Positions 1 to 64,000 of a stretch of 64,000 nucleotides of DNA are shown here, piece after piece; within the stretch, counting starts at the first letter, position 1, and the number at the start of each line of letters is the position of its first letter. A program made the position numbers and the translations under genes. The DNA comes from Meiothermus sp. (GTDB lineage: Bacteria > Deinococcota > Deinococci > Deinococcales > Thermaceae): the NCBI RefSeq assembly GCF_026004055.1, contig NZ_BPIJ01000002.1, positions 621,803 through 685,802 of the forward strand. The letters are read 5' to 3'. The notes beneath the pieces were generated by a model. It did not search any database and was not told where the DNA came from. It saw nothing but the letters and a program-made list of their open reading frames with translations.

Positions 1-535
1 GGAGGGCCAAGAGCGATACCGCCGCCATGATCCAGCTGGCCTCGCGCCAGCCCAGCCCGCTGGCCCAGAAAACCAGGGCCGGGATGAAGATAAGCTGCCC
101 CGCCGAGGTGGCCGCCCCAAAGATGCCCGTCACCAGACCCCGGTGCTGGATAAACCAGCGGTTGGCTACCGTGGCCCCCAGCACCCCGCCCACCACCCCG
201 GTGGCCACCCCGCTCAGCACCCCCCAGACCAGGTTGAGCTGCCAGACCTGGGTCATCAGGGCGCTCAGGGCCATGCTCAGGGTCATCAGGCCCAGCCCAA
301 ACAGGGTGATGCGTCGGGGCCCAAAGCGATCCATCAGGTAGCCGCTCAAAGGCGCCCCCAGGCCAAAGAGCACCAGCCCAATGGCCGTGGCCAGGGAAAT
401 ACTCTGAATGGCCCAGCCGGTGCTCTCGTGTAGGGGCTGGATCAGAGCCCCCGGCACCGAGCGGTTGCCGGCGGCAATCAGGGTCGCTACCACCGCTACC
501 ACCACCACGATCCAGCCGTAAAAAAGCCTAGGCAT
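1..535 (-). CDS. MFS transporter, N-terminal part (runs off the window)
   Basis: About 178 residues are visible before the gene leaves the window at base 1. The protein starts MPRLFYGWIVVVVAVVAT and continues with alternating hydrophobic segments. After TM2 comes the typical MFS loop (GAPLSGYLMDRFGPRR), where D and the RFGPRR basic cluster match the family signature. It should be a 12-TM inner-membrane carrier; the substrate cannot be read from this part. The ATG overlaps the stop of the nitronate monooxygenase gene by 8 nt, so it is translationally coupled at the end of a four-gene minus-strand operon and may export or import a product related to those enzymes (inference). Confidence 0.85.
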   Translation of the reverse strand, partial: MPRLFYGWIVVVVAVVATLIAAGNRSVPGALIQPLHESTGWAIQSISLATAIGLVLFGLGAPLSGYLMDRFGPRRITLFGLGLMTLSMALSALMTQVWQLNLVWGVLSGVATGVVGGVLGATVANRWFIQHRGLVTGIFGAATSAGQLIFIPALVFWASGLGWREASWIMAAVSLLAL

Positions 536-1592
536 GCAGGGCTCCTTCCAGTCGGTACAGGGCTTCGTGGGTCTCCTGCACCAGCGTTTCTACCAACAAA
601 GCAGCAGGCAGGCTGCGGCACAGACAAGCGGCCTGACCGGCCCAGAGTGACATGAACTCGAGGCGGCCCGCCTTGGCCGCGGCCTGCCGAATCTCGGCGG
701 TGAGGGCGTTTTGGATGGGGTAGGGCGGCACCTGGGCCTCGTAGGGTTGCATCCGCTCGATAAAGGCGTTGCGCAAAGCCCGCGCAGGCCGCCCGGAAAA
801 AGTGCGGGTGACCACGGTGGGGTCGCCTTTGGTTTGCAAAAGAGCTTGTTTGAAAAGGGGATGGATGCCCGCCTCCGGGCAGGTCAGAAAGGCCGTGCCC
901 ATCTGTACTGCCGAGGCCCCCAGGAGCAAGGCTGCGGCAATCCCCCGCCCGTCCATAATGCCCCCGGCGGCAATGACGGGAATCTTGACCGCCTCCACCA
1001 CCTGTGGCAGCAGGGCCAGAATGCCGGTCATGGCGTGCTCGAAGGGCCCGATAAAGGTGCCCCGGTGGCCCCCGGCCTCGGCCCCCTGGGCGCAGAGGTA
1101 GTCGGCCCCGGCCTCTTGCCAGGCCATAGCCTCGGCCACGTGGGTGGCGGTGCCGATAACCTTACAGCCCGCCTGGTGCAAGCGTTCTACCTGGCGAGCG
1201 GGCAGAAGGTCGAAGTGGAAGCTCACCACCGGGGGCTTTTCTTCCAGGAGCACCTCGAGCTGCGCTTCAAAGTCCTCGCTGAACTTCACAGGCGCCTTCC
1301 CCGGCGGCAGGCCCAACTCGGCCCGGATGGGTTGCAAGCGCTCCATAGCCGCTTCTAGTTCAGCCTGGGCTACCGCCACCGGCTTCAGCACGAACAGGTT
1401 GACACTAAAGGGCCGGTCGGTCAGGGTGCGAATCTTACGGATTTCCTCGCGGAGTTTCTCGGGCGAGAGCATCACCCCCGCCAGCGAGCCCAGCCCTCCG
1501 GCGTTGGAGACCGCTGCCACCAGCTCCGGCGTGGTGGCCCCACCGGCCATGGGGGCCTGAAGGATGGGGTGGGGGGTCAGGGTATAGGGCAT
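528..1592 (-). CDS. Nitronate monooxygenase (2-nitropropane dioxygenase family)
   Basis: This 354-residue TIM-barrel flavoenzyme would oxidise alkyl nitronates with O2 using FMN. Visible features are the N-terminal QAPMAGG (residues 12-18), the AQGAEAGGHRG block (168-178) with the family's catalytic histidine at about 176, and the FMN-phosphate-binding AAGGIMDGRG (208-217) followed by GASAVQMGTAFL. Length is normal for the family. It lies 12 bp after the EamA transporter gene and overlaps the MFS gene by 8 nt, so it is mid-operon. Propionate 3-nitronate or another toxic nitronate is the usual substrate of this family; the real one here is unknown. A TAGAAT hexamer sits 5 nt before the ATG and could be an internal promoter. 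Confidence 0.9.
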   Translation of the reverse strand: MPYTLTPHPILQAPMAGGATTPELVAAVSNAGGLGSLAGVMLSPEKLREEIRKIRTLTDRPFSVNLFVLKPVAVAQAELEAAMERLQPIRAELGLPPGKAPVKFSEDFEAQLEVLLEEKPPVVSFHFDLLPARQVERLHQAGCKVIGTATHVAEAMAWQEAGADYLCAQGAEAGGHRGTFIGPFEHAMTGILALLPQVVEAVKIPVIAAGGIMDGRGIAAALLLGASAVQMGTAFLTCPEAGIHPLFKQALLQTKGDPTVVTRTFSGRPARALRNAFIERMQPYEAQVPPYPIQNALTAEIRQAAAKAGRLEFMSLWAGQAACLCRSLPAALLVETLVQETHEALYRLEGALHA

Positions 1593-1604
1593 GCCGGATT
1601 CTAC

Positions 1605-2486
1605 TCACTTCCGCACCACTGCGACCAGCGCCACCCCCAGCAAAATGATGGGCAGGGCGATAAAGGTGTAGATGTCCAGTTTCTCGTGGGCAATGAAAAC
1701 CCCCAGCAGCACCGCCACCACCGGGTTTACATAGGCGTAGCTGGTGGCCAGGGCCGGGCGCACGGTATCGAGCAGGTAGGTAAAAGCGCTGTAAGCTATC
1801 AGGGAACCGAACACCGTGAGGTACAGCAAGGCCAGGATAGCCCCCAGGCCCGGCATCTGGGTCATGCGCTCGCCCAGGAAGAGACTCAGGCCCAGCAGAA
1901 AAAGCCCACCGGTTAGCATCTGGGCAGCCGAGGCCATCAGCCCGCCCGGCAGGGGAAGGTGGCGGCTCCAGGCCGTGCCAAAGGCCCAGCACAAAGGTGC
2001 ACAGGCCAGGATGAGCGTGGCCACCGGGTTGGAGCGCAGGGAGCCCTCGAGCGAGAGCAACACCACCCCGCCAAACCCCACCAAAAGCCCCACCCACTCG
2101 GTTTTGTGCGGCCAGCGGCCCCACAAGCCCATGAACAGCACCACCAGCAAGGGGGTAGCGGCGGGGAAAATGGCGGTGAGGCTCGAGGCCACCCCCAGCG
2201 AGGAAGCCAGCATCACCCCACCCATGCCACCCCCCATCAGCAGAATGCCTACCCGAGCGGCACCCCCCCACTCCGCAGGCGTGGGAGCAGGCAGCCCGCG
2301 CCGGCGTAAAAACACAAACAGCAGCCCACCCGCCACCAAAAAGCGAATCGCACTGCCCAAGAAAGGAGGAAAGCCCTGCACAGCGTAGTGGATGGCCAGA
2401 TAGGTCGAGCTCCAGATGAAGTACAGCGCCAGGAGCGCCAGCAGCACCAGGGGCGGGGGGTAGGGGCGAGCCAGGCTTGGCTGCAC
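1605..2486 (-). CDS. EamA/DMT family transporter
   Basis: The 293-residue protein has about ten hydrophobic segments in two EamA repeats (roughly residues 14-145 and 160-290), starting with YFIWSSTYLAIHY, typical of the YedA/RhaT-like drug/metabolite exporter group. It would sit in the inner membrane; substrates in this family are amino acids or other small metabolites and cannot be assigned here. The start codon is GTG at 2486, only 2 nt after the stop of the isochorismatase-family gene, so the two are co-transcribed and probably coupled. Confidence 0.88.
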   Translation of the reverse strand: MQPSLARPYPPPLVLLALLALYFIWSSTYLAIHYAVQGFPPFLGSAIRFLVAGGLLFVFLRRRGLPAPTPAEWGGAARVGILLMGGGMGGVMLASSLGVASSLTAIFPAATPLLVVLFMGLWGRWPHKTEWVGLLVGFGGVVLLSLEGSLRSNPVATLILACAPLCWAFGTAWSRHLPLPGGLMASAAQMLTGGLFLLGLSLFLGERMTQMPGLGAILALLYLTVFGSLIAYSAFTYLLDTVRPALATSYAYVNPVVAVLLGVFIAHEKLDIYTFIALPIILLGVALVAVVRK

Positions 2487-2488
2487 CG

Positions 2489-3046
2489 TTACAATCCGTT
2501 TCTTTCCAGGGCTTCTTGGGTGCTGATCACCGTGCAGAACTCCCCATCCAGGCTCGCTAGATTGACTTGGTGCACCATCTCTGCCGGGATGACCTCGCCT
2601 CTTGGCCTTGGCTTGTCAAAGGTGGCGCAGGCATCCCCTACCAGCCACACCTCGAAGCCCAGGTTGCCGGCCATGCGCACGGTGGTAGAGACGCAGTGGT
2701 CGGTGGTCAGGCCCGCCACCACCAGGCGGGCGATGCCCTTCTGGCGCAGGTAGGCCTCGAGGTCGGTGCCGATAAAGGCGCTGTTGACGGTTTTGGCAAA
2801 GATGGGCTCCCCGTCCAGGGGACGAGCCTCGGGCTTGAAGTCGTGGCCGGGCTGACCGGGGCGTAGCGGCGAGGTGGGGCGAAGCGAGTGGTGCTGAACA
2901 TGCAGAACCGGTATCCCGGCCCGCCGGAAGCCCTCCAGCAAAGCAGCCACATTGGATTCAAACAAGGGATTGTTGCGCGGGCCCCAGTAGGCCGTATTGT
3001 CGAGCCCTTGTTGGATGTCTACCAGCAGCAAGGCGGTTTTGGACAC
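2489..3046 (-). CDS. Isochorismatase-family cysteine hydrolase
   Basis: 185 residues, cytosolic. The Asp-Lys-Cys triad of the family is visible: D10 in LLLVDIQQG, K85 in FAKTVNSAF and C118 in TTDHCVSTTVR, the last in the usual cis-peptide context. These enzymes hydrolyse amides or vinyl ethers such as nicotinamide, N-carbamoyl compounds or isochorismate; nothing in the sequence fixes the substrate. The start is GTG at 3046, preceded by AAAGGGG as ribosome binding site and a TTTATAT -10-like box. It is the first gene of a minus-strand operon (hydrolase, EamA, nitronate monooxygenase, MFS) and is divergent from the Lrp-type regulator at 3251, a plausible local regulator (inference). Confidence 0.88.
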   Translation of the reverse strand: MSKTALLLVDIQQGLDNTAYWGPRNNPLFESNVAALLEGFRRAGIPVLHVQHHSLRPTSPLRPGQPGHDFKPEARPLDGEPIFAKTVNSAFIGTDLEAYLRQKGIARLVVAGLTTDHCVSTTVRMAGNLGFEVWLVGDACATFDKPRPRGEVIPAEMVHQVNLASLDGEFCTVISTQEALERNGL

Positions 3047-3250
3047 GGTACGCCCCTTTCATATAAAGCACCAGAATAACTCAACCTGAGCCAGAAAGGG
3101 ATCGGCTAAAGCGTGCCTGCGGAGGATGACAGGCGGTGGCTCAGGTTGAGGGTCTGGAGGTATTCCCCGGTTTGGGGGAATAATCCAATGATATACGCTT
3201 ATATGTCTATTTGTCCATATAGTATTTGTTCTTTTGTTATCATACCGAAT

Positions 3251-3724
3251 ATGGTTCGGTTAGATGGCCGCGATAAAGCTATTTTGCTCGAGCTTCAACA
3301 GGAAAGCCGGCTTTCCTATGCTGAAATTGGTCACCGGGTGGGGCTTTCCCCGGCAGCTGTGCATGACCGGGTGAAAAAACTCGAGCGCAAGGGGGTCATC
3401 CGGGCGTATAAAATTCAGGTCAACCCCGAAGCCTTGGGCCTCAAACTGACGGCCTTTGTGGCCATCCGACTCGACCACAACTTCACCGGAAGGGAAATTC
3501 AACCTGGCCTCGAGCAGTTCCCCCAGATTGAGGAGATGCACAGCATCGCAGGGGAAACCGACCTCCTCCTGAAGGTGCGCACCACCGATCCCAAGGCCCT
3601 GGAAGCCCTGATTTATCGCATCAAAGCGGTGCCTGGGGTGGCCCGCATTACCTCCACCATCGTGCTCTCGACGGCCCTGGAAGGCCGCCCGTTGGTTCCT
3701 GAGGAAAGTGAAGAACCTCGTTAG
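3251..3724 (+). CDS. Lrp/AsnC family transcriptional regulator
   Basis: 157 residues starting MVRLDGRDKAILLELQQ. The N-terminal winged helix-turn-helix (residues 5-60) has the family pattern LSYAEIGHRVGLSPAAVHDR; the C-terminal RAM/effector domain covers about 65-145 with the GETDLLLKVRT segment. Such proteins form octamers or hexadecamers and respond to amino acids. I chose the ATG at 3251 because the frame upstream is AT-rich and unlike an Lrp protein, and because TATCAT lies 7 nt before this ATG, a leaderless-type promoter. Its divergent position next to the 3046 operon suggests it controls that operon. Confidence 0.88.
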   Translation: MVRLDGRDKAILLELQQESRLSYAEIGHRVGLSPAAVHDRVKKLERKGVIRAYKIQVNPEALGLKLTAFVAIRLDHNFTGREIQPGLEQFPQIEEMHSIAGETDLLLKVRTTDPKALEALIYRIKAVPGVARITSTIVLSTALEGRPLVPEESEEPR

Positions 3725-3792
3725 AGAAAAGGGGTATAGGGAAGTGTCCCGGCTAACGTTTACATTCGGGGTCTGGGGCTAGACTCGGAGCT

Positions 3793-4440
3793 ATGAGAGA
3801 GCGCATGTACGCCATTACCACGCCCGAAGAGGCCGATGCCTTCATCGAAAGCACGGCCGTTACGGCCATCTTCAAAGCGGGCACCTGCCACAAGACCATG
3901 CAGGGTTGGGGCAACGTGGAAAAAGTGTTGCGCGAGCGGCCCGAAATCCCGGTGGGCATCATCAAGGTGGTGGAGCATCGCCCGGCCTCCAACCGCGTGG
4001 CCGAGCGTACCGGCATCGTGCATCATTCGCCCCAGATCATTCTCTTTCGCAACGGTCAGCCACTCTTTGAGCTCAACAACTGGGACATTACCCTGGAAAA
4101 CCTCGAGCACCTCTTCGGCCAGCACCTTTCGGATGTGAAGGTCGAAAAAGCGCAAGAGGGCGGCAAGAGCAACCTCGAGCCCTACAAGCGCCTGCTGGAT
4201 GCCTACCTGAGCGGGGCCGTCAGCGAACCCCAGTTCACCTGGACATATCTCAATATGTTCCGCGAGGACGCCTCGCTGCGTTCACAGGAGGAGTTCGAGT
4301 TGCTCAACTCACTGTTTGGCAACCCCGACGAACACCACATCCACCCCCGGGCCATCATGCAGTTCGAGCAGGAAAACCCCCAGGCCACGCCCTTGCGCGA
4401 GCGGGCGCAGGCCCTGCGAGCCCAGCTCGATACGCTGTAA
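3793..4440 (+). CDS. YtxJ-like monothiol bacilliredoxin fused to a helical colicin-immunity-like domain
   Basis: 215 residues in two parts. Residues 1-115 form a thioredoxin fold of the YtxJ/DUF2847 monothiol bacilliredoxin type, with a single active-site cysteine in KAGTCHKTM (about residue 32) and a conserved cis-Pro region near HHSPQIILF. This family is tied to bacillithiol redox chemistry. Residues about 125-180 (YKRLLDAYLSGAVSEP, then NMFREDASL and EFELLNSLF) resemble the bacterial self-protective colicin-immunity-like helical domain; that part is from memory and less certain. The window also has a BshB-like gene at 9578, in keeping with bacillithiol use. TAGACT lies 7 nt upstream of the ATG. 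A hairpin terminator follows at 4461. Confidence 0.8.
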   Translation: MRERMYAITTPEEADAFIESTAVTAIFKAGTCHKTMQGWGNVEKVLRERPEIPVGIIKVVEHRPASNRVAERTGIVHHSPQIILFRNGQPLFELNNWDITLENLEHLFGQHLSDVKVEKAQEGGKSNLEPYKRLLDAYLSGAVSEPQFTWTYLNMFREDASLRSQEEFELLNSLFGNPDEHHIHPRAIMQFEQENPQATPLRERAQALRAQLDTL

Positions 4441-4460
4441 ACTCCCGTCTGACATTTTTT

Positions 4461-4489
4461 GAAATCCCCGCCTTCGGTGGCGGGATTTC
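4461..4489 (+). terminator. Hairpin terminator after the bacilliredoxin gene
   Basis: GAAATCCC(C)GCC pairs with GGCGGGATTTC around a TTCGGT loop, with one bulged C. It starts 21 nt after the stop codon. The T-tract downstream is weak (GCATTTCTC), while a run of six T lies just upstream, so it may also stop transcription coming from the other side. Confidence 0.6.
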
Positions 4490-4970
4490 GCATTTCTCAC
4501 TGCATAGTAGGCAGCGCGAATGGCCGAACAGCCTGCAATAAAAACCCCCCTCGTGGTGGGGGGGGGCTGGAATGGGGTTCCTGGCAAAGAATACGGGCAA
4601 AATAGGGCGCCAGGTTATAGGGGCTTGGCCTCGAGGGGTTCCAATGGGAACCTTATGAGCAGGGGTGGCTCGAGGCCAAGCAAGGAGTACGATAGCCACA
4701 ATATGTGTAAAAGATGTGGAAAGGGAGCATTTTGTCTCTTACAGCGCTCTTCACAGACGTGGCCGCCCACGAAAACGAGAAGGGACAAGCAGACGTGCCT
4801 CACCTCGGTGAGGCACGCTTGTCTGCGTTGCGTCTGGGCCAGGTTAGCCACGTTGTGGCTATGGCATAAGCCATTCCCTGGCAGACGCATGTTACGCACT
4901 GGGGCGTGGGCCACGGGTGCTTGGGTTTCGAGCTTCCCGGCGGCCACTGTTCAGTCCAGGGCAAAAGATT
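4490..4970. other. Hairpin-rich non-coding region, candidate structured RNA
   Basis: No credible coding frame. The region is packed with inverted repeats: CCCCCC/GGGGGG at about 4546-4566 with a T-tail on the minus strand; a perfect 13-bp pair GCTTGGCCTCGAG (4623-4635) and CTCGAGGCCAAGC (4669-4681); CGTGCCTCACC/GGTGAGGCACG nested in GACAAG/CTTGTC (about 4785-4825); and TAGCCAC-GTT-GTGGCTA followed by ATGGC-ATAA-GCCAT (about 4844-4874). I recognise no known RNA family. It ends at the 338-bp repeat element. Confidence 0.45.
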
Positions 4971-4975
4971 CTTAG

Positions 4976-5313
4976 TGCTCTGGTAACAAAATACGCAGTA
5001 TGGGGTTTAGCCTTCAGAACGCGCCGTGTCTCGTAAACCTGGGCCTTCGGTGCCTTGCCTGTACGGTCATGCAAAAAGCACCCCACCCCGCTTCGCCCCT
5101 TTCCTCCCCTACTGCGTAGGGGAGGCCAGGTGGGGTGGCTGACCTGGCCCTTCACGCAGCGGATTGGGGGCCTTGCCTGATACCCTCCCCCACCCTCCCT
5201 ACGCGGTAGGGAGGGCGTTTTTAGGCCATCTCGGGGGCCGAAGTGGGATGGAATCTCTACATCGATGTATTCGGTGTGCGGTACATAACTTCGGAAATTT
5301 AGTTACCAGACCA
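4976..5313 (+). mobile_element. 338-bp MITE-like element, copy 1
   Basis: Nearly identical to the copy at 34043-34380 (I see three or four substitutions). The ends are TGCTCTGGTAAC and GTTACCAGACCA, an imperfect 12-bp terminal inverted repeat; the other copy has a perfect one. Flanks read CTTAG on the left and ATTAG on the right, a possible decayed 5-bp target duplication. Inside are two internal palindromes, CCTCCCCTACTGCGTAGGGGAGG and CCCTCCCTACGCGGTAGGGAGGG (each shown here as one hairpin), and no open frame able to encode a transposase, so it would be moved in trans if mobile. Confidence 0.8.
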
Positions 5314-5404
5314 ATTAGTCCCCGATGGCTCGATATTTGTGAAGAGCGCTCTAACCCGCCCAAACTACACAAAGCCCGGGGTATTTGTGGCATGTTGAAG
5401 AAAT

Positions 5405-6295
5405 ATGCGCCGGGCCTACTCCACCTCCCACTGCGTTCTCGAGCTCCCCGAGTATCACCCTTTTCCAAAGTACAAGTATGGCGGGGTGGCCGAGGCTCTT
5501 CGGGATGAATTGGACATCCTACCGGCCCCCGCCATTGCCTGGGAAACCCTGGCCCTGGCCCATACCCACGACTACCTGCAAAAGCTCCGCACCGAGGGGC
5601 TGAGCCGCCAGGAGGCCCACAAGGTGGGGCTGCCCTGGACTAAGAGCCTGCTGACCCGGGCTCTGCACGCTGCCGGAGGCACCCTGGCCGCTACCCAGGA
5701 TGCTCTGCAGACCGGCCTGGGCCTCAACCTGGCCGGGGGCACCCACCACGCCTATCCGAGCCGGGCCGAGGGGTACTGTCTTTTCAACGACGTGGCGGTG
5801 GTCATCGCCTATCTGCGGGCCGAGGGCTGGCGCGGCAGGGTTTTGGTGGTAGACCTGGATGCCCACCAGGGCAACGGCACGGCGGTTTTTTTTCAGCGCG
5901 ACCCCCAGGTGTTTACCCTCTCGGTACACGCCCTGCGTAACTACCCCCTCCAGAAGGAGCAGAGCGACCTGGATGTCGGGTTAGACGACGCCACCGGTGA
6001 TGCACAATATCTGGAGGCTCTGGAGCCTGTTCTGGAACAGGCCTTCGCCTTCAAGCCCGACCTGGTCTTCTATAACGCCGGGGTAGATGTGCTACAAAAC
6101 GACCGCTTTGGGCGGCTGGGCCTCAGCTTGCCGGGGCTGGCCGAGCGGGATCGGCGGGTGTTCGCAAAAGTAAAGCAGGCCCACGTGCCCCTGGTGGTGG
6201 TTATGGGTGGCGGCTACAACCGCGACCCCCGCACTACGGTAGCGGGACACGCCCAAACCTACCGGCTGGCGCTCGATGTACTGGGCATTCGTTGA
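5405..6295 (+). CDS. Histone deacetylase-family hydrolase (acetoin utilisation / acetylpolyamine type)
   Basis: 296 residues, a single arginase-fold deacetylase domain. Active-site landmarks are GGTHHA (His114-His115), DLDAHQGNGT with zinc ligands D152 and H154, the third zinc ligand D228 in NAGVDVLQNDRFGRL, and the glycine-rich GGGYNR near the end. Bacterial members deacetylate acetyl-lysine or acetylated small amines such as acetylpolyamines; the polyamine gene speA lies about 54 kb away in the same window but there is no direct link. The gene follows the 338-bp element with a gap of 91 bp, so the element may contribute upstream sequence. No clear Shine-Dalgarno precedes the ATG. Confidence 0.88.
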   Translation: MRRAYSTSHCVLELPEYHPFPKYKYGGVAEALRDELDILPAPAIAWETLALAHTHDYLQKLRTEGLSRQEAHKVGLPWTKSLLTRALHAAGGTLAATQDALQTGLGLNLAGGTHHAYPSRAEGYCLFNDVAVVIAYLRAEGWRGRVLVVDLDAHQGNGTAVFFQRDPQVFTLSVHALRNYPLQKEQSDLDVGLDDATGDAQYLEALEPVLEQAFAFKPDLVFYNAGVDVLQNDRFGRLGLSLPGLAERDRRVFAKVKQAHVPLVVVMGGGYNRDPRTTVAGHAQTYRLALDVLGIR

Positions 6296-6561
6296 GCCCA
6301 GGGCGGCAGGGTGCTTGTGGCCGATAGTCTAGGGTCTATGGCTGATAGCTGAAAGCTGGTCTTGCTCTGCGGCCCTCTAAACTTGGGGGATAATCAGGGT
6401 GCTTGGTGAATCCATGGGTTTGCCCGGCACTTTGCCACCTTGCCCAAAAATCTGAGTGCTTTCTGGCATGCGACATGCGTCCCGAGACCTTTCCATAGCA
6501 AAACACCAGAGACCCATAGACAGGCTGGCAGTCTGTAAAGCCTTTCCCTTAGACTGCCCTT

Positions 6562-7443
6562 ATGCAACCGCCCCGCAGTATTCTTTCCATTCAGAGTTGG
6601 GTCGCCTACGGACACGCCGGCAACGCGGCGGCGGTTTTCCCCTTGCAACGCATGGGCTTCGAGGTCTGGGCCATCCACACCGTGCAGTTCTCCAACCACA
6701 CCGGCTATGGGCAGTGGAAGGGCATGATCATGCCGCCCGAACACCTCAGCGCGGTGGTCGAGGGCATGGCCGAACGCGAGGTGCTGGGACAGTGCGACGC
6801 GGTGCTGTCGGGCTACATGGGCAGCGGCGGCACCGCCGAGGCCATCCTGTCGGCCCTGGCCCGGGTGCGCCAGCTCAACCCCAGGGCGCTCTTTTGTTGC
6901 GATCCGGTGATGGGCGATGAGGGGCGGGGGTTGTTTGTGCGCCCCGAAATTCCCGAGATCATCAAGCACCGGGTGCTACCCCAGGCCGATATCATCACCC
7001 CCAACCAGTTCGAGCTCGAGCTCCTCACCGAGCTTTCCGCCAAGACCTTGCGCGAGGTGCTAGAAGCCGCCCACATCGTGCGGGCCCATATCCACCCGGG
7101 CGGCCCCCGCATCGTGGTGGTGACCAGCATGCTGCGCGAAGGGGCCCCGGAGGGCACCATCGAAACCCTGGCCGTCGCCGACAAGGGGGCCTGGCTGGTA
7201 CGCACCCCCCGCATTCCCCTCGAGCCCCCCCGCAACGGCACCGGCGATGCCATTGCGGCCTTGTTCCTGGGTCATTACCTGAAAACCGGTAACGTGGCGC
7301 TGAGCCTCGAGAACGCGGTCTCGGCCATGTACAACCTGCTCCTGCTCACGCACGAAATGAACACCCGAGAAATTCAACTGATCGCCGCCCAGGAAGAGTA
7401 TGTAAACCCCAGCCGGCGCTTTTCCGCCGAGCAGGTGGCCTAG
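6562..7443 (+). CDS. pdxY: Pyridoxal kinase PdxY
   Basis: 293 residues, ribokinase superfamily. It phosphorylates pyridoxal with ATP to make PLP for salvage of vitamin B6. Visible motifs are the N-terminal [43 protein letters not shown] and the C-terminal catalytic [15 protein letters not shown] with the base Asp in GTGD. Length fits PdxY (about 287). TAGACT lies exactly 6 nt before the ATG with no ribosome binding site, the pattern of a leaderless transcript. It converges on the phospholipase gene, whose stop codon overlaps by 4 nt. Confidence 0.9.
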
Positions 7444-8021
7444 TCGTAGAAGTAGGCCCAGCCCGCCGCACGTACCGCGCTGTAGTACGTATAGGCCGCC
7501 GAGTAGCAGGCTGCCCGGCTCAAGAGGCTTTTGGGCCGGCAGATGCTGTTCATGTTGACCAGGAAGTTGTCGTCGGCCAGGCGCCGTCCGGTCTCGTTGT
7601 AGAGGGTGGGAAACTGGGGAAAGTTGGCGTAGCCAAAGTCGTGCACGTTGCAGGCAGGCCGGAAGGTCTCGCGGTAGCCCAGGCCCAGGCCCTCCGGGGC
7701 CGAGCAGCCGTCGCGGCTCCAGTCGAACTGGGGGTAGCCGGCCCGCGCAGCGTAATAAGCGTCGTAGTTGGCAATACTGCCCAGCGCAATGGTCTGCACC
7801 AGTTGGAGGTCGCCTGCGCTCAGGCTTTCGATGGCCTGGCGGGCGGTGGACAGGTGCTCGAGCGAGGCTTCATAGGCCGCAATCGCCTCGGGCTCGACCC
7901 CCAGTTGGCGCATGTCCTGCAAGATTTCCTGTTCGGTAGGGGTTTCTACCAGGCTAGACTGCCCGCATCCGGCCAGCACCAACAGCAACAACAACCAGCC
8001 CAATCGCCCAATCTTTTGCAT
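7440..8021 (-). CDS. Secreted lipoprotein with prokaryotic phospholipase A2 domain
   Basis: 193 residues. Residues 1-19 are a lipoprotein signal ending LVLAGC, with C19 as the lipidated cysteine. Residues about 98-175 fit the prokaryotic phospholipase A2 family: [17 protein letters not shown], then CNVHDFGY with the His127-Asp128 pair, a further Asp150/151 before [10 protein letters not shown], and several cysteines (106, 124, 161, 172) that can form disulfides. It would hydrolyse the sn-2 ester of phospholipids outside the cytoplasm; a calcium site is usual for the family. The gene is monocistronic and convergent with pdxY. The start has GGAGGTCGGTC upstream. Confidence 0.85.
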
Positions 8022-8124
8022 GACCGACCTCCTGAAATGATTTGTCTGTACCGCAGCAGGTTGTCGTGAACAGCACTCTCTGAGTCAGCACAAACAGCCT
8101 GAACTTCGGATAACTGCAGTTTAC

Positions 8125-8193
8125 ACCGGATTCAAAAAGATACTCTTCAAAACCAAAAACCCAGAGGCTATCTTTTTGAATCCTAGAGCACTC
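8125..8193. repeat. 69-bp palindromic repeat, copy 1
   Basis: The ends of the core are GGATTCAAAAAGATA (8128-8142) and TATCTTTTTGAATCC (8169-8183), a perfect 15-bp inverted repeat. The same 69 bases occur at 61635-61703 in the opposite orientation with no difference that I can see. It lies between the phospholipase gene and the 8392 gene. Confidence 0.85.
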
Positions 8194-8203
8194 CCTTCGG
8201 TCG

Positions 8204-8237
8204 GGTTAGTTCGTCACCATTCGGTGACGAACTAACC
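8204..8237. promoter_or_regulatory. Perfect 15-bp hairpin with 4-nt loop
   Basis: GGTTAGTTCGTCACC and GGTGACGAACTAACC flank the loop ATTC. No T-tract follows on either strand, so it is not an ordinary terminator; an operator or RNA hairpin is possible. The 370-bp gap between 8022 and 8391 holds this, the 69-bp repeat, and otherwise nothing I can name. Confidence 0.6.
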
Positions 8238-8391
8238 GAATCTGGTATTACACCCCTACGGCAATGGCAACTTAATCCAGGGCCCGACTTTCTCAAACAA
8301 TCCACATAGCGTAACCCTTCCTACACAGTCCAGCACGATTTTCCCCAAATATACAAGCATCGTTTTCGTTCGTAAAAAACGGGGGAGTTAT

Positions 8392-8748
8392 ATGAAAAAG
8401 ACATGGCTTGCAGCAATCGTGTTATTGGGCCTGGCCCTGGCCCACCACGGCTGGAGCAGCTACGATACCAGCCGTGAGTTCCAGACTACCGGCACCATCA
8501 CCGAGGTCACCTTCGAGTTCCCTCACGCCACCATCTGGATAGAAGTCCCACCCACCGGGCTAATGATGCAGCGCAAGTGGTACGTGGTGCTGGCCCCCCC
8601 CTCGCGCATGGAAGCCAGGGGGCTCCCCAACGGCAGCCTGAAGGTGGGGGCGCGGGTCACGGTGGTGGGCTACCCCCACCGCACCGAACGCGAGGAGATG
8701 CGGGCCGAACGCATCATCGTGGACGGCAAAACCATTGAGCTGCGCTGA
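8392..8748 (+). CDS. DUF6152-like exported protein
   Basis: 118 residues with a short signal peptide (MKKTWLAAIVLLGLALAHHGWSS, cleavage probably after ALA). The mature part is a small beta-rich domain (GTITEVTFEFPHATIWIEV, then VGARVTVVGYPH) as in the DUF6152 family, whose function is not known to me. It probably works in the periplasm. A GGGGGAG ribosome binding site precedes the ATG. The stop overlaps the next gene's ATG (TGATG), so the two form a translationally coupled pair. Confidence 0.78.
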   Translation: MKKTWLAAIVLLGLALAHHGWSSYDTSREFQTTGTITEVTFEFPHATIWIEVPPTGLMMQRKWYVVLAPPSRMEARGLPNGSLKVGARVTVVGYPHRTEREEMRAERIIVDGKTIELR

Positions 8749-9242
8749 TGCAGGCAGCCTGGCTGAACTGGCTCGAGGGGTTGCACGCCACCCCAGTAGC
8801 GCTGGCCATGCGCCAGTCGTCGTGGCTGTACCCTACGGTAGAAATTCTGCACATCCTGGGATTCTGTGCGCTGGTGGGGGCTGCGGGCCTGTTCGACCTG
8901 CGACTGCTGGGCTTCTCCCGGCACATTCCCGTCCAGCAAATGGCTGCCCACCTGCTTCCGGTGGCCTGGGGGGGCTTTGTGCTGGCCGCACCGAGCGGCT
9001 TTCTGCTGCTTATGGCCGATGCCCCGAGCATTGGAACCAGCCCGATATTTTTGAGCAAGATGGCCCTGGTGGGGCTGGCCGGGCTCAATGCCTGGGTTTT
9101 TCACACCCGTGTGGGGCGGAGTGTGCAGGCCTGGAATCAGGGCGTAAACCCTCCCCTCGCAGCCAAGCTGGCGGCCTTAGGCTCGCTTTTGATCTGGGTT
9201 GCGGTGGTTGCGCTGGGACGGCTGATCGCCTACTTGGAATGA
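8748..9242 (+). CDS. Integral membrane protein (DUF6644-like)
   Basis: 164 residues with four or five predicted membrane segments: around residues 30-50 (ILHILGFCALVGAAGLFDL), 68-88, 97-115 and 140-160. The pattern H-I-L-G near the first helix and the short length resemble the DUF6644/DUF2214 group of small membrane proteins. It is coupled to the DUF6152-like gene through a 1-nt overlap; the pair recurs in other genomes as far as I remember, so they may work together in the envelope (inference). Function is unknown. Confidence 0.7.
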   Translation: MQAAWLNWLEGLHATPVALAMRQSSWLYPTVEILHILGFCALVGAAGLFDLRLLGFSRHIPVQQMAAHLLPVAWGGFVLAAPSGFLLLMADAPSIGTSPIFLSKMALVGLAGLNAWVFHTRVGRSVQAWNQGVNPPLAAKLAALGSLLIWVAVVALGRLIAYLE

Positions 9243-9499
9243 AAAAAGTCAGGGGGCTTCGGCTCCCCTCGAGCCGTTCCCCCTGGCAACTTCAGAGGCT
9301 GGCGGTGGCTTTGCAACAGTTTGGGTTTTTACCTCCCCTCGAGATACATCACCCAGTGCGCCACTGCACCACTCCGAAGCGGTACCTCGAGTATGCCACT
9401 TTCCTTTGGGTTGCTTGGGTAATTTGAACCACCTGACCCGCCCTGGTGAAAGAGGGCTCTCGCTTAGGAACCCAAACCCTCCACAAATACCCAGCAAGG

Positions 9500-9560
9500 C
9501 GCGTTGTGCTGTGCCGGGTATTCGTGGGAACCGCGACAGGAATGCACACATGCTTGCGCA
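9500..9560. repeat. Relic of a dispersed repeat (internal part)
   Basis: The segment around 9505-9545 (GCTGTGCCGGGTATTCGTGGG plus flanks) resembles the interior of the 180-bp repeat at 22794-22973 (GCTGTACCGGGTTTTCGTGGG). It lies in the gap upstream of the bshB-like gene. Confidence 0.5.
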
Positions 9561-9577
9561 GCCCCCTAGGGTCGGCG

Positions 9578-10312
9578 ATGATAAAACCCATGGACTTGCT
9601 GGTGGTGGTTCCTCACCCCGACGATGAGGTGTTTGGTGCAGGGGGGACGCTTATTCAGTACGCCGACTGGGGGCTGGAGACGGGCCTGATTACCCTGACC
9701 AAGGGTGAGGCGGGGCGAACCTTGGGGCTATGTGCGCCCGAAGAACTTGGCGCGCTTCGTACCCAGGAGCTTAATCGTGCGGTTGAGATTCTGAGGGTAG
9801 GCCATTTCGAACTCTACGACTTCCCCAACGGCTTGCCCAACCAGGCCGAGCAAGGAGAGGCTCGAGGCTACGGCTTTGCCACCCCTCAGGGCGTAGCCGA
9901 TCATCCCGAGATTGTGGATCTGCTGCTGTGGCGCCTGGAAGTATTGCGCCCCAGGGCCATTATTACCTTTGGCCCCAACGGCTCCAACCGGCACCCCGAC
10001 CATGTGGCTACCCACCGGTTTGTGGTGAAAGCCGTTCAGAAGTCTGGACAGAGAATCAAGCTGTTTTACTACGCGGCGCCCAGGCCCCAACCAGAGTATG
10101 TGGAAGGTTGGCTGCCGCCCAACCATGTGCGGCATTTACCGATGGAGGTTTTGCTGCAAAAACTGCGGGCCATGGCGCAGCACCGCACCCAGGCCCTCTC
10201 GGTGCTCAATTTCATGGATCGCTTTAGCTACCGGCTGGCCAGCGAGACCTTTCACCTAGCGGGCTACGATGGGCCTATTCAGCACGAGCTGCTCTGGTAT
10301 GCCAAGCGGTAG
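9578..10312 (+). CDS. PIG-L family deacetylase, probable bacillithiol biosynthesis BshB
   Basis: 245 residues when started at ATG 9578 (MIKPMDLLVVVPHPDDE). The LmbE/PIG-L zinc site is clear: VPHPDDE near the N-terminus (His-Asp-Asp) and NRHPDHVATH further on. The family deacetylates N-acetylglucosaminyl compounds; in Thermus and Bacillus relatives BshB removes acetyl from GlcNAc-malate on the way to bacillithiol. The SNRHPDH and long C-terminal region fit BshB1-type proteins, but mycothiol-conjugate-amidase-like or other sugar deacetylases remain possible. TAGGGT is 5 nt upstream of the ATG. An upstream extension in the same frame lacks family features. Confidence 0.75.
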   Translation: MIKPMDLLVVVPHPDDEVFGAGGTLIQYADWGLETGLITLTKGEAGRTLGLCAPEELGALRTQELNRAVEILRVGHFELYDFPNGLPNQAEQGEARGYGFATPQGVADHPEIVDLLLWRLEVLRPRAIITFGPNGSNRHPDHVATHRFVVKAVQKSGQRIKLFYYAAPRPQPEYVEGWLPPNHVRHLPMEVLLQKLRAMAQHRTQALSVLNFMDRFSYRLASETFHLAGYDGPIQHELLWYAKR

Positions 10313-10422
10313 GCAGTCCGCCAAGCCTCCAAGTGACAGGGGGCGGCGTGGGCGACATGCCTCAAGTTGTGGGGCTTGCTATGGTCGAAATGGTCGACCT
10401 AGACGGAATTCTCTGCATACGC

Positions 10423-10476
10423 TTGACGCATAGTGTATATCGTGTTATCCTGTATTTATCAGCGGCAAAAAGCCGC
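10423..10476 (+). promoter_or_regulatory. Strong promoter facing a short terminator-like hairpin
   Basis: TTGACG (10423-10428), a 17-bp spacer and TATCCT (10446-10451) form a good vegetative promoter with a start site near 10458. Immediately after it, GCGGC-AAAAA-GCCGC (10462-10476) is followed by CTTTTTTATT. The transcript would be about 25-30 nt unless the hairpin is read through. Confidence 0.6.
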
Positions 10477-10551
10477 CTTTTTTATTCCCCCAAATCGAAC
10501 CCTTTATCTATTTAGCAACAGAGGCTCATGCGGCGGTTTTAGCCTGGGCGT

Positions 10552-11193
10552 ATGCGGGGCTGCGGGGTTCTGTTGGTGCTGCTAGGGAGCGTGCAGGCCC
10601 AGAGCGTGGGCCTACAGATTGCCCTGGGCTTTACCAGCAGTGCACCCACCGATTTGCGGGTGGTGCAGCAGGGTTTCCCCGATACCGTGGTGGGAGGAGC
10701 CCGATTTGAAGGGCGCGACCTCGAGGGCTTTCCTTACTACACGCTGCGGCTGTGGTATGGCGAGAGGGGGGGCTTGCGCTTCGAGCTCGAGCTCATCCAC
10801 CAGAAGCTTTACTTTGCCGGAGCCGAGCGCAACGGCGCTATTTTTGAGCAGTTCAAGGTGACCGATGGCTTCAACTACCTGCTCTTCAACCTGGCCTATG
10901 CGCTGGAAGCAGGGCCGCTGCGGGTGGTGCCCCGGGTGGGCCTGGGGGTGATTGTGCCGCACCCCGAGACCGTGGTACGCGGGCTGGCCTGGGGCATAGA
11001 CGGCGACCCCCGCTGGTATCACCTGGGAGGCCTGGGGGGGCAGTTGGCGCTGGGCCTGGAAGCCCCTTGGGCGGTGACGCCGGGCCTCGAGGGCAAGTTC
11101 ACCCTGGGCTACAGCCGCCTCAACATTGCAGGGGGTTACACAGAGGGCTGGTTTCGCAGCCTGCACGGCACGTTTGGGTTGGGGTGGCCTTAG
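10552..11193 (+). CDS. Secreted protein, probable small outer-membrane beta-barrel
   Basis: 213 residues. A short signal peptide (MRGCGVLLVLLGSVQAQS) precedes amphipathic, Gly/aromatic-rich segments such as YYTLRLWYGERGGLRFELELI, here seen in pieces of alternating hydrophobic residues, and the protein ends FGLGWP, near-canonical for a barrel end. This suggests an eight-stranded outer-membrane barrel of OmpW/PagL-like size, but no family motif identifies it. TAGCCT lies 6 nt before the ATG, so expression is probably from a leaderless transcript rather than from the promoter at 10423. It converges with the HAD gene (4-nt overlap). Confidence 0.6.
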   Translation: MRGCGVLLVLLGSVQAQSVGLQIALGFTSSAPTDLRVVQQGFPDTVVGGARFEGRDLEGFPYYTLRLWYGERGGLRFELELIHQKLYFAGAERNGAIFEQFKVTDGFNYLLFNLAYALEAGPLRVVPRVGLGVIVPHPETVVRGLAWGIDGDPRWYHLGGLGGQLALGLEAPWAVTPGLEGKFTLGYSRLNIAGGYTEGWFRSLHGTFGLGWP

Positions 11194-11948
11194 TCTGGCA
11201 GTACCACCGCGAGTTCTTTTAGGTCGGCCACGATGTAGTCGGGCTGGGGTGGGGTCGAAGGGCGCATGCGGCCCACAAAGCCGTGTTCCTCGAGCTCGCT
11301 CTGCACCCGGGTTTCGATCACGGCGTCTAGATCCGGGCGGCGGGTGCGCTCATGCACGGGGGTTTCCCGCCAGTCCTGGGGCATGGTGCGCCAGATCCAG
11401 ACCGCCACCAGGCCCGCCGCGTTGGCCCCCCAGATGTCTTGGCTCAGCAGATCGCCCACGTGCACCATGCGCTGGGTCTGGCCGCCGTGCAAGGGGTTCC
11501 AAAAAGCCGGGTCGGGCTTGAGGGCTTGCGAAATGTCCGGGGCCAGCATCCGGTCGTGGGGGATTTGCAGCTTGTCTACCAGAATTTGCTGATATTTGGC
11601 CAGGCCATTGGTCGCGATCGCAATGCGATAGCCCTGGTTGCGGAATGCCGCCAGCCCTGGGTGGACATCGGGGTAGATCATCCCGTCCTCAAACCGGGCC
11701 TCCGCCAGCACCTCAAGTAGATTGGGAAAGATGGGCGGTAGCCCCAGTTTTTCCCGCACGGCACGGTGAATATCGCCCCAGTCGTAGACCTGGGTGGGGT
11801 CGCCCTGGGCGAGCCGATGGAGATACTCCTCGCGCAGGGCTGCTCGGATGGCCGGCTGGGCCAGCAAGGGCTCCATGTAGGGCCGCACCAGATGGCGGAA
11901 AGGCCAGTGGGCTAAGGTGCCGTCGAGGTCGAAGGTAAGCCAGCGCAT
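11190..11948 (-). CDS. HAD-superfamily hydrolase
   Basis: 252 residues from the ATG at 11948 (MRWLTFDLDGTLAHW). HAD motif I is FDLDGT (Asp nucleophile and acid/base Asp), motif II is the IATNG segment, motif III the Lys in ALKPDPAFW, and motif IV the VHVGDLLSQDIWGANAAG block with the magnesium-binding acids. The cap insertion after motif I is the subclass I type. It is a small-molecule phosphatase of unknown substrate, cytosolic. I prefer this start because TACGCT lies 6 nt upstream (leaderless pattern) and the longer frame adds only Arg-rich residues. Its promoter is back to back with that of the trp leader. Confidence 0.85.
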   Translation of the reverse strand: MRWLTFDLDGTLAHWPFRHLVRPYMEPLLAQPAIRAALREEYLHRLAQGDPTQVYDWGDIHRAVREKLGLPPIFPNLLEVLAEARFEDGMIYPDVHPGLAAFRNQGYRIAIATNGLAKYQQILVDKLQIPHDRMLAPDISQALKPDPAFWNPLHGGQTQRMVHVGDLLSQDIWGANAAGLVAVWIWRTMPQDWRETPVHERTRRPDLDAVIETRVQSELEEHGFVGRMRPSTPPQPDYIVADLKELAVVLPD

Positions 11949-11996
11949 GGCCCTAGCGTAGCGGGTTTGCGGACGGGCGTACAGGCGAGGGGAGTC

Positions 11997-12025
11997 TTGC
12001 ATTCTGGGGCTCGATGGCGCAGACT
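11997..12025 (+). promoter_or_regulatory. Promoter of the trp leader/trpE
   Basis: TTGCAT (11997-12002), a 17-bp spacer and CAGACT (12020-12025) place the start site near 12032, three or so bases before the leader-peptide ATG. Confidence 0.55.
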
Positions 12026-12034
12026 AAAGGCCAG

Positions 12035-12079
12035 ATGGTACGAACCGTACACGTCAAGGGTGGGTGGTGGCCTGGCTAG
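12035..12079 (+). CDS. trpL: trp operon leader peptide (MVRTVHVKGGWWPG)
   Basis: A 14-codon open frame with two adjacent TGG codons (12065-12070) ends at TAG 12077-12079, immediately upstream of competing hairpins and a terminator in front of trpE. This is the layout of ribosome-mediated attenuation: when tryptophanyl-tRNA is scarce the ribosome stalls on the Trp pair and frees the antiterminator. It was recognised by translation of the leader; nothing else supports it, but position, Trp codons and structures agree. Confidence 0.8.
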   Translation: MVRTVHVKGGWWPG

Positions 12080-12136
12080 CCCCGGGACGGTAGCGGTCGG
12101 TACCCCTGGGGCTTTTTTCCAGGGGATTTTTTTATT
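12071..12136 (+). promoter_or_regulatory. trp attenuator (antiterminator and intrinsic terminator)
   Basis: Terminator: CCCCTGG (12103-12109) pairs with CCAGGGG (12119-12125), followed by ATTTTTTTATT. Antiterminator: GCCCCGGG (12079-12086) can pair with CCTGGGGC (12105-12112, one G-U), which would block the terminator. Protector: CCTGG (12071-12075), just after the Trp codons, can pair with CCGGG (12082-12086, one G-U). All three alternatives are mutually exclusive in the expected way. Confidence 0.78.
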
Positions 12137-12147
12137 GAGGAGTAAGC

Positions 12148-13563
12148 ATGGCAATATCGGAAAAAACCAAGCCCACGGTTCCGGTCAAGAAAACCTTGCT
12201 GGCCGACCTCGAGACCCCCGTCACGGCCTACCTAAAGCTCTCGGAAAAGGCCAGCCCCAGCTTTCTGCTGGAGTCGGTGGAGGGGGGCAAGGCCTGGGCG
12301 AGGTGGAGCTTTGTGGGGGTGGGAGCCCGCAACACCTGGCGGCTCAAGGACGGGGTGTTTACCCTAAACGGCGAGCCGCTAAAAACCACAGACCCCTTGC
12401 GCACGCTGTATCAGGCCATCCACCGGCCCATCCAGCCCGACCCCGATCTTCCGCTGTTCTGGGGGGGCGCAGTGGGCTACGCGGCCTACGACCTGATCCG
12501 CTACTACGAAAAACTACCTAGCCAGAAGCCCGACTTACTCGAGATTCCCGACCTTCTGTTTGTCGAGCCCGAGGTGGTGGTGGTATTTGACCAGTTCAAG
12601 CAGCAGATGCACATGGTGGCCCCTGCCCAGGAGGGCGAGCGGGCCGAGGCCCTAGAGCGCATCGCCTGGGCTGAGAAGAAGCTGAGCGGCCCGCTGCCCG
12701 GGGTGCCGGGTGAACGGGCCGGGCGGCGTATGGAGTTTAGCCAGAACGTTTCCCAGGCCGAATACGAGGCCATGGTGGAGCGGGCGCTGGAATACATCCG
12801 GGCCGGCGACATCTTCCAGGTGGTGCCGAGCCTGCGCCTTTCGGCCCCGCTCAACGTGCATCCCTTCGCGGTTTATCGCGCCCTGCGCTCGGTAAACCCC
12901 AGCCCCTATATGGGTTTTTTGGAGCTAGGCGAGGTGACGCTGGTCTCGAGCAGCCCCGAGAGCCTGTTGCGCTCGGATGGGCGCAAGGTGACCACCCGCC
13001 CCATCGCGGGCACCCGCCGGCGCGGCAGGGATGCCGCCGAGGATCGGGCCCTGGCCGAGGAGCTGCTCAGCGACGAGAAAGAAAGGGCCGAGCACGTGAT
13101 GCTGGTCGACCTTTCCAGGAACGACCTGGGCCGGGTCTGCCGGTATGGTAGCGTGCGGCCAAAAGAGCTCATGACGGTGGAGAACTACTCGCACGTAATG
13201 CATATTGTTTCGACCGTAGAGGGCGAGCTGTGCGAGGACAAAACCCCCCTGGATGCCCTGGCCTCGGTCTTGCCGATGGGCACGGTTTCGGGGGCCCCCA
13301 AGATTCGGGCCATGGAAATTATCGAGGAGCTCGAGCCCGCCCGCCGGGGGGCCTATGGGGGCGCCTTCGGCTACCTGGCCTACGACGGGCACATGGATGT
13401 GGCCCTGACGCTGCGCACCATGGTGATTGCCAAGGAACAACTACACATCCAGGCCGGGGCCGGGGTGGTCTACGACTCCCGCCCAGAGGCGGAGTACCAG
13501 GAATGTTTGAACAAGGCCCAGGCCATGCTCAAGGCGGTGCGGTTGGCGGAGGAGGGATTGTGA
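12148..13563 (+). CDS. trpE: Anthranilate synthase component I
   Basis: 471 residues. It makes anthranilate from chorismate with ammonia delivered by TrpG, the first step of tryptophan synthesis. The N-terminal regulatory domain (residues about 25-160) includes the LESVEGG segment that binds feedback tryptophan in this family; the chorismate-binding domain (about 195-465) shows PIAGTRRRGRD, ERAEHVMLVDLSRNDLGRV (19 residues), GTVSGAPKIRAMEIIEELE and the final YDSRPEAEYQECLNKA. A GAGGAG site lies 5 nt before the ATG. It is preceded by the leader peptide and attenuator and followed 47 bp later by an unrelated S23 gene, with trpG beyond it. Confidence 0.93.
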   Translation: MAISEKTKPTVPVKKTLLADLETPVTAYLKLSEKASPSFLLESVEGGKAWARWSFVGVGARNTWRLKDGVFTLNGEPLKTTDPLRTLYQAIHRPIQPDPDLPLFWGGAVGYAAYDLIRYYEKLPSQKPDLLEIPDLLFVEPEVVVVFDQFKQQMHMVAPAQEGERAEALERIAWAEKKLSGPLPGVPGERAGRRMEFSQNVSQAEYEAMVERALEYIRAGDIFQVVPSLRLSAPLNVHPFAVYRALRSVNPSPYMGFLELGEVTLVSSSPESLLRSDGRKVTTRPIAGTRRRGRDAAEDRALAEELLSDEKERAEHVMLVDLSRNDLGRVCRYGSVRPKELMTVENYSHVMHIVSTVEGELCEDKTPLDALASVLPMGTVSGAPKIRAMEIIEELEPARRGAYGGAFGYLAYDGHMDVALTLRTMVIAKEQLHIQAGAGVVYDSRPEAEYQECLNKAQAMLKAVRLAEEGL

Positions 13564-13610
13564 AGAAGGGGGTAGGGAGTAGGGAATAAAGAGATGCAGA
13601 GGAGGCTGGC

Positions 13611-13976
13611 GTGAATCCCGAGAGCGTTCAAAACCTGAAGATTTGGCAGGAGGGTATTGAGGTTGTGAAGGATGTTTACCGCTTGAGTAAAGAATGGCCT
13701 CGAGAGGAACTTTATGGACTTGTCAACCAGGCCCGACGTGCTGCAGTCTCTACTCCGGCAAACATTGCCGAGGGTAGGGGACGTAGAAGTTCTGGTGAGC
13801 AGGCTCGATTCGCCTCTATTGCGCTGGGTTCGGCTTATGAGCTGCAGACCTTACTGCATCTTGCTAATGAGCTGGAATTTGGCTCAAGAGATTCATTAGA
13901 GTCGCTTCAGTCAAGGCTTCATATGCTTATCAAGCAAATCGCTAGGTTTGTTGCTGCGCTGGAGAAGCGGTTATGA
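13611..13976 (+). CDS. Four-helix-bundle protein (S23 / 23S rRNA intervening-sequence family)
   Basis: 121 residues starting at GTG 13611 with AGGAGG 7 nt upstream. The family pattern is plain: LKIWQEGIEVVKDVYRLSKE, LYGLVNQARRAAVSTPANIAEG, and a C-terminal amphipathic helix ending in LEKRL. Related proteins are encoded in intervening sequences of 23S rRNA and as stray genes in many genomes; their role is not settled. Base composition is visibly lower in GC than trpE and trpG on either side, which points to a later insertion. Its TGA overlaps the trpG ATG (ATGA), so trpG translation may now depend on it. Confidence 0.88.
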   Translation: MNPESVQNLKIWQEGIEVVKDVYRLSKEWPREELYGLVNQARRAAVSTPANIAEGRGRRSSGEQARFASIALGSAYELQTLLHLANELEFGSRDSLESLQSRLHMLIKQIARFVAALEKRL

Positions 13977-14590
13977 CTGTGAATGTGCCAACTCCCCACC
14001 CCCCACCCCCCACCCCCCGTATTCTGATCATTGACAACTACGACTCCTTCACCTACAACCTGGTGCAGTACCTGGGCGAGCTGGGGGCAGACTTGACGGT
14101 CTGGCGCAACGACCAATTCGAGCTGAAGGATGTGGAGGACTTCGACCCCGACGGCATTGTGGTTTCGCCCGGCCCTTGCACGCCCAAAGAGGCGGGTCTG
14201 TCGGTGCCGCTGATACAGCGGTACGCGCCCAAATATCCCATCTTGGGCGTATGTCTGGGCCACCAGAGCATTGGTGAGGCCTTCGGGGCCCGTGTGGTAC
14301 GGCATAAGGTGATTGTGCACGGCAAGACCAGCCGCATCGAGCACGACGGGAGCGGGGTGTTTGCCGGGCTTGCCGGGCCGTTCACAGCCACCCGCTACCA
14401 CTCTCTGGTGGTGGAGGATTTGTCGGAGGTGCTCGAGGTCAACGCCTGGGTGGAGGAGGCCGGGGGCCGTACCGTGATGGGCCTGCGCCACCGCCACTAC
14501 CCCACCCACGGGGTGCAGTTCCACCCCGAGTCGGTCTTAACCGAGGGCGGGCAGCAGATGCTGGGCAATTTCCTGGAGCTGTGCCGATAG
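13973..14590 (+). CDS. trpG: Anthranilate synthase component II (glutamine amidotransferase)
   Basis: 205 residues, class I glutamine amidotransferase supplying ammonia to TrpE. Motifs are IIDNYDSFTYNLVQY, the nucleophile C94 in LGVCLGHQSIGEAFG and the His184-Glu186 pair in GVQFHPESV. The first about 15 residues (VNVPTPHPPPPTP) come from a run of CCCCACCCC repeats and are not part of the fold, so the N-terminus appears to have been extended when the S23 gene was placed upstream. The ATG overlaps the S23 stop by 4 nt. Confidence 0.92.
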   Translation: MTVNVPTPHPPPPTPRILIIDNYDSFTYNLVQYLGELGADLTVWRNDQFELKDVEDFDPDGIVVSPGPCTPKEAGLSVPLIQRYAPKYPILGVCLGHQSIGEAFGARVVRHKVIVHGKTSRIEHDGSGVFAGLAGPFTATRYHSLVVEDLSEVLEVNAWVEEAGGRTVMGLRHRHYPTHGVQFHPESVLTEGGQQMLGNFLELCR

Positions 14591-14630
14591 GCGTTTTTTA
14601 CCAGCCGCTTTCCGCTATAAGCTATCTCCG

Positions 14631-15467
14631 ATGATTTCGGTAATTGTTCCCACCCACAACCGCCGCCATCTGCTGGAAAAAAAGCTACGCAGCCTGGAGG
14701 CCCAACAGGGCGAGTTTGAGGTAATCGTGGTGGCCGATGGCTGCACCGACGACACCCTGGCGTTTTTGCGGGACTATCGCCCTCCCTACAGCTTGCAGGT
14801 GCTACAGACCGGCGATGGCTATGGGCAGGGCAGCGGGGCCGCGAAGGCCCGCAACCAGGGGGCGAAGTCTGCCAAAGGGGATATTTTGCTCTTCTCCGAC
14901 GACGACGTGATGCCCCAGGCGGGCTGGCTCGAGGCCCACCAAAAGGCCCATACAGCGCCTCGCACGGTGGCGGTGGGGCGGCTGGTGCTACCTCCCGAAC
15001 TGCGCGGCACCGGGGCCGCCGAGCTAAAGGGCCCCCGGGTTTTCTGGTGGCACGTGACCGGCAACAACACCTCCTTGCCCAAAGCCCTGTTCGACGAAGT
15101 GGGGGGCTACGACCCGGCCTTCAGTGCCTACGGCGGCGAGGATTCCGACCTGGGCTACCGGCTTTTCAAGGCGGGGATGCGACTGGTCTTTGTGCGGGAA
15201 GCGGTTGCGCTACACGAAGCCCCAGAGCACCGCACCCGGGCCGTGCAGAAAGCCCGGCAGGCGGGCGCGGCCCATGTGCGGGTCTGGCAGAAGCACGGCG
15301 ACCCCAAGATTGCCTGGGCCCTGGGCGTGCACCCCGCCCTGCTGGCGGTGAAGATGGCCTTGTTGCCGAGCTTTAAGGGGCTGCTGGGAGCTAGGGGCGA
15401 CTACGAGCTGGCCTTTGCCTGGGGGGCCTGGGAGGCCCTCGAGGCCAGCAGAAACCCTCGAGCCTGA
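14631..15467 (+). CDS. Family 2 glycosyltransferase
   Basis: 278 residues with a GT-A fold: ISVIVPTHNRRHLLEKKLRS at the N-terminus, VVADGCTDDT for the nucleotide sugar, and the DxD-type SDDDV at residues 89-93. A later GGEDSDLGYRLFKAG block is typical of the acceptor/catalytic region. It adds a sugar to a lipid-linked or surface polymer; donor and acceptor unknown. It is the first of three GT2 genes placed between trpG and trpD. TAAGCT lies 7 nt before the ATG, so it may have its own leaderless promoter. It overlaps the next gene by 1 nt. Confidence 0.88.
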   Translation: MISVIVPTHNRRHLLEKKLRSLEAQQGEFEVIVVADGCTDDTLAFLRDYRPPYSLQVLQTGDGYGQGSGAAKARNQGAKSAKGDILLFSDDDVMPQAGWLEAHQKAHTAPRTVAVGRLVLPPELRGTGAAELKGPRVFWWHVTGNNTSLPKALFDEVGGYDPAFSAYGGEDSDLGYRLFKAGMRLVFVREAVALHEAPEHRTRAVQKARQAGAAHVRVWQKHGDPKIAWALGVHPALLAVKMALLPSFKGLLGARGDYELAFAWGAWEALEASRNPRA

Positions 15468-16354
15468 TGGACTTCAGCATCGTCATCCCCACCCACAACC
15501 GGGCCGAACTCGTAGCCCGGACGGTGGCGGCTTTTCTGGCGCAGGAGGGGCCGGATTTTGAGGTGATTGTGGTGGACGACGGTTCGACCGACGAGACCGC
15601 CCGGCGCTTGCGCTCTTTGGCCGATGAGCGGCTGCGGCTGGTGTCGCAGGAGAACCGGGGTCTGGCCGCCGCCCGCAACGCGGGTTTTGCCCAGGCCCGG
15701 GGACGATATGTGCTGTTTAACGACGACGACATCGTTCCGGAGCCGGGGTTTTTGCGGGCGCACCTCGAGCTGCACCGGCGGTATGCCGGCATCGCCGCGG
15801 TGAGCCGAACCCGGATTCCAGACGCGCTAGGACAAGACCCCTTTACGCGCTTCTGGCGAGCACGGGCCGAGCGAGGGGTTCGGGGCAAGGCCGATGGAGC
15901 CTTGCTGGGGCGCGGGGGGTACTGGTTTGCCAGCCTCTCGGTGGAACGAACCCGCCTGCCGGCAGGGCCCTTTGCCCCCTTTGCCGGGTATGGCTGGGAG
16001 GAGCACGAGCTGGGCCTGCGCTTGTGGGCGCGGGGCGTCCGCCCCCGGCTGGCTGCTATGGCCTGGGCCGCCCACGAAGACCGGGTGAGCCTGGGGGGCA
16101 TGCTCACCAAGTTTCGCAGCATGGGGCGCACCGCCTGGCAGTTTTACCGCAGGCACCCCAGCCTCAACGTAGCCCTCTGGACGGGCACCCACCCCGTTTT
16201 GTTGGTACTCAAACGCCGGGCCTACCCCTGGGCCAAAGCCGAGCAACTCCTGGGGCAGCGAGACTGGGAGGACGGGGCGAAGGCTTTTAGCAACTACCGC
16301 TTCTTGCTCGAGGCTGCCTATACCCAGGGGTTGTTGGAGGGCAAAGGTGGCTGA
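15467..16354 (+). CDS. Family 2 glycosyltransferase
   Basis: 295 residues. GT2 hallmarks are FSIVIPTHNRAELVARTV, VVDDGSTDETARRL and the metal-binding NDDDI at 85-89, followed by a GYGWEEHELGLRLW region that corresponds to the catalytic ED motif. The ATG overlaps the stop of the preceding GT2 gene (TGATG), and the next gene overlaps it by 8 nt, so the three are tightly coupled. The role is probably surface polysaccharide or glycolipid assembly (inference from family and grouping). Confidence 0.88.
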   Translation: MDFSIVIPTHNRAELVARTVAAFLAQEGPDFEVIVVDDGSTDETARRLRSLADERLRLVSQENRGLAAARNAGFAQARGRYVLFNDDDIVPEPGFLRAHLELHRRYAGIAAVSRTRIPDALGQDPFTRFWRARAERGVRGKADGALLGRGGYWFASLSVERTRLPAGPFAPFAGYGWEEHELGLRLWARGVRPRLAAMAWAAHEDRVSLGGMLTKFRSMGRTAWQFYRRHPSLNVALWTGTHPVLLVLKRRAYPWAKAEQLLGQRDWEDGAKAFSNYRFLLEAAYTQGLLEGKGG

Positions 16355-17240
16355 GCCTCTGGTCTACATCCTGATCCTCAACTACCGGGCCTGGCAGGAT
16401 ACCGTGGCCTGCCTGGGGGCTTTGGAACAACTCGAGTACCCCAACTACCGGGTGTTGGTGCTGGACAACGCTTCCGACAACGACTCGGTCGCCCGGATCC
16501 GGGCGGCTTTTCCGGGGGTGGAAGTGCTGGAGTTAGAGCGCAACCTGGGGTTTGCCGGGGGCAACAATGTGGGCATCCGTCGGGCCTTGGCCGAAGGGGC
16601 GGCGTATGTCTGGCTATTGAACCCGGATACCCTGCCCGACGCCAGAGCGCTCGCCGCGATGGTTGAACAAGCCCAGCAAGACGCCCAAATCGGTGCGGTG
16701 GGCTCGGTGCTCTACGAGATGAACCGGCCCGAACAGGTGCAGGCCTGGGGTGGAGGGGAGGTGGTGTGGCCGTGGGGCTTGATTCGCTTGTTGAACCACC
16801 CCCGCCAGGCTGCACGGCTGACCTACCTCAGCGGGGCCAGCCTGTTGCTGCGGCGGGCGGCCCTCGAGCGGGTGGGTTTGTTGGACGAGGGGTTTTTCAT
16901 GTACGGCGAGGATGCCGACCTGGGCTTGCGGCTTTTGAAGAGCGGGTTCAAGCTGGCAGTGGCCGCCGGGTCGCGGGTCTGGCACCGGGGCGGGACTTCC
17001 TGGCAGGGAAGCCTGAGCGCCGACGAGCAGTTTGCCGCCTACAACACCCGGCTTTTGCGTAAACATGCCCCCTGGCCCTGGCTGGCAGTACTGGGGTATG
17101 GCAGTTTTTGGCTGGCCGAGTATGCCCTGCGCCGCCGCTGGGACAAAATAGGAGCCCTCTGGCGCGGCATCGGCCGGGGCTGGCGACTGCCCATCGCACC
17201 GGAGCCCGATGGTTTGTCAGACCAAGCCACCCCCCCGTAA
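16347..17240 (+). CDS. Family 2 glycosyltransferase (rhamnosyltransferase-like)
   Basis: 297 residues from GTG 16347. It starts VYILILNYRAWQDT and has VLDNASDNDS, ERNLGFAGGNNVGI and LNPDTLPD (residues 91-98), the pattern of the WcaE/rhamnosyltransferase subgroup of GT2; GEDADLGLRLLKSGF is the later catalytic motif. The C-terminus has a hydrophobic stretch (WLAVLGYGSFWLAEYAL) that may touch the membrane. It ends just before trpD, whose start lies within 2-14 nt of this stop depending on the start chosen. Confidence 0.87.
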   Translation: MAEPLVYILILNYRAWQDTVACLGALEQLEYPNYRVLVLDNASDNDSVARIRAAFPGVEVLELERNLGFAGGNNVGIRRALAEGAAYVWLLNPDTLPDARALAAMVEQAQQDAQIGAVGSVLYEMNRPEQVQAWGGGEVVWPWGLIRLLNHPRQAARLTYLSGASLLLRRAALERVGLLDEGFFMYGEDADLGLRLLKSGFKLAVAAGSRVWHRGGTSWQGSLSADEQFAAYNTRLLRKHAPWPWLAVLGYGSFWLAEYALRRRWDKIGALWRGIGRGWRLPIAPEPDGLSDQATPP

Positions 17241-17253
17241 CATGGGAGGCACT

Positions 17254-18255
17254 GTGGACGAGCTCAGAAAAGCCCTATTGGCCGAACCTTTATCGCAAGC
17301 CGAGGCCCACGCCCTGATGAACCGCATCATGGCCGGCGAGCTGACCCCCGTTCAGACCGCAGGGGTGCTGATGGCCCTGCGTACGCGGGGCGAGACCACC
17401 GAGGAAATCGCTGGGTTTGCCGCCGGTATGCGCGAGGCGGCGGTGCGGGTAGAAACCCGGCGCAAGCCGCTCATGGACATTGTGGGCACCGGCGGGGTGG
17501 CGCCCGATGCCTTTAATATCTCCACCACTACCTGCTTTGTGGTGGCCGCCGGAGGCGTGGCCATTGCCAAGCACGGCAACCGGGCGGCCTCGTCCAAGTC
17601 GGGCTCCTTCGACCTGCTCGAGGCCCTGGGCATCAAAATTGATATTCCCCTCGCCAAAGTAACCGAGGCCATCGAGACCCTGGGGCTGGGCTTCTTGTTC
17701 GCCCGCAGCCATCACCCGGCCATGCGCTATGTGGCCCCGGTGCGGGCCGAGCTGGGGGTGCGCACGGTGTTTAACCTGCTGGGGCCCCTCACCAACCCCG
17801 CCTTCGCCACTTTGAATCTGGTAGGGGTGAGCAGCCCGGCGCTGCTCGAGCCCTTTGCCCAGGTGCTGCACAGCCTGGGCTCCCAGCGGGCCCTGGTGGT
17901 GCACGGCGAGGGGGTGGACGAGCTGGTGCTGGGCCAGAACCAGGTGGCCGAGCTCTGTGAGGGACAGATCCGGCGCTACACCTTGCGCCCGGAGGAGGTG
18001 GGGCTTCCCTCGGCGCCCTACGAAACCATCCAAGGCGGAACGCCGCAGGAAAACGCCCAGACCGCCCGGGCCATTTTGAGCGGGCAGGACAAGAGCCCCA
18101 AACGCGATGCGGTAGCGCTCAATGCGGGGGCCGCCTTCTACCTGGCGGGCAAGGCCGATAGCATTGCCCAGGGGGTGGTGCTGGCCAAGGAGCTACTGGA
18201 CGCTGGGGCGGGCCTCGAGGTACTCGAGCGCCTGATTCAGCTCACCCAGGCATGA
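17254..18255 (+). CDS. trpD: Anthranilate phosphoribosyltransferase
   Basis: 333 residues from GTG 17254. It joins PRPP to anthranilate. Motifs are DIVGTGGVAPDAFNIST (PRPP site; family form GTGGD), KHGNRAASSKSGSFDLLEALG, RTVFNLLGPLTNPA and VVHGEGVDEL. I chose the GTG because GGGAGG lies 4 nt upstream and because VDELRKAL aligns with the usual N-terminus of Thermus TrpD as I remember it; ATG 17242 (MGGTVDEL) or 17209 are alternatives. It is separated from trpG by three glycosyltransferase genes. The next gene overlaps by 4 nt. Confidence 0.92.
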   Translation: MDELRKALLAEPLSQAEAHALMNRIMAGELTPVQTAGVLMALRTRGETTEEIAGFAAGMREAAVRVETRRKPLMDIVGTGGVAPDAFNISTTTCFVVAAGGVAIAKHGNRAASSKSGSFDLLEALGIKIDIPLAKVTEAIETLGLGFLFARSHHPAMRYVAPVRAELGVRTVFNLLGPLTNPAFATLNLVGVSSPALLEPFAQVLHSLGSQRALVVHGEGVDELVLGQNQVAELCEGQIRRYTLRPEEVGLPSAPYETIQGGTPQENAQTARAILSGQDKSPKRDAVALNAGAAFYLAGKADSIAQGVVLAKELLDAGAGLEVLERLIQLTQA

Positions 18256-19427
18256 GCACCATTGTCCTAATCTCCAACGGGCACGGCGAGGACATCATCG
18301 GGGCGGCGCTGGCCCACGAACTCCGGGCCCTGGGCTACACCCTACAAGCGGTGCCGCTGGTGGGCCGGGGACAAGTCTACGAAGAGGCGGGCTTCAGTGT
18401 GCGGGGGCCCCGCCGGGAGATGCCCTCGGGGGGCTTTGCGCTGCAAAGCCCGGCGGCCATCTGGGCCGACCTGAGGGCGGGTTGGGTCTCGATGAGCCTG
18501 GCGCAGTACCGCGCGGTGCAAGAAGTCGCCCGGGAGGCCGCGGCCACGCTGGTGGTGGGGGATGTGTATGCCCTGCTGGTGGGTTATTTTTGGGGTCGGC
18601 GTCCGCTTTTTTTGATGCAGTGCCGCTCCTCGCTCAGGGCCTGGGACAAGCAGGGCTGGAGCCGGCCCTACAGCGCCACGGAGCGCTTCCTGATGCGCCG
18701 GGCGGTGGGGGTCTATCCGCGCGAGCCGGAGGGTGAGCAGTGGCTTAAGGCCCACGGGGTCGCCCACGCCCGCTACCTGGGCAACCCTATGCTGGATGCC
18801 CTGGAGGGTGTAGAGCTAAAGCTTCCTCCACCCTATTTGCTACTACTCCCCGGTTCGCGCAGCGATGCCTACCAGAGCCTGCCCCAGATGCTCGAGGCGG
18901 TTCGGCTCTTGGGCGACCTGGGCCTCACACCGGTGGTAGCCTGGGCCGGCCTGCCCCTAGAGCCCCTCAGGGTTCCAGGCTGGCGGTTCGAGGCCACCGG
19001 CCTGGCAGCGGGCGTCACCCACCGGCTGGGCCACCCGGATGGAAGCGTGGTCTACCTGACCCAGGGGGCCTTCAAAACCGCATTGTTGGGCGCCAAAATT
19101 GCCCTTTCCACCAGCGGAACTGCCGCCGAACAAACCGCCGGCTACGGGGTGCCGCTGGTGGGCTTTCCCACCGCCGGGCCGCAGTACACCCCGGCCTTCG
19201 CCGCCCAGCAAAAACGCTTGCTGGGCGAGGCCCTGACGCTGGTAGAACCCCATCCCGAGGCCATTGCCCAGGGTGTGCGGCGGTTGTGGGCCTCGCCAAA
19301 GTTGCTCGAGCAAGCCAAATCTGCCGGGCGGGCCGCCATGGGTGAGCCGGGGGCGGCCCGGCGAATCGCCCAGGAGCTTCACGGGCAGCTGCAGGCTAGG
19401 GGCCTCGAGCCACCCCCGTCTCGATGA
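18252..19427 (+). CDS. Lipid-A-disaccharide synthase-related protein
   Basis: 391 residues, GT-B-like. It starts STIVLISNGHGEDIIGAALA and contains LGNPMLDAL, LLLPGSRSDAYQSLPQML and the C-terminal STSGTAAEQTAGYGVPLVGFP donor-binding segment. This matches the cyanobacterial/Thermus LpxB-related family (TIGR03492-like), not true LpxB, and Thermus-type bacteria lack classical lipid A, so it probably makes another glycolipid. It is coupled to trpD by an ATGA overlap, and with the GT2 genes suggests an envelope-glycan theme. It converges with the 19396 gene (overlap 32 bp). Confidence 0.85.
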   Translation: MSTIVLISNGHGEDIIGAALAHELRALGYTLQAVPLVGRGQVYEEAGFSVRGPRREMPSGGFALQSPAAIWADLRAGWVSMSLAQYRAVQEVAREAAATLVVGDVYALLVGYFWGRRPLFLMQCRSSLRAWDKQGWSRPYSATERFLMRRAVGVYPREPEGEQWLKAHGVAHARYLGNPMLDALEGVELKLPPPYLLLLPGSRSDAYQSLPQMLEAVRLLGDLGLTPVVAWAGLPLEPLRVPGWRFEATGLAAGVTHRLGHPDGSVVYLTQGAFKTALLGAKIALSTSGTAAEQTAGYGVPLVGFPTAGPQYTPAFAAQQKRLLGEALTLVEPHPEAIAQGVRRLWASPKLLEQAKSAGRAAMGEPGAARRIAQELHGQLQARGLEPPPSR

Positions 19428-19809
19428 AGCGCCACCACAAGAGCAGGCAGACCAGACTGGCCCAGAAGAAATAGGGCCCCACCTGCTCGGGGGCCTTCTC
19501 CAGGCTTTTGCGAAACCAGCCTTCCGGCTCCAGGCCGCTCACAAACCACAGAATGCTGGCCGCCAGAAGGCCGTAAACGGCGTGGAGCCAGGTCACCCCG
19601 CCCATAAAGAGCGTGCGCACCAGCACCTCCACCACCACGGCCCCCACCGCAAACCCCGCCGTAAACTTGAAAAAGCGCAACTGCCCGGGTGTGGGCTCCC
19701 GCACCAGCAGGGGCAGATTAAGAAGCAGCGAAGCCCCGATCAGGAGCAGCGCAAGCAGGTTCAGCAGGCCGCGCAGCCCGATGATGTAGACCGGAAGAGG
19801 AGTGTCCAT
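19396..19809 (-). CDS. Small integral membrane protein
   Basis: 137 residues from ATG 19809 (MDTPLPVYIIGLRGLLNLLA). Four hydrophobic segments are visible: about 8-30, 48-70 (FTAGFAVGAVVVEVLVRTLF), 75-92 and 112-130 (YFFWASLVCLLLWW). No family recognised. It starts 7 bp after the amidase stop, so it shares that transcript. A longer upstream frame starting inside the amidase gene is Arg/Ser-rich and unlikely. Confidence 0.68.
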   Translation of the reverse strand: MDTPLPVYIIGLRGLLNLLALLLIGASLLLNLPLLVREPTPGQLRFFKFTAGFAVGAVVVEVLVRTLFMGGVTWLHAVYGLLAASILWFVSGLEPEGWFRKSLEKAPEQVGPYFFWASLVCLLLWWRFIETGVARGP

Positions 19810-19816
19810 AACGGGC

Positions 19817-21442
19817 TTAGGGAAGAAGGGGGGGCTTGCGCTTGAGCTGCTCCGAAATTGCCTGGGCCAGGCCGATGAGCGCTGCATCTTGCAGGGGCTT
19901 GCTCACCAGCGAGGCGCCCACCGGCTCGCCGCTCTCGCGGTAGCCTGCGGGTAGGTTGACCACCGGGAAGCCCGAGGTGGAGGTGAGCACGCTCAGGCTG
20001 TTGCTTACGGTGAGGAGCACCTCTACCCGGTACGCTTGCATTAACCCCAGCAGACGTTCGCGGCCCTGCTGGCGGTTCTTGGCCACCAGGGCCTGGTACT
20101 CGGCCTCAGAGAGCGGGTGCGCCAGCGAGGTCTCGAGCAAATCCTGTCCGTACAGCATGGCCTCGGGGTGCTGGCGGTTGTACTCAATCACTTCTTGCAG
20201 GCCCTGGATGGCGGCCCCGGTGGTTTGCAAATACCGGGCCAGGTCTTGCCGCATGCCCGCGTGCAGCACCGGCATCATCTCGATGGAGCTTTCCGGGAAG
20301 GGCACTTCCACCACTTCTACGCCCAGCCCCACCAGCGCCTGGGCTACTTGGGCCAGGGCTTCCGCATCGCCCTTGCGCTGGGTGTGTTGCACCCAGCCGA
20401 CCCGAAGCGGCAGGACGGGGCGGGGGGCCACAGGCGGGAAGGTGAAATGCTCGGCTATCCGGGTAGCGGCGTCGGTAGGGTCGAGGCCGGTGATGACCGA
20501 CATCAGCAGGGCCAGATCGGTGGCGTTTTTGGTCATGGGGCCGGCGGTGTCCTGGGCCGCGGTGATGGGGATGATGCGGTCGCGGCTGACCAGGCCCAGG
20601 GTGGGTTTGAGGGTGAACAGGCTGTTCTGGGCGGCGGGGTAGATGAGCGAGCCCGAGGTCTCGGTGCCGATGCCGGCTACGGCCAGATTGGCCGCTACCG
20701 CCGAGGCCGTGCCGCTGCTGCTGCCTCCCACATCAAAGGGGCCGTAGGGGTTGCGGGTATGGCCGCCCAGGGTGCTGTAGCCGTTCACCGACTGACTGGT
20801 CATGAAGTTGGCCCACTCCGAAAGGTTGTTCTTGCCCAGAATCACCGCCCCGGCGGCCCGCAACTTCTGCACAAGGAAGGCATCCTGGTCGGCGATGTGC
20901 TGGGCCAGCACCGCAGCGCCGGCGGTGGTGTGCAGGGGGCCTTGGGTGGAGATATTGTCCTTGAGGCTGAGGGGGATGCCGTGCAGCGGCCCGCGCACCT
21001 TCCCTTGCCGGCGCTCCTGGTCAAGCCTGCGGGCTTCCTCGAGGGCCGCCGGATTGAGCTCCAGATAAGCCCGTAATTGGTCGTTGTAGCGCCGGATGCG
21101 CCACAGATAAAACAGCGTGAGCGCTTCGGAGGTCAGGCGTCCGGCTTGCATCTCGGCCTGGAGTTCTGGAATGGTGGCCTGCTGGGTAAGGGTTTCCAGG
21201 CGCTCGAGCAGCGATGGCTCGAGCCCTGCCAGCTCCGCCTCGAAAGGGGTGAAGTCCAGCGCTCGCCGCAACGGGTAGGGGCGTTCGGCCGTTTGCTCCG
21301 CTACCTGGCGGGCCACAAAGCTTTCCCAGTCGCGTTTATTGGGGTTCAGGCGTTTTTCGGCGGCTTGGCTCATTACCCACCACACTACCAGCCCCAAAGC
21401 CAGGAAAACCAGGGCCGAGAACAGTTGGAGCCCTCTCGTCAT
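19817..21442 (-). CDS. Amidase signature family protein, membrane-anchored
   Basis: 541 residues from ATG 21442. Residues about 4-25 are a single membrane anchor (LQLFSALVFLALGLVVWWVM). The amidase-signature Ser-cisSer-Lys triad is present: Lys about 161 in PLSLKDNIS, GGSSSGTASA (about 239-248), and TETSGS (about 260-265). The protein is closest in style to the putative amidases with an N-terminal anchor and AtzF/GatA-like core; substrate unknown. A TTG 15 nt upstream could also start it. The perfect palindrome CCCCCAATTGGGGG (21451-21464) overlaps its ribosome-binding region and may be an operator. Confidence 0.86.
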   Translation of the reverse strand: MTRGLQLFSALVFLALGLVVWWVMSQAAEKRLNPNKRDWESFVARQVAEQTAERPYPLRRALDFTPFEAELAGLEPSLLERLETLTQQATIPELQAEMQAGRLTSEALTLFYLWRIRRYNDQLRAYLELNPAALEEARRLDQERRQGKVRGPLHGIPLSLKDNISTQGPLHTTAGAAVLAQHIADQDAFLVQKLRAAGAVILGKNNLSEWANFMTSQSVNGYSTLGGHTRNPYGPFDVGGSSSGTASAVAANLAVAGIGTETSGSLIYPAAQNSLFTLKPTLGLVSRDRIIPITAAQDTAGPMTKNATDLALLMSVITGLDPTDAATRIAEHFTFPPVAPRPVLPLRVGWVQHTQRKGDAEALAQVAQALVGLGVEVVEVPFPESSIEMMPVLHAGMRQDLARYLQTTGAAIQGLQEVIEYNRQHPEAMLYGQDLLETSLAHPLSEAEYQALVAKNRQQGRERLLGLMQAYRVEVLLTVSNSLSVLTSTSGFPVVNLPAGYRESGEPVGASLVSKPLQDAALIGLAQAISEQLKRKPPLLP

Positions 21443-21450
21443 GACCACTA

Positions 21451-21464
21451 CCCCCAATTGGGGG
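21451..21464. promoter_or_regulatory. 14-bp perfect palindrome at the amidase start
   Basis: CCCCCAATTGGGGG lies 8 nt upstream of the amidase ATG (minus strand) and includes the likely ribosome-binding GGGGGT. It could be a protein-binding operator or simply a G-rich translation signal. Confidence 0.4.
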
Positions 21465-21620
21465 TAATGCTACCGCAAACCCCGTGTGGGAAGGGATAAA
21501 TAGACCTACACTGGGGGTCTGGCCTGCACGTAACGGCGCAATTTCCCAAATATCACAAGGCAAGCCCAAAACCCCCGCTACGCTTGGGCTTGGGCAGACA
21601 CGCTTTTTATCGGAATTGCC

Positions 21621-22538
21621 ATGCAAGAACTCTTTACCAACGCCCCCGCACACTGGCCCAAGGTTCGCCTCGAGGGCCTGATTCAAAGCAGCGCCCCCGA
21701 GGTCAAGGCGGCCAATCGCCTGATTTTTGCGACCACGGTAGAAACCCTTTTTCGCAAGTCGGGCATCCAGGTGCTGGAGGCCGATGTGCTGCGCCTGACC
21801 CGCGAGGGGGTGCTGGAAATTCCTCTGCGGGTGCGGGCCCAGGACGGCGAGTACGACCTGTTTTTCTACCCTGTCGCCGACGAAAAAGCAGCGGCTCACT
21901 ATGTGGCGGTGCACGAGCTGGCCCAGAAGTGGGGGCGCATTCGCCCGGTTTTCTACAGCACCGACGACCTGCTGGCCATCTACCCCGAAACCCTCGAGCC
22001 CGTCACCTCCCGCGACCGGCTCTACATCCAAGCAGCCCTTACTGCCCCCAAAGGCCAGTACGCCATGTGGTGGGCCCAGGTGCCCGGCGAGCAGTTTCAC
22101 TATAGCTCCACCTTCGACCTATACGACCGTATCTACCGCGAGATCAACGGCCTGGAGATGCGGGCATTTGCCCTGATTTTGCTCGAGCTGGGCATGATTC
22201 AAGAAGAGTATGAGTTCACCGCCTCGACCTTTACCGATAGCACCGTGGAAATTCCGGTGGAGGGCCCCGAAGGGGTGCCCATCCTCATCTCGTTTTCGCA
22301 GCACCGGGGGGTGCGCTTTCACTTCCACATGGATCGGGCCAGCGCCGAATACCGCGACCTGTTCCTGAACCTATTCTTGCTGCGGGTCAAGCTCTGGCGT
22401 AAGGAGGCCGACCTCGAGCAGGTCAAGCGCCTGGACAGCCCTGCCTATATCTGGTGGCGCGAACTGGGCAAGCGCCTGCGTCTGAGCACGAGCTCGAGTG
22501 AGCACGCCATTAGTGCCGTGGGCTCGGTCAAGCGCTAA
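21621..22538 (+). CDS. Conserved-looking hypothetical protein
   Basis: 305 residues, soluble, no signal peptide or membrane segment. I do not recognise the family. Composition and codon use match real genes of the window. It has mixed alpha/beta character with acidic and aromatic residues; recognisable stretches are EYDLFFYPVADEKAAAHY, YAMWWAQVPGEQFHYSST and VRFHFHMDRASAEYRDLFL. The C-terminal tail is Ser-rich (STSSSEHAISAVGS). It stands alone between the divergent amidase gene and a repeat-filled gap, with no convincing Shine-Dalgarno site. Function unknown. Confidence 0.7.
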   Translation: MQELFTNAPAHWPKVRLEGLIQSSAPEVKAANRLIFATTVETLFRKSGIQVLEADVLRLTREGVLEIPLRVRAQDGEYDLFFYPVADEKAAAHYVAVHELAQKWGRIRPVFYSTDDLLAIYPETLEPVTSRDRLYIQAALTAPKGQYAMWWAQVPGEQFHYSSTFDLYDRIYREINGLEMRAFALILLELGMIQEEYEFTASTFTDSTVEIPVEGPEGVPILISFSQHRGVRFHFHMDRASAEYRDLFLNLFLLRVKLWRKEADLEQVKRLDSPAYIWWRELGKRLRLSTSSSEHAISAVGSVKR

Positions 22539-22574
22539 ATGCCCTGCCGTAACAATTCCACGGCCAAAGGGTGA

Positions 22575-23011
22575 TAGCCCCCAATCCGCTGCTTGCGTGA
22601 AGCGTTGGGTCAGCCACCCCCCCTGGCCTCCCCTACGAGGTAGGGGAGGGACAGAGCAAGTCCAGGCGAGGATTGATTTACTTCGTTGACCGTGCGGGTG
22701 TGGCTGTATGGGCTTTGATGCGACACAGTACTGAAAAGTCTGGTAATCTGATTTTCATCACTTTGCCCTTACAAATCCAAATGTGACCCCCTTGTCATTG
22801 CGAGGAGACCCCCGCCGACGAAGCAATCCAGATGGGGTTGACTGGCCTAGCCAGGTCAGAGATTCCGTCGCATCTCCCACCGTAATGTCCCCGGTACAGC
22901 GAACTTTGCTGTACCGGGTTTTCGTGGGAGTCCGCTCTGGATTGCTTCGCATCCTGCGGATGCTCGCAATGACGGGAGAAGGCCGGCATCACATACTTTG
23001 TTACCAGACCA
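22575..23011 (-). mobile_element. Degraded copy of the 338-bp element, interrupted by another repeat
   Basis: In reverse orientation relative to the copies at 4976 and 34043. Bases about 22578-22650 match their middle (AGCCCCCAATCCGCTG, GGTCAGCCACCCC and the CTCCCCTAC hairpin), and the terminal GTTACCAGACCA ends at 23011. In between lie poorly matching sequence and a second, 180-bp repeat (22794-22973). The far end was not found. Confidence 0.55.
22794..22973. repeat. 180-bp repeat with GTCATTGCGAG inverted ends
   Basis: The ends are GTCATTGCGAG (22794-22804) and CTCGCAATGAC (22963-22973), with further pairing of GAAGCAATCCAGA and TCTGGATTGCTTC. The interior holds a terminator-like hairpin CCCGGTACAGC/GCTGTACCGGG plus TTTT. 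It resembles the REP/MITE-type 'CATTGCGAGGAG...GAAGCAATC' repeats seen in several bacteria. No coding frame. Relics are at 9500, 33994 and 57438. Confidence 0.7.
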
Positions 23012-23104
23012 CCAGATTGGCCTTTCAAAAAAGCAGCCGAGGCCCGTTGCTCCAAGAAGCAGACCTTCTGGAATTGCCCCCGAGCGTGTAAACTCTTCTG
23101 CGGT

Positions 23105-23518
23105 ATGGAACGCACCTACATCATGGTCAAACCCGACGGCGTGCGCCGGGGCCTTACAGGCGAAATCATCAACCGCATCGAGCGCAAGGGCTTCAAGATT
23201 GTGGCCATGAAGAAAATGGTCATTGCCCGCGAGACCGCCGAGACCCACTACGGCGAGCACAAAGGCAAGCCCTTCTTCGAGGGGCTGGTCAACTTCATCA
23301 CCAGCGGGCCGGTGGTGGCGATGGTGGTGGAGGGTCCGGGGGCCATTGCCGAAATGCGCCGCCTGATGGGCGCGACCCGCCCCTGGGAAGCTGCTCCCGG
23401 CACCATCCGCGCCGACTTTGCTACCACCGTGGACGAGAACATCATCCACGGCTCCGATAGCCCCGAAAGCGCCGCCCGCGAGATCGGAATTTTCTTCAAG
23501 CCCGAAGAGATTATCTAG
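23105..23518 (+). CDS. ndk: Nucleoside diphosphate kinase
   Basis: 137 residues, full length. It transfers the gamma phosphate from ATP to NDPs. Hallmarks are [17 protein letters not shown], the [17 protein letters not shown] region and the phospho-histidine H115 in NIIHGSDS. It has TAAACT 10 nt upstream of the ATG. Its stop overlaps that of uvrB by 4 nt on the opposite strand. Confidence 0.95.
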
Positions 23519-25515
23519 CGCCTGCGCCGCCGCTTGCCCTTGCCGGCGGCGGTGGGCTCGGGCAGGCCCTTGAGGCGGGCCTCGAGCGAGCGCATCTGGT
23601 CGCGCAAGGACGCGGCTTTCTCGAAGTCCAGGGCTTCAGAAGCGGCCCACATCTCGCTCTCGAGCTGCTCCAGCAGGCTTTGCAGCAGGGCTGGGTCGTC
23701 CAGGGCCACCTCGGCGGCCTCGGCCTCGTAGTCCTCGGGTTTGATCACCTTGCGCACCGATTTCTGGATGGTGGCCGGGGTGATGCCGTGTTCGGCGTTG
23801 TAGGCCTCCTGGATGGCCCGGCGGCGGTTGGTCTCATCGATGGCTGCCCGCATGGAGTCCGAAACCGTATCGGCATAGAGAAACACCTCGCCCCCTACGT
23901 TGCGGGCGGCCCGCCCAATGGTCTGGATGAGCGAGCGCTCGGAGCGCAAAAAGCCCTGCTTGTCGGCGTCCAGAATGGCCACCAGCGAGACCTCGGGCAG
24001 GTCGAGCCCCTCGCGCAGCAGGTTGATGCCCACCAGGGCGTCGAAGTAGCCCAGCCGCAGGTCGCGCAGGAGGGCCTGCCGCTCGAAGGCGTCGAGCTCG
24101 TGGTGCAGGTAGCGGGCCCGCACCCCGTGCTCGACCAGGTAGGCCGTGAGTTCCTCGGCCATGCGCACGGTCAGCACCGTGACCAGGGTGCGCTCACCCC
24201 GCGCCGCGCGGGTGCGGATGGCCCCCATCAGGTCTTCGATCTGGCCGGTGGCCGGCTTGACCGTCACCTGAGGATCCAAGAGGCCGGTGGGGCGGATGAT
24301 CTGCTCCACCACCCGGCCCGAGACTTCCAGCTCGTAGGGGCCGGGAGTGGCCGATACAAACACCACCTGCCCGGCCCGCTCCAGGAACTCGCTGAAGCGC
24401 AGGGGGCGGTTGTCGAGGGCGCTGGGCAGGCGAAAGCCGTAGTCCACCAGGGTTTTCTTGCGCATGTAGTCGCCGTTGTACATGCCCCGAAGCTGCGGCA
24501 CCGTCACGTGCGACTCGTCCAGGAGCACCAGGTAGTCGTCGGGAAAGTAGTCCAGCAGGGTATAGGGCGCTTCCCCCGGGGCTTTGCCCGATAGAAAGCG
24601 GCTGTAGTTCTCGATGCCGGGGCAGGTGCCCATCACCTCCAGCATCTCGAGGTCGTATAGGGTGCGCTCCTTGAGCCGCTGGGCCTCCAGCAGCTTGCCC
24701 TCGGCCTCGAACACCTTGAGCCGCTCCTCTAGCTCCCGGCGAATTTCCGGAATGGCCTGCTTCAGGCGCCATTCCGGTGTGGCGTAGTGGCTGGCCCCCA
24801 GCAGCACAAACCCCGGCAAATCTTTGAGCCGCTCGCCCGTCACCGGGTGCACCACCGTCACGCGGTCGATGGTGTTGCCAAAAAGCTCGATGCGGATGGG
24901 CTCCTGCTCGTAGGCCGGCCAGACCTCGAGCACCTCGCCTTTGGCCCGGAAGCGGCCTGCCTCCAACTGCAAATCGCCCCGCTCGTACTGCAAATCCACC
25001 AGCCGCTCGATCAGGGCTTCGCGGGGGTAGTCCTGCCCCACCTCCACAATCAGGCTCATGTTTTTGTAGTCCTCGGGGCTCCCCAGGCCATAGATGGCCG
25101 AGACCGAGGCCACCACAATCACATCCCGCCGGGTGAGCAGGCTGCGGGTGGTGGAGTGGCGCAGGCGCTCGATCTCGGGGTTGATGGCGGCGTCCTTCTC
25201 GATGAACAGGTCGCGCCCCGGCACGTAGGCCTCGGGCTGGTAGTAGTCGTAGTAGCTGATGAAGAACTCCACCGCATTCTCGGGGAATAGCTCGCGGAAC
25301 TCGGCGGCCAGTTGCGCGGCCAACACCTTGTTGGGGGCCATCACCAGGGCGGGGCGGTTCAGGCGCGCGATGGTCTGGGCCATGGTCACGGTCTTGCCGG
25401 TGCCGGTAGCCCCCAGCAGGGTCACGAAGCGCTCGCCGTCCTGCAAACCCTCCACCAGCCCCTCTATGGCTTTGGGCTGGTCGCCTTTGGGTTCTGGGCC
25501 CTGGTAGCGGAACAT
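23515..25515 (-). CDS. uvrB: Excinuclease ABC subunit B
   Basis: 666 residues from ATG 25515 ([20 protein letters not shown]), the same size as Thermus UvrB. UvrB verifies DNA damage delivered by UvrA and loads UvrC. The helicase motifs are Walker A GATGTGKT (35-42), the beta-hairpin region with [19 protein letters not shown] in [13 protein letters not shown], and motif [13 protein letters not shown]-terminal UVR motif for UvrC contact is present before the basic tail KGKRRRRR. The frame is open 26 codons further upstream but those residues are not UvrB-like. TAGACT lies 8 nt upstream of the ATG. Confidence 0.95.
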
Positions 25516-25619
25516 AGACTTATAGTCTACCTTTGGCCCATATATTCTGTACAAATCAGAACACAATCCAAGCTCACCACAAGTTCGGTACACCCAAGCC
25601 CTGAATTTTGGTACGGTTA

Positions 25620-25792
25620 TCCAAAGAGGGCTACCAGCGAGTTCTGCAGCTCAACCAGCAGTACGCAGACCTGCTGTAGACGCCGCCCTCATTGCCATTG
25701 CCGAGGAGCTGGGCGTAGGCCGGATCGCCACCCTCGACCGCCGCCACTTCGGAGCGGTGCAGGCCAAGGTTCCTCTGGTGCTGCTACCATAA
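25620..25792 (+). pseudogene. C-terminal relic of a PIN-domain (VapC-like) toxin
   Basis: From 25676 one frame reads [20 protein letters not shown] then DRRHFGAV, ending at TAA 25790-25792, which is the C-terminal half of a PIN nuclease (conserved D in VDAAL and the TLDRRHF block). A neighbouring frame just upstream reads [16 protein letters not shown] and stops, as expected for the preceding part with a frameshift. No N-terminal catalytic Asp, start codon or antitoxin gene is visible, so it is a broken remnant. Confidence 0.7.
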
Positions 25793-25816
25793 AAAACCCC
25801 GCCCGGAAGGGCGGGG
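25791..25816 (-). terminator. Intrinsic terminator of slpA
   Basis: On the minus strand CCCCGCCC-TTCC-GGGCGGGG (8-bp perfect stem, 25797-25816) is followed by TTTTTT. It starts 19 bp after the slpA stop. Confidence 0.88.
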
Positions 25817-25834
25817 CTGTGCTTCAGGTCTGGT

Positions 25835-28564
25835 TTACCAGCTGAAGCTGTAGGAGATACGGAAGCCGTAGCTGCGGTTGTCCGTACCGCCGGAGCTGAG
25901 GTTGCCCATGTGGTAGTCCAGACCGATACCGGCATAGCGGTAGGTCAGGAGCAGACCAGTCAGGGTGAAGTTCACCGCACCGGTGTTGTCGGAGTAGATG
26001 TAGTCGGTGGTGTGGTCGTAGAGGTGGTCTTCCACGCCCAGGGTGGAGGCCGCAGCGTCGAGGCCGGTGCCCGAGTAGCTGGCGTACTTCACCGCCAGGG
26101 TGCCGCCGTTGAAGAAGAAGTTGGAGAAGCTGAGGCCAGCGTGCCAGTAGATCTCGCCCCGGCTCGCACCGCCAATGTCGGAGGTACGGTTTACGAAGCT
26201 ACCCTCCAGGCTGGGGTTGATGAAGCCCAGGTTGAAGGCATCGGTCTTGAGCTGAACCCCGTACTTGAGCGCGCTGCCGCTGCTGCTACCGCCCGCGCTG
26301 TCGAAGAAGAAGAGGGGGGTGATGCCAAAGGGCCCGAACTTGGCTTCGTACTTGGCCCCAACCAGGATGTCGGAGCGGTCGTAGTCGCCCGCCGCAGCGG
26401 TCTCGAGCTGGCGGTATTCACCAAACAGATCCAGGTTCTTGATCAGGGCGTTGGAAGCCTTGCCGTCATGCGACAGCTTGAAACCATATTTGCTGTCGAA
26501 GCGGTCGCTACCGGTTTGCAGTGTATTACCCGAGTCGGTGACGTTGTAGAAGTAGCCAAACAGGCTGAAGCCGGCAAACAAGGGCACGGTAGCGTCGACG
26601 CCCAGGCTGTTGCGGATGCTGGCAGCGGTCTCAAAGAAGTCCGCATCGTGGTCGTACTGAACAGTTGCGGTCACAAAGCCCAGGCCGAGCGTTCCTTTCA
26701 CCCCAAAGCCGCGCTCGTTGTCGTCGTAGGGGCGCTTGTTGTCACGGCTGGTCTGGAAGTCGATGGAGAGACCGGCGTTGTTGGCGTTGTAGCCGCTTTC
26801 CGCGAACTGCGGGTCAATGGCCCGGGCGTTGGCCTCAATGCTCAGCGGGCCAAAGCCAGTGGAGAGCTTGATGACCGAGGCCTGGTCAACTTTGGTGGAG
26901 TCGGAGAAGTCCCAATCGGCTACGGTAACCGGCTTGGTGGCTACGTACTCGGCTTCCAAGCCCAGGAAGCCAAACAGCTTGCCGTTCAGGTCGAGAGCGA
27001 AACCAGCACGACCGGTCGCTGCTTCGCGCACGTTGTACTCGGCGTAGTTCACGCCGGCGGTCAGACCCAGCAGGTTGACCGTGGAGCGCAGACCGAAGTA
27101 GTCGCGCACACCACCGGAGTTGCCACCCACGTTGAAGCCGCTGTCGCCCGTCCCGCCAAATACCACGGTGTAGGTGGGGCTGAAGGGGGCCTTGCTGGCG
27201 CTAAAGTCTACCTTGAAGCCCCGGCCCAGACCACCGGTGTAGTTGGGGTCGGCGTTGGACATGAAGTAGTTGGTGAAGCGGAAGCCGTTGAAGCGGTTGT
27301 AGGCAATGGTGAAGGGCTGGCCGTCAATGTTGCCCTTAACCGAGGCTACCATCACCTGCGGAATACCCGAGGTCACGTTCTGAGTAAAGCCGACGGTGGG
27401 CAAGGCATCCTCGAGGCGAGGGGCGCCGTCCTGGGTCCAGCGGAGCTGGATGCGGGCTTCCTGGAAGTTGAAGCCGGCGGTGCTGCCGGGGGTGCGGGCC
27501 ACGGTGAAGGTGGTGATAATGCGGGCCCGGTTGTCGCCGCCGTTGTTGAAATCGGCATCGTCTACGGTCTGGCCGTTGTCGTTACCGTCCCAGTTATAGT
27601 CGTCCCAGACGTTGGGATACAGACGGCGGACGTCATAGTTGGCGCCGGTGGTGTAGTTGTAGCCGTAGCGCCCGGTAATGCTACCGGTCAGGCTGGGGCG
27701 GGTGCCCTCCACAGCTGCCAGCCGCTGGTCAAGGCCGCTCACGCGGGTATCCAGCGCGCTCACCCGGTCGGAGAGGCGCACCAGGTCGGCCCGCAGGGCG
27801 GTGGCGAACTCCTGGATGGCGCTCACGTCTTCTTTGTTGGCGAAGCTGTCGAAGTCCACGTCGCCCAGTTGCTTCTCGAGGGCGGTCACCCGGTCTTGCA
27901 GGCTGAGCACGTCCTGGTTCAAGAGCACGGCCAGCTCGTTGAGGGCGCGGATGCTGTCGGCGTCGGCCTCAACCTGGGTCTTGAGGGAGGCCACATCGCC
28001 CTCTACGGCATCCAGACGCTCGGCCAGCACCTGGGCCTGGGCCAAAGCGGTGTCGGCGGCTACCGAGGCAGCCTCGACGCGGTCGGCCAGGTCGGCCAGG
28101 GCGGCTTCGTCCATGCCACCTTGGGGCTGGGCGGTCTTGAGCCCTTCGATGGCGGCCTCGAGGCGGGCGATGTCGTCCTTGGTCGCGGCGTTGTCTTCCA
28201 GGGCCGAGACGCGCACGCCCAGGGCAGCCAGCTCGGCGGCCAGCTCCTGCACCGCGTTGCGGATAGCGGTCAGGTCTTCATCGCTCAGGCCACCGCCTTG
28301 GCCTTGACCCTTAACGCACTCGCCGCCTTGCTGAATCTCGTTGAGCAAGCGCTGGAAGATGAGGGCGGCCTGGTAGCGGGTCAGGTTGGTATTGCCACGG
28401 AATGTCCCATCGGGGAAGCCCGTGATAAGACCGCAGGCTGCGATGCGCTCGACGGCTTCTTTGGCCCAGTGTCCGGCGGGTACGTCGGAGAACTGTGCCT
28501 GACCGAAGCCGAGACCGAGCACGGTCAGCAACCCAGCCAAGTAAACAACTAGCTTCTTCTTCAT
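25835..28564 (-). CDS. slpA: S-layer-homology outer-membrane protein SlpA
   Basis: 909 residues, close to Thermus SlpA (about 917). Order: signal peptide ([24 protein letters not shown]), SLH domain (about 25-80: [41 protein letters not shown]) that binds pyruvylated cell-wall polymer, a long coiled-coil (about 95-290, heptad-like LxxRVxALE repeats), then a C-terminal region of amphipathic beta strands ending YSFSW, as in an outer-membrane barrel. It is the main surface protein tying outer membrane to peptidoglycan. GAGGAGG lies 7 nt upstream; the transcript has a long leader from the promoter at 28765-28794, and a strong terminator follows. Confidence 0.92.
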
Positions 28565-28757
28565 TCTGCCTCCTCAAACTCTCATGGAGCAGCCAGATGG
28601 ATGCCCCACAAGAACCCAATGTTGCGGAGGCGCAGGATTTTTTGTGCGGGGCGAGTTGCCGTGTTTCCTCTCCCAAAAAACCCTTGCATCCGCAACGGAC
28701 GCCCGGTAAGAGATCAGCCCACCCATGGGGCTCAAAAAGCTCTCACCTTGCGCATCC
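28565..28757 (-). promoter_or_regulatory. Long 5' leader of slpA mRNA
   Basis: About 190 nt separate the promoter from the ATG. The leader can fold: TCCGCAAC (28689-28696) and GTTGCGGA (28621-28628) are perfectly complementary, and AGCCC/GGGCT pair near 28718-28738. Post-transcriptional autoregulation through the 5' UTR is known for Thermus slpA; here it is inferred. Confidence 0.55.
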
Positions 28758-28764
28758 GGGGGGC

Positions 28765-28794
28765 ATCATACCTGCGTATTTGCCGGGCTGTCAA
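28765..28794 (-). promoter_or_regulatory. slpA promoter
   Basis: On the minus strand TTGACA (28794-28789), an 18-bp spacer and TATGAT (28770-28765), near consensus for the vegetative sigma factor. Confidence 0.8.
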
Positions 28795-28829
28795 GTATGA
28801 AAGGGCCTGCAGACGAAAAAACCGTACAA

Positions 28830-29320
28830 TGTAGAGGGGTTTATTAACCCCAGAAAGGAGGCCAGACTACAAAGCGAGGAGCGCAGGGGGTAAGCAGCTG
28901 GTAGCCTGGAGCCTGTGGCCTGTGGAAAAAAATAGCTTGAATCCACAAGCCACATGCCGCCAACCACGAGCGTCTTACCTTACGAGGTGGCGGTCTCTTG
29001 ATAGAGATAAGCAGCAAGCTGCGAAAGATCGAAGTTCCGCGGATGCCGCCAGGGCGTGAACCCCGCCCTCTCCGCTGGCCCCCAGAAAACCGGGGCCAGA
29101 CCAGCTCTACGGGAAAGCCGGTCGCGCGAGCGCCGGACAACCAAGGGGCAGGGTTCAACGGGAATCAGACGATTGAGGCGTAGCCAGATCTGCCTGGCCT
29201 TGTACCTGCTTGTTGGGGAGACAGGGCGGGGCCGGTTTGGTGCAAAAACAGGGGGGTTGGCCTCCTGTTTGGTCTATGGTTGATACAGGGTTGTCTCGAG
29301 CAGGCAAAAAGATTGTGAGG
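28830..29320. other. Large structured intergenic region between slpA and glmS, candidate RNA
   Basis: About 490 bp without a coding frame. On the plus strand successive complementary pairs are visible: TGGCGG (28986-) with CCGCCA (about 29046-), AGGGCG/CGCCCT around 29051-29071, CTGGCCCC/GGGGCCAG around 29075-29099, CCGGTCGC/GCGCCGG around 29118-29135, and AAACAGG/CCTGTTT around 29246-29272. A stretch AGCGCCGGAC followed by GGGGCAGGGTT is loosely like the glmS ribozyme core but the rest of that motif is missing. It may be the glmS leader or an independent RNA. Confidence 0.4.
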
Positions 29321-29328
29321 TTTTAGTC

Positions 29329-31143
<1,815 letters not shown>

Positions 31144-31159
31144 GCTGCTCTCTGTACAC

Positions 31160-31192
31160 GCGCTATCGCTTTGATAGCGCGTTTTTATTTTA
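31160..31192 (+). terminator. Intrinsic terminator of glmS
   Basis: GCGCTATC (31160-31167), loop GCTTT, GATAGCGC (31173-31180), followed by GTTTTTATTTTA. Confidence 0.92.
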
Positions 31193-31280
31193 TGGCCTGG
31201 TGGGCCTCGAGCGGTTTCGGTGACGTGGAATGAAGTACGATAGGGTGGTATTTCGCGCTTCAGGCCCTTGGCAGTTCGAT

Positions 31281-32093
31281 ATGGAAATCTACCTCGGCAC
31301 CGGCGGCTACACCAACGAAGACTGGGTGGGCCTCTTGTACCCTCCCGAGGCCAAAAAAGACGAGTGGCTCTCCCTCTATGCGCGCCATTTCAATGCGGTA
31401 GAGCTCAATTCCTCTTTCTACAACATCCCCGGTCTCAAAGCTTTCGCGGGGATGCTCAGGCGCAGCGAAGGGCGGGTGCACTGGGCCGTCAAGATTCACC
31501 AGTCCATGACCCACGAGCGCAATGCCACCGATGACGACTACCGGCGGCTTTTTGAGTCGGTGGCCCCGCTGCGCGAGGCCGGGGTGCTGGGGCCCTTTCT
31601 GGCCCAGTTTCCCCAGAGCTTTCACCGTACCCCCGAGAACCGCAAATACTTCGCGGCACTGGCCCAGCGCTTTGCCGACAAGACCCTGGCCCCAGGCGGC
31701 CTGGCAGTGGAGTTTCGCCACACCTCCTGGGACAACGAGGAAGTGCGCGAAGCCTTCCGCAAGGCAGGCCTGACCTGGGTCAGCACCGACTATCCCCCCC
31801 TCCCCGGTCTGCCCAAAAACGAGCTGCACCTCACCGGCGAGATCGCCTACATCCGGCTTTCCGGGCGCAACAAGGAAAAGTGGTACGAGGGCAAGAACCA
31901 GGCCGAGCGGCACGACTACCGGTACAGCGAGGAAGAGCTGCGCTTCTGGGTGCAGTCGCTGTTGGCAGCCCTCGAGCACGAACACCTGACCCAGGTCTGG
32001 TTCATTTTCAACAACACCACCCAGGGCCACGCCCTGGTCAACCTGGAAATGCTACGGAAGCTGCTACAAGAAGCCGGGCTGTACCTTGGATAA
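31281..32093 (+). CDS. DUF72 family protein
   Basis: 270 residues from ATG 31281 (MEIYLGTGGYTNEDWVGLLY), a start typical for DUF72, a TIM-barrel-like family of unknown activity. Other family landmarks are the FNAVELNSSFYNIP segment, AVKIHQSMTH, FLAQFPQSFH, LAVEFRHTSW and the late AYIRLSGRN. The frame is open from ATG 31230, but the extra 17 residues are not seen in relatives as I remember them; neither start has a strong ribosome binding site. It stands alone between the glmS terminator and a convergent MFS gene. Confidence 0.83.
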   Translation: MEIYLGTGGYTNEDWVGLLYPPEAKKDEWLSLYARHFNAVELNSSFYNIPGLKAFAGMLRRSEGRVHWAVKIHQSMTHERNATDDDYRRLFESVAPLREAGVLGPFLAQFPQSFHRTPENRKYFAALAQRFADKTLAPGGLAVEFRHTSWDNEEVREAFRKAGLTWVSTDYPPLPGLPKNELHLTGEIAYIRLSGRNKEKWYEGKNQAERHDYRYSEEELRFWVQSLLAALEHEHLTQVWFIFNNTTQGHALVNLEMLRKLLQEAGLYLG

Positions 32094-32098
32094 AGTCT

Positions 32099-33277
32099 CT
32101 ACCGCCCGCTTGCCAACTGCGGCCTGCCCAGGAAAAACACCAGCGCCAGCCCGATCAGGAGGGCCGAGAACACGTAAGGATAGGCCGGAGAAAGCCCGTA
32201 CAGCGAAGTGCCCACCACCGGCCCTAGCATCCGGCCCAGGGCCTGCGCCGCGCTAGAGAGGCCCGCCACCGCGCCTTGTTCGTCGTCAGAAACTGCCAAC
32301 GATTGCGCCGCCGTGAGGCCGGGGCTGGCCATGGAACCCAGCCCCAGCAGCACCAGCGAGGCGGTGAGCCACCCAAAACTGGGCGCAAACACCAACCCCA
32401 GGTAGCCTAGCAACAGCAGGGGCAATCCCAGACCCACCAGGGCCCTGGGGGGCCACCTGACCGCTCGCACCCAGACCCCCTGCACCAACACCCCCACCAC
32501 CCCAAACACCACCAGGGCCAGACCCACGGTCTGCGCGGTCTGGGCAGGGCTTAGCAAAAGACGATCCTGATACAAAAAGGCTACGGTTTGCTCCATGGCG
32601 ACGGAGGCCAGATTAATGGCCAGGCCCACCAGTAGCAAGGGCAGAATGCGGGGATCGTCCCAGGAAAGCCTGGGCGGGCTTTGGGGGCGATCTCGAGGCT
32701 TGCGTGACTCCGGCAAGACCCTCCACACAAATAGAGCATTCAAGAGTGCCAGGCTGGCCGAGAAAACCACAGGCGTCAGCAAACCAAAATGGGCCAGCCC
32801 CGCCCCAATGGCTGGGCCAAAAATCACCCCCAGACCGAAAGCAGCCCCTAGGATGGCAAAGTTCTGGGTGCGCTGCTCACGGGGGGTGATATCGGCCAGG
32901 TAAGCCTGGGCGGTGGGCAGGGTGGCCGAGGAAAAAGCACCGCCCAGCAGCCTTGTTGCTAACATCGAGCCAAACAGGCCCCACCCCAACAGCACCTTCT
33001 GGTAGCCCAGCCAGGCAAAAAAAGCGAACAAAAAGAAGCTGACCGCAAACCCCAGGATGCCCAACAGCAGGATGGGCTTGCGACCCACCACCTCGCTCCG
33101 GCGCCCCCAATAGGCCGAGAGCACAAACTGCATCAGGGCATAGCCGGTAGAAAACAACCCGACCTGCACCTCGCTCAGGCCCAGTTCGCGCGAGAGCGGC
33201 CCCAGGATGGGAAACAATACCGATAGGCCCAGAATACTGTTGAAGAGGGTGAGGAACAGTAACGAGAGCGGGTTCAC
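32099..33277 (-). CDS. MFS transporter (multidrug or sugar efflux type)
   Basis: 392 residues from GTG 33277 (NPLSLLFLTLFNSILGLSVL...), 12 predicted TM segments with the MFS loop 2-3 signature AYWGRRSEVVGRKPILL and a second-half repeat. It resembles the TetA/Bcr-like drug:H+ antiporter group (motif C-like GFGLGVIFGPAIGAGL in TM5). The frame stays open a further 63 codons upstream, but these cover a DnaA-box array and are not membrane-protein-like. A TACACT box is 8 nt upstream of the GTG; the box array starts about 40 bp from the GTG, so DnaA may affect expression (inference). Confidence 0.85.
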   Translation of the reverse strand: MNPLSLLFLTLFNSILGLSVLFPILGPLSRELGLSEVQVGLFSTGYALMQFVLSAYWGRRSEVVGRKPILLLGILGFAVSFFLFAFFAWLGYQKVLLGWGLFGSMLATRLLGGAFSSATLPTAQAYLADITPREQRTQNFAILGAAFGLGVIFGPAIGAGLAHFGLLTPVVFSASLALLNALFVWRVLPESRKPRDRPQSPPRLSWDDPRILPLLLVGLAINLASVAMEQTVAFLYQDRLLLSPAQTAQTVGLALVVFGVVGVLVQGVWVRAVRWPPRALVGLGLPLLLLGYLGLVFAPSFGWLTASLVLLGLGSMASPGLTAAQSLAVSDDEQGAVAGLSSAAQALGRMLGPVVGTSLYGLSPAYPYVFSALLIGLALVFFLGRPQLASGR

Positions 33278-33317
33278 GGTCAAATAGTGTACCGTCCCCA
33301 AAAACGGGTAGCGCTTC

Positions 33318-33360
33318 TGTGAATAAGCTGTGGATAAGTCTGTGGATAACCTGTGGATAA
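33318..33360. promoter_or_regulatory. Array of four DnaA-box-like nonamers
   Basis: TGTGAATAA (33318-33326) and three exact TGTGGATAA boxes (33329-33337, 33341-33349, 33352-33360), all in one direction and 11, 12 and 11 bp apart, with a further partial TGTGGA at 33364. TGTGGATAA is the complement of the consensus DnaA box TTATCCACA. No dnaA, dnaN or clear unwinding element is nearby. Confidence 0.75.
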
Positions 33361-33564
33361 CCCTGTGGAGGTTTCTACACCTGGCCCTGGGTCTTTGGCT
33401 TGGTTCACCCAAAATATACCGTCTTGGAGATGACAAATCTGCCCTGATCGCACTTCGTCCCGGCACCTCTTGACCAAGCAGACTTTCGCGGAGGCCGCTC
33501 CGGGCACCCGGCGACCAAAGCCAAGGGGCCAGAGAATCGTTTCCCTGGCCCCTGTGCCCTAATT

Positions 33565-33659
33565 TGGCGGAGGAGGGGGGATTCGAACCCCCGATAGGGA
33601 CTTTCGTTCCCTATAACGGTTTAGCAAACCGCCGCCTTCAGCCACTCGGCCACCCCTCC
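33565..33659 (-). tRNA. tRNA-Ser (GCT)
   Basis: On the minus strand GGAGGGG pairs with CTCCTCC (one G-U) in the acceptor stem, with G73 and an encoded CCA. The D arm has GGCCGAGTGG, the anticodon loop is TTGCTAA (anticodon GCT), the long variable arm TAGGGA-ACGAAAG-TCCCTA marks a class II tRNA, and the T arm is GGGGG-TTCGAAT-CCCCC. Confidence 0.95.
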
Positions 33660-33748
33660 AATGGGTTGTTGGGTCTGGGGGTGTGTCCCCGAAAACCGCA
33701 AACGATACTTTAGCACAAAATTGGGTATTTGAAACACCCGGCCTCATC

Positions 33749-33838
33749 TGGCGGAGGGAGAGGGATTCGAACCCCCGGTAGACTTGCGTCTACAACGGTT
33801 TTCAAGACCGCCGCTTTCAACCACTCAGCCATCCCTCC
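33749..33838 (-). tRNA. tRNA-Ser (TGA)
   Basis: On the minus strand GGAGGGA pairs with TCCCTCC, then G73 and encoded CCA. The anticodon loop is CTTGAAA (anticodon TGA), with a long variable arm (GTAGAC-GCAA-GTCTAC) and T loop TTCGAAT. It lies 89 bp upstream of tRNA-Ser(GCT), probably on the same transcript. Confidence 0.95.
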
Positions 33839-33883
33839 ATGCCCGCCTACCTCTTGTACATTCCACCAGGCCAGGGCGCTCTC

Positions 33884-33914
33884 CTAATATGGGATGGAGA
33901 ACTGGGCTTGTCAA
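33884..33914 (-). promoter_or_regulatory. Promoter of the tRNA-Ser pair
   Basis: Minus strand TTGACA (33914-33909) and TATTAG (33889-33884) 19 bp apart; CATATT at 17 bp spacing overlaps it. It is about 45 bp upstream of tRNA-Ser(TGA). Confidence 0.5.
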
Positions 33915-33993
33915 GCAAACCCGGTCGTTATTGTGGGCGCTTTCGATCTCTGAACATCGTAGCTCGGAGGGCCAGCACCGGGCCCCATGCTGA

Positions 33994-34031
33994 GTTGCTT
34001 CGTTGGCCTCTGGCCTCCTCGCAATGACGAG
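33994..34031. repeat. Relic end of the GTCATTGCGAG repeat
   Basis: GTTGCTTCG followed about 20 bp later by CTCGCAATGACGAG matches the right end of the 180-bp repeat at 22794-22973. It sits just outside the 338-bp element. Confidence 0.5.
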
Positions 34032-34042
34032 GTTTTCCTAAG

Positions 34043-34380
34043 TGGTCTGGTAACAAAATACGCAGTATGGGGTTTAGCCTTCAGAACGCGCCGTGTCTCG
34101 TAAACCTGGGCCTTCGGTGCCTTGCCTGTACGGTCATGCAAAAAGCACCCCACCCCGCTTCGCCCCTTTCCTCCCCTACTGCGTAGGGGAGGCCAGGTGG
34201 GGTGGCTGACCTGGCCCTTCACGCAGCGGATTGGGGGCCTTGCCTGATACCCTCCCCCACCCTCCCTACGCGGTAGGGAGGGCGTTTTTAGGCCATCTCG
34301 GGGGCCGAAGTGGGATGGAATCTCTACATCGATGTATTCGGTGTACGGTACAAAACTTCGGAAATTTAGTTACCAGACCA
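34043..34380 (+). mobile_element. 338-bp MITE-like element, copy 2
   Basis: Perfect terminal inverted repeats TGGTCTGGTAAC and GTTACCAGACCA, flanked by CTAAG on both sides (34038-34042 and 34381-34385), a clear 5-bp target duplication. The body is almost identical to 4976-5313, with the same length. No transposase frame. Its intact ends and duplication suggest a recent insertion. The remaining gap from 33839 to 34435 holds the tRNA promoter and a repeat relic. Confidence 0.85.
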
Positions 34381-34435
34381 CTAAGCAGGCTTGTACATTC
34401 TAGACGACGGTGTATTGAAGGAAGCTTTCCGGTAC

Positions 34436-35653
34436 TTAACGCACCGAGCGAATCTGGCGAACCAGCAGGGTGCCCAGCACAAAACACACAGCGGCCATCA
34501 GAAACAGCACCGTATAGCCCAGGCCGGGGCTCTGGCGGTTGAAGACATCGAGCATGGCCCCAAAACCCCCGGCCAGCACCTGCGGCAACACAATGGAAGT
34601 TTGCCAGATGCCCATGTCGGTGGCGTGGGCTTGGGGGTTGGGCAACACATCTGCGACCAGAGCCCAGTCTACTGCCAGGTAGGCCCCATACAGCAGCCCA
34701 AACACCACCGCCAGCACCAGCAGCACATCGTAGCGGGGCAGCAACAGGATGGGCAGCATCAAGGCTGCCAGCCCCACCCCGGCGATGTAGATGATGGGTT
34801 TGCGGCCTTGTTGATCGGAGAGGCGACCTGCCGGAACGGCCGAAATGGCCGCGCCAATGGAGATGAGCAGGCCCAGCAGGGCCACAGCCTGGAAGGCTTC
34901 GGTGGCCAGGGTCTGGCCGAAAGCCTGGAAGGTTTGCACCACATCGGCCAGGTAGTACTGAAGGTAGGTTTGTACCACGTATTGGGCCAGCATGACTAGG
35001 AAGCGGGTAAACCAGACCCAGCGGAAATCGGCGTTGCGCCAGGGGGCTACCATGCTCTCGAGGAGACCCCGCCTTTGCGGTTGTAACCCCGGTACCTCCC
35101 GAATCAGGCCCAGAATCATGCCGGCGGCCAGCAAATTAACCACGGCAATCAGGAGGAACTGCCATTGCAAATTGGCCAGCAAAAAGCCCACTGCCCCCGC
35201 TACCACCTGGCCGCCCACCTGTAGCGTACCCAGCCAGCCCGAAGCCACCCCGCGTTCGCGGCGCGCTGTGAGGTCGGGGATGAGGGCCGAGTAGGGGCCG
35301 GTGGCCATATCGTCGGCCAGTTGGAGCAGCAGATAGGCCACCACCAGCTGCCAGTAGCTGCCGGCATAGGCCATCCAGACCAATGAACCTGCTGTAAGGA
35401 CAGTCCCCAGGGCCAAAAAGGGCATCCGGCGGCCCACCCGGTCGGAGATATAGCCCCAGATGGGCGGCCCAATAAAGGCCATCACCGCACCCAGGGCAAA
35501 CAAGAGCCCCAGCCGGGTGGCCCGCTCGGGTTCGGGCACCAGCTCGGCCACCCGGGCCGGCAGCAATACCAGCAAAATCAGAAACCACTTGAAGCTGCTC
35601 GCAAACCAATAGGAGGAAAGCACCAAGTACCAGGGGTTGGTGTGAGGGCGCAT
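34436..35653 (-). CDS. MFS transporter
   Basis: 405 residues, 12 TM segments. It starts NPWYLVLSSYWFASSFKWFL and has the MFS loop signature GYISDRVGRRMPFLALGT and GRLSDQQGRKPIIY in the second half. The GRxxPF form and the ADDMATGPYSALIPDLT segment resemble the glycoside/sugar or SLC45-like branch, but substrate is unknown. Its 3' end lies about 50 bp from the 338-bp element. The start has no strong ribosome binding site. It is divergent from the 35748 gene. Confidence 0.85.
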   Translation of the reverse strand: MRPHTNPWYLVLSSYWFASSFKWFLILLVLLPARVAELVPEPERATRLGLLFALGAVMAFIGPPIWGYISDRVGRRMPFLALGTVLTAGSLVWMAYAGSYWQLVVAYLLLQLADDMATGPYSALIPDLTARRERGVASGWLGTLQVGGQVVAGAVGFLLANLQWQFLLIAVVNLLAAGMILGLIREVPGLQPQRRGLLESMVAPWRNADFRWVWFTRFLVMLAQYVVQTYLQYYLADVVQTFQAFGQTLATEAFQAVALLGLLISIGAAISAVPAGRLSDQQGRKPIIYIAGVGLAALMLPILLLPRYDVLLVLAVVFGLLYGAYLAVDWALVADVLPNPQAHATDMGIWQTSIVLPQVLAGGFGAMLDVFNRQSPGLGYTVLFLMAAVCFVLGTLLVRQIRSVR

Positions 35654-35747
35654 TTGACCCAGTATACGGGTTGATCAGACGCCATTTTTCAGCTTTCGGT
35701 TGATCGGAATCGCGGGTCGCCCAAGAATGAAAAACAAGGAGAAAAAT

Positions 35748-36434
35748 ATGGATCAAGCAACCCTAGTGATTACTGAAAGCGACCTGGTTTTCCGCGAGGA
35801 TAAAACCCAACTGACCCACGATGCCCAAGGCCGGGCGTACCGCGTGAAAAGGCTACCGCGACCGCAGATTCAGGGTGAGGTGCTGCGCTCTATTTTGGCG
35901 CGCGCGGTTGGGATTGGCAGCCCTCGAGTAAGTGTACTGGTTAACGAGCGCCTCGAGCCCATCGGTATCGTCGCCCCGGTGCTGGAACTGAACAAGCCGA
36001 TAGACATCAAGCACCCTGAGCTGCTACGGGCCATCTCGGTGAAGGGCATCTTGGGCGATGGGGATTTGCTTGAGGCTGAAACCCTATTCCAGAACCTGGC
36101 CACAGACCCTGCGGGCAAACTCTGGGTGCTGGATTTCGAGGGATCCATGCCTGCAAGGGTGTCTGGCTGGTACGAGGGCAACCCCGAAATCCTGGCGAGC
36201 TTGTATGCACTGATCATCTATAGCCATTTTCATTTTGAGCACCTACCCCTGACGGTAGAGTCCTGGCGCCAGGCTGCTCAGACTGGTTTGGATGCATTCG
36301 ATGGCCCAGGGCTGCGGTTGTTGGGGGACGTGCGGTTGCTCAACCAAAGCCTGGAAAAGCTTGTAGAAAACATGTGTAAGATCTTCCTGGAGGAGCCCAT
36401 GCCCACTCACAGCCCAGCGAGGCCCCTCGCCTGA
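35748..36434 (+). CDS. Hypothetical soluble protein
   Basis: 228 residues from ATG 35748, chosen because AAGGAG lies 7 nt upstream (CAAGGAGAAAAATATG); an earlier in-frame ATG at 35700 lacks one. I do not recognise the family. Segments such as LVKGILGDGDLLEAETLF-like KGILGDGDLLEAETLFQNL (19 residues) and KLWVLDFEGSMPARVSGWYE could be loops of a kinase-like fold (HipA or PI3K-type proteins have GD and D-F-E elements), but this is only a hint. No signal peptide or membrane segment. It is followed by a bidirectional terminator and tRNA-Arg. Confidence 0.65.
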   Translation: MDQATLVITESDLVFREDKTQLTHDAQGRAYRVKRLPRPQIQGEVLRSILARAVGIGSPRVSVLVNERLEPIGIVAPVLELNKPIDIKHPELLRAISVKGILGDGDLLEAETLFQNLATDPAGKLWVLDFEGSMPARVSGWYEGNPEILASLYALIIYSHFHFEHLPLTVESWRQAAQTGLDAFDGPGLRLLGDVRLLNQSLEKLVENMCKIFLEEPMPTHSPARPLA

Positions 36435-36530
36435 GTTGGCCCCTCGAGTGGCCCTTGAAGCCTCGAGGCCCCCCCGCACTGCAGCACGAGCACGCTAGGG
36501 TGCAGGGCCCGGAAGCCAGAGCCTGGCTAA

Positions 36531-36560
36531 AAAATTAAACCGGGGGCTATTCCCCGGTTT
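36531..36560. terminator. Terminator shared by the 35748 gene and tRNA-Arg
   Basis: AAACCGGGG (36537-36545) pairs with CCCCGGTTT (36552-36560). On the minus strand it is followed by AATTTTTTAG, ending the tRNA-Arg transcript; on the plus strand the T-tract is short. Confidence 0.8.
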
Positions 36561-36563
36561 TGC

Positions 36564-36640
36564 TGGCGGGCGCGGCAGGATTCGAACCCACGACCTACTG
36601 ATCCGTAGTCAGTCGCTCTATCCAACTGAGCTACGCGCCC
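36564..36640 (-). tRNA. tRNA-Arg (ACG)
   Basis: Minus strand: acceptor GGGCGCG with CGCGCCC, G73, encoded CCA; D arm GCTCAGTTGGATAGAGC; anticodon stem ACTGA/TCAGT around loop CTACGGA (anticodon ACG, read as ICG after deamination); T arm GTGGG-TTCGAAT-CCTGC. Confidence 0.95.
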
Positions 36641-36674
36641 TTGTGCACCCGCGAACCCACCAAGTGCGTCCTGT

Positions 36675-36703
36675 AGGTTAACATAGGCGCTTTAGTCTGT
36701 CAA
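36675..36703 (-). promoter_or_regulatory. tRNA-Arg promoter
   Basis: Minus strand TTGACA (36703-36698), a 17-bp spacer and TAACCT (36680-36675), about 35 bp from the tRNA 5' end. Confidence 0.8.
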
Positions 36704-36860
36704 CAAAAACATCCATAGGGAGGATGCGTAGGGTGTGTTTGGGTTCTTCAAGCGGCATCCTCGAGTACCGCATTTATCGCGCTTTTATCAAAAAGGCCCA
36801 CGCGGCTCGGATTGTAGTCCCTACAGCAAACGCCGTAGGGACTATTCGCGAGAGGCCGCT

Positions 36861-37865
36861 CTAGGCCCTGGCCGCCTCCAGGCTGCCGTACAAGGTCCAC
36901 CAGGGTTTGGCACCCTTGGCCAGCACTTGGTTGAGCAACTGGATGTTTTTCACCCCCTGGTCGGCGAGCCAGTCCTCGAGCGCGGCCAGCCCTTGCTTGG
37001 CATAGACCGGAATCCCATCCTGCCAGGTAGCCCGCCCACACAAGACCCCGCTGAAAGGTACGCCGGCTTCGGCGGCCATCTCGAGCGACTCACGGAAGAC
37101 CGCATCGCTGACCCCGGCCGAAAGATAGATGAAGGGCTTGCCGGCAGCGCTCGCGGCGTCTTTGAGGAACTGAAGGGCCTGGGTGCGGGTGTAGGCTTCC
37201 TCGCCCTTGAAACCCAGGGTGCCGCTGGTGTAGGCAATGTTGAAGGGCAGCTCGACTTTGAGCACGTCCACCCCGTAGCGGTCTTTGGAGAACTCCTCCA
37301 TGTACTTGGCTACGTAGCGGGGCTTGGCTTTGGCCAGCTCGAGGCCCTCCCCCAGTTGGTCGTTGTAGGCGATGGGCTCGAGGAAAAAGGGCATCTCCAG
37401 AGCGGCGCACTCGGCCCCTACCCGCTCGATGAAGGCGTGCTTGATGGCGTTAATTTTGGGGTCATCCTCGGGGTTGTAGTACAGCAGGATCTTCACCGCA
37501 TCGCCGCCTGCTTCTTGGATGCGTCGCACGCTCAGGTCGGGCAGTAGGTCGGGTAGGCGGCCGGGGGTGCTGGTATCGTAGCCCGATTTCTCGTAGGCCA
37601 GCAAAACCCCGGTACGGGGCGCTTTGTGCTTCAGCGCCGGCAGGCCGTACTCGGTGTCCATCAGGATGGCCGAGGCATAGGGGGTGAGGATTTTGACCAC
37701 GGCGGTCTTGAACTCGGTCAGCTCGGCATCGCTTACCTCTGCCCCCCGAGCTTTGGCAATGGCCTTGCGCAAGGAGCCCCGCTGATCCATTGCAGCCGCC
37801 GCAATCACACCCCGGTCGTCGGCGCAGGCTTGAATCCGTTCGAACTTTCCTTTGCTCAGTCCCAT
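36861..37865 (-). CDS. lacD: Tagatose 1,6-bisphosphate aldolase (LacD type)
   Basis: 334 residues from ATG 37865 (MGLSKGKFERIQACADDRGV) with GGAG 6-7 nt upstream. It belongs to the class I LacD-like aldolases: AAAMDQRGSLRKAI at the N-terminus, ILMDTEYGLPAL, VKILLYYNPEDD with the Lys position for the Schiff-base region, EPIAYND, VLKVELPFN (second Lys) and FIYLSAGVSDAVF. It would split tagatose-1,6-bisphosphate or a related ketose bisphosphate to DHAP and glyceraldehyde-3-P. It is divergent from a PfkB sugar kinase gene, which suggests a joint sugar-phosphate route. Length is normal. Confidence 0.85.
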   Translation of the reverse strand: MGLSKGKFERIQACADDRGVIAAAAMDQRGSLRKAIAKARGAEVSDAELTEFKTAVVKILTPYASAILMDTEYGLPALKHKAPRTGVLLAYEKSGYDTSTPGRLPDLLPDLSVRRIQEAGGDAVKILLYYNPEDDPKINAIKHAFIERVGAECAALEMPFFLEPIAYNDQLGEGLELAKAKPRYVAKYMEEFSKDRYGVDVLKVELPFNIAYTSGTLGFKGEEAYTRTQALQFLKDAASAAGKPFIYLSAGVSDAVFRESLEMAAEAGVPFSGVLCGRATWQDGIPVYAKQGLAALEDWLADQGVKNIQLLNQVLAKGAKPWWTLYGSLEAARA

Positions 37866-38132
37866 AGTTGTCTCCAGCCCCAAGTTTACCCCGAGATTCA
37901 GTTAGAGCGCAGCCTGGCAGATGGGTTGCCGGCTTTTAGCAATGAGGCGAGAAACCAGATAAAAACACCATTCCCAACAACAACCGGTTGGACTTTTAGC
38001 CAGCCGGAGTGCAAGATAGATTGCGGCTGTATCGTGTTTCCACCCTCGAGCCTCGCAGGGAGACCTAAGGTATCTGGAACCCCTGTTTCAAGGATTCGTG
38101 GGAACTGTCCTAAAGCAACCACGGGAGGAACC

Positions 38133-39053
38133 ATGCTGATTGTCGCCGGAGAAGCCCTAATTGACATGACCCCTACCACCCTTAATGGCGCTACTGCCTA
38201 TATCCCGCACCCTGGGGGTTCCCCCTACAACGTAGCCTTGGGCGCGGGCCGCTTAGGCATCCCCACGGCCTTTTTGGGCCGCATTTCGCGGGATGGCTTT
38301 GGGCAGTTGCTAAAGCGGCATCTGGCCGCCAGCAAGGCCAGCCTGGAGTATGTCAAGGAGGGCCCGGAACTCACCACCCTGGCCTTGGTGACCCCTTCCG
38401 AGTCGGGCGAGTTTTTTTCGTTCTACTGCGAAAACACCGCCGACCGTTTGCTCTACCCCGAAGACCTACCCGCCACCCTACCCTCCCAAGCGGCCCTGCA
38501 CTTTGGCTCGTACTCGCTGGTGCTGGAACCGGCGGCCTCGAGCCTCGAGCTCCTGATGCGGCGTGAGGCCCGGCGCCGGCTGATCTCGCTCGACCCCAAC
38601 GTGCGGCCCTTCCTGATTCCCAATAAGGATGCCTACCTCGAGCGGCTACTGGGCTGGCTCGAGCAGGCCGATCTGGTCAAGGTCAGCCAGGCCGACCTCG
38701 AGTGGCTCTATCCGGGCAAGCACTTAGAAGACATCGCCCGGGAGTGGCAGCAGCAGGGCCCGGTGCTGGTTATCGTGACCCGCGGAGGCCAGGGGGCTTT
38801 TGCCGTCAAAGATCAAGCCATCGTTCACGTTCGGGCTCCTCAGGTTCAGGTAGTGGATACGGTGGGGGCTGGGGATGCCTTCATGTCCGGCACCCTGAGC
38901 TGGCTGTGGCAGCATGGGGCCTGGTCTCGAGCTGGGCTACACTCGCTGCACAGCGACCAACTCGAGGCCCTGCTGAACTTTGCCGCCCGGGTTGCGGCCA
39001 TTACCTGTACCCGGGCCGGGGCCAATCCCCCCTGGCGAGAAGAGCTGGAATAA
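38133..39053 (+). CDS. PfkB family carbohydrate kinase (fructokinase-like)
   Basis: 306 residues from ATG 38133, with GGGAGG 5 nt upstream; the frame is open far upstream but that part overlaps the aldolase gene. PfkB motifs are GGSPYNVALGAGRLG (N-terminal signature region) and DTVGAGDAFMSGTLSWLW (catalytic Asp in GAGD). The start VAGEALIDMTP is typical of fructokinases. It phosphorylates fructose or another sugar. It is 267 bp from, and divergent to, lacD, and a shared regulator site may lie between, though I see no clear operator there. Confidence 0.87.
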   Translation: MLIVAGEALIDMTPTTLNGATAYIPHPGGSPYNVALGAGRLGIPTAFLGRISRDGFGQLLKRHLAASKASLEYVKEGPELTTLALVTPSESGEFFSFYCENTADRLLYPEDLPATLPSQAALHFGSYSLVLEPAASSLELLMRREARRRLISLDPNVRPFLIPNKDAYLERLLGWLEQADLVKVSQADLEWLYPGKHLEDIAREWQQQGPVLVIVTRGGQGAFAVKDQAIVHVRAPQVQVVDTVGAGDAFMSGTLSWLWQHGAWSRAGLHSLHSDQLEALLNFAARVAAITCTRAGANPPWREELE

Positions 39054-39153
39054 ACCACACCGGCCATCTTTGAGCGTTGTCTGGTGACAAAAACCAGCTT
39101 ATCAGAGCACCCTTAATTCAGCTCGAGCACGGCTCAGAGAACTGTTCGGCCAA

Positions 39154-39696
39154 CTACCCAAACCACCCCGCCAGTAGCCCCAGCGCCGCGCCCCCTCCGA
39201 TTACCCAGACCACGCTGACCCCGCGGTAAACCAGCAGGGTGGCGACCGCCATGGCCCCGAACCACAAAGGCCCTTCTACCCCAAGCTGGATCAGCACCAG
39301 CACCATGCTGGCGCTGAGGCCCATGCTGATGGGCACCAGGGCCTTGCGCAAGGCCCTGCTCCAGCGGGCTTTGGCCATCCATGTCCAGCCCTTCACCAGC
39401 CACATGCTCCCCACGGCTCCGGGCAAAAACATGCCCAGCAGGGCCGCCAGGGCCCCCGAAAGCCCGGCGGCGCTCAGGCCGTAAAAAAGCACTGCCAGCA
39501 TGTTGGGCCCTGGCACAAACTGCCCCAAGGCGAAGCCGTCGGCAAACTGTTGGGGCGTTACCCAACCGTTGCCGATGATCACCCGGGCCATCTCCGGCAG
39601 GTTGGCCATGCCCCCGCCAAAGCTCAGCACCCCAAAGCGCAGGAAGGTCAGGAAGACCTCGAGCACCTCAGCCACGGGACTCCACCTCGGATGCAC
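39154..39696 (-). CDS. Chromate transporter, second short-chain subunit
   Basis: 180 residues, one CHR domain: FLTFLRFGVLSFGGGMANLPEM, NGWVTPQQFADGFALGQFVPGPN, then hydrophobic segments. Short-chain CHR proteins work as pairs in opposite topology to export chromate (or import sulfate-like anions). The frame overlaps the first subunit by 29 nt from this ATG, or 11 nt from GTG 39678, which has GGTGGAG just upstream; either start is possible. It follows the first subunit in one operon. Confidence 0.85.
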   Translation of the reverse strand: MHPRWSPVAEVLEVFLTFLRFGVLSFGGGMANLPEMARVIIGNGWVTPQQFADGFALGQFVPGPNMLAVLFYGLSAAGLSGALAALLGMFLPGAVGSMWLVKGWTWMAKARWSRALRKALVPISMGLSASMVLVLIQLGVEGPLWFGAMAVATLLVYRGVSVVWVIGGGAALGLLAGWFG

Positions 39697-40243
39697 TCCA
39701 AGCTGCGGCGGCCTCGCGCCAGTACAGGGTCATGCCCACCGGCACAAAAAGCAGCAATACCAACAGCAGGGGCCAGTGCAAGAGACCATAGGTGGCAAAG
39801 ACCCCCAGGGCCAGCCCCAGGGCTTTGAGGGAGTCCAGCGCAACGGGGGTCTGGTGCAGCATGGTGGCCAGAATGAGCCCAATGGCGGCGGCGGCGACCC
39901 CGTTCAGGGCGCTTTCGGCCAGGGAGCCCGGAACCGCACCAAATCGAACATAGGCAAAGCTCAAAAGCAGCATCAAGAGGGCCCCGGGGGTCAAGACTCC
40001 CAAAAGCGCCAGCACACCCCCCGCCACCCCGCCCAGGCGCATTCCCAGATGAGCCGCCGTGTTGGCAAACACCGGCCCCGGCAGGATGCGGCATAGCGCG
40101 GTGGTCTCCAGAAACTCCCGCTCGGCCATCCAGCCCCGCCGCAGCACCAAAGCCTGGTAGAGCTGGGCGCTGCCGCCACCTCCAAAGGCCACCAAGCCCA
40201 CCTGAAGAAAGGCATAAAACAGCTTTGACAGCGGCACTTTCAT
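39668..40243 (-). CDS. Chromate transporter, first short-chain subunit
   Basis: 191 residues from ATG 40243 (MKVPLSKLFYAFLQVGLVAFGGG). The CHR signature is present (FGGGGSAQLYQALVLRR, TALCRILPGPVFAN) with five or six TM segments. TATCAT lies exactly 6 nt before the ATG with no ribosome binding site, a leaderless promoter that overlaps the divergent -10 box of the phosphatase gene. Together with the gene at 39154 it forms a split ChrA pair. Confidence 0.86.
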   Translation of the reverse strand: MKVPLSKLFYAFLQVGLVAFGGGGSAQLYQALVLRRGWMAEREFLETTALCRILPGPVFANTAAHLGMRLGGVAGGVLALLGVLTPGALLMLLLSFAYVRFGAVPGSLAESALNGVAAAAIGLILATMLHQTPVALDSLKALGLALGVFATYGLLHWPLLLVLLLFVPVGMTLYWREAAAAWSASEVESRG

Positions 40244-40249
40244 CCCTGG

Positions 40250-40259
40250 ATGATACACT
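40250..40259. promoter_or_regulatory. Overlapping divergent -10 elements
   Basis: ATGATACACT contains the minus-strand -10 TATCAT (40255-40250), 6 nt from the chrA start, and the plus-strand -10 TACACT (40254-40259), 6 nt from the phosphatase start. The two share bases 40254-40255. The whole intergenic gap is 22 bp. Confidence 0.65.
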
Positions 40260-40265
40260 TTGGCG

Positions 40266-41078
40266 ATGCACTACGTGATAGGCGACGTTCACGGCTGCTT
40301 GCAACCCCTTATCCGGCTCTTGCAGCGCGAGGGGTTTATTGGAGAGGGGCTCGAGTGGACGGGCGGGCAGGCCCAGCTCTGGTTCCTGGGCGACTATACC
40401 GACCGGGGCCCCAACGGCATAGGGGTGATTGAGCTTTTGATGCGCCTAGAGCTCGAGGCCGCCGCGGCCGGAGGAGCCGTTCATGCACTTTTGGGCAACC
40501 ACGACCTGATGCTGTTGGCCGCCCAGCACTTTACCGAGGTAGAAATCCCCAGTTTCAAGCGCCAGGGGCAAAGCCTGACCTTCTACGAAATCTGGCGGTG
40601 GGTGGGGGGCAAAGCGCGGGATTTTGAGTGCCTGAGTGAGGCGCATATCGAGTGGTTACAGAACCGCCCGGCCCTGGCTTTGGTCGGAGACACCCTGCTA
40701 ATGCATGCCGATAGCTTGTTTTACCTCGAGTACGGCGAAAATTTGGCGCAAATCAACCGTAACCTGGCGGATATTCTGCGTTCGGACAGGGTCGAAGCAT
40801 GGGATGTGCTGGCCGAACAGTTTACCGACCGTTTTTCATTCCTCAGCGGGGGTAGAGCCCTGACCGAAGAATTCCTACAGCAACTAGGTGCTGCCCGCCT
40901 GGTTCACGGCCATACTCCCATTTACAGCCTGATGGGCTGTGCCCCCCAGGAGGTGTTCCATCCGCTGGAATACAACGAGGGCCTTTGTTTCAATGTGGAT
41001 CACTGTTTGTGGAAGCGGGGGCCGGGGTTTGTTTTGGCATTACCCGAAAGCAGCTACTCGGTACAGGGGCATACTTGA
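40266..41078 (+). CDS. PPP-type metallophosphatase
   Basis: 270 residues from ATG 40266. The dinuclear metal site of the PPP/ApaH family is complete: YVIGDVHGCLQPL (Asp, His), FLGDYTDRGPNG (Asp), LLGNHDLML (Asn-His-Asp), and LVHGHTPIYSL (His). Members act on phosphoproteins or on diadenosine tetraphosphate; the insertion pattern does not let me choose. Leaderless start: TACACT is 6 nt upstream. It is divergent from chrA across 22 bp and convergent with the 41237 gene. Confidence 0.85.
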   Translation: MHYVIGDVHGCLQPLIRLLQREGFIGEGLEWTGGQAQLWFLGDYTDRGPNGIGVIELLMRLELEAAAAGGAVHALLGNHDLMLLAAQHFTEVEIPSFKRQGQSLTFYEIWRWVGGKARDFECLSEAHIEWLQNRPALALVGDTLLMHADSLFYLEYGENLAQINRNLADILRSDRVEAWDVLAEQFTDRFSFLSGGRALTEEFLQQLGAARLVHGHTPIYSLMGCAPQEVFHPLEYNEGLCFNVDHCLWKRGPGFVLALPESSYSVQGHT

Positions 41079-41196
41079 GCGTCTGAGAGCGGTTCCCGCG
41101 AATAGTCTCCACAGCGGTTTTCGCTGGGGAGAAATGCGACGGGGGGCCGCCTCATCTACAAAAGTGCGAGACCGCAAGGGCTTTATTCAAGACAAG

Positions 41197-41220
41197 GCCC
41201 CCAGGAATCTCCCTGGGGGC
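41197..41220. terminator. Hairpin between convergent genes
   Basis: GCCCCCAGG (41197-41205) pairs with CCTGGGGGC (41212-41220). T-tracts are weak on both sides. It probably ends the 41237 gene on the minus strand and may serve the phosphatase gene too. Confidence 0.6.
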
Positions 41221-41236
41221 TGTGGTTTATAGAGTG

Positions 41237-41608
41237 CTAGATTTCGATTCGATCGAGCCGAATCACCTGGTCTTGCAAAGCAATTTCTAGCTGATAGGTT
41301 CCACCTTGGGGCACCTCGAGCCGGAACGAACCGGTCAGGCTGAGGGCTGCTGTGAGTTGGGCGTGTTCGTTGTGCAGCAAGGTGCGGCCCTGCACCTGGG
41401 TTAGTTGGGCGGGGTCGGCTACCAGGTAGCCCTGCAGGTAGGCTTTGTGATGGTCGGGTTTGAGGCTCAGGTCGAGGTAGAAGTCGCCGGCTTTGTACAG
41501 TTGTGACCAGCCTTCGGTGAAGTTTTGGTGTCGTACAGCCAGCGAGGTCTTGCGGGAGTCCATTACCAGGATGGCCTGGACGGGCGGGCGTGGGGATTCG
41601 TGTAGCAT
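41237..41608 (-). CDS. Hypothetical protein downstream of the subtilase
   Basis: 123 residues with AAGGAG 6-7 nt before the ATG. No signal peptide. The protein looks like a small beta-sandwich (alternating hydrophobic strands in SFRLEVPQGGTYQLEIALQ and VIRLDRIEI). I do not recognise the family. It starts 11 bp after the subtilase stop and is surely in the same operon, so it could be an accessory or inhibitor of that protease (guess). Confidence 0.65.
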   Translation of the reverse strand: MLHESPRPPVQAILVMDSRKTSLAVRHQNFTEGWSQLYKAGDFYLDLSLKPDHHKAYLQGYLVADPAQLTQVQGRTLLHNEHAQLTAALSLTGSFRLEVPQGGTYQLEIALQDQVIRLDRIEI

Positions 41609-41619
41609 GGGGTTCTCCT

Positions 41620-43500
41620 TTAGTTTCCAGAGGCGGCCCAGGTGATGGCGGCCTCGAAGAGGTTCCAGCCGGTGGAGGTGAGTTTGCCACCCTGGTTGGT
41701 GTTGAGGAAGAAGCCTACCCGGCGGCTTGGGGCGGTTAGTCCAACCATGGGTGCACCGGTTTCATATCCAAAGATCAGGGCTCGAGCGGTGCCGGGCTGG
41801 GTTGCAATCACACTCGCTGCAGCACTGGGCACCCCCCAGCTCACAACGTCTGTTGTGGTATACATCCCGTAGTTGCCGCTTGCCAAGCCGGCCCCCATGG
41901 GGTGAATGGTGCTGGTCAGGGTGCCTTGATTCTGGCCTGTACTGCTACCAAATTGGTCGGTGGTGAGGCCAGTCATGCCCATATCGTCGTAGATGTCGGG
42001 CCGCCAGACTACCACGGGAACGGTCACATTACGGAACACTGCTCCGCCCAGGGTACTGGCCGTGGCCGAGATCAGAATCAGATCTTTGCCGGCGGCATCG
42101 CTCGCGGTCGCTTTGCTGTCTCTAACCGTCACTGTATAGCCCAGGCCAGTCAAGCGGTTAATCAGGGCGTTGTCGCTGCCGTTGGGTTTGGTGCTGCCTG
42201 CAACAAATAGGGCGTTCTTGCGCCGGAAGTCGGGCAGGCGCTGGAAGGCGGCGGCAGCGTTGGCAATTTTGTGGTCGCCATTTGCGTCCGGGGTGGCCGA
42301 TAGCAGCAGATAGCTTTCCAGGTTACCCCAGTTTGCACCAGCAGTATCCGACATCAATAGGGCCAAATTGCCACTAATCTGTGGTGCGGCGAAGGAAGTA
42401 CCGGTAAAGCTTCCAATCTGGCTGTTCGGATAGGCACTCACCATGGCTTCCCCGGGAGCCAGGATCTCGAGGTTGGTACCATACGAGGTAAAAGACGACA
42501 GAGTTCCGGCGACGCTGACGCTACCCACACTCAGGATGTAGCGGTTGCCGGAGGCCCAGGCGGCTGGATAGTGCGGGGTGAGATCGCCGGTGTTGCCCGA
42601 CGAGGCCACCACGTAGATACCGCGCGATACCGCACTATCTATTAGGTTTCGCAGCGGACTACCATTATCGGTGGTACCCAACGAGAGGTTGATGATGTGG
42701 GCACCCATATCGATTGCATGGCTGATTGCCGCAATCAGGTTGGAAACCGAGCCCGAACCATCCGCAGCCAACGCACGAATGGGCAGAATGGTAGCCCGGG
42801 GGGCCACCTGCAAAATCAGCCCGGCTACCGCGGTACCATGGCCGTACATGGTGCCGCTTTCTTCTTGGGGGATAGGATCCTTCCCTATTTCATCCAACCA
42901 CTCGCCGGAAGGGGCCAGGCGGCCCTGAAACATGGGATGGTTGAGGTCTATGCCGGTGTCAATGACCGCGACCTTGATGCCCTGCCCAAAGTTGCGTCCC
43001 AGCGCCTGGCCCTGGGGCAGCTTGGTCAGCATGAACTTTTGGCGATTGTCGCTGGGGAGGGCGGGGATGGTGCCGGTGCCCCCGGCCCAACTGTTCCAGC
43101 CGCCGGCCCAGGAATTCCAACCCCCCGCCCAGGAGTTCCAGCCCCCCGCCCAGGAGTTCCAGCCATTGGCAGCATACTCCGGGGTACTGGTTGTGCTGTC
43201 GGCAGTGAGGGTGGTGTTTTGCAGCGAGACCCCGCTCCCCTGCAGGGCGGCAGCGGCCTGGCTGCTCAGCTTCAGGATGGCTTTGTCCTCGAGCCAGGCG
43301 ATCACCTCGCCCCCGTAGCGCTGGGCCAGGCGCTCTGGGGTATCGCTCCTGGTGGTGGGTACCGTCAGAAGGTAGCCCTGGTCGCTGGGGGGTAGGGCAG
43401 TGGGTCTGTTGGGGCCCCCGCAGGCGGCTAGCAGTGCCAGCAACGCCAGTGCGAGGGCTCGGTAGAGCCAGATATGGATGAAAGGGCGTTTTTCAGGCAT
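41620..43500 (-). CDS. Subtilisin-like serine protease lipoprotein with WNSWAGG repeats
   Basis: 626 residues from ATG 43500 (AAGGAG 8 nt upstream). Residues 1-27 are a lipoprotein signal ending LLAACG (C27). A propeptide-like region (40-100) is followed by four copies of WNSWAGG (about 114-141), then the S8 catalytic domain with D181 in VIDTGID, H221 in GHGTAVAG and S369 in GTSFAAPQ. The C-terminal part (about 435-626) is an extra domain starting KNALFVAGSTKPNGSDN with VVVWRPDIYDDMGMTG, seen in other secreted proteins. It acts outside the cytoplasm. The tandem repeat lies between pro-region and protease domain. Confidence 0.9.
   Translation of the reverse strand: MPEKRPFIHIWLYRALALALLALLAACGGPNRPTALPPSDQGYLLTVPTTRSDTPERLAQRYGGEVIAWLEDKAILKLSSQAAAALQGSGVSLQNTTLTADSTTSTPEYAANGWNSWAGGWNSWAGGWNSWAGGWNSWAGGTGTIPALPSDNRQKFMLTKLPQGQALGRNFGQGIKVAVIDTGIDLNHPMFQGRLAPSGEWLDEIGKDPIPQEESGTMYGHGTAVAGLILQVAPRATILPIRALAADGSGSVSNLIAAISHAIDMGAHIINLSLGTTDNGSPLRNLIDSAVSRGIYVVASSGNTGDLTPHYPAAWASGNRYILSVGSVSVAGTLSSFTSYGTNLEILAPGEAMVSAYPNSQIGSFTGTSFAAPQISGNLALLMSDTAGANWGNLESYLLLSATPDANGDHKIANAAAAFQRLPDFRRKNALFVAGSTKPNGSDNALINRLTGLGYTVTVRDSKATASDAAGKDLILISATASTLGGAVFRNVTVPVVVWRPDIYDDMGMTGLTTDQFGSSTGQNQGTLTSTIHPMGAGLASGNYGMYTTTDVVSWGVPSAAASVIATQPGTARALIFGYETGAPMVGLTAPSRRVGFFLNTNQGGKLTSTGWNLFEAAITWAASGN
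43084..43167. repeat. 21-bp tandem repeat, four units, coding WNSWAGG
   Basis: Four units of 21 bp, the inner ones nearly identical at the DNA level, inside the subtilase gene (minus strand). The in-frame length can change by whole units. Confidence 0.9.
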
Positions 43501-43886
43501 AGGCTTCGCTCCTTTAGTGCGACAGTTCTTGCTGAGTCCAAGGTAGGAAAAAAAAACCAAGGTCAAGAGCGAAAAGAACCGTTACTTGCTCCCGCGCGTA
43601 ACGCAGAAGCCCAAAACCCCCTTTCTGCACGCGTTTTTGCTTGAGGAGTGTTACGGCTGTTACAACAAAAACGGGCTTGTATTAATCCGAACCGGATTGC
43701 GGAAACGCGGTTTCGATGAACACTTGATACGCCAGGTTTGGCTGTGCTGCTCCTAGCTGTGAATGGCGTACCGAGGGGAAACGTGCAGAGGCCCTTTCTA
43801 TCTGGCCTTAAGGATGGCCGAGGCTTAACAGGCTTACGTTGGAAAAGTTGATAGCAAGCCCGACGGCCCCGGTGTACCCTGGGGTC

Positions 43887-44537
43887 ATGTCCCACCCCGA
43901 TCCGGAAAACTTGAGGGTTCTATTGGTGGACGATCACCCGGTGGTGCGCCAGGGGTTGCGGATGTTTCTGGCTACCGATCCGGGGCTTCAGGTGGTGGGC
44001 GAGGCCGAAAACGGACAGGAGGCCCTGGAAAAGGTGGCCGAGTTGCACCCCGACGTGGTGCTGATGGATTTGCTGATGCCGGTGATGGATGGGGTGTGTG
44101 CCACCCGTCAGATCAAGGCGCGCTTTCCTGAAGTGGAGGTGATCGCCCTGACCAGTGCGCTGGACGACCGCTTGGTAGCCGAGGCCATCCATGCAGGGGT
44201 TACGGGCTATCTGCTAAAGGACGCCCACCCCGAGGAGCTGGTCGAAGCCATCTACGCGGCGAAGCGGGGGGAGGTGCGGCTGCATCCCGAGGCTGCCCGG
44301 CGGCTGGCCCAGGAGGTACGCACCACCGAGATGCGCGAGGCCCTGACCCCCCGTGAGACTGAAATTCTGCGGCTGATAGGGCGCGGGCTCTCCAACAAGC
44401 GCATTGCCCAGCAGCTCCAGGTGTCCGAGCTGACGGTCAAGACCCACGTCTCCCACCTGCTCTCCAAGCTGGGGCTGTCCTCGCGCACCCAGGCGGCTTT
44501 GTTCGCTATCCGGGAGGGGTTGATCGGGCTTGAGTGA
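43887..44537 (+). CDS. NarL/LuxR-type response regulator
   Basis: 216 residues from ATG 43887. The receiver domain (10-125) has DD at 15-16, phospho-acceptor D61 in VLMDLLMPVMDG, a Thr/Ser near 89 (ALTSA) and Lys in LLKDAHPEE. The C-terminal GerE helix-turn-helix (about 148-210) reads LTPRETEILRLIGRGLSNKR then VKTHVSHLLSKLG. TACCCT lies 6 nt upstream (leaderless pattern). It overlaps the kinase gene start, forming a two-component pair. The 386-bp gap upstream to the subtilase has no other gene that I see. Confidence 0.9.
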   Translation: MSHPDPENLRVLLVDDHPVVRQGLRMFLATDPGLQVVGEAENGQEALEKVAELHPDVVLMDLLMPVMDGVCATRQIKARFPEVEVIALTSALDDRLVAEAIHAGVTGYLLKDAHPEELVEAIYAAKRGEVRLHPEAARRLAQEVRTTEMREALTPRETEILRLIGRGLSNKRIAQQLQVSELTVKTHVSHLLSKLGLSSRTQAALFAIREGLIGLE

Positions 44538-46017
44538 TTTTTTGCACCGGCTCAACTCCAAGACCCTCGCGGAGTTTTTGGAGGCGACCTGCGACGCAAT
44601 CTTGATAGCCTCGAGCGCAGGCAAGCTGGTGTACGCCAACCGGGCGACCCAGGACTTGCTGGGGTATAGCCTCGAGGAACTGCAAGCCCTGGACATCCTG
44701 GACTGGATTGCGCCACCCTACCGCGAAGGGGTGGCCCAGCACATCCGGCAGCACCAAAGCGCCCCGCCGGGCATCTTCGAGATAGCCCTGGTGCGAAAGG
44801 ACGGAAGCCGGCGGCATGTGCGCTATTCCCTTTTGTACCTGGAGCTCGAGGGCCAGACCTACGCAGCGGCCATTGCCCACGACCTCACCGAGACCCGCCA
44901 GACCCTGCGCCGCCTTGAGGCGCTCTACCAGGCCGACGAAAAGCTCTATGCCTCGCTCGAGCTCGATGAGGTCTTGCAGGCGCTGGTAGACGTGAGCGTA
45001 GACCTGCTGGGAGCCGACAAGAGCTGCATCCTGATCTGGGACGAGGCCCACCAACACCTCATCACCCGCGCCCAGCGGGGGTTTACCTCGCAGTTTGTGC
45101 AGGTCATGCAGGTATATGCCGGGCGCGGCCTGCTGGCCCACGCGGCCCAGAGCGGCGAGACGGTGGTGGTACAGGACACCTACCAGGACGAGCGGGTGGC
45201 CCGCCACGTGACCGATCCCGAGGGTATTCGGGCCTTCATGCATATCCCGCTACGCTTGGAGGGTGAGGTGTTTGGAGTGTTCAGCGTGGATAACTTACGC
45301 CCGCACACCCTGGGCCCCCAGGAGCGGCGGGCTTTTACCTCGCTGGCCCGGCGGGCCGCCCTGGCCATTCGCAACGCCCGGCTCTACGCTCAGGCCCGTG
45401 GCAAGGCGGCCCTCGAGGAGCGCCAGAAACTGGCCCGCAACCTCCACGACTCGGTTTCACAGGCCATCTACGGCATCGTGCTGGGGGTGCGCACCGCCAA
45501 AGCCCAACTGGCCCGCAACCCCGAGCAAGCCCCGGCGGCCCTGGACTTTGTGCTGAACCTGGCCGAGGGCGCCATTGCCGAGATGCGGGCCCTGATTTTC
45601 GAGCTGCGCCCAGAGTCCTTGAAGCAAGAAGGGTTGGTTGCGGCGCTATCTAAACAAGTTGCGGCCCTGCGGGCCCGGCATGGCCTTTTGCTCGAGACCC
45701 ACCTGGGCCCTGAGCCGGCCTTGGGCCTGGAAGCCAAAGAAGCCCTCTACCGCGTGGCCCAGGAGGCACTCCACAACATCGTTAAGCATGCCAAGGCCCG
45801 CAAAGTGTACCTGGGCTTGCAGCAGGAAAACGGCACAGTGCAGCTCGAGATCCGCGACGATGGGGTGGGGTTTGATAGCCGGCGGGCGTATCCGGGCCAT
45901 CTGGGCCTGGTCTCCATGCGGGAGCGCATCGAGCGTCTGGGGGGGCAGTTTTCGATCCAAAGCAGCCCCGGTGCAGGCACTGCCGTGCGGGCAGAATTAC
46001 ATTTACCCCAGGGTTGA
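44530..46017 (+). CDS. PAS-GAF sensor histidine kinase (NarX/DesK-type)
   Basis: 495 residues from TTG 44530, overlapping the regulator stop by 8 nt (TTGAGTGA). Domain order: PAS (about 12-120: ATCDAILIASSAGKLVYANR), GAF (about 140-285), HisKA_3 dimerisation box with H306 in KLARNLHDSVSQ, and HATPase (about 375-490: EALHNIVKHAKA, DDGVGFD, GHLGLVSMRERI). No membrane segments, so a soluble sensor; the GAF and PAS domains may bind a small ligand or cofactor. The partner is the regulator just upstream. Confidence 0.9.
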   Translation: MSDFLHRLNSKTLAEFLEATCDAILIASSAGKLVYANRATQDLLGYSLEELQALDILDWIAPPYREGVAQHIRQHQSAPPGIFEIALVRKDGSRRHVRYSLLYLELEGQTYAAAIAHDLTETRQTLRRLEALYQADEKLYASLELDEVLQALVDVSVDLLGADKSCILIWDEAHQHLITRAQRGFTSQFVQVMQVYAGRGLLAHAAQSGETVVVQDTYQDERVARHVTDPEGIRAFMHIPLRLEGEVFGVFSVDNLRPHTLGPQERRAFTSLARRAALAIRNARLYAQARGKAALEERQKLARNLHDSVSQAIYGIVLGVRTAKAQLARNPEQAPAALDFVLNLAEGAIAEMRALIFELRPESLKQEGLVAALSKQVAALRARHGLLLETHLGPEPALGLEAKEALYRVAQEALHNIVKHAKARKVYLGLQQENGTVQLEIRDDGVGFDSRRAYPGHLGLVSMRERIERLGGQFSIQSSPGAGTAVRAELHLPQG

Positions 46018-46065
46018 GGCCAAAGCAGGGGCTTTGCTCCCGTGCAAAAGTAGTAGCGTGAAGGG

Positions 46066-47268
46066 GTGCAAGTGTTGCTGTGGCATCTGTTGGCCGCCAC
46101 CCTGATTGGGTTTGCGGTAGGCCTCGAGCGCGAGCGGGCCAAAGTGGAGCGTCAGGGCTCGGCCATCGGGGGGGTGCGTACCTTCACCCTGCTGGGCTTG
46201 CTGGGCGGGGTGAGCGCCCTTGGGCCAAACCTTTGGTTGCCGGCAGCGGGGCTTTTGGCAGTGGCCGGCTTGGCGGTGTACTCGCTCCAAAACAGCCGCG
46301 ATGCCACCAGCCAGGTGGCTGCACTGACCGTGTATGTGCTGGGGGTGCTGTGCGGGCTGGGCACCGTGCTGCCGGCCCTGTTTGCCGGGGCCTTGTTGCT
46401 GGGGTTTTTGGCCTTCCACGACGAACTGCACGCTTTTGCAGGGGGCATCCAGCGGAGCGAGGTCGAGGCGGCGGTGTTGCTGGCCTTGCTGCTAGGGGTG
46501 GTCTACCCCCTGCTGCCCGAGGCCAACTATGGCCCCTATGGGGTCTGGAACCCCCGCGAAATCTGGCAGGTGGTCTTGCTGGTGGCTGGGGTCAACTTTG
46601 TGGGTTATCTGGCCTTGCGCTTGTTGGGTTCCAAAGGCTTGTGGGCAGCGGCCTTGTTGGGGGGCCTGGTCTCGTCCACAGCCGTCACGCTTTCGATGGT
46701 GGCCCAAAGCCGGGCCAACCCCCGCCGCAACCCGCTCTGGGCCAGTGGGGCGGTGCTGGCCTCGCAGATGATGCTGGGCCGGATTCTGGTCTGGAGCGCC
46801 ACCGTTCCGGCCCTCTTGCAGGTGCTCTGGCTTCCCCTGCTGGTCTGGCTGCTATGGGGATTGTTGACGGCGGCCTGGCTGGCCCGGCGGGATCGGGAGG
46901 TGTCGGAGAGTGTACCCGTGCAAAACCCCTTGCAACTCCAGAGCGCTTTGCTCTTTGCCGGGGTGTATGCGCTGGTCAAGCTGCTGGCCAAGGTGGGCCT
47001 CGAGGTCTTCGGAAATGCCGGGGTTTACGCGGTAAGCGCTCTCTCGGGCGTGGCCGATGTGGACGCCATCTCGCTCTCGCTGGCGCGTCTGACGGGTAAT
47101 GGACAGCTGGTCTTGCAGGTGGCGTCCATCGCCATCCTGGTGGCGGCTTTGAGCAACACCGTGTTCAAAACCGCGCTGTCGTTTGGAGCCAGGGGACTGG
47201 GCCTTTACGTGGCGTTGGGGCTATGGCCGGGTGGGTTGTTGGCTTTGCTGGTAGCGCTGGCTCGTTGA
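46066..47268 (+). CDS. MgtC/SapB N-terminal domain and DUF4010 membrane protein
   Basis: 400 residues from GTG 46066, about 12 TM segments. The first 130 residues match MgtC-like proteins (LIGFAVGLERERAKVE, GGVRTFTLLGLLGG), the rest the DUF4010 domain (GLVSSTAVTLSMVAQSR, SGVADVDAISLSLARL). Function is unknown; magnesium or other ion handling is suggested by the first domain only. TAGCGT lies 6 nt upstream of the GTG (leaderless pattern). It follows the histidine kinase by 48 bp. Confidence 0.85.
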   Translation: MQVLLWHLLAATLIGFAVGLERERAKVERQGSAIGGVRTFTLLGLLGGVSALGPNLWLPAAGLLAVAGLAVYSLQNSRDATSQVAALTVYVLGVLCGLGTVLPALFAGALLLGFLAFHDELHAFAGGIQRSEVEAAVLLALLLGVVYPLLPEANYGPYGVWNPREIWQVVLLVAGVNFVGYLALRLLGSKGLWAAALLGGLVSSTAVTLSMVAQSRANPRRNPLWASGAVLASQMMLGRILVWSATVPALLQVLWLPLLVWLLWGLLTAAWLARRDREVSESVPVQNPLQLQSALLFAGVYALVKLLAKVGLEVFGNAGVYAVSALSGVADVDAISLSLARLTGNGQLVLQVASIAILVAALSNTVFKTALSFGARGLGLYVALGLWPGGLLALLVALAR

Positions 47269-47280
47269 AGGCGGGGTATA

Positions 47281-48123
47281 TCACTTCCCAAAGCGGCGCT
47301 CGCGTTTCTGGTAGTCGCGCACCGCCCTCAAGAAGTCCACCTTGCGAAAAGCAGGCCAGAAGGCATCGAAGAAGTAATACTCGCTATAAGCAGCCTGCCA
47401 CAGCAAAAAGCCCGAAAGCCGGATCTCGCCCGAGGTACGAATGATGAAGTCGGGGTCGGGGACACCGGCGGTGTAGAGCCGCTCGGAGATGTGTTCCATG
47501 TCCAGCTCGGCAGCCAGCTCTTCCGGCGACTTGCCGGTCTTGGCGGCCTCGAGCAAGAGCTGCTTGACGGCATCTACAATCTCTTCCCGCCCGCCATAGC
47601 CCATGGCAATGTTCAGAAGCATCCCGCTATGGTGCTCGGTGGCTTTTTCCAGCTCCTCGAGGGCTTCCAATACCTTGGGGGGAAAGCGGTCGTGCCGCCC
47701 GATTACCTTGACCCGCACCTCGTTGGCGTGGATACGGGGGTCTTGGGCCATGCGCTTGGCTTCTTTCACAAAAAGCTGCATCAGCGTCTCGACTTCGGTC
47801 TGGCTGCGGTTGAAGTTGTCGGTGGAAAAGACCCAGATGGTGACGGTAGGAATTTTGAGCTCTAGGCACCACTCCAAGACCTCATAGGCTTTTTGTACCC
47901 CAAACTCGTGGCCCTGGTGTCCTTCCAGCCCCAGTTCCTTGGCGAAACGACGGTTGCCGTCCAGGATCATCCCCAGGTGTTTGGGGGTTTGTCCCTGGCG
48001 CACCTCAGCCTCGACCCGTTTTTCGTACCACCAGTAGAGCGGCTTGAGCAAAGCGCCAAAGAGCTGCACAAGCCGCCGTCGAATCGAGCTTTTAGAAACG
48101 TGTACCGGGGAAGCTGCCGCCAT
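47281..48123 (-). CDS. uppS: Isoprenyl transferase (cis-prenyltransferase)
   Basis: 280 residues from ATG 48123. It condenses isopentenyl diphosphate to cis-polyprenyl diphosphate, the lipid carrier for wall polymers. Motifs are MILDGNRRFAKELG (catalytic Asp; the usual H-x-x-x-Asp-Gly-Asn start), STDNFNRSQTEVETLM, IAMGYGGREEIVDAV and DPDFIIRTSGEIRLSGFLLWQ. The spacing and the C-terminal DAFWPAF segment fit the family. A tail of about 45 N-terminal residues with WWYEKR may be a membrane-associating extension. No partner cdsA/dxr gene is next to it here. Confidence 0.9.
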   Translation of the reverse strand: MAAASPVHVSKSSIRRRLVQLFGALLKPLYWWYEKRVEAEVRQGQTPKHLGMILDGNRRFAKELGLEGHQGHEFGVQKAYEVLEWCLELKIPTVTIWVFSTDNFNRSQTEVETLMQLFVKEAKRMAQDPRIHANEVRVKVIGRHDRFPPKVLEALEELEKATEHHSGMLLNIAMGYGGREEIVDAVKQLLLEAAKTGKSPEELAAELDMEHISERLYTAGVPDPDFIIRTSGEIRLSGFLLWQAAYSEYYFFDAFWPAFRKVDFLRAVRDYQKRERRFGK

Positions 48124-48334
48124 GAGGCACCTCAACCCATTTATCTTAGCGGTAAGTCTGTAGATAAGGTGTGCAAGTTAGCGAAACCCAGGCCTTTATG
48201 GTTTGCCTGTCGGCCTCACCCCAAGCGACTCGTCCAGGGGTGAGGGGGCTGCCAGGATTTTGCACGACAGGAATAGGGCTCGAGCGATACTTTTTGTCGG
48301 ACAACAAAACCCCTGGCTGTGCAGCCAAAAGTGT

Positions 48335-48841
48335 TCAGCGACGCAGACGATCTACCTTCAAAACAAAGCTCAGCACGAAGCTGCCGTGTTTGGGGCTGGT
48401 CATTTGGATACTGTTCCCCTGCAAAGTGAGGCTGGTGGGGGTAAGGGCGGTGAGGGTCACGTTCCCGCTGCCACCCCAACTCTTGCGGTTACTCGGGTTG
48501 CGATCGTCCACGTAGCTCAGGGTGCCCTGCACCTGGGGGTTCAAGGGGTCGCCTACCCGGTAGGTTTTCCCCTGTTTCAAGGGCCCTTTAAGGTCAACCG
48601 AAAGAATACGCGGCGCATAGGGGGGTGGATTGCTGTTGGGGTCGGCAAAAAAGTGCAGGCTCACTCGAGCCGACTCTTTGAAAACCTCACCGGTCACTCG
48701 AACCTGGGGTTTGGCGGGCAGCTTGCCCAGATCCAGTCCACGCACCTGTAGCCTAAAACTACCGCCGGTGGCCGGAGTGAGCCCGGTTTGCGCCAGGGTT
48801 AAGGCTGCCAGCACCAGTCCCAATACCCATAATCTGGCCAT
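48335..48841 (-). CDS. Secreted hypothetical protein
   Basis: 168 residues from ATG 48841 with GGGAG just upstream. Signal peptide MARLWVLGLVLAALTLAQTG, then a beta-rich mature part with repeated strand-like segments (SFRLQVRGLDLG, VRVTGEVFKESARVSLHFF, SFVLSFVLKVDRL). No family recognised; likely periplasmic or surface. Monocistronic, divergent from the HtrA-like protease gene. A weak terminator (GGCTG-CA-CAGCC plus GGGGTTTT on the minus strand) follows at about 48315-48335. Confidence 0.65.
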   Translation of the reverse strand: MARLWVLGLVLAALTLAQTGLTPATGGSFRLQVRGLDLGKLPAKPQVRVTGEVFKESARVSLHFFADPNSNPPPYAPRILSVDLKGPLKQGKTYRVGDPLNPQVQGTLSYVDDRNPSNRKSWGGSGNVTLTALTPTSLTLQGNSIQMTSPKHGSFVLSFVLKVDRLRR

Positions 48842-49015
48842 GCTCCCAAATAAACAGAGTGCACCCTGAGGGATATGAAAGTTTTCTGGAGGCTTCTTGA
48901 TGTAGCCCAAAGTGGGAGGGCTCTTGGGGTGGTGCAAATGAACCGGTTTTAGACTTAAAATCCTCTACATTCTGAATTAGAACGCCATAAATGCGTTTGG
49001 TACATGGAGGTTGGT

Positions 49016-50530
49016 ATGAAAGAAGGGTTGGGTCGTATAAGCCTGTTGTGTTTATGGGTCTTGTGGGCTGGAGGGATGGCCCTGTCCCAAACCCTGCCGC
49101 GCGACGTGCGTGAGCGCATTATCGCAGCCACAGTACTCATCACCTACCCCACCGGCAACAACTCGGCCAGCGTGGGTTCGGGCACGCTCATTAGCCCTCA
49201 GGGCTTCATCCTGACCAACTATCACGTGATCGGCGACCTCGAGAATCGTCGCATCGCCCCACGCCTTTTTGTGGGCACCATCCGCTTTGTGGATCAGCCG
49301 CCCGAGATACGCTATCTGGCCGATGTGGTGGCGACCGATCCCAACCTCGATCTGGCCATTTTACGCATTGCCCGCACCTCCGATGGGCAGCCCGTCGGCA
49401 ACGTCACCTTCCCAGCGGTTCCCATCGGCGACTCCAACAAGCTGACAGTAGGCGATCCCATCTACGTGTTTGGTTTTCAGGGAACCGGGGGCTACACCAT
49501 TACGTTCTCTACGGGGGTGGTGGGTGGCTTTACCGGTGAAGACATGGAGAGCGGGGGTAAACAGTGGATTAAGCACGACGCCCAGACCGGCCCCGGCAAC
49601 TCGGGGGGCGGCATTTTCAACCAGGACGGGGAACTCGTCGGCATCCACACCCGGGGGGTCTCAGGACAGGGCAACTCCCGTACAGCCTTTATGCGCCCCT
49701 CGGCCCTGGCCTGGGGCCTGATTGGCCCCAATGTGACGGGCTTGGTCAACCGGGCCCCCATTGCCTCTACCCCCCAACCGCAGACGGCGGCCAGCCCCGC
49801 CTGGCCCCCCACCCTCAACACCGGCCAGACCTGGCAGGTGCGCATCCAGGGCGGCCAGTGGACCGGGGAGTGGTCGGTGGTGGTAGGCCAGAAGGATGCA
49901 GACGGCGACTTTGAGGCCACGGCCAGCCTGGGCAGCCGCCGCACCGAGGCCCTGTTTTTCCTGCAAGACAACATCCTGCGCTTGAATATCGGCGGTCAGT
50001 ATCCGCTGGCCCGCTGCCGCTTCGACCCCCAAAGCGGGGGAGGGGTCATCCAGGGCAAGCTGTTTGTGTTCAAGGCTGCCAACGCCGATGCCGAAGAAAT
50101 TGGTACCTGTGTGGCCAGCCAGCGCAGCACCCAAACCGTGCAGCCCCAGCAACCCCAGGCCGCCTGGCCCCCAAGGCTGGCCGTGGGGCAGCGTTGGCAG
50201 CTCAGTGTGACGGGTAAAGACCTGGACGATGCCGGCACGGTCACCCTCTCCGAGCGCGACAGCGATGGCGACCCCAAGGGAACCGTGGTCTTCAAGGAAA
50301 ACTTTAGAATGGTGGCCTACTTCTACATGAGCCGCAGTGGGGCTGCTCTTCTCGACATGACCGTCCCGGACGGGGCCGATAGCCACCGGGCCTGGTGGCG
50401 CTGCCGTTTCGAGCAGCAGGGGAATGCGGCCAGCCTCAAGGGAATCCTCCAAACCTTCCGCACCGATGCCAACGGCCAGATTAGCGACCTCAAGGAGGTA
50501 GGGGCCTGTACGGCCACCCTGAGCCGCTAG
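49016..50530 (+). CDS. HtrA/DegP-like trypsin-fold protease with duplicated C-terminal domain
   Basis: 504 residues from ATG 49016 (GGAGGT 5 nt upstream). A signal peptide (about 1-24, MALSQ) is followed by a trypsin-like domain (about 30-235) with the catalytic triad H70 (LTNYHVIGD), D112 (NLDLAIL) and S196 (GPGNSGGGI). There is no PDZ domain. Instead two related modules of about 100 residues follow: 273-375 begins WPPTLNTGQTWQVRI, 390-500 begins WPPRLAVGQRWQLSV, and both contain DxDGD and end around RCRFD/RCRFE with a Cys. They look like an internal duplication, function unknown. It acts in the periplasm or outside. Confidence 0.88.
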   Translation: MKEGLGRISLLCLWVLWAGGMALSQTLPRDVRERIIAATVLITYPTGNNSASVGSGTLISPQGFILTNYHVIGDLENRRIAPRLFVGTIRFVDQPPEIRYLADVVATDPNLDLAILRIARTSDGQPVGNVTFPAVPIGDSNKLTVGDPIYVFGFQGTGGYTITFSTGVVGGFTGEDMESGGKQWIKHDAQTGPGNSGGGIFNQDGELVGIHTRGVSGQGNSRTAFMRPSALAWGLIGPNVTGLVNRAPIASTPQPQTAASPAWPPTLNTGQTWQVRIQGGQWTGEWSVVVGQKDADGDFEATASLGSRRTEALFFLQDNILRLNIGGQYPLARCRFDPQSGGGVIQGKLFVFKAANADAEEIGTCVASQRSTQTVQPQQPQAAWPPRLAVGQRWQLSVTGKDLDDAGTVTLSERDSDGDPKGTVVFKENFRMVAYFYMSRSGAALLDMTVPDGADSHRAWWRCRFEQQGNAASLKGILQTFRTDANGQISDLKEVGACTATLSR

Positions 50531-50595
50531 CAAACGCAGGCTAGCCAGAGCGTCGGCCTCTCATCCTGTTCGTCGGGCTCCGGTATGCTGGGGGC

Positions 50596-51744
50596 ATGAA
50601 GATTACCACCATCGTGCTGGACTCGGTGGGCCTGGGCTACCTGCCCGATGCCGTGCGGTTCGGCGATGAAGGGGCCGACACCCTCGACCACACCGTGCTC
50701 AAAACCGGCCTCGAGCTGCCCCACCTGGCCTCGCTGGGGTTAGGGTGCGTACCGGGGGTACACACCCTTCCCCAGGTGGAAGAACCGCTGGGCGCTTTTG
50801 GCCGCATGGTCGAGGTCAACCCCGGCAAGGACACCTCCACCGGCCACTGGGAGTTTGTGGGGATTCACCTCGAGCACCCTTTCCAGGTCTTCCCCCAGGG
50901 CTTCCCGGAAGACTTCCTGGCCGCCTACTGCGCCCGCATCGGGGTAGAGGGTTACCTGCTCAACCGGCCCTACTCGGGCACCGAGGCCATCCGCGACTAC
51001 GGCGAGGCGCACCTGCGCACCGGCTTTCCCATCGTCTACACCTCGGCCGACTCAGTCTTCCAGGTGGCCGCGCACATCGGCAAAGTGCCCCTAGAGACGC
51101 TTTACGCCTGGTGCCAGACCGCCCGCGAGATGCTGGTGGGGCCGCTGGCGGTGGCCCGGGTGATTGCCCGCCCCTTCGAGGGCGAGCCGGGGGGCTTCTA
51201 CCGCCGCGAGGACTTGCGCAAGGACTTCGCCCTGGAGCCGCCCCCCAACGTGCTGGACGAGCTAAAAGCCGCCGGGCTCGAGGTGGTGGGGGTGGGCAAA
51301 ATCCCCGACATCTACGCCCACCGGGGCTTCACCCGCGAGGTCAAGGCCGGCAGCAACGCCGAGGGGCTGGCGCGCACCCTGGAACTGATGCGCGAGCCCT
51401 TCGCCGGCCTGGTTTTCACCAATCTGGTGGACTTCGACGCCAAGTACGGCCACCGGCGCAACCCCAGCGGCTACGCCGAGGCCCTAGCGGCCTTTGACGC
51501 CCGCATTCCCGAGCTGCTGGCCGCCCTGGGCCCCGAGGACTACCTCTTCATCGTCTCCGACCACGGCAACGACCCCACCTACCGCGGCACCGACCACACC
51601 CGGGAGTACGGGATGCTGCTGGCGGTGGGGCCGGGGATGGCCGGGGCCGACATGGGCACCCGGGCCACCTTCGCCGACCTGGGGGCGAGCTGGGCCAGGG
51701 CCTTTGGGCTTTCCTGGGCGGGCCCCGGCACCAGCGTCCTCTAG
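50596..51744 (+). CDS. deoB: Phosphopentomutase
   Basis: 382 residues, alkaline-phosphatase superfamily. It interconverts ribose-1-P and ribose-5-P (or the deoxy forms) in nucleoside catabolism. Motifs: [13 protein letters not shown] near the start (metal Asp), [13 protein letters not shown] (phospho-Thr region), [16 protein letters not shown] and [20 protein letters not shown] (metal ligands). TATGCT is 6 nt before the ATG (leaderless pattern). It converges with the nicotinamide phosphoribosyltransferase gene (4-nt overlap), whose PRPP substrate comes from the same ribose-5-P pool. Confidence 0.94.
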
Positions 51745-53132
51745 GCGTTGGCCCGCACTTCCTCCCAGGTGTAGCGCCGCTTAATCTCGCCGTCCTCGAA
51801 GACCACCCGCAGGAGGCTTTGGGGGTGGGGGTTAGGTTCGTCAAGGGGCAGCTCGACCGTGCGGATGCCCCGTTCGTCTTTGATCACGTCCAGGCGGCCC
51901 CTCTTGGAGAGCTTGGAGGGGTCGTCCACCGGGCTTTTGCCCACCCCATAGGTCACCCCGTCCACCGTGACCAGGTGCAGCTTCTGGGCGAACTTCTGCG
52001 TGTCGCGGTGGGGGTGCTGCAGGAGGGCCCCGCCCATGCCGAAGGCCACGTTGGAGGCGCTATAGCCCCACTGCTCGAGCAGAAACAGCACCTTGCGGAT
52101 GGTGTCGGCGTTGACCCCGTCGCCTTGAATCACCCGTACCCCATTCAAAACCTTGAAACCCTTTTTGTTAACCGTGGCCCCGAACTTGGCCTCTAGGGTC
52201 TGCACCGTGCGCAGCACCACGAAAGGCGGGTCGCCCGAGTCGGGGCGGATGACCGCGGTGGCCCCGGAGCCTTGGATAAGCCCCCGCAGCTCCTCGCCGA
52301 TAATCTGCCCCACGGCCCGCTCGCGGTTGTAGGAGTCAATCACCATGGCGAAAAGCGCCCCCGGCTTGCCGAAGGTCTCGATCATCTGGCGGTAGGCCTG
52401 GGCCTCCCCCTCCGGCCCGAAGCTGGTCACGGTGGAGTGCTCCATGGCCGGAATGGAGTAGCCGGCCATCTCGGCCCCGTAGTAGTTGCGGGCGTAGACC
52501 AAGGCGGTCACGGTGTCGGTACCCTGGAAGTTGACCAGGTGGGCCATTCCCCCTAGGCCCGCGCTCTCCAGGCTGCTCACCCCGCGCGCCCCAAAGTCGT
52601 GGAGCTTGAAGGGTAGCTCGGCCTCGGGGTCGTCGGCGGTTTTTTCCAGGTACTCCTTGATGGTGTTGCGGATGGCCCAAGAGAGGGTGCAGACCGTGGT
52701 GGGGTACCAGACCGCGCGCAAAAGGGCGGTCTCGAGCCAGCCCGGCAGCCAGGGCACCTTGGGGTCGGTGCTCTCAATGATGACCAGCGGGTTATGCACC
52801 GGCACCACCGTCCCCTCCGGCACCGCCCGGATGCGCACGGGCAGCCGCCCTCCTAGCTCCTGGACGATGTAGCGCCAGCTCTCGTAGGGAAAGGGCAGGC
52901 CGTGGGCCAGAAAGACCTCCCGGGCCTCCTCCACATCGGCCAGGCTCACGCCCTTGCTCAGGTACTCGATGAGGAAGGCCTGCAGGCCGAAGAAGCGCAC
53001 GAAGTTGTGGTCGCCGCCCCGGCTCTCGATGTACCAGCTGGCGTAGGTCAGGCCCTTGGGAAACTGGGCGAAGTGGCTGGCCTTGTAGCTGTCGGTGTTC
53101 AGGATGAGGTTGTGGGGGTTGAGGCTTTTCAT
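51741..53132 (-). CDS. nadV: Nicotinamide phosphoribosyltransferase
   Basis: 463 residues from ATG 53132. It makes NMN from nicotinamide and PRPP. Family marks are [16 protein letters not shown] at the N-terminus, [16 protein letters not shown] (His of the active site), and [16 protein letters not shown] (PRPP site). The size is that of NadV/NAMPT, not the smaller NAPRT. It is the third gene of an operon with nrtR and nadM-nudix; its ATG overlaps the preceding stop (TGATG). The operon would recycle nicotinamide to NAD in two steps. Confidence 0.93.
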
Positions 53133-54142
53133 CAGGACTCCTTTGGGGGTTGGGGTGCGCGTCCTAAAAACCAGCAAATCTGTTGGTAGTGGTCCTCAAA
53201 GAAGCGGGCCTGGTGGCGGTCGAGCTCGGCTAGGGGCAGCCAGAAGGCCCGGGCCGCGTCGTCCTGGCCCTTGACCGGGGGCGGGGGGCCCTCCAGGCTA
53301 AAGTGGTGCCCAAAGCTAATCACCCGGCCCCGCAGGCTGCGGCCCGGATAGTCGAAGGCCTTGGTGGCCTTTAGGGCAGTGGGCCTTAGCTGCAGGCCGG
53401 TCTCCTCCCGCAGCTCGCGCAGGGCCGCCTCGAGCAGGGTCTCCTTGAGTTCCACGTAGCCCCCCGGTAGGGCCCAGGCGCCCTTGCTGAGCGACCCGGC
53501 GCGTTCGACCAGCAGTACCTGCTCCTGGGCTAGCACCATCGCGTCGGTAGCGACGTGCACGATGGGATAGGGGTAGCGTTGGTCGAGTGAACGGTAATAC
53601 TGGAGCGTTTTCCACTCGGCCTGTAAACGGGCAAACTCGGCGGTGGTGGCAAACTGTTCCATGAACTGCCGCACGGCCTCCGGCACCATGGCTTTCCAAT
53701 CGGCGCTCCCGGCGAAATAGCTATTGCGCACATCGGTAGCGCTCAGAGCACTCGCCACCCCACTCGGCTCAAAAGGCCAGTCGCCAAAGCCGTGCAGGTA
53801 GTAGCTGCTCTCGTCCTTGTGGTAGCCCGTGATGCAGATTTCGGCCCCTGGGCCGGCGATGGCCTCCACCGCCGCCCGCACCGCGCGGAACCAGCGGGGG
53901 TCGTCGTAGTAGTCGTCGGGGATGGCCACCAAGTGAAGCCGCCCCTGCTCCTGGGGCTCCAGGCAGGCCCGAATCATCTCTTCCCGCGCCGCTTCGCTGA
54001 AGGGGTTTTTGGGCGTGGGGTAGCAGTAGGCGCTCCCCAGCACCACCACCAGCCGCTCGTAGCGGGCCAAAGCGCGTTTGATGGTCTCGAGGTGGGCGTG
54101 GTGCGGGGGTTGAAAGCGCCCTATGAACACTGCGGTCTTCAT
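53132..54142 (-). CDS. nadM: Bifunctional NMN adenylyltransferase / Nudix hydrolase
   Basis: 336 residues in two domains. Residues 1-175: nucleotidyltransferase with GRFQPPHHAHLETI (residues 8-21) and SATDVRN (134-140, family form SxTxIR), converting NMN plus ATP to NAD. Residues about 190-330: Nudix hydrolase with the Nudix box from about G228 to G249, ending REETG (245-249), probably ADP-ribose pyrophosphatase as in the Synechocystis/Francisella NadM-Nudix proteins. It overlaps nrtR by 4 nt and nadV by 1 nt. Confidence 0.93.
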   Translation of the reverse strand: MKTAVFIGRFQPPHHAHLETIKRALARYERLVVVLGSAYCYPTPKNPFSEAAREEMIRACLEPQEQGRLHLVAIPDDYYDDPRWFRAVRAAVEAIAGPGAEICITGYHKDESSYYLHGFGDWPFEPSGVASALSATDVRNSYFAGSADWKAMVPEAVRQFMEQFATTAEFARLQAEWKTLQYYRSLDQRYPYPIVHVATDAMVLAQEQVLLVERAGSLSKGAWALPGGYVELKETLLEAALRELREETGLQLRPTALKATKAFDYPGRSLRGRVISFGHHFSLEGPPPPVKGQDDAARAFWLPLAELDRHQARFFEDHYQQICWFLGRAPQPPKES

Positions 54143-54927
54143 GCTTCCCTCCGAAAGCGGTAGAGCTCGGCGGGCCTAAAGCCCTTGCCGCGCTCGAACT
54201 CTCCGGTGGCTTCCAGTAGCCCCGAGGCCAACATCTTGCGCCGAAAGGAGTCTTTGTTGAGCTTCTTTTGCAGGATGGTCTCGTGTACGGCTTGTAGCTC
54301 GCGCAAAGTAAAGCGCTCCGGCAGCAATTCAAAGCCGATGGGGGTATAGCCGAGTTTGCCTTGGATGCGTCGCACGGCCACCCCCAAAATCTCGGCGTGG
54401 TCGAAGGCCAGGGAATACTTTTTGTGTTTGCCGTCGAAAATCTCCACATGGCCCGTTTCCTCCACCAGGCGTAGCTTGAAAAGGGCGGTTTCTTCGCTCA
54501 CTTCGCGGATATGGCTGGCCTCTACCAGGGCGTAGTAGGCCACGCTGATAACGCGCGTACGGGGATCGCGTTCGGGGTTGCCAAAGGTGTAGAGCTGCTC
54601 GAGGTAGATTGGATGACCCCCCACTTCTTCTCTGTCCCCTGTCACCCCCTCCAAACCGGCTTTTTGTCGGAGGACTCGAGTAGCGGCTTCATCCAGCGAC
54701 TCGTGCATTCGCACAAACCCGCCCGGCAGGCTCCAGTAGTTGAGGAAAGGGTGCTCCTTGCGCTTGACCAAAAGCGCCTCTAGATGCCCTTCCCGCACGG
54801 TCAGGATGACTACGTCCACCGTGACCGAGGGTCTATCGAAAGCACTGGCATCGTAGCTGTCCAGGTACTGTTGTTCTTGGAGGTAGCTGTCCAGGTACTG
54901 TTGTTCTTGGAGGATGCGACCCTTCAT
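54139..54927 (-). CDS. nrtR: NrtR, Nudix-related regulator of NAD metabolism
   Basis: 262 residues. The N-terminal Nudix-like domain (about 35-165) has a broken Nudix box: GGFVRMHESLDEAATR then RQKAG in place of REExG, the usual sign of a ligand-sensing NrtR that binds ADP-ribose. A C-terminal winged helix (about 185-262; FTLRELQAVHETILQKKLNK) binds DNA. The first 25 residues hold an exact tandem duplication (LQEQQYLDSY twice), from a 30-bp DNA duplication. First gene of the NAD salvage operon; a palindrome at 54953-54971 overlaps its promoter region. Confidence 0.9.
   Translation of the reverse strand: MKGRILQEQQYLDSYLQEQQYLDSYDASAFDRPSVTVDVVILTVREGHLEALLVKRKEHPFLNYWSLPGGFVRMHESLDEAATRVLRQKAGLEGVTGDREEVGGHPIYLEQLYTFGNPERDPRTRVISVAYYALVEASHIREVSEETALFKLRLVEETGHVEIFDGKHKKYSLAFDHAEILGVAVRRIQGKLGYTPIGFELLPERFTLRELQAVHETILQKKLNKDSFRRKMLASGLLEATGEFERGKGFRPAELYRFRREA
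54855..54914. repeat. 30-bp tandem duplication in nrtR
   Basis: Two copies of the same 30 bases (54855-54884, 54885-54914), differing at the last base only, encode LQEQQYLDSY twice in a row near the NrtR N-terminus. Confidence 0.95.
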
Positions 54928-54946
54928 CTTGGATTCCTTATCCTGG

Positions 54947-54975
54947 CCATCTTATATGCAAGAAGCATATATGTA
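54947..54975. promoter_or_regulatory. Palindrome upstream of nrtR, candidate NrtR operator
   Basis: TATATGC (54953-54959), spacer AAGAA, GCATATA (54965-54971), 26 bp upstream of the nrtR ATG and covering a TATAAG -10-like box on the minus strand. Its sequence is closely similar to the palindrome at 55150-55180. Confidence 0.55.
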
Positions 54976-55083
54976 AAATGCAGATAAATCAAGAGCCAAA
55001 CCAAAGCAACACATTTTGGGGTTCTAATCTGCAAAACGTATACAAAACCTATTACATTTGACACAACATAACCATCAAGTCTG

Positions 55084-55111
55084 TTGAATTTTGCACAAAC
55101 AGTGCTATTGT
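55084..55111 (+). promoter_or_regulatory. Candidate promoter of glnA
   Basis: TTGAAT (55084-55089), 16 bp, TATTGT (55106-55111). A TTGACA at 55058-55063 lies further upstream without a good partner. The 288-bp gap is markedly AT-rich. Confidence 0.4.
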
Positions 55112-55151
55112 GTTATCTCAAGCGGTGCTTCGGAAATAGTCCGAGGCGAGC

Positions 55152-55180
55152 CATCTTAGATGTAAAAAGTATCTAAGATG
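55152..55180. promoter_or_regulatory. 10-bp palindrome in the glnA leader
   Basis: CATCTTAGAT (55152-55161), 9-nt spacer, ATCTAAGATG (55171-55180), a perfect inverted repeat 36 bp before the GTG and 26 bp before the GGAGGT site. It can act as operator or as an mRNA hairpin. It is similar to the site at 54947-54975. Confidence 0.6.
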
Positions 55181-55215
55181 CTGCCAAAGACCCAGTACCG
55201 CTTCCCGGAGGTCTT

Positions 55216-57366
<2,151 letters not shown>

Positions 57367-57387
57367 AAACCCACCACTTCTGCCTCG

Positions 57388-57414
57388 AACACCCCCGCGA
57401 CGGGGGTGTTTTTA
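57388..57414 (+). terminator. Intrinsic terminator of glnN
   Basis: AACACCCCCG (57388-57397), loop CGA, CGGGGGTGTT (57401-57410), then TTTACT. Confidence 0.9.
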
Positions 57415-57437
57415 CTCAAGGGGGCGAACCAGACTAC

Positions 57438-57485
57438 TTTCGTGGGAACCGCTTTTCGCATCCTGCAGATGTTCGTACATGGCGG
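57438..57485. repeat. Relic of the GTCATTGCGAG repeat
   Basis: TTTCGTGGGAACCGC, CGCATCCTGCAGATG and a decayed TTCGTACATGGCGGG follow the order of the right end of the 180-bp repeat (22918-22975). Confidence 0.55.
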
Positions 57486-57557
57486 GCTTTTGGGGCAGGC
57501 TGGGATGTATACGCTACAATCATATTTGTAGGCCGGGTTATGTGAAAGGAAGCTGGT

Positions 57558-58073
57558 ATGAACGATTCGATTGTGCAGGCCCTGTTGGACTCATATAAAC
57601 GCAATAACGCCATTCTGATTAGCCTACTCCAGGCTCTACCAGAAGGAGGCATGGAGGCAAAAGCCATGCAGGGAAGCCCCTCGGTTGCGGAGCAGTTTTC
57701 GCATATCCAGCAAACCCGGCTCTTCTGGCTGAACCAGGTCGCGCCCGAGTTCGCTGCGGGCCTGACCCAACTTTTCCGCAAAGACGGCGAGGACTGGCTC
57801 CCTGAGCGCGACCCCACACGCATCGAGCGGGCCCTGAACCAGAGTGCTCGAGCGGTGTGCGAGGCGGTGCAGGATCGGCTCTACACCGGCCAGGCCATGC
57901 AGGGTAAAAACGCGCGCTACGACCACCCTGTACTCTTTCTTCAGCACATGCTCTGGCACGAGGGCTATCATGTAGGGCAGATTAAACTGGCCCTCAAGGC
58001 TACCGGCTTCATAATGGGCGAGGAGGCCGAGGAGAAGGCCATCTGGGGCCGGTGGCGAACCGAGGTCTGGTAG
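57558..58073 (+). CDS. DinB-family protein
   Basis: 171 residues with AAGGAAG 6 nt upstream and a TACAAT -10-like box at about 57513. A DinB/YfiT four-helix metal-binding fold: His in EQFSHIQQTRLFWL (about 48) and the paired HEGYHVGQI near residue 134-142. Such proteins are thiol-dependent metalloenzymes or transferases, in bacillithiol users often BstA-like S-transferases; this one's activity is unknown. First of a cluster of three DinB genes. Confidence 0.85.
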   Translation: MNDSIVQALLDSYKRNNAILISLLQALPEGGMEAKAMQGSPSVAEQFSHIQQTRLFWLNQVAPEFAAGLTQLFRKDGEDWLPERDPTRIERALNQSARAVCEAVQDRLYTGQAMQGKNARYDHPVLFLQHMLWHEGYHVGQIKLALKATGFIMGEEAEEKAIWGRWRTEVW

Positions 58074-58098
58074 TAGCGGGGCTTCAAAAAGGAGAAAT

Positions 58099-58611
58099 AT
58101 GCTGCTCGAGGATCTAAAAGCCCTCTACCTGCGCGAAATAGCTACCCTGGAGCGTGAACTCGAGCTTTACCCCGACGATGATAGCCTCTGGAAAGAGCTG
58201 CCCGGCCTGCCCAACCCGGCGGGGACGCTTTTTTTGCACCTGGCCGGCAATTTGCAGCACTTCTTTGGGGCCACCCTCGGCCACACCGGATACGTGCGGA
58301 ACCGGGCGGCGGAGTTTAGCAGGCGGGGCGTGCCGCGAAGCGAGATCCGCCAGGAGTTGTGGGGGGCCCGGCAGGGGGTGTTGGCGGGCTTCGCCAACCT
58401 AAGCGAGGAACACCTGGCCCGGCCCTTCCCGGTTCAAATTGCCGACGGGGAATTTTCCACCCAGCTTGCCCTGTTGCAGTTCCTAAGCCACCTGGCCTAC
58501 CACCTGGGCCAGATCGACTACCACCGCCGCGTCGTCACCGGCGACGGTACCTCGGCCAATGCGATTTCCGCCACCGACCTGCTGGGGCGCGCCGATGAGC
58601 CTCGAGTTTAG
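58099..58611 (+). CDS. DinB-family protein
   Basis: 170 residues with AAGGAG 5 nt upstream. The DUF1572/DinB pattern is seen: LFLHLAGNLQHFFGATLGHTG with the first His, and HLAYHLGQIDYHRR with the His pair near 133-137. It is 25 bp after the previous DinB gene and its 3' end overlaps the DUF1905 gene start by 17 nt. Probably a metal-binding transferase; substrate unknown. Confidence 0.83.
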   Translation: MLLEDLKALYLREIATLERELELYPDDDSLWKELPGLPNPAGTLFLHLAGNLQHFFGATLGHTGYVRNRAAEFSRRGVPRSEIRQELWGARQGVLAGFANLSEEHLARPFPVQIADGEFSTQLALLQFLSHLAYHLGQIDYHRRVVTGDGTSANAISATDLLGRADEPRV

Positions 58612-58897
58612 CGGTGAAATTTGGGAGTGGCGCGGCCCCGCCCCCTTCTACTTTGTGACCGTACCCGAAGAGCAAAGCCGGGCCATCAAGCACGCCGAGC
58701 GGTTCCTGACCTACGGCTGGGGCATGATTCCGGTGAGGGCACATATCGGCCAAACCACCTGGCAGACCTCGCTGTGGCCCAAAAACGGCCTGTATGTGCT
58801 GCCGCTCAAAGACCGGGTGCGCCAGGCCGAGGGGCTGGGGGTAGGGCAGACCGTGGTGGTGCGGCTCGAGGTAGGCCCGGCCCGGAGGAAGCCATGA
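58595..58897 (+). CDS. DUF1905 protein
   Basis: 100 residues from ATG 58595. It matches the DUF1905 small beta-barrel family: FSGEIWEWRGPAPFYFVTVP, TYGWGMIPVRAHIGQTTW and LYVLPLKDRVRQAEGLGVGQ (20 residues). The function of the family is not known to me. The ATG lies inside the end of the second DinB gene, and its TGA overlaps the ATG of the third (ATGA), so the three are coupled. Confidence 0.85.
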   Translation: MSLEFSGEIWEWRGPAPFYFVTVPEEQSRAIKHAERFLTYGWGMIPVRAHIGQTTWQTSLWPKNGLYVLPLKDRVRQAEGLGVGQTVVVRLEVGPARRKP

Positions 58898-59415
58898 ACA
58901 TCCCCGAGATGTACGACTACCTGGTTCGCGCCCGGCGGGAGCTGTGGGGGGCGCTCGAGGCCCTGCCGGACGAAGCCTTGTCGCGCTCGCTGCTGGGCGG
59001 TGAGCGCTTCCACTGCATCAAGGATCTGGTGTTCCACATCCCCAGCGTGGAGGACGCCTGGCTGCACGAGGATATTGAGCGCAACCGGCCGGTGTGGATG
59101 AACACACCGGCCCTCAAAGACACCACCGGCGGCCCGGAGTATGCGGGCTTTGCCCTGCACATCCTGCTGGACTACTGGAAGGCTGTCGAGGCCAGTACCC
59201 TGGCCTATCTCGCTGCGCTCACCGAGACCGAACTAAAGCGGGTGATAAGCCCACACGACGATCCCGAGCGGCGCTATCGGGTAGAGAGCCTTTTGTGGCA
59301 CGTCATGCTCCACGAAGTCCGGCATACCGCGCAAATAGCAGTGCTCCTGCGCATCCAGGGCGTCAAGCCACCCGCTCTGGACTTGCTTTGGTTTTTGCCC
59401 TCCGGGTTGCTATAG
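58894..59415 (+). CDS. DinB-family protein
   Basis: 173 residues from ATG 58894 with GGAGGAA 4 nt upstream. The four-helix metal site is visible in KDLVFHIPSVEDAWLHEDI (first His near 50) and LLWHVMLHEVRHTAQIAVLL (20 residues; His pair near 139-143). It is the third DinB member in a row and last gene of the unit. Paralogues this different from each other suggest different substrates rather than a recent copy. Confidence 0.85.
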   Translation: MNIPEMYDYLVRARRELWGALEALPDEALSRSLLGGERFHCIKDLVFHIPSVEDAWLHEDIERNRPVWMNTPALKDTTGGPEYAGFALHILLDYWKAVEASTLAYLAALTETELKRVISPHDDPERRYRVESLLWHVMLHEVRHTAQIAVLLRIQGVKPPALDLLWFLPSGLL

Positions 59416-59464
59416 CATCCCAGGGCATTTTGCCCTACACTCTGTTCTGGACAGTGCACGGTGA

Positions 59465-61408
<1,944 letters not shown>

Positions 61409-61548
61409 GGTGGTTGGCAAAAACCCTGGCCATTGCCGGATGTCAAAAATCTATGCTGGCCTGGTTTTTGTGAGCAGGTCGAGCAAGCCATCCAGCGCTA
61501 CCTTCTCGAGCAGTGGGGACTTAGATTTTTTCTGCTAGACTTAGGCAA

Positions 61549-61611
61549 ATGGATGTGCAGAAAGCTTGTATACCGCCTCCGGGGGTTGCTTTGTGCTGGA
61601 CTCGGTAGCCG
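61549..61611 (+). CDS. Possible small ORF (20 codons)
   Basis: ATG 61549 to TAG 61611 encodes about 20 residues (MDVQKACIPPPGVALCWTR). TAGACT lies 7 nt before the ATG, as at real leaderless genes of the window. There is no other support, and it may be chance. The gap 61409-61865 otherwise holds the second 69-bp repeat and no gene. Confidence 0.2.
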
Positions 61612-61634
61612 TTTTTGTGACGGTTGGCGGAAGA

Positions 61635-61703
61635 GAGTGCTCTAGGATTCAAAAAGATAGCCTCTGGGTTTTTGGTTTTGAAGAGTATCTTTTTGAATCC
61701 GGT
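61635..61703. repeat. 69-bp palindromic repeat, copy 2
   Basis: Identical to the reverse complement of 8125-8193 over all 69 bases, with the 15-bp inverted ends GGATTCAAAAAGATA and TATCTTTTTGAATCC. It lies in the gap between speA and the aminotransferase gene. Confidence 0.85.
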
Positions 61704-61865
61704 ATGAGGTGCCTTCCATTTGATTTCCCCTCATCTAAGGTTCCCGCGGGGGTAGAGCCGCGCGCCAATGAGAAAACTTTGCTAGGCGCCAAGCCATCCC
61801 AATAGGTGAAGCTTTCCACGGGGTACTTATACGCCCCAAACCCTTAACCTCTCATGGAGGTGTTC

Positions 61866-63218
61866 ATGCCTTTTATACAACTCAAAACCCCCATCCCCGG
61901 CCCCAAGAGTCTAGAACTTCAGGCCCGCCGTGCTGCTGCCGTAAGCGGGGCGCTGGCCCAGGCCAACCCCATCGCGGTCAAGAAAGCCCACGGCTCGCTG
62001 GTCGAGGACGTGGACGGCAACACCTTTATTGACCTGGCGGGCGGCATCGGGGTGCTGGCTGTGGGGCACACGCCCGCGGGCGTGGTGGAGGCCCTCAAGG
62101 CCCAGGCCGATGAACTGCTGCACATGTGCAGCATCGTGGCCAACTACGAGCCCTACGTGGCGGTCTGCGAGGCCCTAAACCGCCTCACCCCCGGCAACTT
62201 CCCCAAGAAAACCCTGCTGGCCAACGGCGGGGCCGAAGCGGTGGAGAACGCGGTCAAGTTTGCCCGCCGCTACACCGGGCGCCCCGGCATCATCGTCTTT
62301 GAGGGGGCCTACCACGGGCGCACCAACCTGACCATGGCCATGACCAGCAAGTGGGGCCTCTTCAAGAAAGGCTTTGGCCCCTTTGCCCCCGAGGTCTACC
62401 GTCTGCCGGTGCCCAACCTCTACCGCACCCCCGAGGGCATGACCCCCGAGGCCTACCTGGACTGGGCCTGCTGGAACCTCGAGAACGCCCTCACCGCGCA
62501 CATAGACCCCTCGGCGCTGGCCGCCATCGTGATCGAGCCGGTGATCGGCGAGGGGGGTTTTATACCAGTGCCGCACAAGTTCCTGCGCAAAATCCGCGAG
62601 GTCTGCGACGCCACGGGCGCGGTGATGATTGCCGACGAAATCCAGTCGGGCTCGGGCCGCACCGGCAAGCTCTGGGCCATCGAGCACAGCGGGGTGGTGC
62701 CCGACCTGATTATTAGCGCCAAGAGCCTGGGGGCCGGGATGCCCATCAGCGCCGTGACGGGCCGGGCCGAGATTCTGGACGCCCCGCATGTAGGGGGGGT
62801 GGGCAGCACCTATGGTGGCAACCCCCTGGCCTGCGTGGCGGCCCTGGAGGCCCTGCGCACCCTGGAGTCGCCCGGCTTCCTGGACAAAGCCCAGCGCATC
62901 GAGCACATGGTGCGCGAGACCTTCGAGCCCCTGAAAGCCGAAATTCCGGTGCTGGGTGACGTGCGCGGGGTGGGGGCCATGATGGTACTCGAGTTCGTCC
63001 AAGACCCCAAGACCAAAGAACCCTGGCAGGAGTTCGCCATGGAGACCATCAAGCTGGCCTCGAGGCGGGGCGTGATTTTGATTCGGGCCGGGCTCTACAC
63101 CAACTGCATCCGCTTTTTGCCTGCCCTGGACATACCCGAAGAGATGCTGCGCGAGGCCCTGGGGGTGGTGGCGGGGGCCATCCGCGAGACCTACCAGGCC
63201 ATGGCGGTAGGGGCCTAG
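61866..63218 (+). CDS. Class III aminotransferase (4-aminobutyrate aminotransferase-like)
   Basis: 450 residues from ATG 61866, chosen because GGAGGT lies 4 nt upstream. PLP fold type I: SLVEDVDGNTFIDLAGGIGV, LLANGGAEAVENAVKFAR, FEGAYHGRTNLTMAMTSK, IADEIQSGSGRTGKLWAIE and the PLP Lys in IISAKSLGAGMPISAV. The GabT subgroup is the best match; GABA, ornithine or putrescine-derived substrates are possible, and the neighbour speA makes a polyamine route plausible. Length normal. Confidence 0.88.
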   Translation: MPFIQLKTPIPGPKSLELQARRAAAVSGALAQANPIAVKKAHGSLVEDVDGNTFIDLAGGIGVLAVGHTPAGVVEALKAQADELLHMCSIVANYEPYVAVCEALNRLTPGNFPKKTLLANGGAEAVENAVKFARRYTGRPGIIVFEGAYHGRTNLTMAMTSKWGLFKKGFGPFAPEVYRLPVPNLYRTPEGMTPEAYLDWACWNLENALTAHIDPSALAAIVIEPVIGEGGFIPVPHKFLRKIREVCDATGAVMIADEIQSGSGRTGKLWAIEHSGVVPDLIISAKSLGAGMPISAVTGRAEILDAPHVGGVGSTYGGNPLACVAALEALRTLESPGFLDKAQRIEHMVRETFEPLKAEIPVLGDVRGVGAMMVLEFVQDPKTKEPWQEFAMETIKLASRRGVILIRAGLYTNCIRFLPALDIPEEMLREALGVVAGAIRETYQAMAVGA

Positions 63219-63308
63219 CCAGGTCGAGGTTTTCGGCGATGTCCCGGGCCAACCGGAGCTTGCAAGGTACAAACCCCCGGCCCCAACTGGTTCAACGATA
63301 AAGCACCC

Positions 63309-64000
63309 ATGAACCTTCTCAATGACTTAACTGGGGCCATCTGGCAGGCCCATACCCGCCTGGGGCCCCACCTGCGCGAGACCCCGCTGGACTATTCGCA
63401 GGCTTTCTCCCGGATGACCGGGGCCCAGGTCTGGCTGAAGCTGGAGAACCTCCAGCCCACCGGCTCCTTCAAGGTGCGCGGGGCGCTGAACAAGCTGCTC
63501 TCGCTCTCGCCCGAAGCGTTGCAAAAAGGGGTGGTGGCGGCCAGCAGCGGCAACCACGGGGCCGGGATCGCCTATGGGCTCCAGAAGCTGGGGGCCAAGG
63601 GCGTGGTCTTTGTGCCGGAGGGGGCCAGTGCGACCAAGCTCGAGGCCATCCGGCGCTACGGCGCCGAAGTGCGGGTGTTCGGAAAAAGCGGCGACGATAC
63701 CGAGCTGTATGCCAGGCAGTACGCCGATGCCCACGGCCTGACCTACATCTCACCCTACAACGACCCGGAGGTGATTGCTGGCCAGGGCACCATTGGGCTG
63801 GAAATCGCCCATCAGATGTCCCAACCCCCGGATGCGGTTTTTGTGACGGTAGGAGGCGGGGGGATGATCTCAGGCATCGCTTCATACCTCAAATCGGTGA
63901 GTCCCCACACCACCATTGTGGGTTGCCAGCCGGAAAACGACGCGGCCATGTGGGCTTCCATTCAGGCCGGACGTATCGTGTCCATCGAGGCCCGGCCCAC
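63309..64000 (+). CDS. Threonine/serine dehydratase-like PLP enzyme (runs off the window)
   Basis: About 230 residues visible before the window ends. Fold type II PLP enzyme: LETPLDYSQAF-type start (RETPLDYSQAFSRMTGAQVW), the PLP Lys in PTGSFKVRGALNKL, ASSGNHGAGIAYGLQKLG, and the glycine-rich phosphate loop VTVGGGGMISGIASYL. Threonine ammonia-lyase is most likely; serine racemase or other deaminases of the same group are possible. It starts 90 bp after the aminotransferase gene with no strong ribosome binding site. Confidence 0.85.
   Translation, partial: MNLLNDLTGAIWQAHTRLGPHLRETPLDYSQAFSRMTGAQVWLKLENLQPTGSFKVRGALNKLLSLSPEALQKGVVAASSGNHGAGIAYGLQKLGAKGVVFVPEGASATKLEAIRRYGAEVRVFGKSGDDTELYARQYADAHGLTYISPYNDPEVIAGQGTIGLEIAHQMSQPPDAVFVTVGGGGMISGIASYLKSVSPHTTIVGCQPENDAAMWASIQAGRIVSIEARP

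Follow-up and report, generated by a model that had tools for sequence, protein, structure and literature searches.

A predicted ribosome-mediated tryptophan attenuator with a nearly leaderless leader gene upstream of trpE in Meiothermus and its relatives

Attenuation of trp genes through a translated leader peptide is a textbook mechanism. In Escherichia coli, trpL encodes a 14-residue peptide with tandem Trp near its end, and three alternative helices, including a terminator before trpE, are formed in the leader. For Thermus thermophilus HB8, an attenuator-like structure before trpE in the trpE-trpG region is reported to have been described by Sato et al. in 1988 (BBA 950:303, a citation given in PMC8305020). 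Our literature search gave no openly available study of trp attenuation in either Thermus or Meiothermus. In Sinorhizobium meliloti, the 14-amino-acid leader trpL (rnTrpL) precedes trpE(G), and its RNA starts at the ATG and is leaderless (PMC7298713). Several attenuator leader peptides in Streptomyces are also leaderless, including leuL of Streptomyces lividans, which lies before amino-acid genes, and LeuL2 has a hairpin and a U stretch downstream (PMC8079986). A preliminary description of the DNA studied here called ribosome-mediated trp attenuation classical in proteobacteria, which is too narrow, since experimental support in Actinobacteria is also cited in PMC4833913.

The window, which is the whole stretch of 64,000 nucleotides analyzed here, is from a 3.18-Mb genome whose closest matches in a genome search are Meiothermus species, its own genus. 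All features of the leader are on the plus strand. The preliminary description claimed a 14-codon ORF with adjacent TGG codons ahead of trpE, and this ORF, trpL (MVRTVHVKGGWWPG*, where the asterisk denotes the stop), was confirmed at 12035–12079, with the ATG at 12035–12037, the tandem TGG codons at 12065–12070, and the TAG stop at 12077–12079. The leader of trpE thus contains a short ORF with tandem Trp codons. The regulated gene, trpE (12148–13563; Pfam Anth_synt_I_N and Chorismate_bind), has GAGGAG ahead of its ATG at 12148. Further downstream, a gene of the 23S rRNA intervening-sequence-protein family (PF05635; 13611–13976) lies between trpE and trpG. trpG is separated from trpD by three ORFs (14631–17240), of which the first is a family 2 glycosyltransferase and the second and third look similar to it, judging from their translations.

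Three mutually exclusive pairings had also been proposed for the leader, and all are present where they were placed, except that the antiterminator is one pair longer. The 1:2 hairpin (12071–12086), assigned from the sequence and the alignment, pairs 12071–12075 with 12082–12086 (CCTGG:CCGGG) and may serve as a weak pause or basal-termination hairpin. The antiterminator is a helix of 9 bp (AGCCCCGGG:CCTGGGGCT); its 5' arm, segment 2 (12078–12086), begins within the stop codon, and its 3' arm is segment 3 (12105–12113). Both arms were assigned from sequence and covariation, the 3' arm from helix energy as well. The 3:4 hairpin (12103–12125), supported by covariation, pairs 12103–12109 with 12119–12125 (CCCCTGG:CCAGGGG) and is followed, after one A, by a T7 tract at 12127–12133 that is T-rich in relatives. 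This intrinsic terminator between trpL and trpE was also called by a consensus terminator scan.

The folding energy of the whole trpE leader is unexceptional (z −1.36), as could be the case if a plain intrinsic terminator merely followed a chance Trp-rich ORF and the ribosome had no regulatory role. Arguing against this explanation, a scan for tandem-TGG short ORFs with a hairpin and T tract within 80 nt downstream, with criteria chosen post hoc for a site already known, gave trpL as the one site in the 64-kb window and no site in 20 dinucleotide shuffles. An RNA covariance model search found no second copy of the trpE attenuator in the window's genome, and no Trp-rich leader of this kind was seen close to the start of trpS or of the IGPS gene (trpC). 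Because the folding energy is not exceptional, relatives were needed to decide whether the attenuator is real.

The trpE upstream regions were drawn from 90 genomes of the order, and the searched set comprised 111 genomes, which is the same set at order, class, and phylum level and does not include Deinococcus. Named records show the same motif in M. hypogaeus, M. taiwanensis, M. luteus, M. rufus, Calidithermus, and Thermus. Judging from these named records, we take families f1, f4, and f5 to be Thermaceae, Marinithermaceae, and Trueperaceae, respectively. The covariance model strongly matched 61 of the 64 Thermaceae and Marinithermaceae genomes, once in each (E 2.4e-10 or better); about half of the 61 matching sequences were used to build the model and so necessarily match it, and the other half were not. 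The three genomes without a match (G036, G014, and G020) are exactly those without a detected trpE. The matches sit upstream of trpE in every genome where positions were comparable, G019 being outside this comparison with its partial trpE match. Trp-rich leaders precede trpE in four families: those in families f2 and f3 are mostly of the types ...YWWWQPEKPRV* and ...NWWWQLG*, and three f2/f3 leaders at trpE (G004, G002, and G008) are still matched weakly by the model. Each of the 61 genomes of Thermaceae and Marinithermaceae in which trpE was detected thus has the leader ORF and the stems. The claim of a complete trp attenuator before trpE is correct to the base in the window, and the lack of conservation in close relatives that the preliminary description named as its refutation was not found. 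This distribution suggests that ribosome-mediated trp attenuation of the classical type is an old and general trait of the two families.

An alignment of trpE upstream regions, suggested in the preliminary description as a check for conserved Trp codons and compensatory stem changes, was made and both were found. In the MAFFT alignment of 31 diverse sequences, 92.5% of the antiterminator cells are standard-paired, four of the nine pairs have changes on both sides, and none of 500 shuffles gave as high a covariation score. The values are 96.7% for the terminator, with compensatory changes in four of eight pairs, and 96.8% for the 1:2 hairpin, with two of five pairs changed on both sides. When the 3' partner was shifted by one column, pairing decreased to approximately 68–76% in each of the three helices. 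The antiterminator, mutually exclusive with the terminator, has thus been kept by compensatory change. In segment 3, the middle column (column 48 of alignment A1) changes along with its partners in both segments 2 and 4, a joint change that, at the level of the alignment, marks two structures in competition. When each sequence was searched independently, the antiterminator and terminator helices were obtained in nearly all leaders; in the Thermus loci L031 and L054, an alternative pairing was preferred because the arms are GC-rich palindromes. The antiterminator at locus L019 is longer, with 13 bp and no mismatch (CGGATAGCTCCAG:CTGGAGCTATCCG), and it has compensatory changes. The attenuator is not a product of chance, because it is conserved in 61 genomes of two families with both competing helices covarying. 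A plain terminator beside a chance ORF is extremely improbable in view of the conserved WWPG* leaders and the covarying antiterminator in these genomes.

The leaders in Thermaceae and Marinithermaceae end almost invariantly in WW(W)PG*, and their N-terminus and length (mostly 10–16 amino acids) vary. Variant ends are WWRPG*, WWSG*, WWPR*, and WWPRKP*, and the leader at locus L038 has a single Trp codon (...RPWPG*). At L015 and L018 (genus g2), a change of the stop TAG to AAG lengthens the peptide, which now ends in WWWPRKP* or WWRPRKP* at a stop that lies within segment 2. In the window, codon 10 of trpL is Gly (GGG), where nearly all Meiothermus relatives have Trp, and the leader is thus one Trp codon short of the usual Meiothermus three. 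The pN/pS ratio of the codons before the tandem Trp is approximately 0.70 in Meiothermus and 1.5 in Thermus. Since these N-terminal codons drift freely, selection appears to act on the Trp codons, the spacing, and the helices rather than on the peptide, as expected for codon-sensing attenuation. Of 57 leaders, 52 have the stop 12 nt from the tandem Trp. The distance from the tandem Trp to the start of segment 2 is 12–17 nt in nearly all leaders; in the window it is 13 nt, counted from the first of the Trp codons. Considering the known size of the ribosome footprint, this spacing appears to fit a footprint switch.

The near invariance of WWPG* might also point to a TnaC-like arrest, in which the nascent peptide rather than codon stalling would halt the ribosome. 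However, the PG codons double as segment 1 of the 1:2 helix, which accounts for PG*, the N-terminal residues are free to drift, and some lineages have the variant ends WWRPG*, WWSG*, or WWPR* or the single Trp codon. We regard such arrest at trpE as very unlikely. T-box and TRAP-like attenuators control trp genes in other bacteria, so that a tRNA-sensing or protein-binding element instead of a translated leader should also be considered. No T-box or other Rfam family matches the leader even at E 10, only unrelated sub-threshold matches being obtained, and the conserved codons and stop spacing indicate translation; this explanation, too, is extremely unlikely. Sensing of the Trp codons by a translating ribosome is the reading we prefer.

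Upstream of the leader ORF, a −35-like hexamer, TTGCAT (11997–12002; TTGCA[TA] with the same spacing in nearly all Meiothermus relatives), is separated by a 17-nt spacer from a −10-like hexamer, CAGACT (12020–12025; TACACT or CAAACT in relatives). TTGCAT-N17-CAGACT is kept in most Meiothermus relatives, and genera g2 and g3 have TACACT instead. The pair only approximates the sigma-70 consensus, and a generic promoter scan did not report it. The −10 box is 9 nt from the leader ATG in the window and in most Meiothermus; in Thermus, TATCCT or a close variant lies exactly 6 nt before it (TAnnnT-N6-ATG), and Marinithermaceae mostly have TAnnnT 7 nt before it (7–8 nt in most). Judging from the −10 position, transcription is predicted to start at 12032–12035, giving a 5' UTR of 0 to approximately 3 nt with no Shine–Dalgarno site, and the 9-nt spacing would imply approximately 2–3 nt. 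A purine run resembling a Shine–Dalgarno sequence occurs in no more than 4 of the 57 leaders. The ATG at 12014, upstream and in frame (MAQTKGQ...), was rejected as the leader start, since it lies ahead of the −10 element and lacks conservation. In several Thermus genomes (L024–L026, L029, L030, L036, L069, and L089), the leader promoter comes after a stretch that is similar to the 5' portion of a tRNA (GGTGGCCGAGCG...) and may be a gene remnant.

Zheng et al. regarded genes with a −10-like signal approximately 10 bp upstream of the start as leaderless and predicted that approximately 40% of Deinococcus-Thermus genes are of this type (PMC3160421). The trpE leaders are predicted to be leaderless genes by this criterion, and the predicted near-leaderless start of trpL is normal for the phylum. 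The earlier statement that the leader transcript is almost leaderless is supported by the conserved spacing between the −10 box and the ATG. Its corollary, special demands on ribosome loading, poses a real mechanistic question but is not without precedent, given these leaderless genes and the Sinorhizobium and Streptomyces leaders. With almost no 5' UTR and the terminator approximately 70 nt downstream of the start, the ribosome would have to load early on leaderless nascent RNA, which is testable in Thermus thermophilus, a genetically tractable thermophile.

It is very likely that trpE is controlled by tryptophan through ribosome-mediated transcription attenuation on leaderless or nearly leaderless mRNA. 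From the anatomy, conservation, covariation, and spacing observed here, we infer the transcription start, leader translation, and response to tryptophan as follows. RNA polymerase would start at the leader AUG or within approximately 3 nt of it, and a ribosome would load on the 5' AUG without a Shine–Dalgarno site. Under scarcity of charged tRNA-Trp, the ribosome would stall with a Trp codon (12065–12070) in the A site and cover segment 1, leaving segment 2 free to pair with segment 3; this pairing would block the terminator, and the polymerase would read into trpE. With Trp in good supply, the ribosome would reach the stop (12077–12079) and cover segment 2, allowing 3:4 pairing and termination at the T tract. 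Without translation, the 1:2 hairpin would sequester segment 2, again leading to termination. The net effect would be lowered trpE transcription when charged tRNA-Trp is plentiful.

The calculated energies at 37 and 60 °C are −5.4 and −2.3 kcal/mol for the 1:2 hairpin, −16.1 and −10.4 kcal/mol for the 2:3 antiterminator helix alone, and −12.5 and −8.0 kcal/mol for the 3:4 terminator helix. Points against attenuation are that, on paper, the antiterminator is more stable than the terminator at 37 °C, that the 1:2 hairpin is predicted to be weak at growth temperature, and that the window's leader has lost one Meiothermus-typical Trp codon and is without an Rfam match. Because the antiterminator is stronger than the terminator, default termination would depend on the ribosome at the stop or on an early-forming 1:2 hairpin.

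Other conserved uORFs were observed before trp genes. In the window's genome, trpB lies elsewhere (L120, G000:C1:734945–736099, minus strand). It is preceded by a leaderless-looking uORF, MRIRTPRSYKWHHQRWWRGWP* (motif at C1:736278–736307, minus strand), with TACCCT 9 nt ahead of the ATG and then a CTCGAGG/CCTCGAG terminator with T5. The amino-acid sequence of its core, RTPRSYKWHHQRWW, is conserved in Meiothermus and relatives (pS 0.42, pN 0.05, pN being somewhat lowered as the sequences were chosen partly by motif). RTPR(S/A)(Y/F)K(W/R)xH is conserved in Thermaceae, Marinithermaceae, and Trueperaceae despite synonymous changes. The degenerate RTPRSYKWHHQRWW pattern has 47 sites in 46 of the 111 genomes, nearly all just 5' of trpB, and the reversed pattern has none in the 111 genomes. 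Oceanithermus-type genomes have related peptides nearly without Trp (MRIRTPRTYKIRHQRFW*). Trueperaceae are without the trpE attenuator and have, 90–215 nt before trpE, a small ORF with conserved SWTG[AV]LGRWR (L057, L059, L064, L066, L067, L068, L078, L083, L084, and L086; some variants are RWTG.. and RRTGTTWRWR); the nine matches of this pattern in Trueperaceae are all upstream of trpE.

The trpB uORF is a candidate arrest peptide or Trp sensor. This uORF and that in Trueperaceae look peptide-constrained rather than like codon-counting attenuators, and they are stranger than the trpE attenuator itself. A tentative and rather doubtful proposal is that two leaderless leader genes control tryptophan synthesis in the phylum, by codon sensing at trpE and by an arrest-peptide sensor at trpB, and that a conserved-peptide uORF replaces the trpE attenuator in Trueperaceae. 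If so, Trp sensing would be dual, and the trpE attenuator would make up one of its halves.

The element in the window belongs to a known kind and is ordinary: it is real, and its reading as a ribosome-mediated trp attenuator is well supported. It resembles E. coli trpL in its 14 residues, late tandem Trp, three alternative helices, and pre-trpE terminator. Unlike E. coli trpL, it has no leader 5' UTR or Shine–Dalgarno site, judging from the predicted start, its segment 2 starts at the stop codon, and its 1:2 hairpin is weak. The Thermus thermophilus HB8 region concerns the same gene in the same family and another genus, the comparative and covariation evidence coming from the present analysis. 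The leuL system of Streptomyces lividans differs in depending on leucine, not Trp, and in belonging to another phylum. Sinorhizobium trpL is alike in having a 14-amino-acid leader before trpE(G) and, if the predicted start is right, in its leaderless mRNA, and there the terminated RNA and the peptide additionally act in trans (PMC7298713).

Follow-up and report, generated by a model that had tools for sequence, protein, structure and literature searches.

The intergenic DNA between a pair of tRNA-Ser genes and a gene for an MFS transporter in Meiothermus contains four evenly spaced, same-direction DnaA boxes. From their sequence and conservation, we read this array with moderate confidence as a DnaA titration or oligomerisation cluster outside oriC, and as a candidate for timing and limiting the initiation of replication. 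Its retention among related species, in surroundings that have changed, suggests that it helps to set the time at which the chromosome is copied. The window, the whole 64-kb stretch that was analysed, corresponds to G000:C2:621803-685802, where G000 is the window's own genome of 3.18 Mb. Coordinates are those of the window unless a contig (C) or locus (L) is named, and box counts derive from pattern searches.

Structure of the array

The four boxes all lie on the forward strand and span positions 33318-33360. The first box is TGTGAATAA; it is followed by three exact copies of TGTGGATAA, with start-to-start spacings of 11, 12 and 11 bp. The pattern search agrees with the initial annotation, which had described one variant and three exact boxes in the same direction, 11-12 bp apart. 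The accompanying phrase "about one helical turn" is loose, since two successive boxes make up a 23-bp repeat. The array and its neighbours are as follows:

32099-33277, minus strand: MFS transporter (MFS_1), 392 amino acids, GTG start, the array's other neighbour
33318-33326, plus strand: DnaA box 1, TGTGAATAA, one mismatch, from the pattern search
33329-33337, plus strand: DnaA box 2, exact TGTGGATAA, identical in all seven array genomes
33341-33349, plus strand: DnaA box 3, exact TGTGGATAA, identical in all seven array genomes
33352-33360, plus strand: DnaA box 4, exact TGTGGATAA, identical in all seven array genomes
33364-33370, plus strand: box remnant TGTGGAG, 12 bp past box 4, missing from relatives
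33371-33375, plus strand: motif GTTTC, 19 bp from the start of box 4, present in six of seven genomes
33565-33659, minus strand: tRNA-Ser (GCT), transcribed towards the array, which is downstream of it in all seven array genomes
33749-33838, minus strand: tRNA-Ser (TGA), upstream of tRNA-Ser (GCT), in the same order in the array genomes

The position of the array is non-coding. Judged from the sequence comparison, the remnant at 33364 is probably non-functional. The GTTTC motif reads GTTTG in two array genomes.

The window contains no exact boxes other than the three of the array, where a third-order Markov model predicts 0.17 per window; for the genome, the same model predicts 8.3 and 37 were counted. 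Boxes with at most one mismatch number 13 in the window (5.4 +/- 2.3 expected), and none beyond the array is found within 1.5 kb of it. Exact triples with 11/12 spacing are expected at 5.6e-11 per genome under the third-order model, so the claim that such a run is not expected at random (~6e-11 in 3.18 Mb) holds. A reversed control pattern gave 0 pairs across 50 family genomes, while real pairs reach up to 8 per genome. The array is far more abundant in boxes than chance allows and is a DnaA-box cluster (DBC) outside oriC.

The origin of replication in the same genome

A single dnaA gene is located at about C2:510769-512118 and encodes 449 amino acids (PF08299 match, E 6e-31). Directly behind it, nine exact boxes form two runs that oppose each other; DnaA-trios (CTACTACTACTAATT) and AT-rich DNA come next. 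This locus, placed by dnaA, box density and DnaA-trios, is an ordinary oriC. Just upstream of dnaA, an opposed pair of boxes is present (C2:510727 and C2:510751); opposed boxes at the dnaA promoter fit dnaA self-regulation. Since dnaA and an ordinary oriC are found 143 kb away on the same contig, the array is not oriC, and its earlier description as far from dnaA is correct. The distance between array and oriC could be measured in two assemblies, and is 142.7 kb in G000 and 146.8 kb in G018, with the array to one side of dnaA in the first and to the other side in the second. In G000 (C2:505000-520000, L126), oriC is followed by rpmH-rnpA-like genes, while in G018 (L134) dnaN is found there; these neighbours suggest a rearrangement with one end at oriC.

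The same-direction run of the G000 oriC is made up of the same 9-mer at the same 11/12-bp spacing as the array. However, oriC also has an opposed run, DnaA-trios, an AT-rich element and an adjoining dnaA, and the array has none of these. All array boxes are on the plus strand, without opposed boxes; no DnaA-trios, which are present in the G000 oriC, were found at window positions 33200-33500; and no AT-rich unwinding element was found near the array, where the local G+C content is never as low as at oriC. The elements that would mark a secondary origin, a DnaA-trio and an AT-rich unwinding element beside the boxes, are thus lacking. The spacer letters of array and oriC were also compared, and their similarity was judged not meaningful.

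Conservation in the genus

An orthologue of the MFS gene was identified in each of 50 family genomes. The 1.5 kb upstream of it were read in 30 of them, 16 of which belong to the genus, and the tRNA-Ser pair was found in each of the 18 genus genomes. The array is present at the same locus in seven of these 18 genomes (G000, G007, G013, G014, G018, G019 and G020), always in the order tRNA-Ser(TGA), tRNA-Ser(GCT), array, MFS. The other 11 lack it at both loci, tRNA-Ser and MFS, and in genomes without the array the tRNA-Ser and MFS genes are not adjacent within the 1.5 kb examined. Conservation beside the tRNA-Ser genes, one of the checks proposed in the initial annotation, is seen at the tRNA-Ser(GCT)/MFS locus in seven genomes; the refuting condition named there, absence in sister strains, came out divided, with the array kept in 7/18 genus genomes and missing in the remainder. 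Being missing from 11 of 18 genomes, the array is not essential to the genus. On the MFS gene tree its distribution needs three changes, of which well-supported branches force only one; the tree is compatible with more than one history (one gain and two losses, or otherwise).

The three exact boxes are identical and in register in all seven array genomes. The weak box 1 is more variable: TGTGAATAA is retained in G000, G007, G013 and G018, G014 has AGTGAATAA, which is the box 1 variant with an altered first base, and the box is lost in G019 and G020, giving retention in five of seven. Over the four 11-bp bins that cover the array, mean pairwise identity among the seven genomes is 1.0, 1.0, 0.90 and 0.61; it is 0.45-0.58 in the 11-bp bins of the adjoining 33 bp with the GTTTC/GTTTG motif, and about 0.25-0.32, the random level, in most other flanking bins. 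Because the boxes are invariant while most of the flanks have drifted to the random level, they are under selection (a phylogenetic footprint), and by this comparison the array is maintained by selection among relatives.

Other DnaA-box clusters in the family

By the same kind of comparison, the array is one of several conserved clusters outside oriC in the family. Among 16 genus genomes read, 15 have an intact three-box cluster, with exact boxes 12 and 21 bp apart (G000:C2:541989-542030, L127; orthologues L132, L133 and L175-L187), and G012 retains two of its boxes. Nearly all genomes have orthologous genes on at least one side of it, and in nearly all a degenerate box and GTTTC come after it. 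Its distance to oriC is about 30 kb in G000, 52 kb in G009, 116 kb in G018 and 139 kb in G016; no RNA gene was found near the cluster.

In Thermus, a pair of exact boxes sits directly against the SRP RNA gene, at its 3' end (L138:5648-5668, L139:5245-5265, L188); the gene was identified as Rfam RF00169 in the three loci scanned. This pattern is present in 20 of 27 Thermus genomes, and the pair has the same orientation relative to the SRP RNA gene as the array has relative to tRNA-Ser. Its distance to oriC is 81-94 kb in seven of the eight genomes with both on one contig, and 284 kb in G028. Two further genera have a box cluster between trpF and tRNA-Asp/tRNA-Phe (L141:5283-5388 in G001, L143:5262-5333 in G003), at about 1.2 Mb (G001) and 0.66 Mb (G003) from oriC. 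In the genus genomes measured, clusters are less than 150 kb from oriC (range 30-147 kb); the trpF cluster of the other genera is beyond that.

Two box pairs within reading frames, at C2:169722 and C2:905539 (L124:2723-2743, L129:4540-4559), were excluded as evidence. They recur in the orthologous frames of relatives (L131 and L135; L136 and L140), and their conservation may be driven by the protein.

Exact boxes also occur in CRISPR leaders of Meiothermus and two related genera, as a palindrome of two opposed boxes (TTATCCACA-N5/6/7-TGTGGATAA), the dyad of which is mostly extended by flanking G/C. It is located about 100-105 bp from the core of the first repeat, and CRISPR repeats adjoin it in 16 of 18 loci examined (G000:C2:601350-601374, L128:4351-4375; G000:C1:939720-939744, L130:4221-4245; L195-L212). 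The palindrome was not found in 27 Thermus genomes, and a literature search returned no paper tying CRISPR leaders to DnaA. The palindrome may have nothing to do with DnaA and serve instead as a leader-binding or regulatory site.

Possible functions of the array

The initial annotation had offered four functions, of which a datA-like or titrating one is best supported; a DARS, an MFS promoter and an origin copy are disfavoured. As a DnaA-regulated operator, the array would let DnaA repress or activate the MFS gene, or attenuate transcription that arrives from the tRNA-Ser genes. Many bacteria use DnaA as a transcription factor, each of the seven array genomes has the MFS gene next downstream of the array, and in G000 the array sits 49-83 bp ahead of the MFS start codon, where an operator could plausibly lie. 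In the six other array genomes, however, it lies about 230-399 bp upstream of that start, the search of its intergenic region revealed no sigma-70-type promoter, and other lineages have the MFS gene without the array. An operator is therefore unlikely. A DnaA-controlled MFS promoter in particular fits poorly with a distance to the start codon that ranges over 83-399 bp while the array stays invariant, and the MFS gene is probably not the array's target. A copied or relic piece of an origin without function of its own is much less probable still: the same-direction 11/12-bp run at oriC is what such a piece would carry, but no DnaA-trio, AT-rich unwinding element or opposed array accompanies it, relatives retain the boxes alone, and boxes intact in seven genomes amid turnover of their surroundings do not look like a relic. 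Least probable, to the point of being barely tenable, is a DARS-like site that reactivates ADP-DnaA. The array is a compact multi-box cluster distant from oriC, as a DARS would be; however, in the three-box core of a DARS, box I faces the opposite way from boxes II and III (PMC5742627), whereas the array has its boxes on the plus strand throughout, with no further box of up to one mismatch found within 1.5 kb.

The array resembles datA of E. coli in being intergenic, in having same-direction boxes and in lying downstream of co-directional tRNA genes (PMC10950094, PMC5742627). In datA, every box that is essential points the same way (PMC5742627), as the boxes of the array do. In E. coli, the glyV-X-Y tRNA operon lies upstream of datA, and IHF binding at datA is reported to be controlled by read-through from this operon (PMC10950094). 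The spacing of the array is closer than that of datA, and the array is much nearer its origin than datA is (84.6 vs 94.7 min on the E. coli map; PMC10950094, PMC5295017). The likeness would be one of function, and no homology of the loci is claimed. A true datA analogue, in which hydrolysis of DnaA-ATP on head-to-tail boxes is switched by read-through transcription from tRNA-Ser, would accord with same-direction intergenic boxes downstream of tRNA genes transcribed towards them, and with the same relative orientation of the Thermus pair at the SRP RNA gene 3' end. Yet datA requires IHF, a heterodimer with two subunit genes, while G000, judged from gene content, has a single HU/IHF-family gene and no second one for such a heterodimer, which makes an IHF-dependent mechanism unlikely. 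The tRNA link is moreover post hoc, and the genus-wide three-box cluster has no nearby RNA gene. We consider a true analogue doubtful.

The favoured reading is a titration cluster. DnaA molecules would bind head to tail on the evenly spaced, same-direction boxes and be held there, leaving less DnaA for oriC, by which initiation would be timed and limited. The array may also promote ATP-DnaA oligomers and hydrolysis, as datA does. At about 143 kb from oriC, it would be duplicated soon after initiation, raising the binding capacity when re-initiation must be prevented. DnaA binding, titration and any effect on timing are what we infer from the boxes and their conservation. With four boxes against about 37 exact ones in the genome, the array is a modest DnaA sink, and it may be partly redundant with the three-box cluster. 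Titration strength depends on DnaA copy number.

Several observations in other bacteria agree with titration. Same-direction boxes at datA, and likewise at oriC, support head-to-tail DnaA assembly (PMC5742627). The DBCs of B. subtilis (Okumura et al. 2012, as described in PMC5295017) are likewise several clusters outside oriC per genome; they jointly delay initiation, with a strong effect only upon removal of all six, and the role proposed for them is likewise to bind DnaA and, once duplicated, to restrict what reaches oriC (PMC5295017). They belong to another phylum and have experimental support, whereas the array is known from its sequence, and its boxes are unusually regular (11/12 bp, one direction) compared with theirs.

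Implications for the Thermaceae

What is understood of the restraint on initiation once an origin has fired comes mainly from E. coli and B. subtilis. A literature search of incomplete coverage yielded no publication on DnaA-box clusters away from oriC in either Meiothermus or Thermus. DnaA-binding clusters of the Thermaceae might repeatedly have come to lie where stable-RNA genes end, at the 3' side of tRNA-Ser in part of Meiothermus and of SRP RNA in Thermus; there, growth-linked transcription of these RNAs would strip or limit DnaA and couple growth rate to replication timing, as an IHF-free, independent counterpart of the proposed E. coli tRNA-datA hub. We hold this rather improbable; the parallel is a lead only, as it was drawn post hoc and the three-box cluster has no nearby RNA gene. 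The clusters are small, well-defined targets for deletion, and the lineage includes the genetically tractable Thermus thermophilus. The Thermaceae appear to lack IHF, and conserved clusters in such a deep-branching, apparently IHF-less group would point to a widespread, IHF-independent sequestration of DnaA outside oriC.

Follow-up and report, generated by a model that had tools for sequence, protein, structure and literature searches.

Predicted NrtR operators link a nicotinamide-based NAD salvage operon and a divergent type III glutamine synthetase gene in Meiothermus

The window analyzed here is a stretch of 64,000 nucleotides from a genome whose closest named relatives belong to Meiothermus, a genus of hot-spring bacteria. 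Its minus strand carries an operon of three genes, nrtR - nadM/Nudix - nadV, which runs leftward from position 54927 to 51741. The nadM/Nudix gene (53132..54142) encodes a bifunctional NMN adenylyltransferase/Nudix hydrolase with PF01467 and PF00293 domains, which scored 290 bits with the NCBIfam PRK05379 models, under their 409-bit equivalog cut-off. The nadV gene (51741..53177, start codon uncertain) encodes a nicotinamide phosphoribosyltransferase (PF18127 NAMPT_N, PF04095). On the plus strand, glnN (55216..57366) diverges from the operon and encodes a type III glutamine synthetase (PF12437 GSIII_N, 244 bits). The 288-bp gap between the two units holds both of the palindromic sites described below.

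The product of nrtR (54139..54927, minus strand) combines an N-terminal Nudix domain (PF00293, 49 bits) with a C-terminal NrtR winged helix (PF21906, 86.2 bits, cut-off 27). Both scores exceed their cut-offs, placing the protein in the NrtR family, and it is homologous to SoNrtR (3gz5/3gz6) and BtAraR (5bs6/5ddg). The NCBIfam equivalog NF050029 gave 174 bits, below its cut-off of 400; this model is narrow and does not define the family. The Nudix box is impaired, with V85, Q88 and K89 in place of the three catalytic glutamates, and V85 is invariant across 18 orthologues. Within nrtR, 30 bp are perfectly duplicated in tandem (54853-54912), which repeats LQEQQYLDSY at the N-terminus; the duplication is absent from aligned relatives.

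Site 1 (54952..54987) lies over the nrtR promoter and reads TTATATGC-AAGAA-GCATATATG-TAAAAT-GCAGATAA. It can be parsed as two overlapping 21-bp palindromes, TTATATGC-N5-GCATATAT and ATATATGT-N5-GCAGATAA, with 15 bp between their centres, so that three half-sites result. Conservation points to a -35 element (TTGATT, 54987..54992, minus strand) and, 17 nt from it, a -10 element (TATGCT, 54964..54969, minus strand). The -35 element reads TTGACT or TTGATT in nearly all upstream regions of the family, and TTGACT in other phyla. The three half-sites cover the -35/spacer region, the -10 element and the start of the nrtR promoter, respectively, and site 1 is almost certainly an NrtR operator.

Site 2 (55156..55176) is a single 21-bp palindrome in the 5' leader of glnN, TTAGATGT-N5-GTATCTAA, with an AAAAA spacer (TTAGATGT-AAAAA-GTATCTAA). 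For glnN, alignment suggested a -35 element (TTGAAT, 55084..55089, plus strand), which a promoter scan did not return, and a conserved TGnTAnnGT block suggested an extended -10 element (TGcTATTGT, 55106..55111, plus strand). Sequence and alignment together indicate a ribosome-binding site (CGGAGG, 55206..55211, plus strand). Given this -10 element, transcription of glnN would start about 25-40 bp before site 2. The distance from the -10 element to site 2 is either 38-40 or 48-51 bp, a difference of roughly one helical turn, and the shorter one was found in two separate clades. The distance between site 1 and site 2 varies from 182 to 206 bp with no common helical phase.

The arrangement of nrtR, nadM and nadV with divergent glnN was found at 17 loci in 16 Meiothermus genomes, one of which (G018) carries two copies of the locus (C1, C2). 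A sequence-only reading of the window had pointed to two related palindromes, one at the nrtR promoter and one in the glnN leader; both are present in the sequence and were kept at all 17 loci. A degenerate pattern of the pair, allowing up to 3 mismatches, matched only site 1 and site 2 in the 64-kb window (chance expectation 0.00) and again only these two in the 3.18-Mb genome. When a matrix was trained solely on the first palindromes of site 1, site 2 ranked first among about 3,700 positions at 17/17 loci. The same rank at the same 17 loci was obtained with a matrix built solely from five outside nrtR operators. An NrtR motif upstream of glnN, conserved among relatives and recovered by independent matrices at every locus, makes glnN a predicted member of the NrtR regulon.

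Across the 64-kb window, the three best places for the outside-operator matrix were site 1 in its two overlapping registers and, third, site 2. Fourth came a weak NrtR-like site at 55025..55045, whose score was reached by 1 of 200 shuffles. Apart from this species it was seen in a single relative, is not conserved otherwise, and may be species-specific. A genome-wide scan with an operator sequence model, which covered the best 150 candidates in most genomes and may miss weak sites, found no further place common to different genomes. Among the candidates scored, only site 1 and site 2 recur across the genus.

The assignment of the sites to NrtR is supported by loci in which nrtR and glnN are not neighbours. 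In G003, which belongs to another genus, and in G006, glnN is found at a different place and carries no site 2, yet nrtR keeps the three-half-site element on the same promoter. In G006, nrtR is followed by a gene for a PnuC-type transporter. The three-half-site element also precedes nrtR in Trueperaceae, Thermoanaerobaculia and Acidimicrobiaceae, and in the flanks examined there glnN was not found beside nrtR. Together with those of G003 and G006, these are the five operators from which the outside matrix was built. Since the element travels with nrtR across genera and phyla that lack an adjacent glnN, site 1 is read as the operator of NrtR. Conversely, no site was found at glnN in four Thermaceae that have glnN but no close NrtR (G001, G002, G004, G012). 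As a separate observation, nrtR of G003 is followed by a gene for the RNA 2'-phosphotransferase KptA/Tpt1 (L019:944-1495), an NAD-consuming enzyme that is apparently under the NrtR operator.

A natural change in the recognition helix points in the same direction. NrtR residue 226 (LNK-D-SFRRKM) is alanine (D226A) in exactly three genomes, G008, G015 and G011. In these, an A-to-T change at half-site position 5 is seen in the outer half-sites of site 1 as well as in the left half of site 2 (3/3 each), whereas in all other genomes this position is A or C, never T. In the right half of site 2, the three D226A genomes do not agree at position 5. They form one clade (100/98), so that the co-change counts as a single event, although it is written in both sites. 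Residue 226 aligns with Arg180 of BtAraR. In the BtAraR-DNA structure, on a 27-mer with its centre at base 14, this arginine inserts at bases 8-9 (PMC4666351). If the register is the same, these bases would correspond to positions 5-6 of the 21-mer. What comparative sequence analysis shows is that the two sites exist, are conserved, share a motif and are linked to NrtR, and NrtR very probably binds site 2 as well as site 1.

The proposal of the sequence-only reading that one regulator, most simply NrtR, serves both units is strongly supported by the outside-operator matrix, by the element that follows nrtR, and by the D226A co-change. NrtR binding in this subfamily is itself a prediction from sequence, which leaves some room for another transcription factor acting on both sites. 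This is the least probable of the alternatives considered, because across the genomes compared it is nrtR that is found together with the element, next to various neighbours (KptA, PnuC, nadV) and in different phyla, and because the NrtR recognition helix co-varies with the sites.

The second alternative concerns RNA. The glnN leader folds unusually well (z -4.67), and site 2 might be a leader hairpin, an attenuator or translational element, with only an accidental likeness to site 1. An outer RNA stem is formed by a 5' arm at 55120..55129 and a 3' arm at 55194..55203 (plus strand), the latter immediately before the ribosome-binding site. Its pairing is kept by compensatory changes, with a covariation score above that of all 500 shuffles. 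The palindrome of site 2 inside this stem behaves differently. Among 16 leaders, its RNA form loses pair 7 in 9 and pair 5 in 4, pairs with a double change occurred at the level of shuffled alignments, without the excess expected of compensatory change, and the TTAGAT-purine-pyrimidine pattern is retained within each half-site separately. The palindrome also matches outside NrtR operators at 17/17 loci, no terminator was found in the leader, and an Rfam search of the leader region returned no family at E<=1. A hairpin conserved at glnN alone, the alternative that had been named against the sequence-only reading, therefore accounts for the outer stem but not for the palindrome. As the cause of site 2, an RNA hairpin was rejected on the broken pairs, even though the outer stem is supported, and it appears highly improbable. 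Because the RNA pairs are often broken while the half-sites keep their own pattern, the preferred reading of site 2 is that of a DNA operator enclosed by a leader RNA stem whose conservation is independent of it. Apart from this, the leader RNA of this species (55117-55222) is predicted to form a three-way junction in addition to the conserved outer stem.

A more serious question is which unit site 2 serves. It occurs only where nrtR adjoins, a point that counts against control of glnN. Site 2 could instead be an auxiliary operator of the nrtR operon, acting through a DNA loop of about 200 bp between NrtR dimers or by raising local NrtR, with glnN incidental or unaffected; the weak third site between site 1 and site 2 in this species would fit such an arrangement. 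However, at nrtR of G003 and G006 the three-half-site operator stands alone, with no other motif match close by, and it is the distance from the glnN -10 element to site 2 that is phased, not the spacing between the two sites. Direct control of glnN is moderately favoured for these reasons. We regard the auxiliary role as rather unlikely and consider that site 2 probably controls glnN. In the earlier proposal that the regulator acts on both divergent units, the part concerning glnN agrees with the position of site 2 and is itself a prediction.

As a whole, the likely explanation of the sequence evidence is that NrtR represses its own operon and divergent glnN through site 1 and site 2. NrtR on the three-half-site operator would cover the promoter and repress nrtR-nadM/Nudix-nadV. 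A dimer on site 2 would repress glnN, most likely by blocking elongation or promoter escape, because the predicted glnN start is only a short way upstream of the site. A ligand bound by the Nudix domain, which has degenerated catalytically, would then free both sites and raise NAD salvage along with glutamine synthesis. By analogy with other NrtR proteins, this ligand may well be ADP-ribose. Actual binding, the direction of control, the ligand and the action of site 2 on glnN are what we infer from these comparisons.

The genomes with this locus also share a pattern of NAD genes. NAD synthetase NadE (PF02540), nicotinate phosphoribosyltransferase PncB (PF17767) and NadA (PF02445) were absent from all 16 of them, and NadV was present in all 16 (the genome analyzed here and 15 relatives). 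Eight other Thermaceae tested had NadE and PncB and lacked NadV, and four of the eight had NadA. By this gene content, nicotinamide appears to be the source of NAD in the 16 Meiothermus genomes, through NadV and NadM alone. This clean swap of the NAD route between the two groups predicts that the 16 depend on nicotinamide. The sequence-only reading had explained the link by glutamine as amide donor of NAD synthetase. With no NadE in any of the 16 genomes, glutamine is not the amide donor for NAD here, and that reason is contradicted. Resynthesis of NAD uses PRPP as well as ATP, and glutamine is required to make purines, but that this is the reason for the coupling is only a guess. The genome also has two other genes of glutamine synthetase type, so that glnN is not the sole candidate enzyme.

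NrtR proteins are known to repress NAD genes and to be released by ADP-ribose, with one responding to NAD, and a side branch of the family governs pentose use; operators vary by lineage (PMC4666351, PMC6800001). The Meiothermus system resembles the NrtR regulons of Shewanella, Synechocystis, Streptococcus suis and Mycobacterium smegmatis in its Nudix-like sensor with winged helix, its autoregulation, its palindromic operators of about 21-23 bp and its NAD-synthesis targets (PMC6800001, PMC4666351). It differs from them in operator sequence (TTAnATGC-N5-GCATnTAA), in that its autoregulated promoter has three half-sites, and in having a nitrogen-assimilation gene as a predicted target. The pentose regulators BtAraR and BtXylR of Bacteroidetes share the fold, their DNA-contact positions align, and they show that family members outside NAD metabolism exist (PMC4666351). 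Their ligand and regulon are those of sugars, however, whereas the main target of Meiothermus NrtR remains the NAD salvage genes. Nitrogen status and NAD synthesis are also linked by PII proteins, which act on glutamine-dependent NAD synthetase (NadE-Gln) at the protein level (PMC7196632). That link is a protein-protein contact on an enzyme that is absent here, while the Meiothermus link is predicted to be transcriptional and to run from an NAD regulator to glutamine synthetase.

No title or abstract was found that ties NrtR to glutamine synthetase, in a literature coverage without most subscription journals. The statement that no such link had been described also held among titles and abstracts on NrtR with glutamine synthetase, Thermus or Deinococcus. 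NrtR regulons have so far comprised NAD metabolism or, in the side branch, pentoses. We lean towards the view that, in a lineage now relying on nicotinamide salvage alone in place of the NAD-synthetase routes, glutamine synthetase has come under the control of NrtR, and that ADP-ribose, a signal of NAD turnover, sets ammonium assimilation via a downstream operator, which would be an unreported kind of transcriptional NAD-to-nitrogen link. If so, the operator at glutamine synthetase would place nitrogen assimilation, too, under a sensor of NAD turnover, in bacteria whose sole recognisable NAD route is the operon controlled by that same sensor, NrtR. With the sites, the motif and a natural change in the recognition helix all defined, the link can be tested by ordinary gel shifts.

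Finally, a partly conserved block lies between both promoters at 55030-55070, around aaaATGTACAtaaa and gTGACatttga. In most species this block departs from the NrtR motif, and it is possibly an activator site for glnN.
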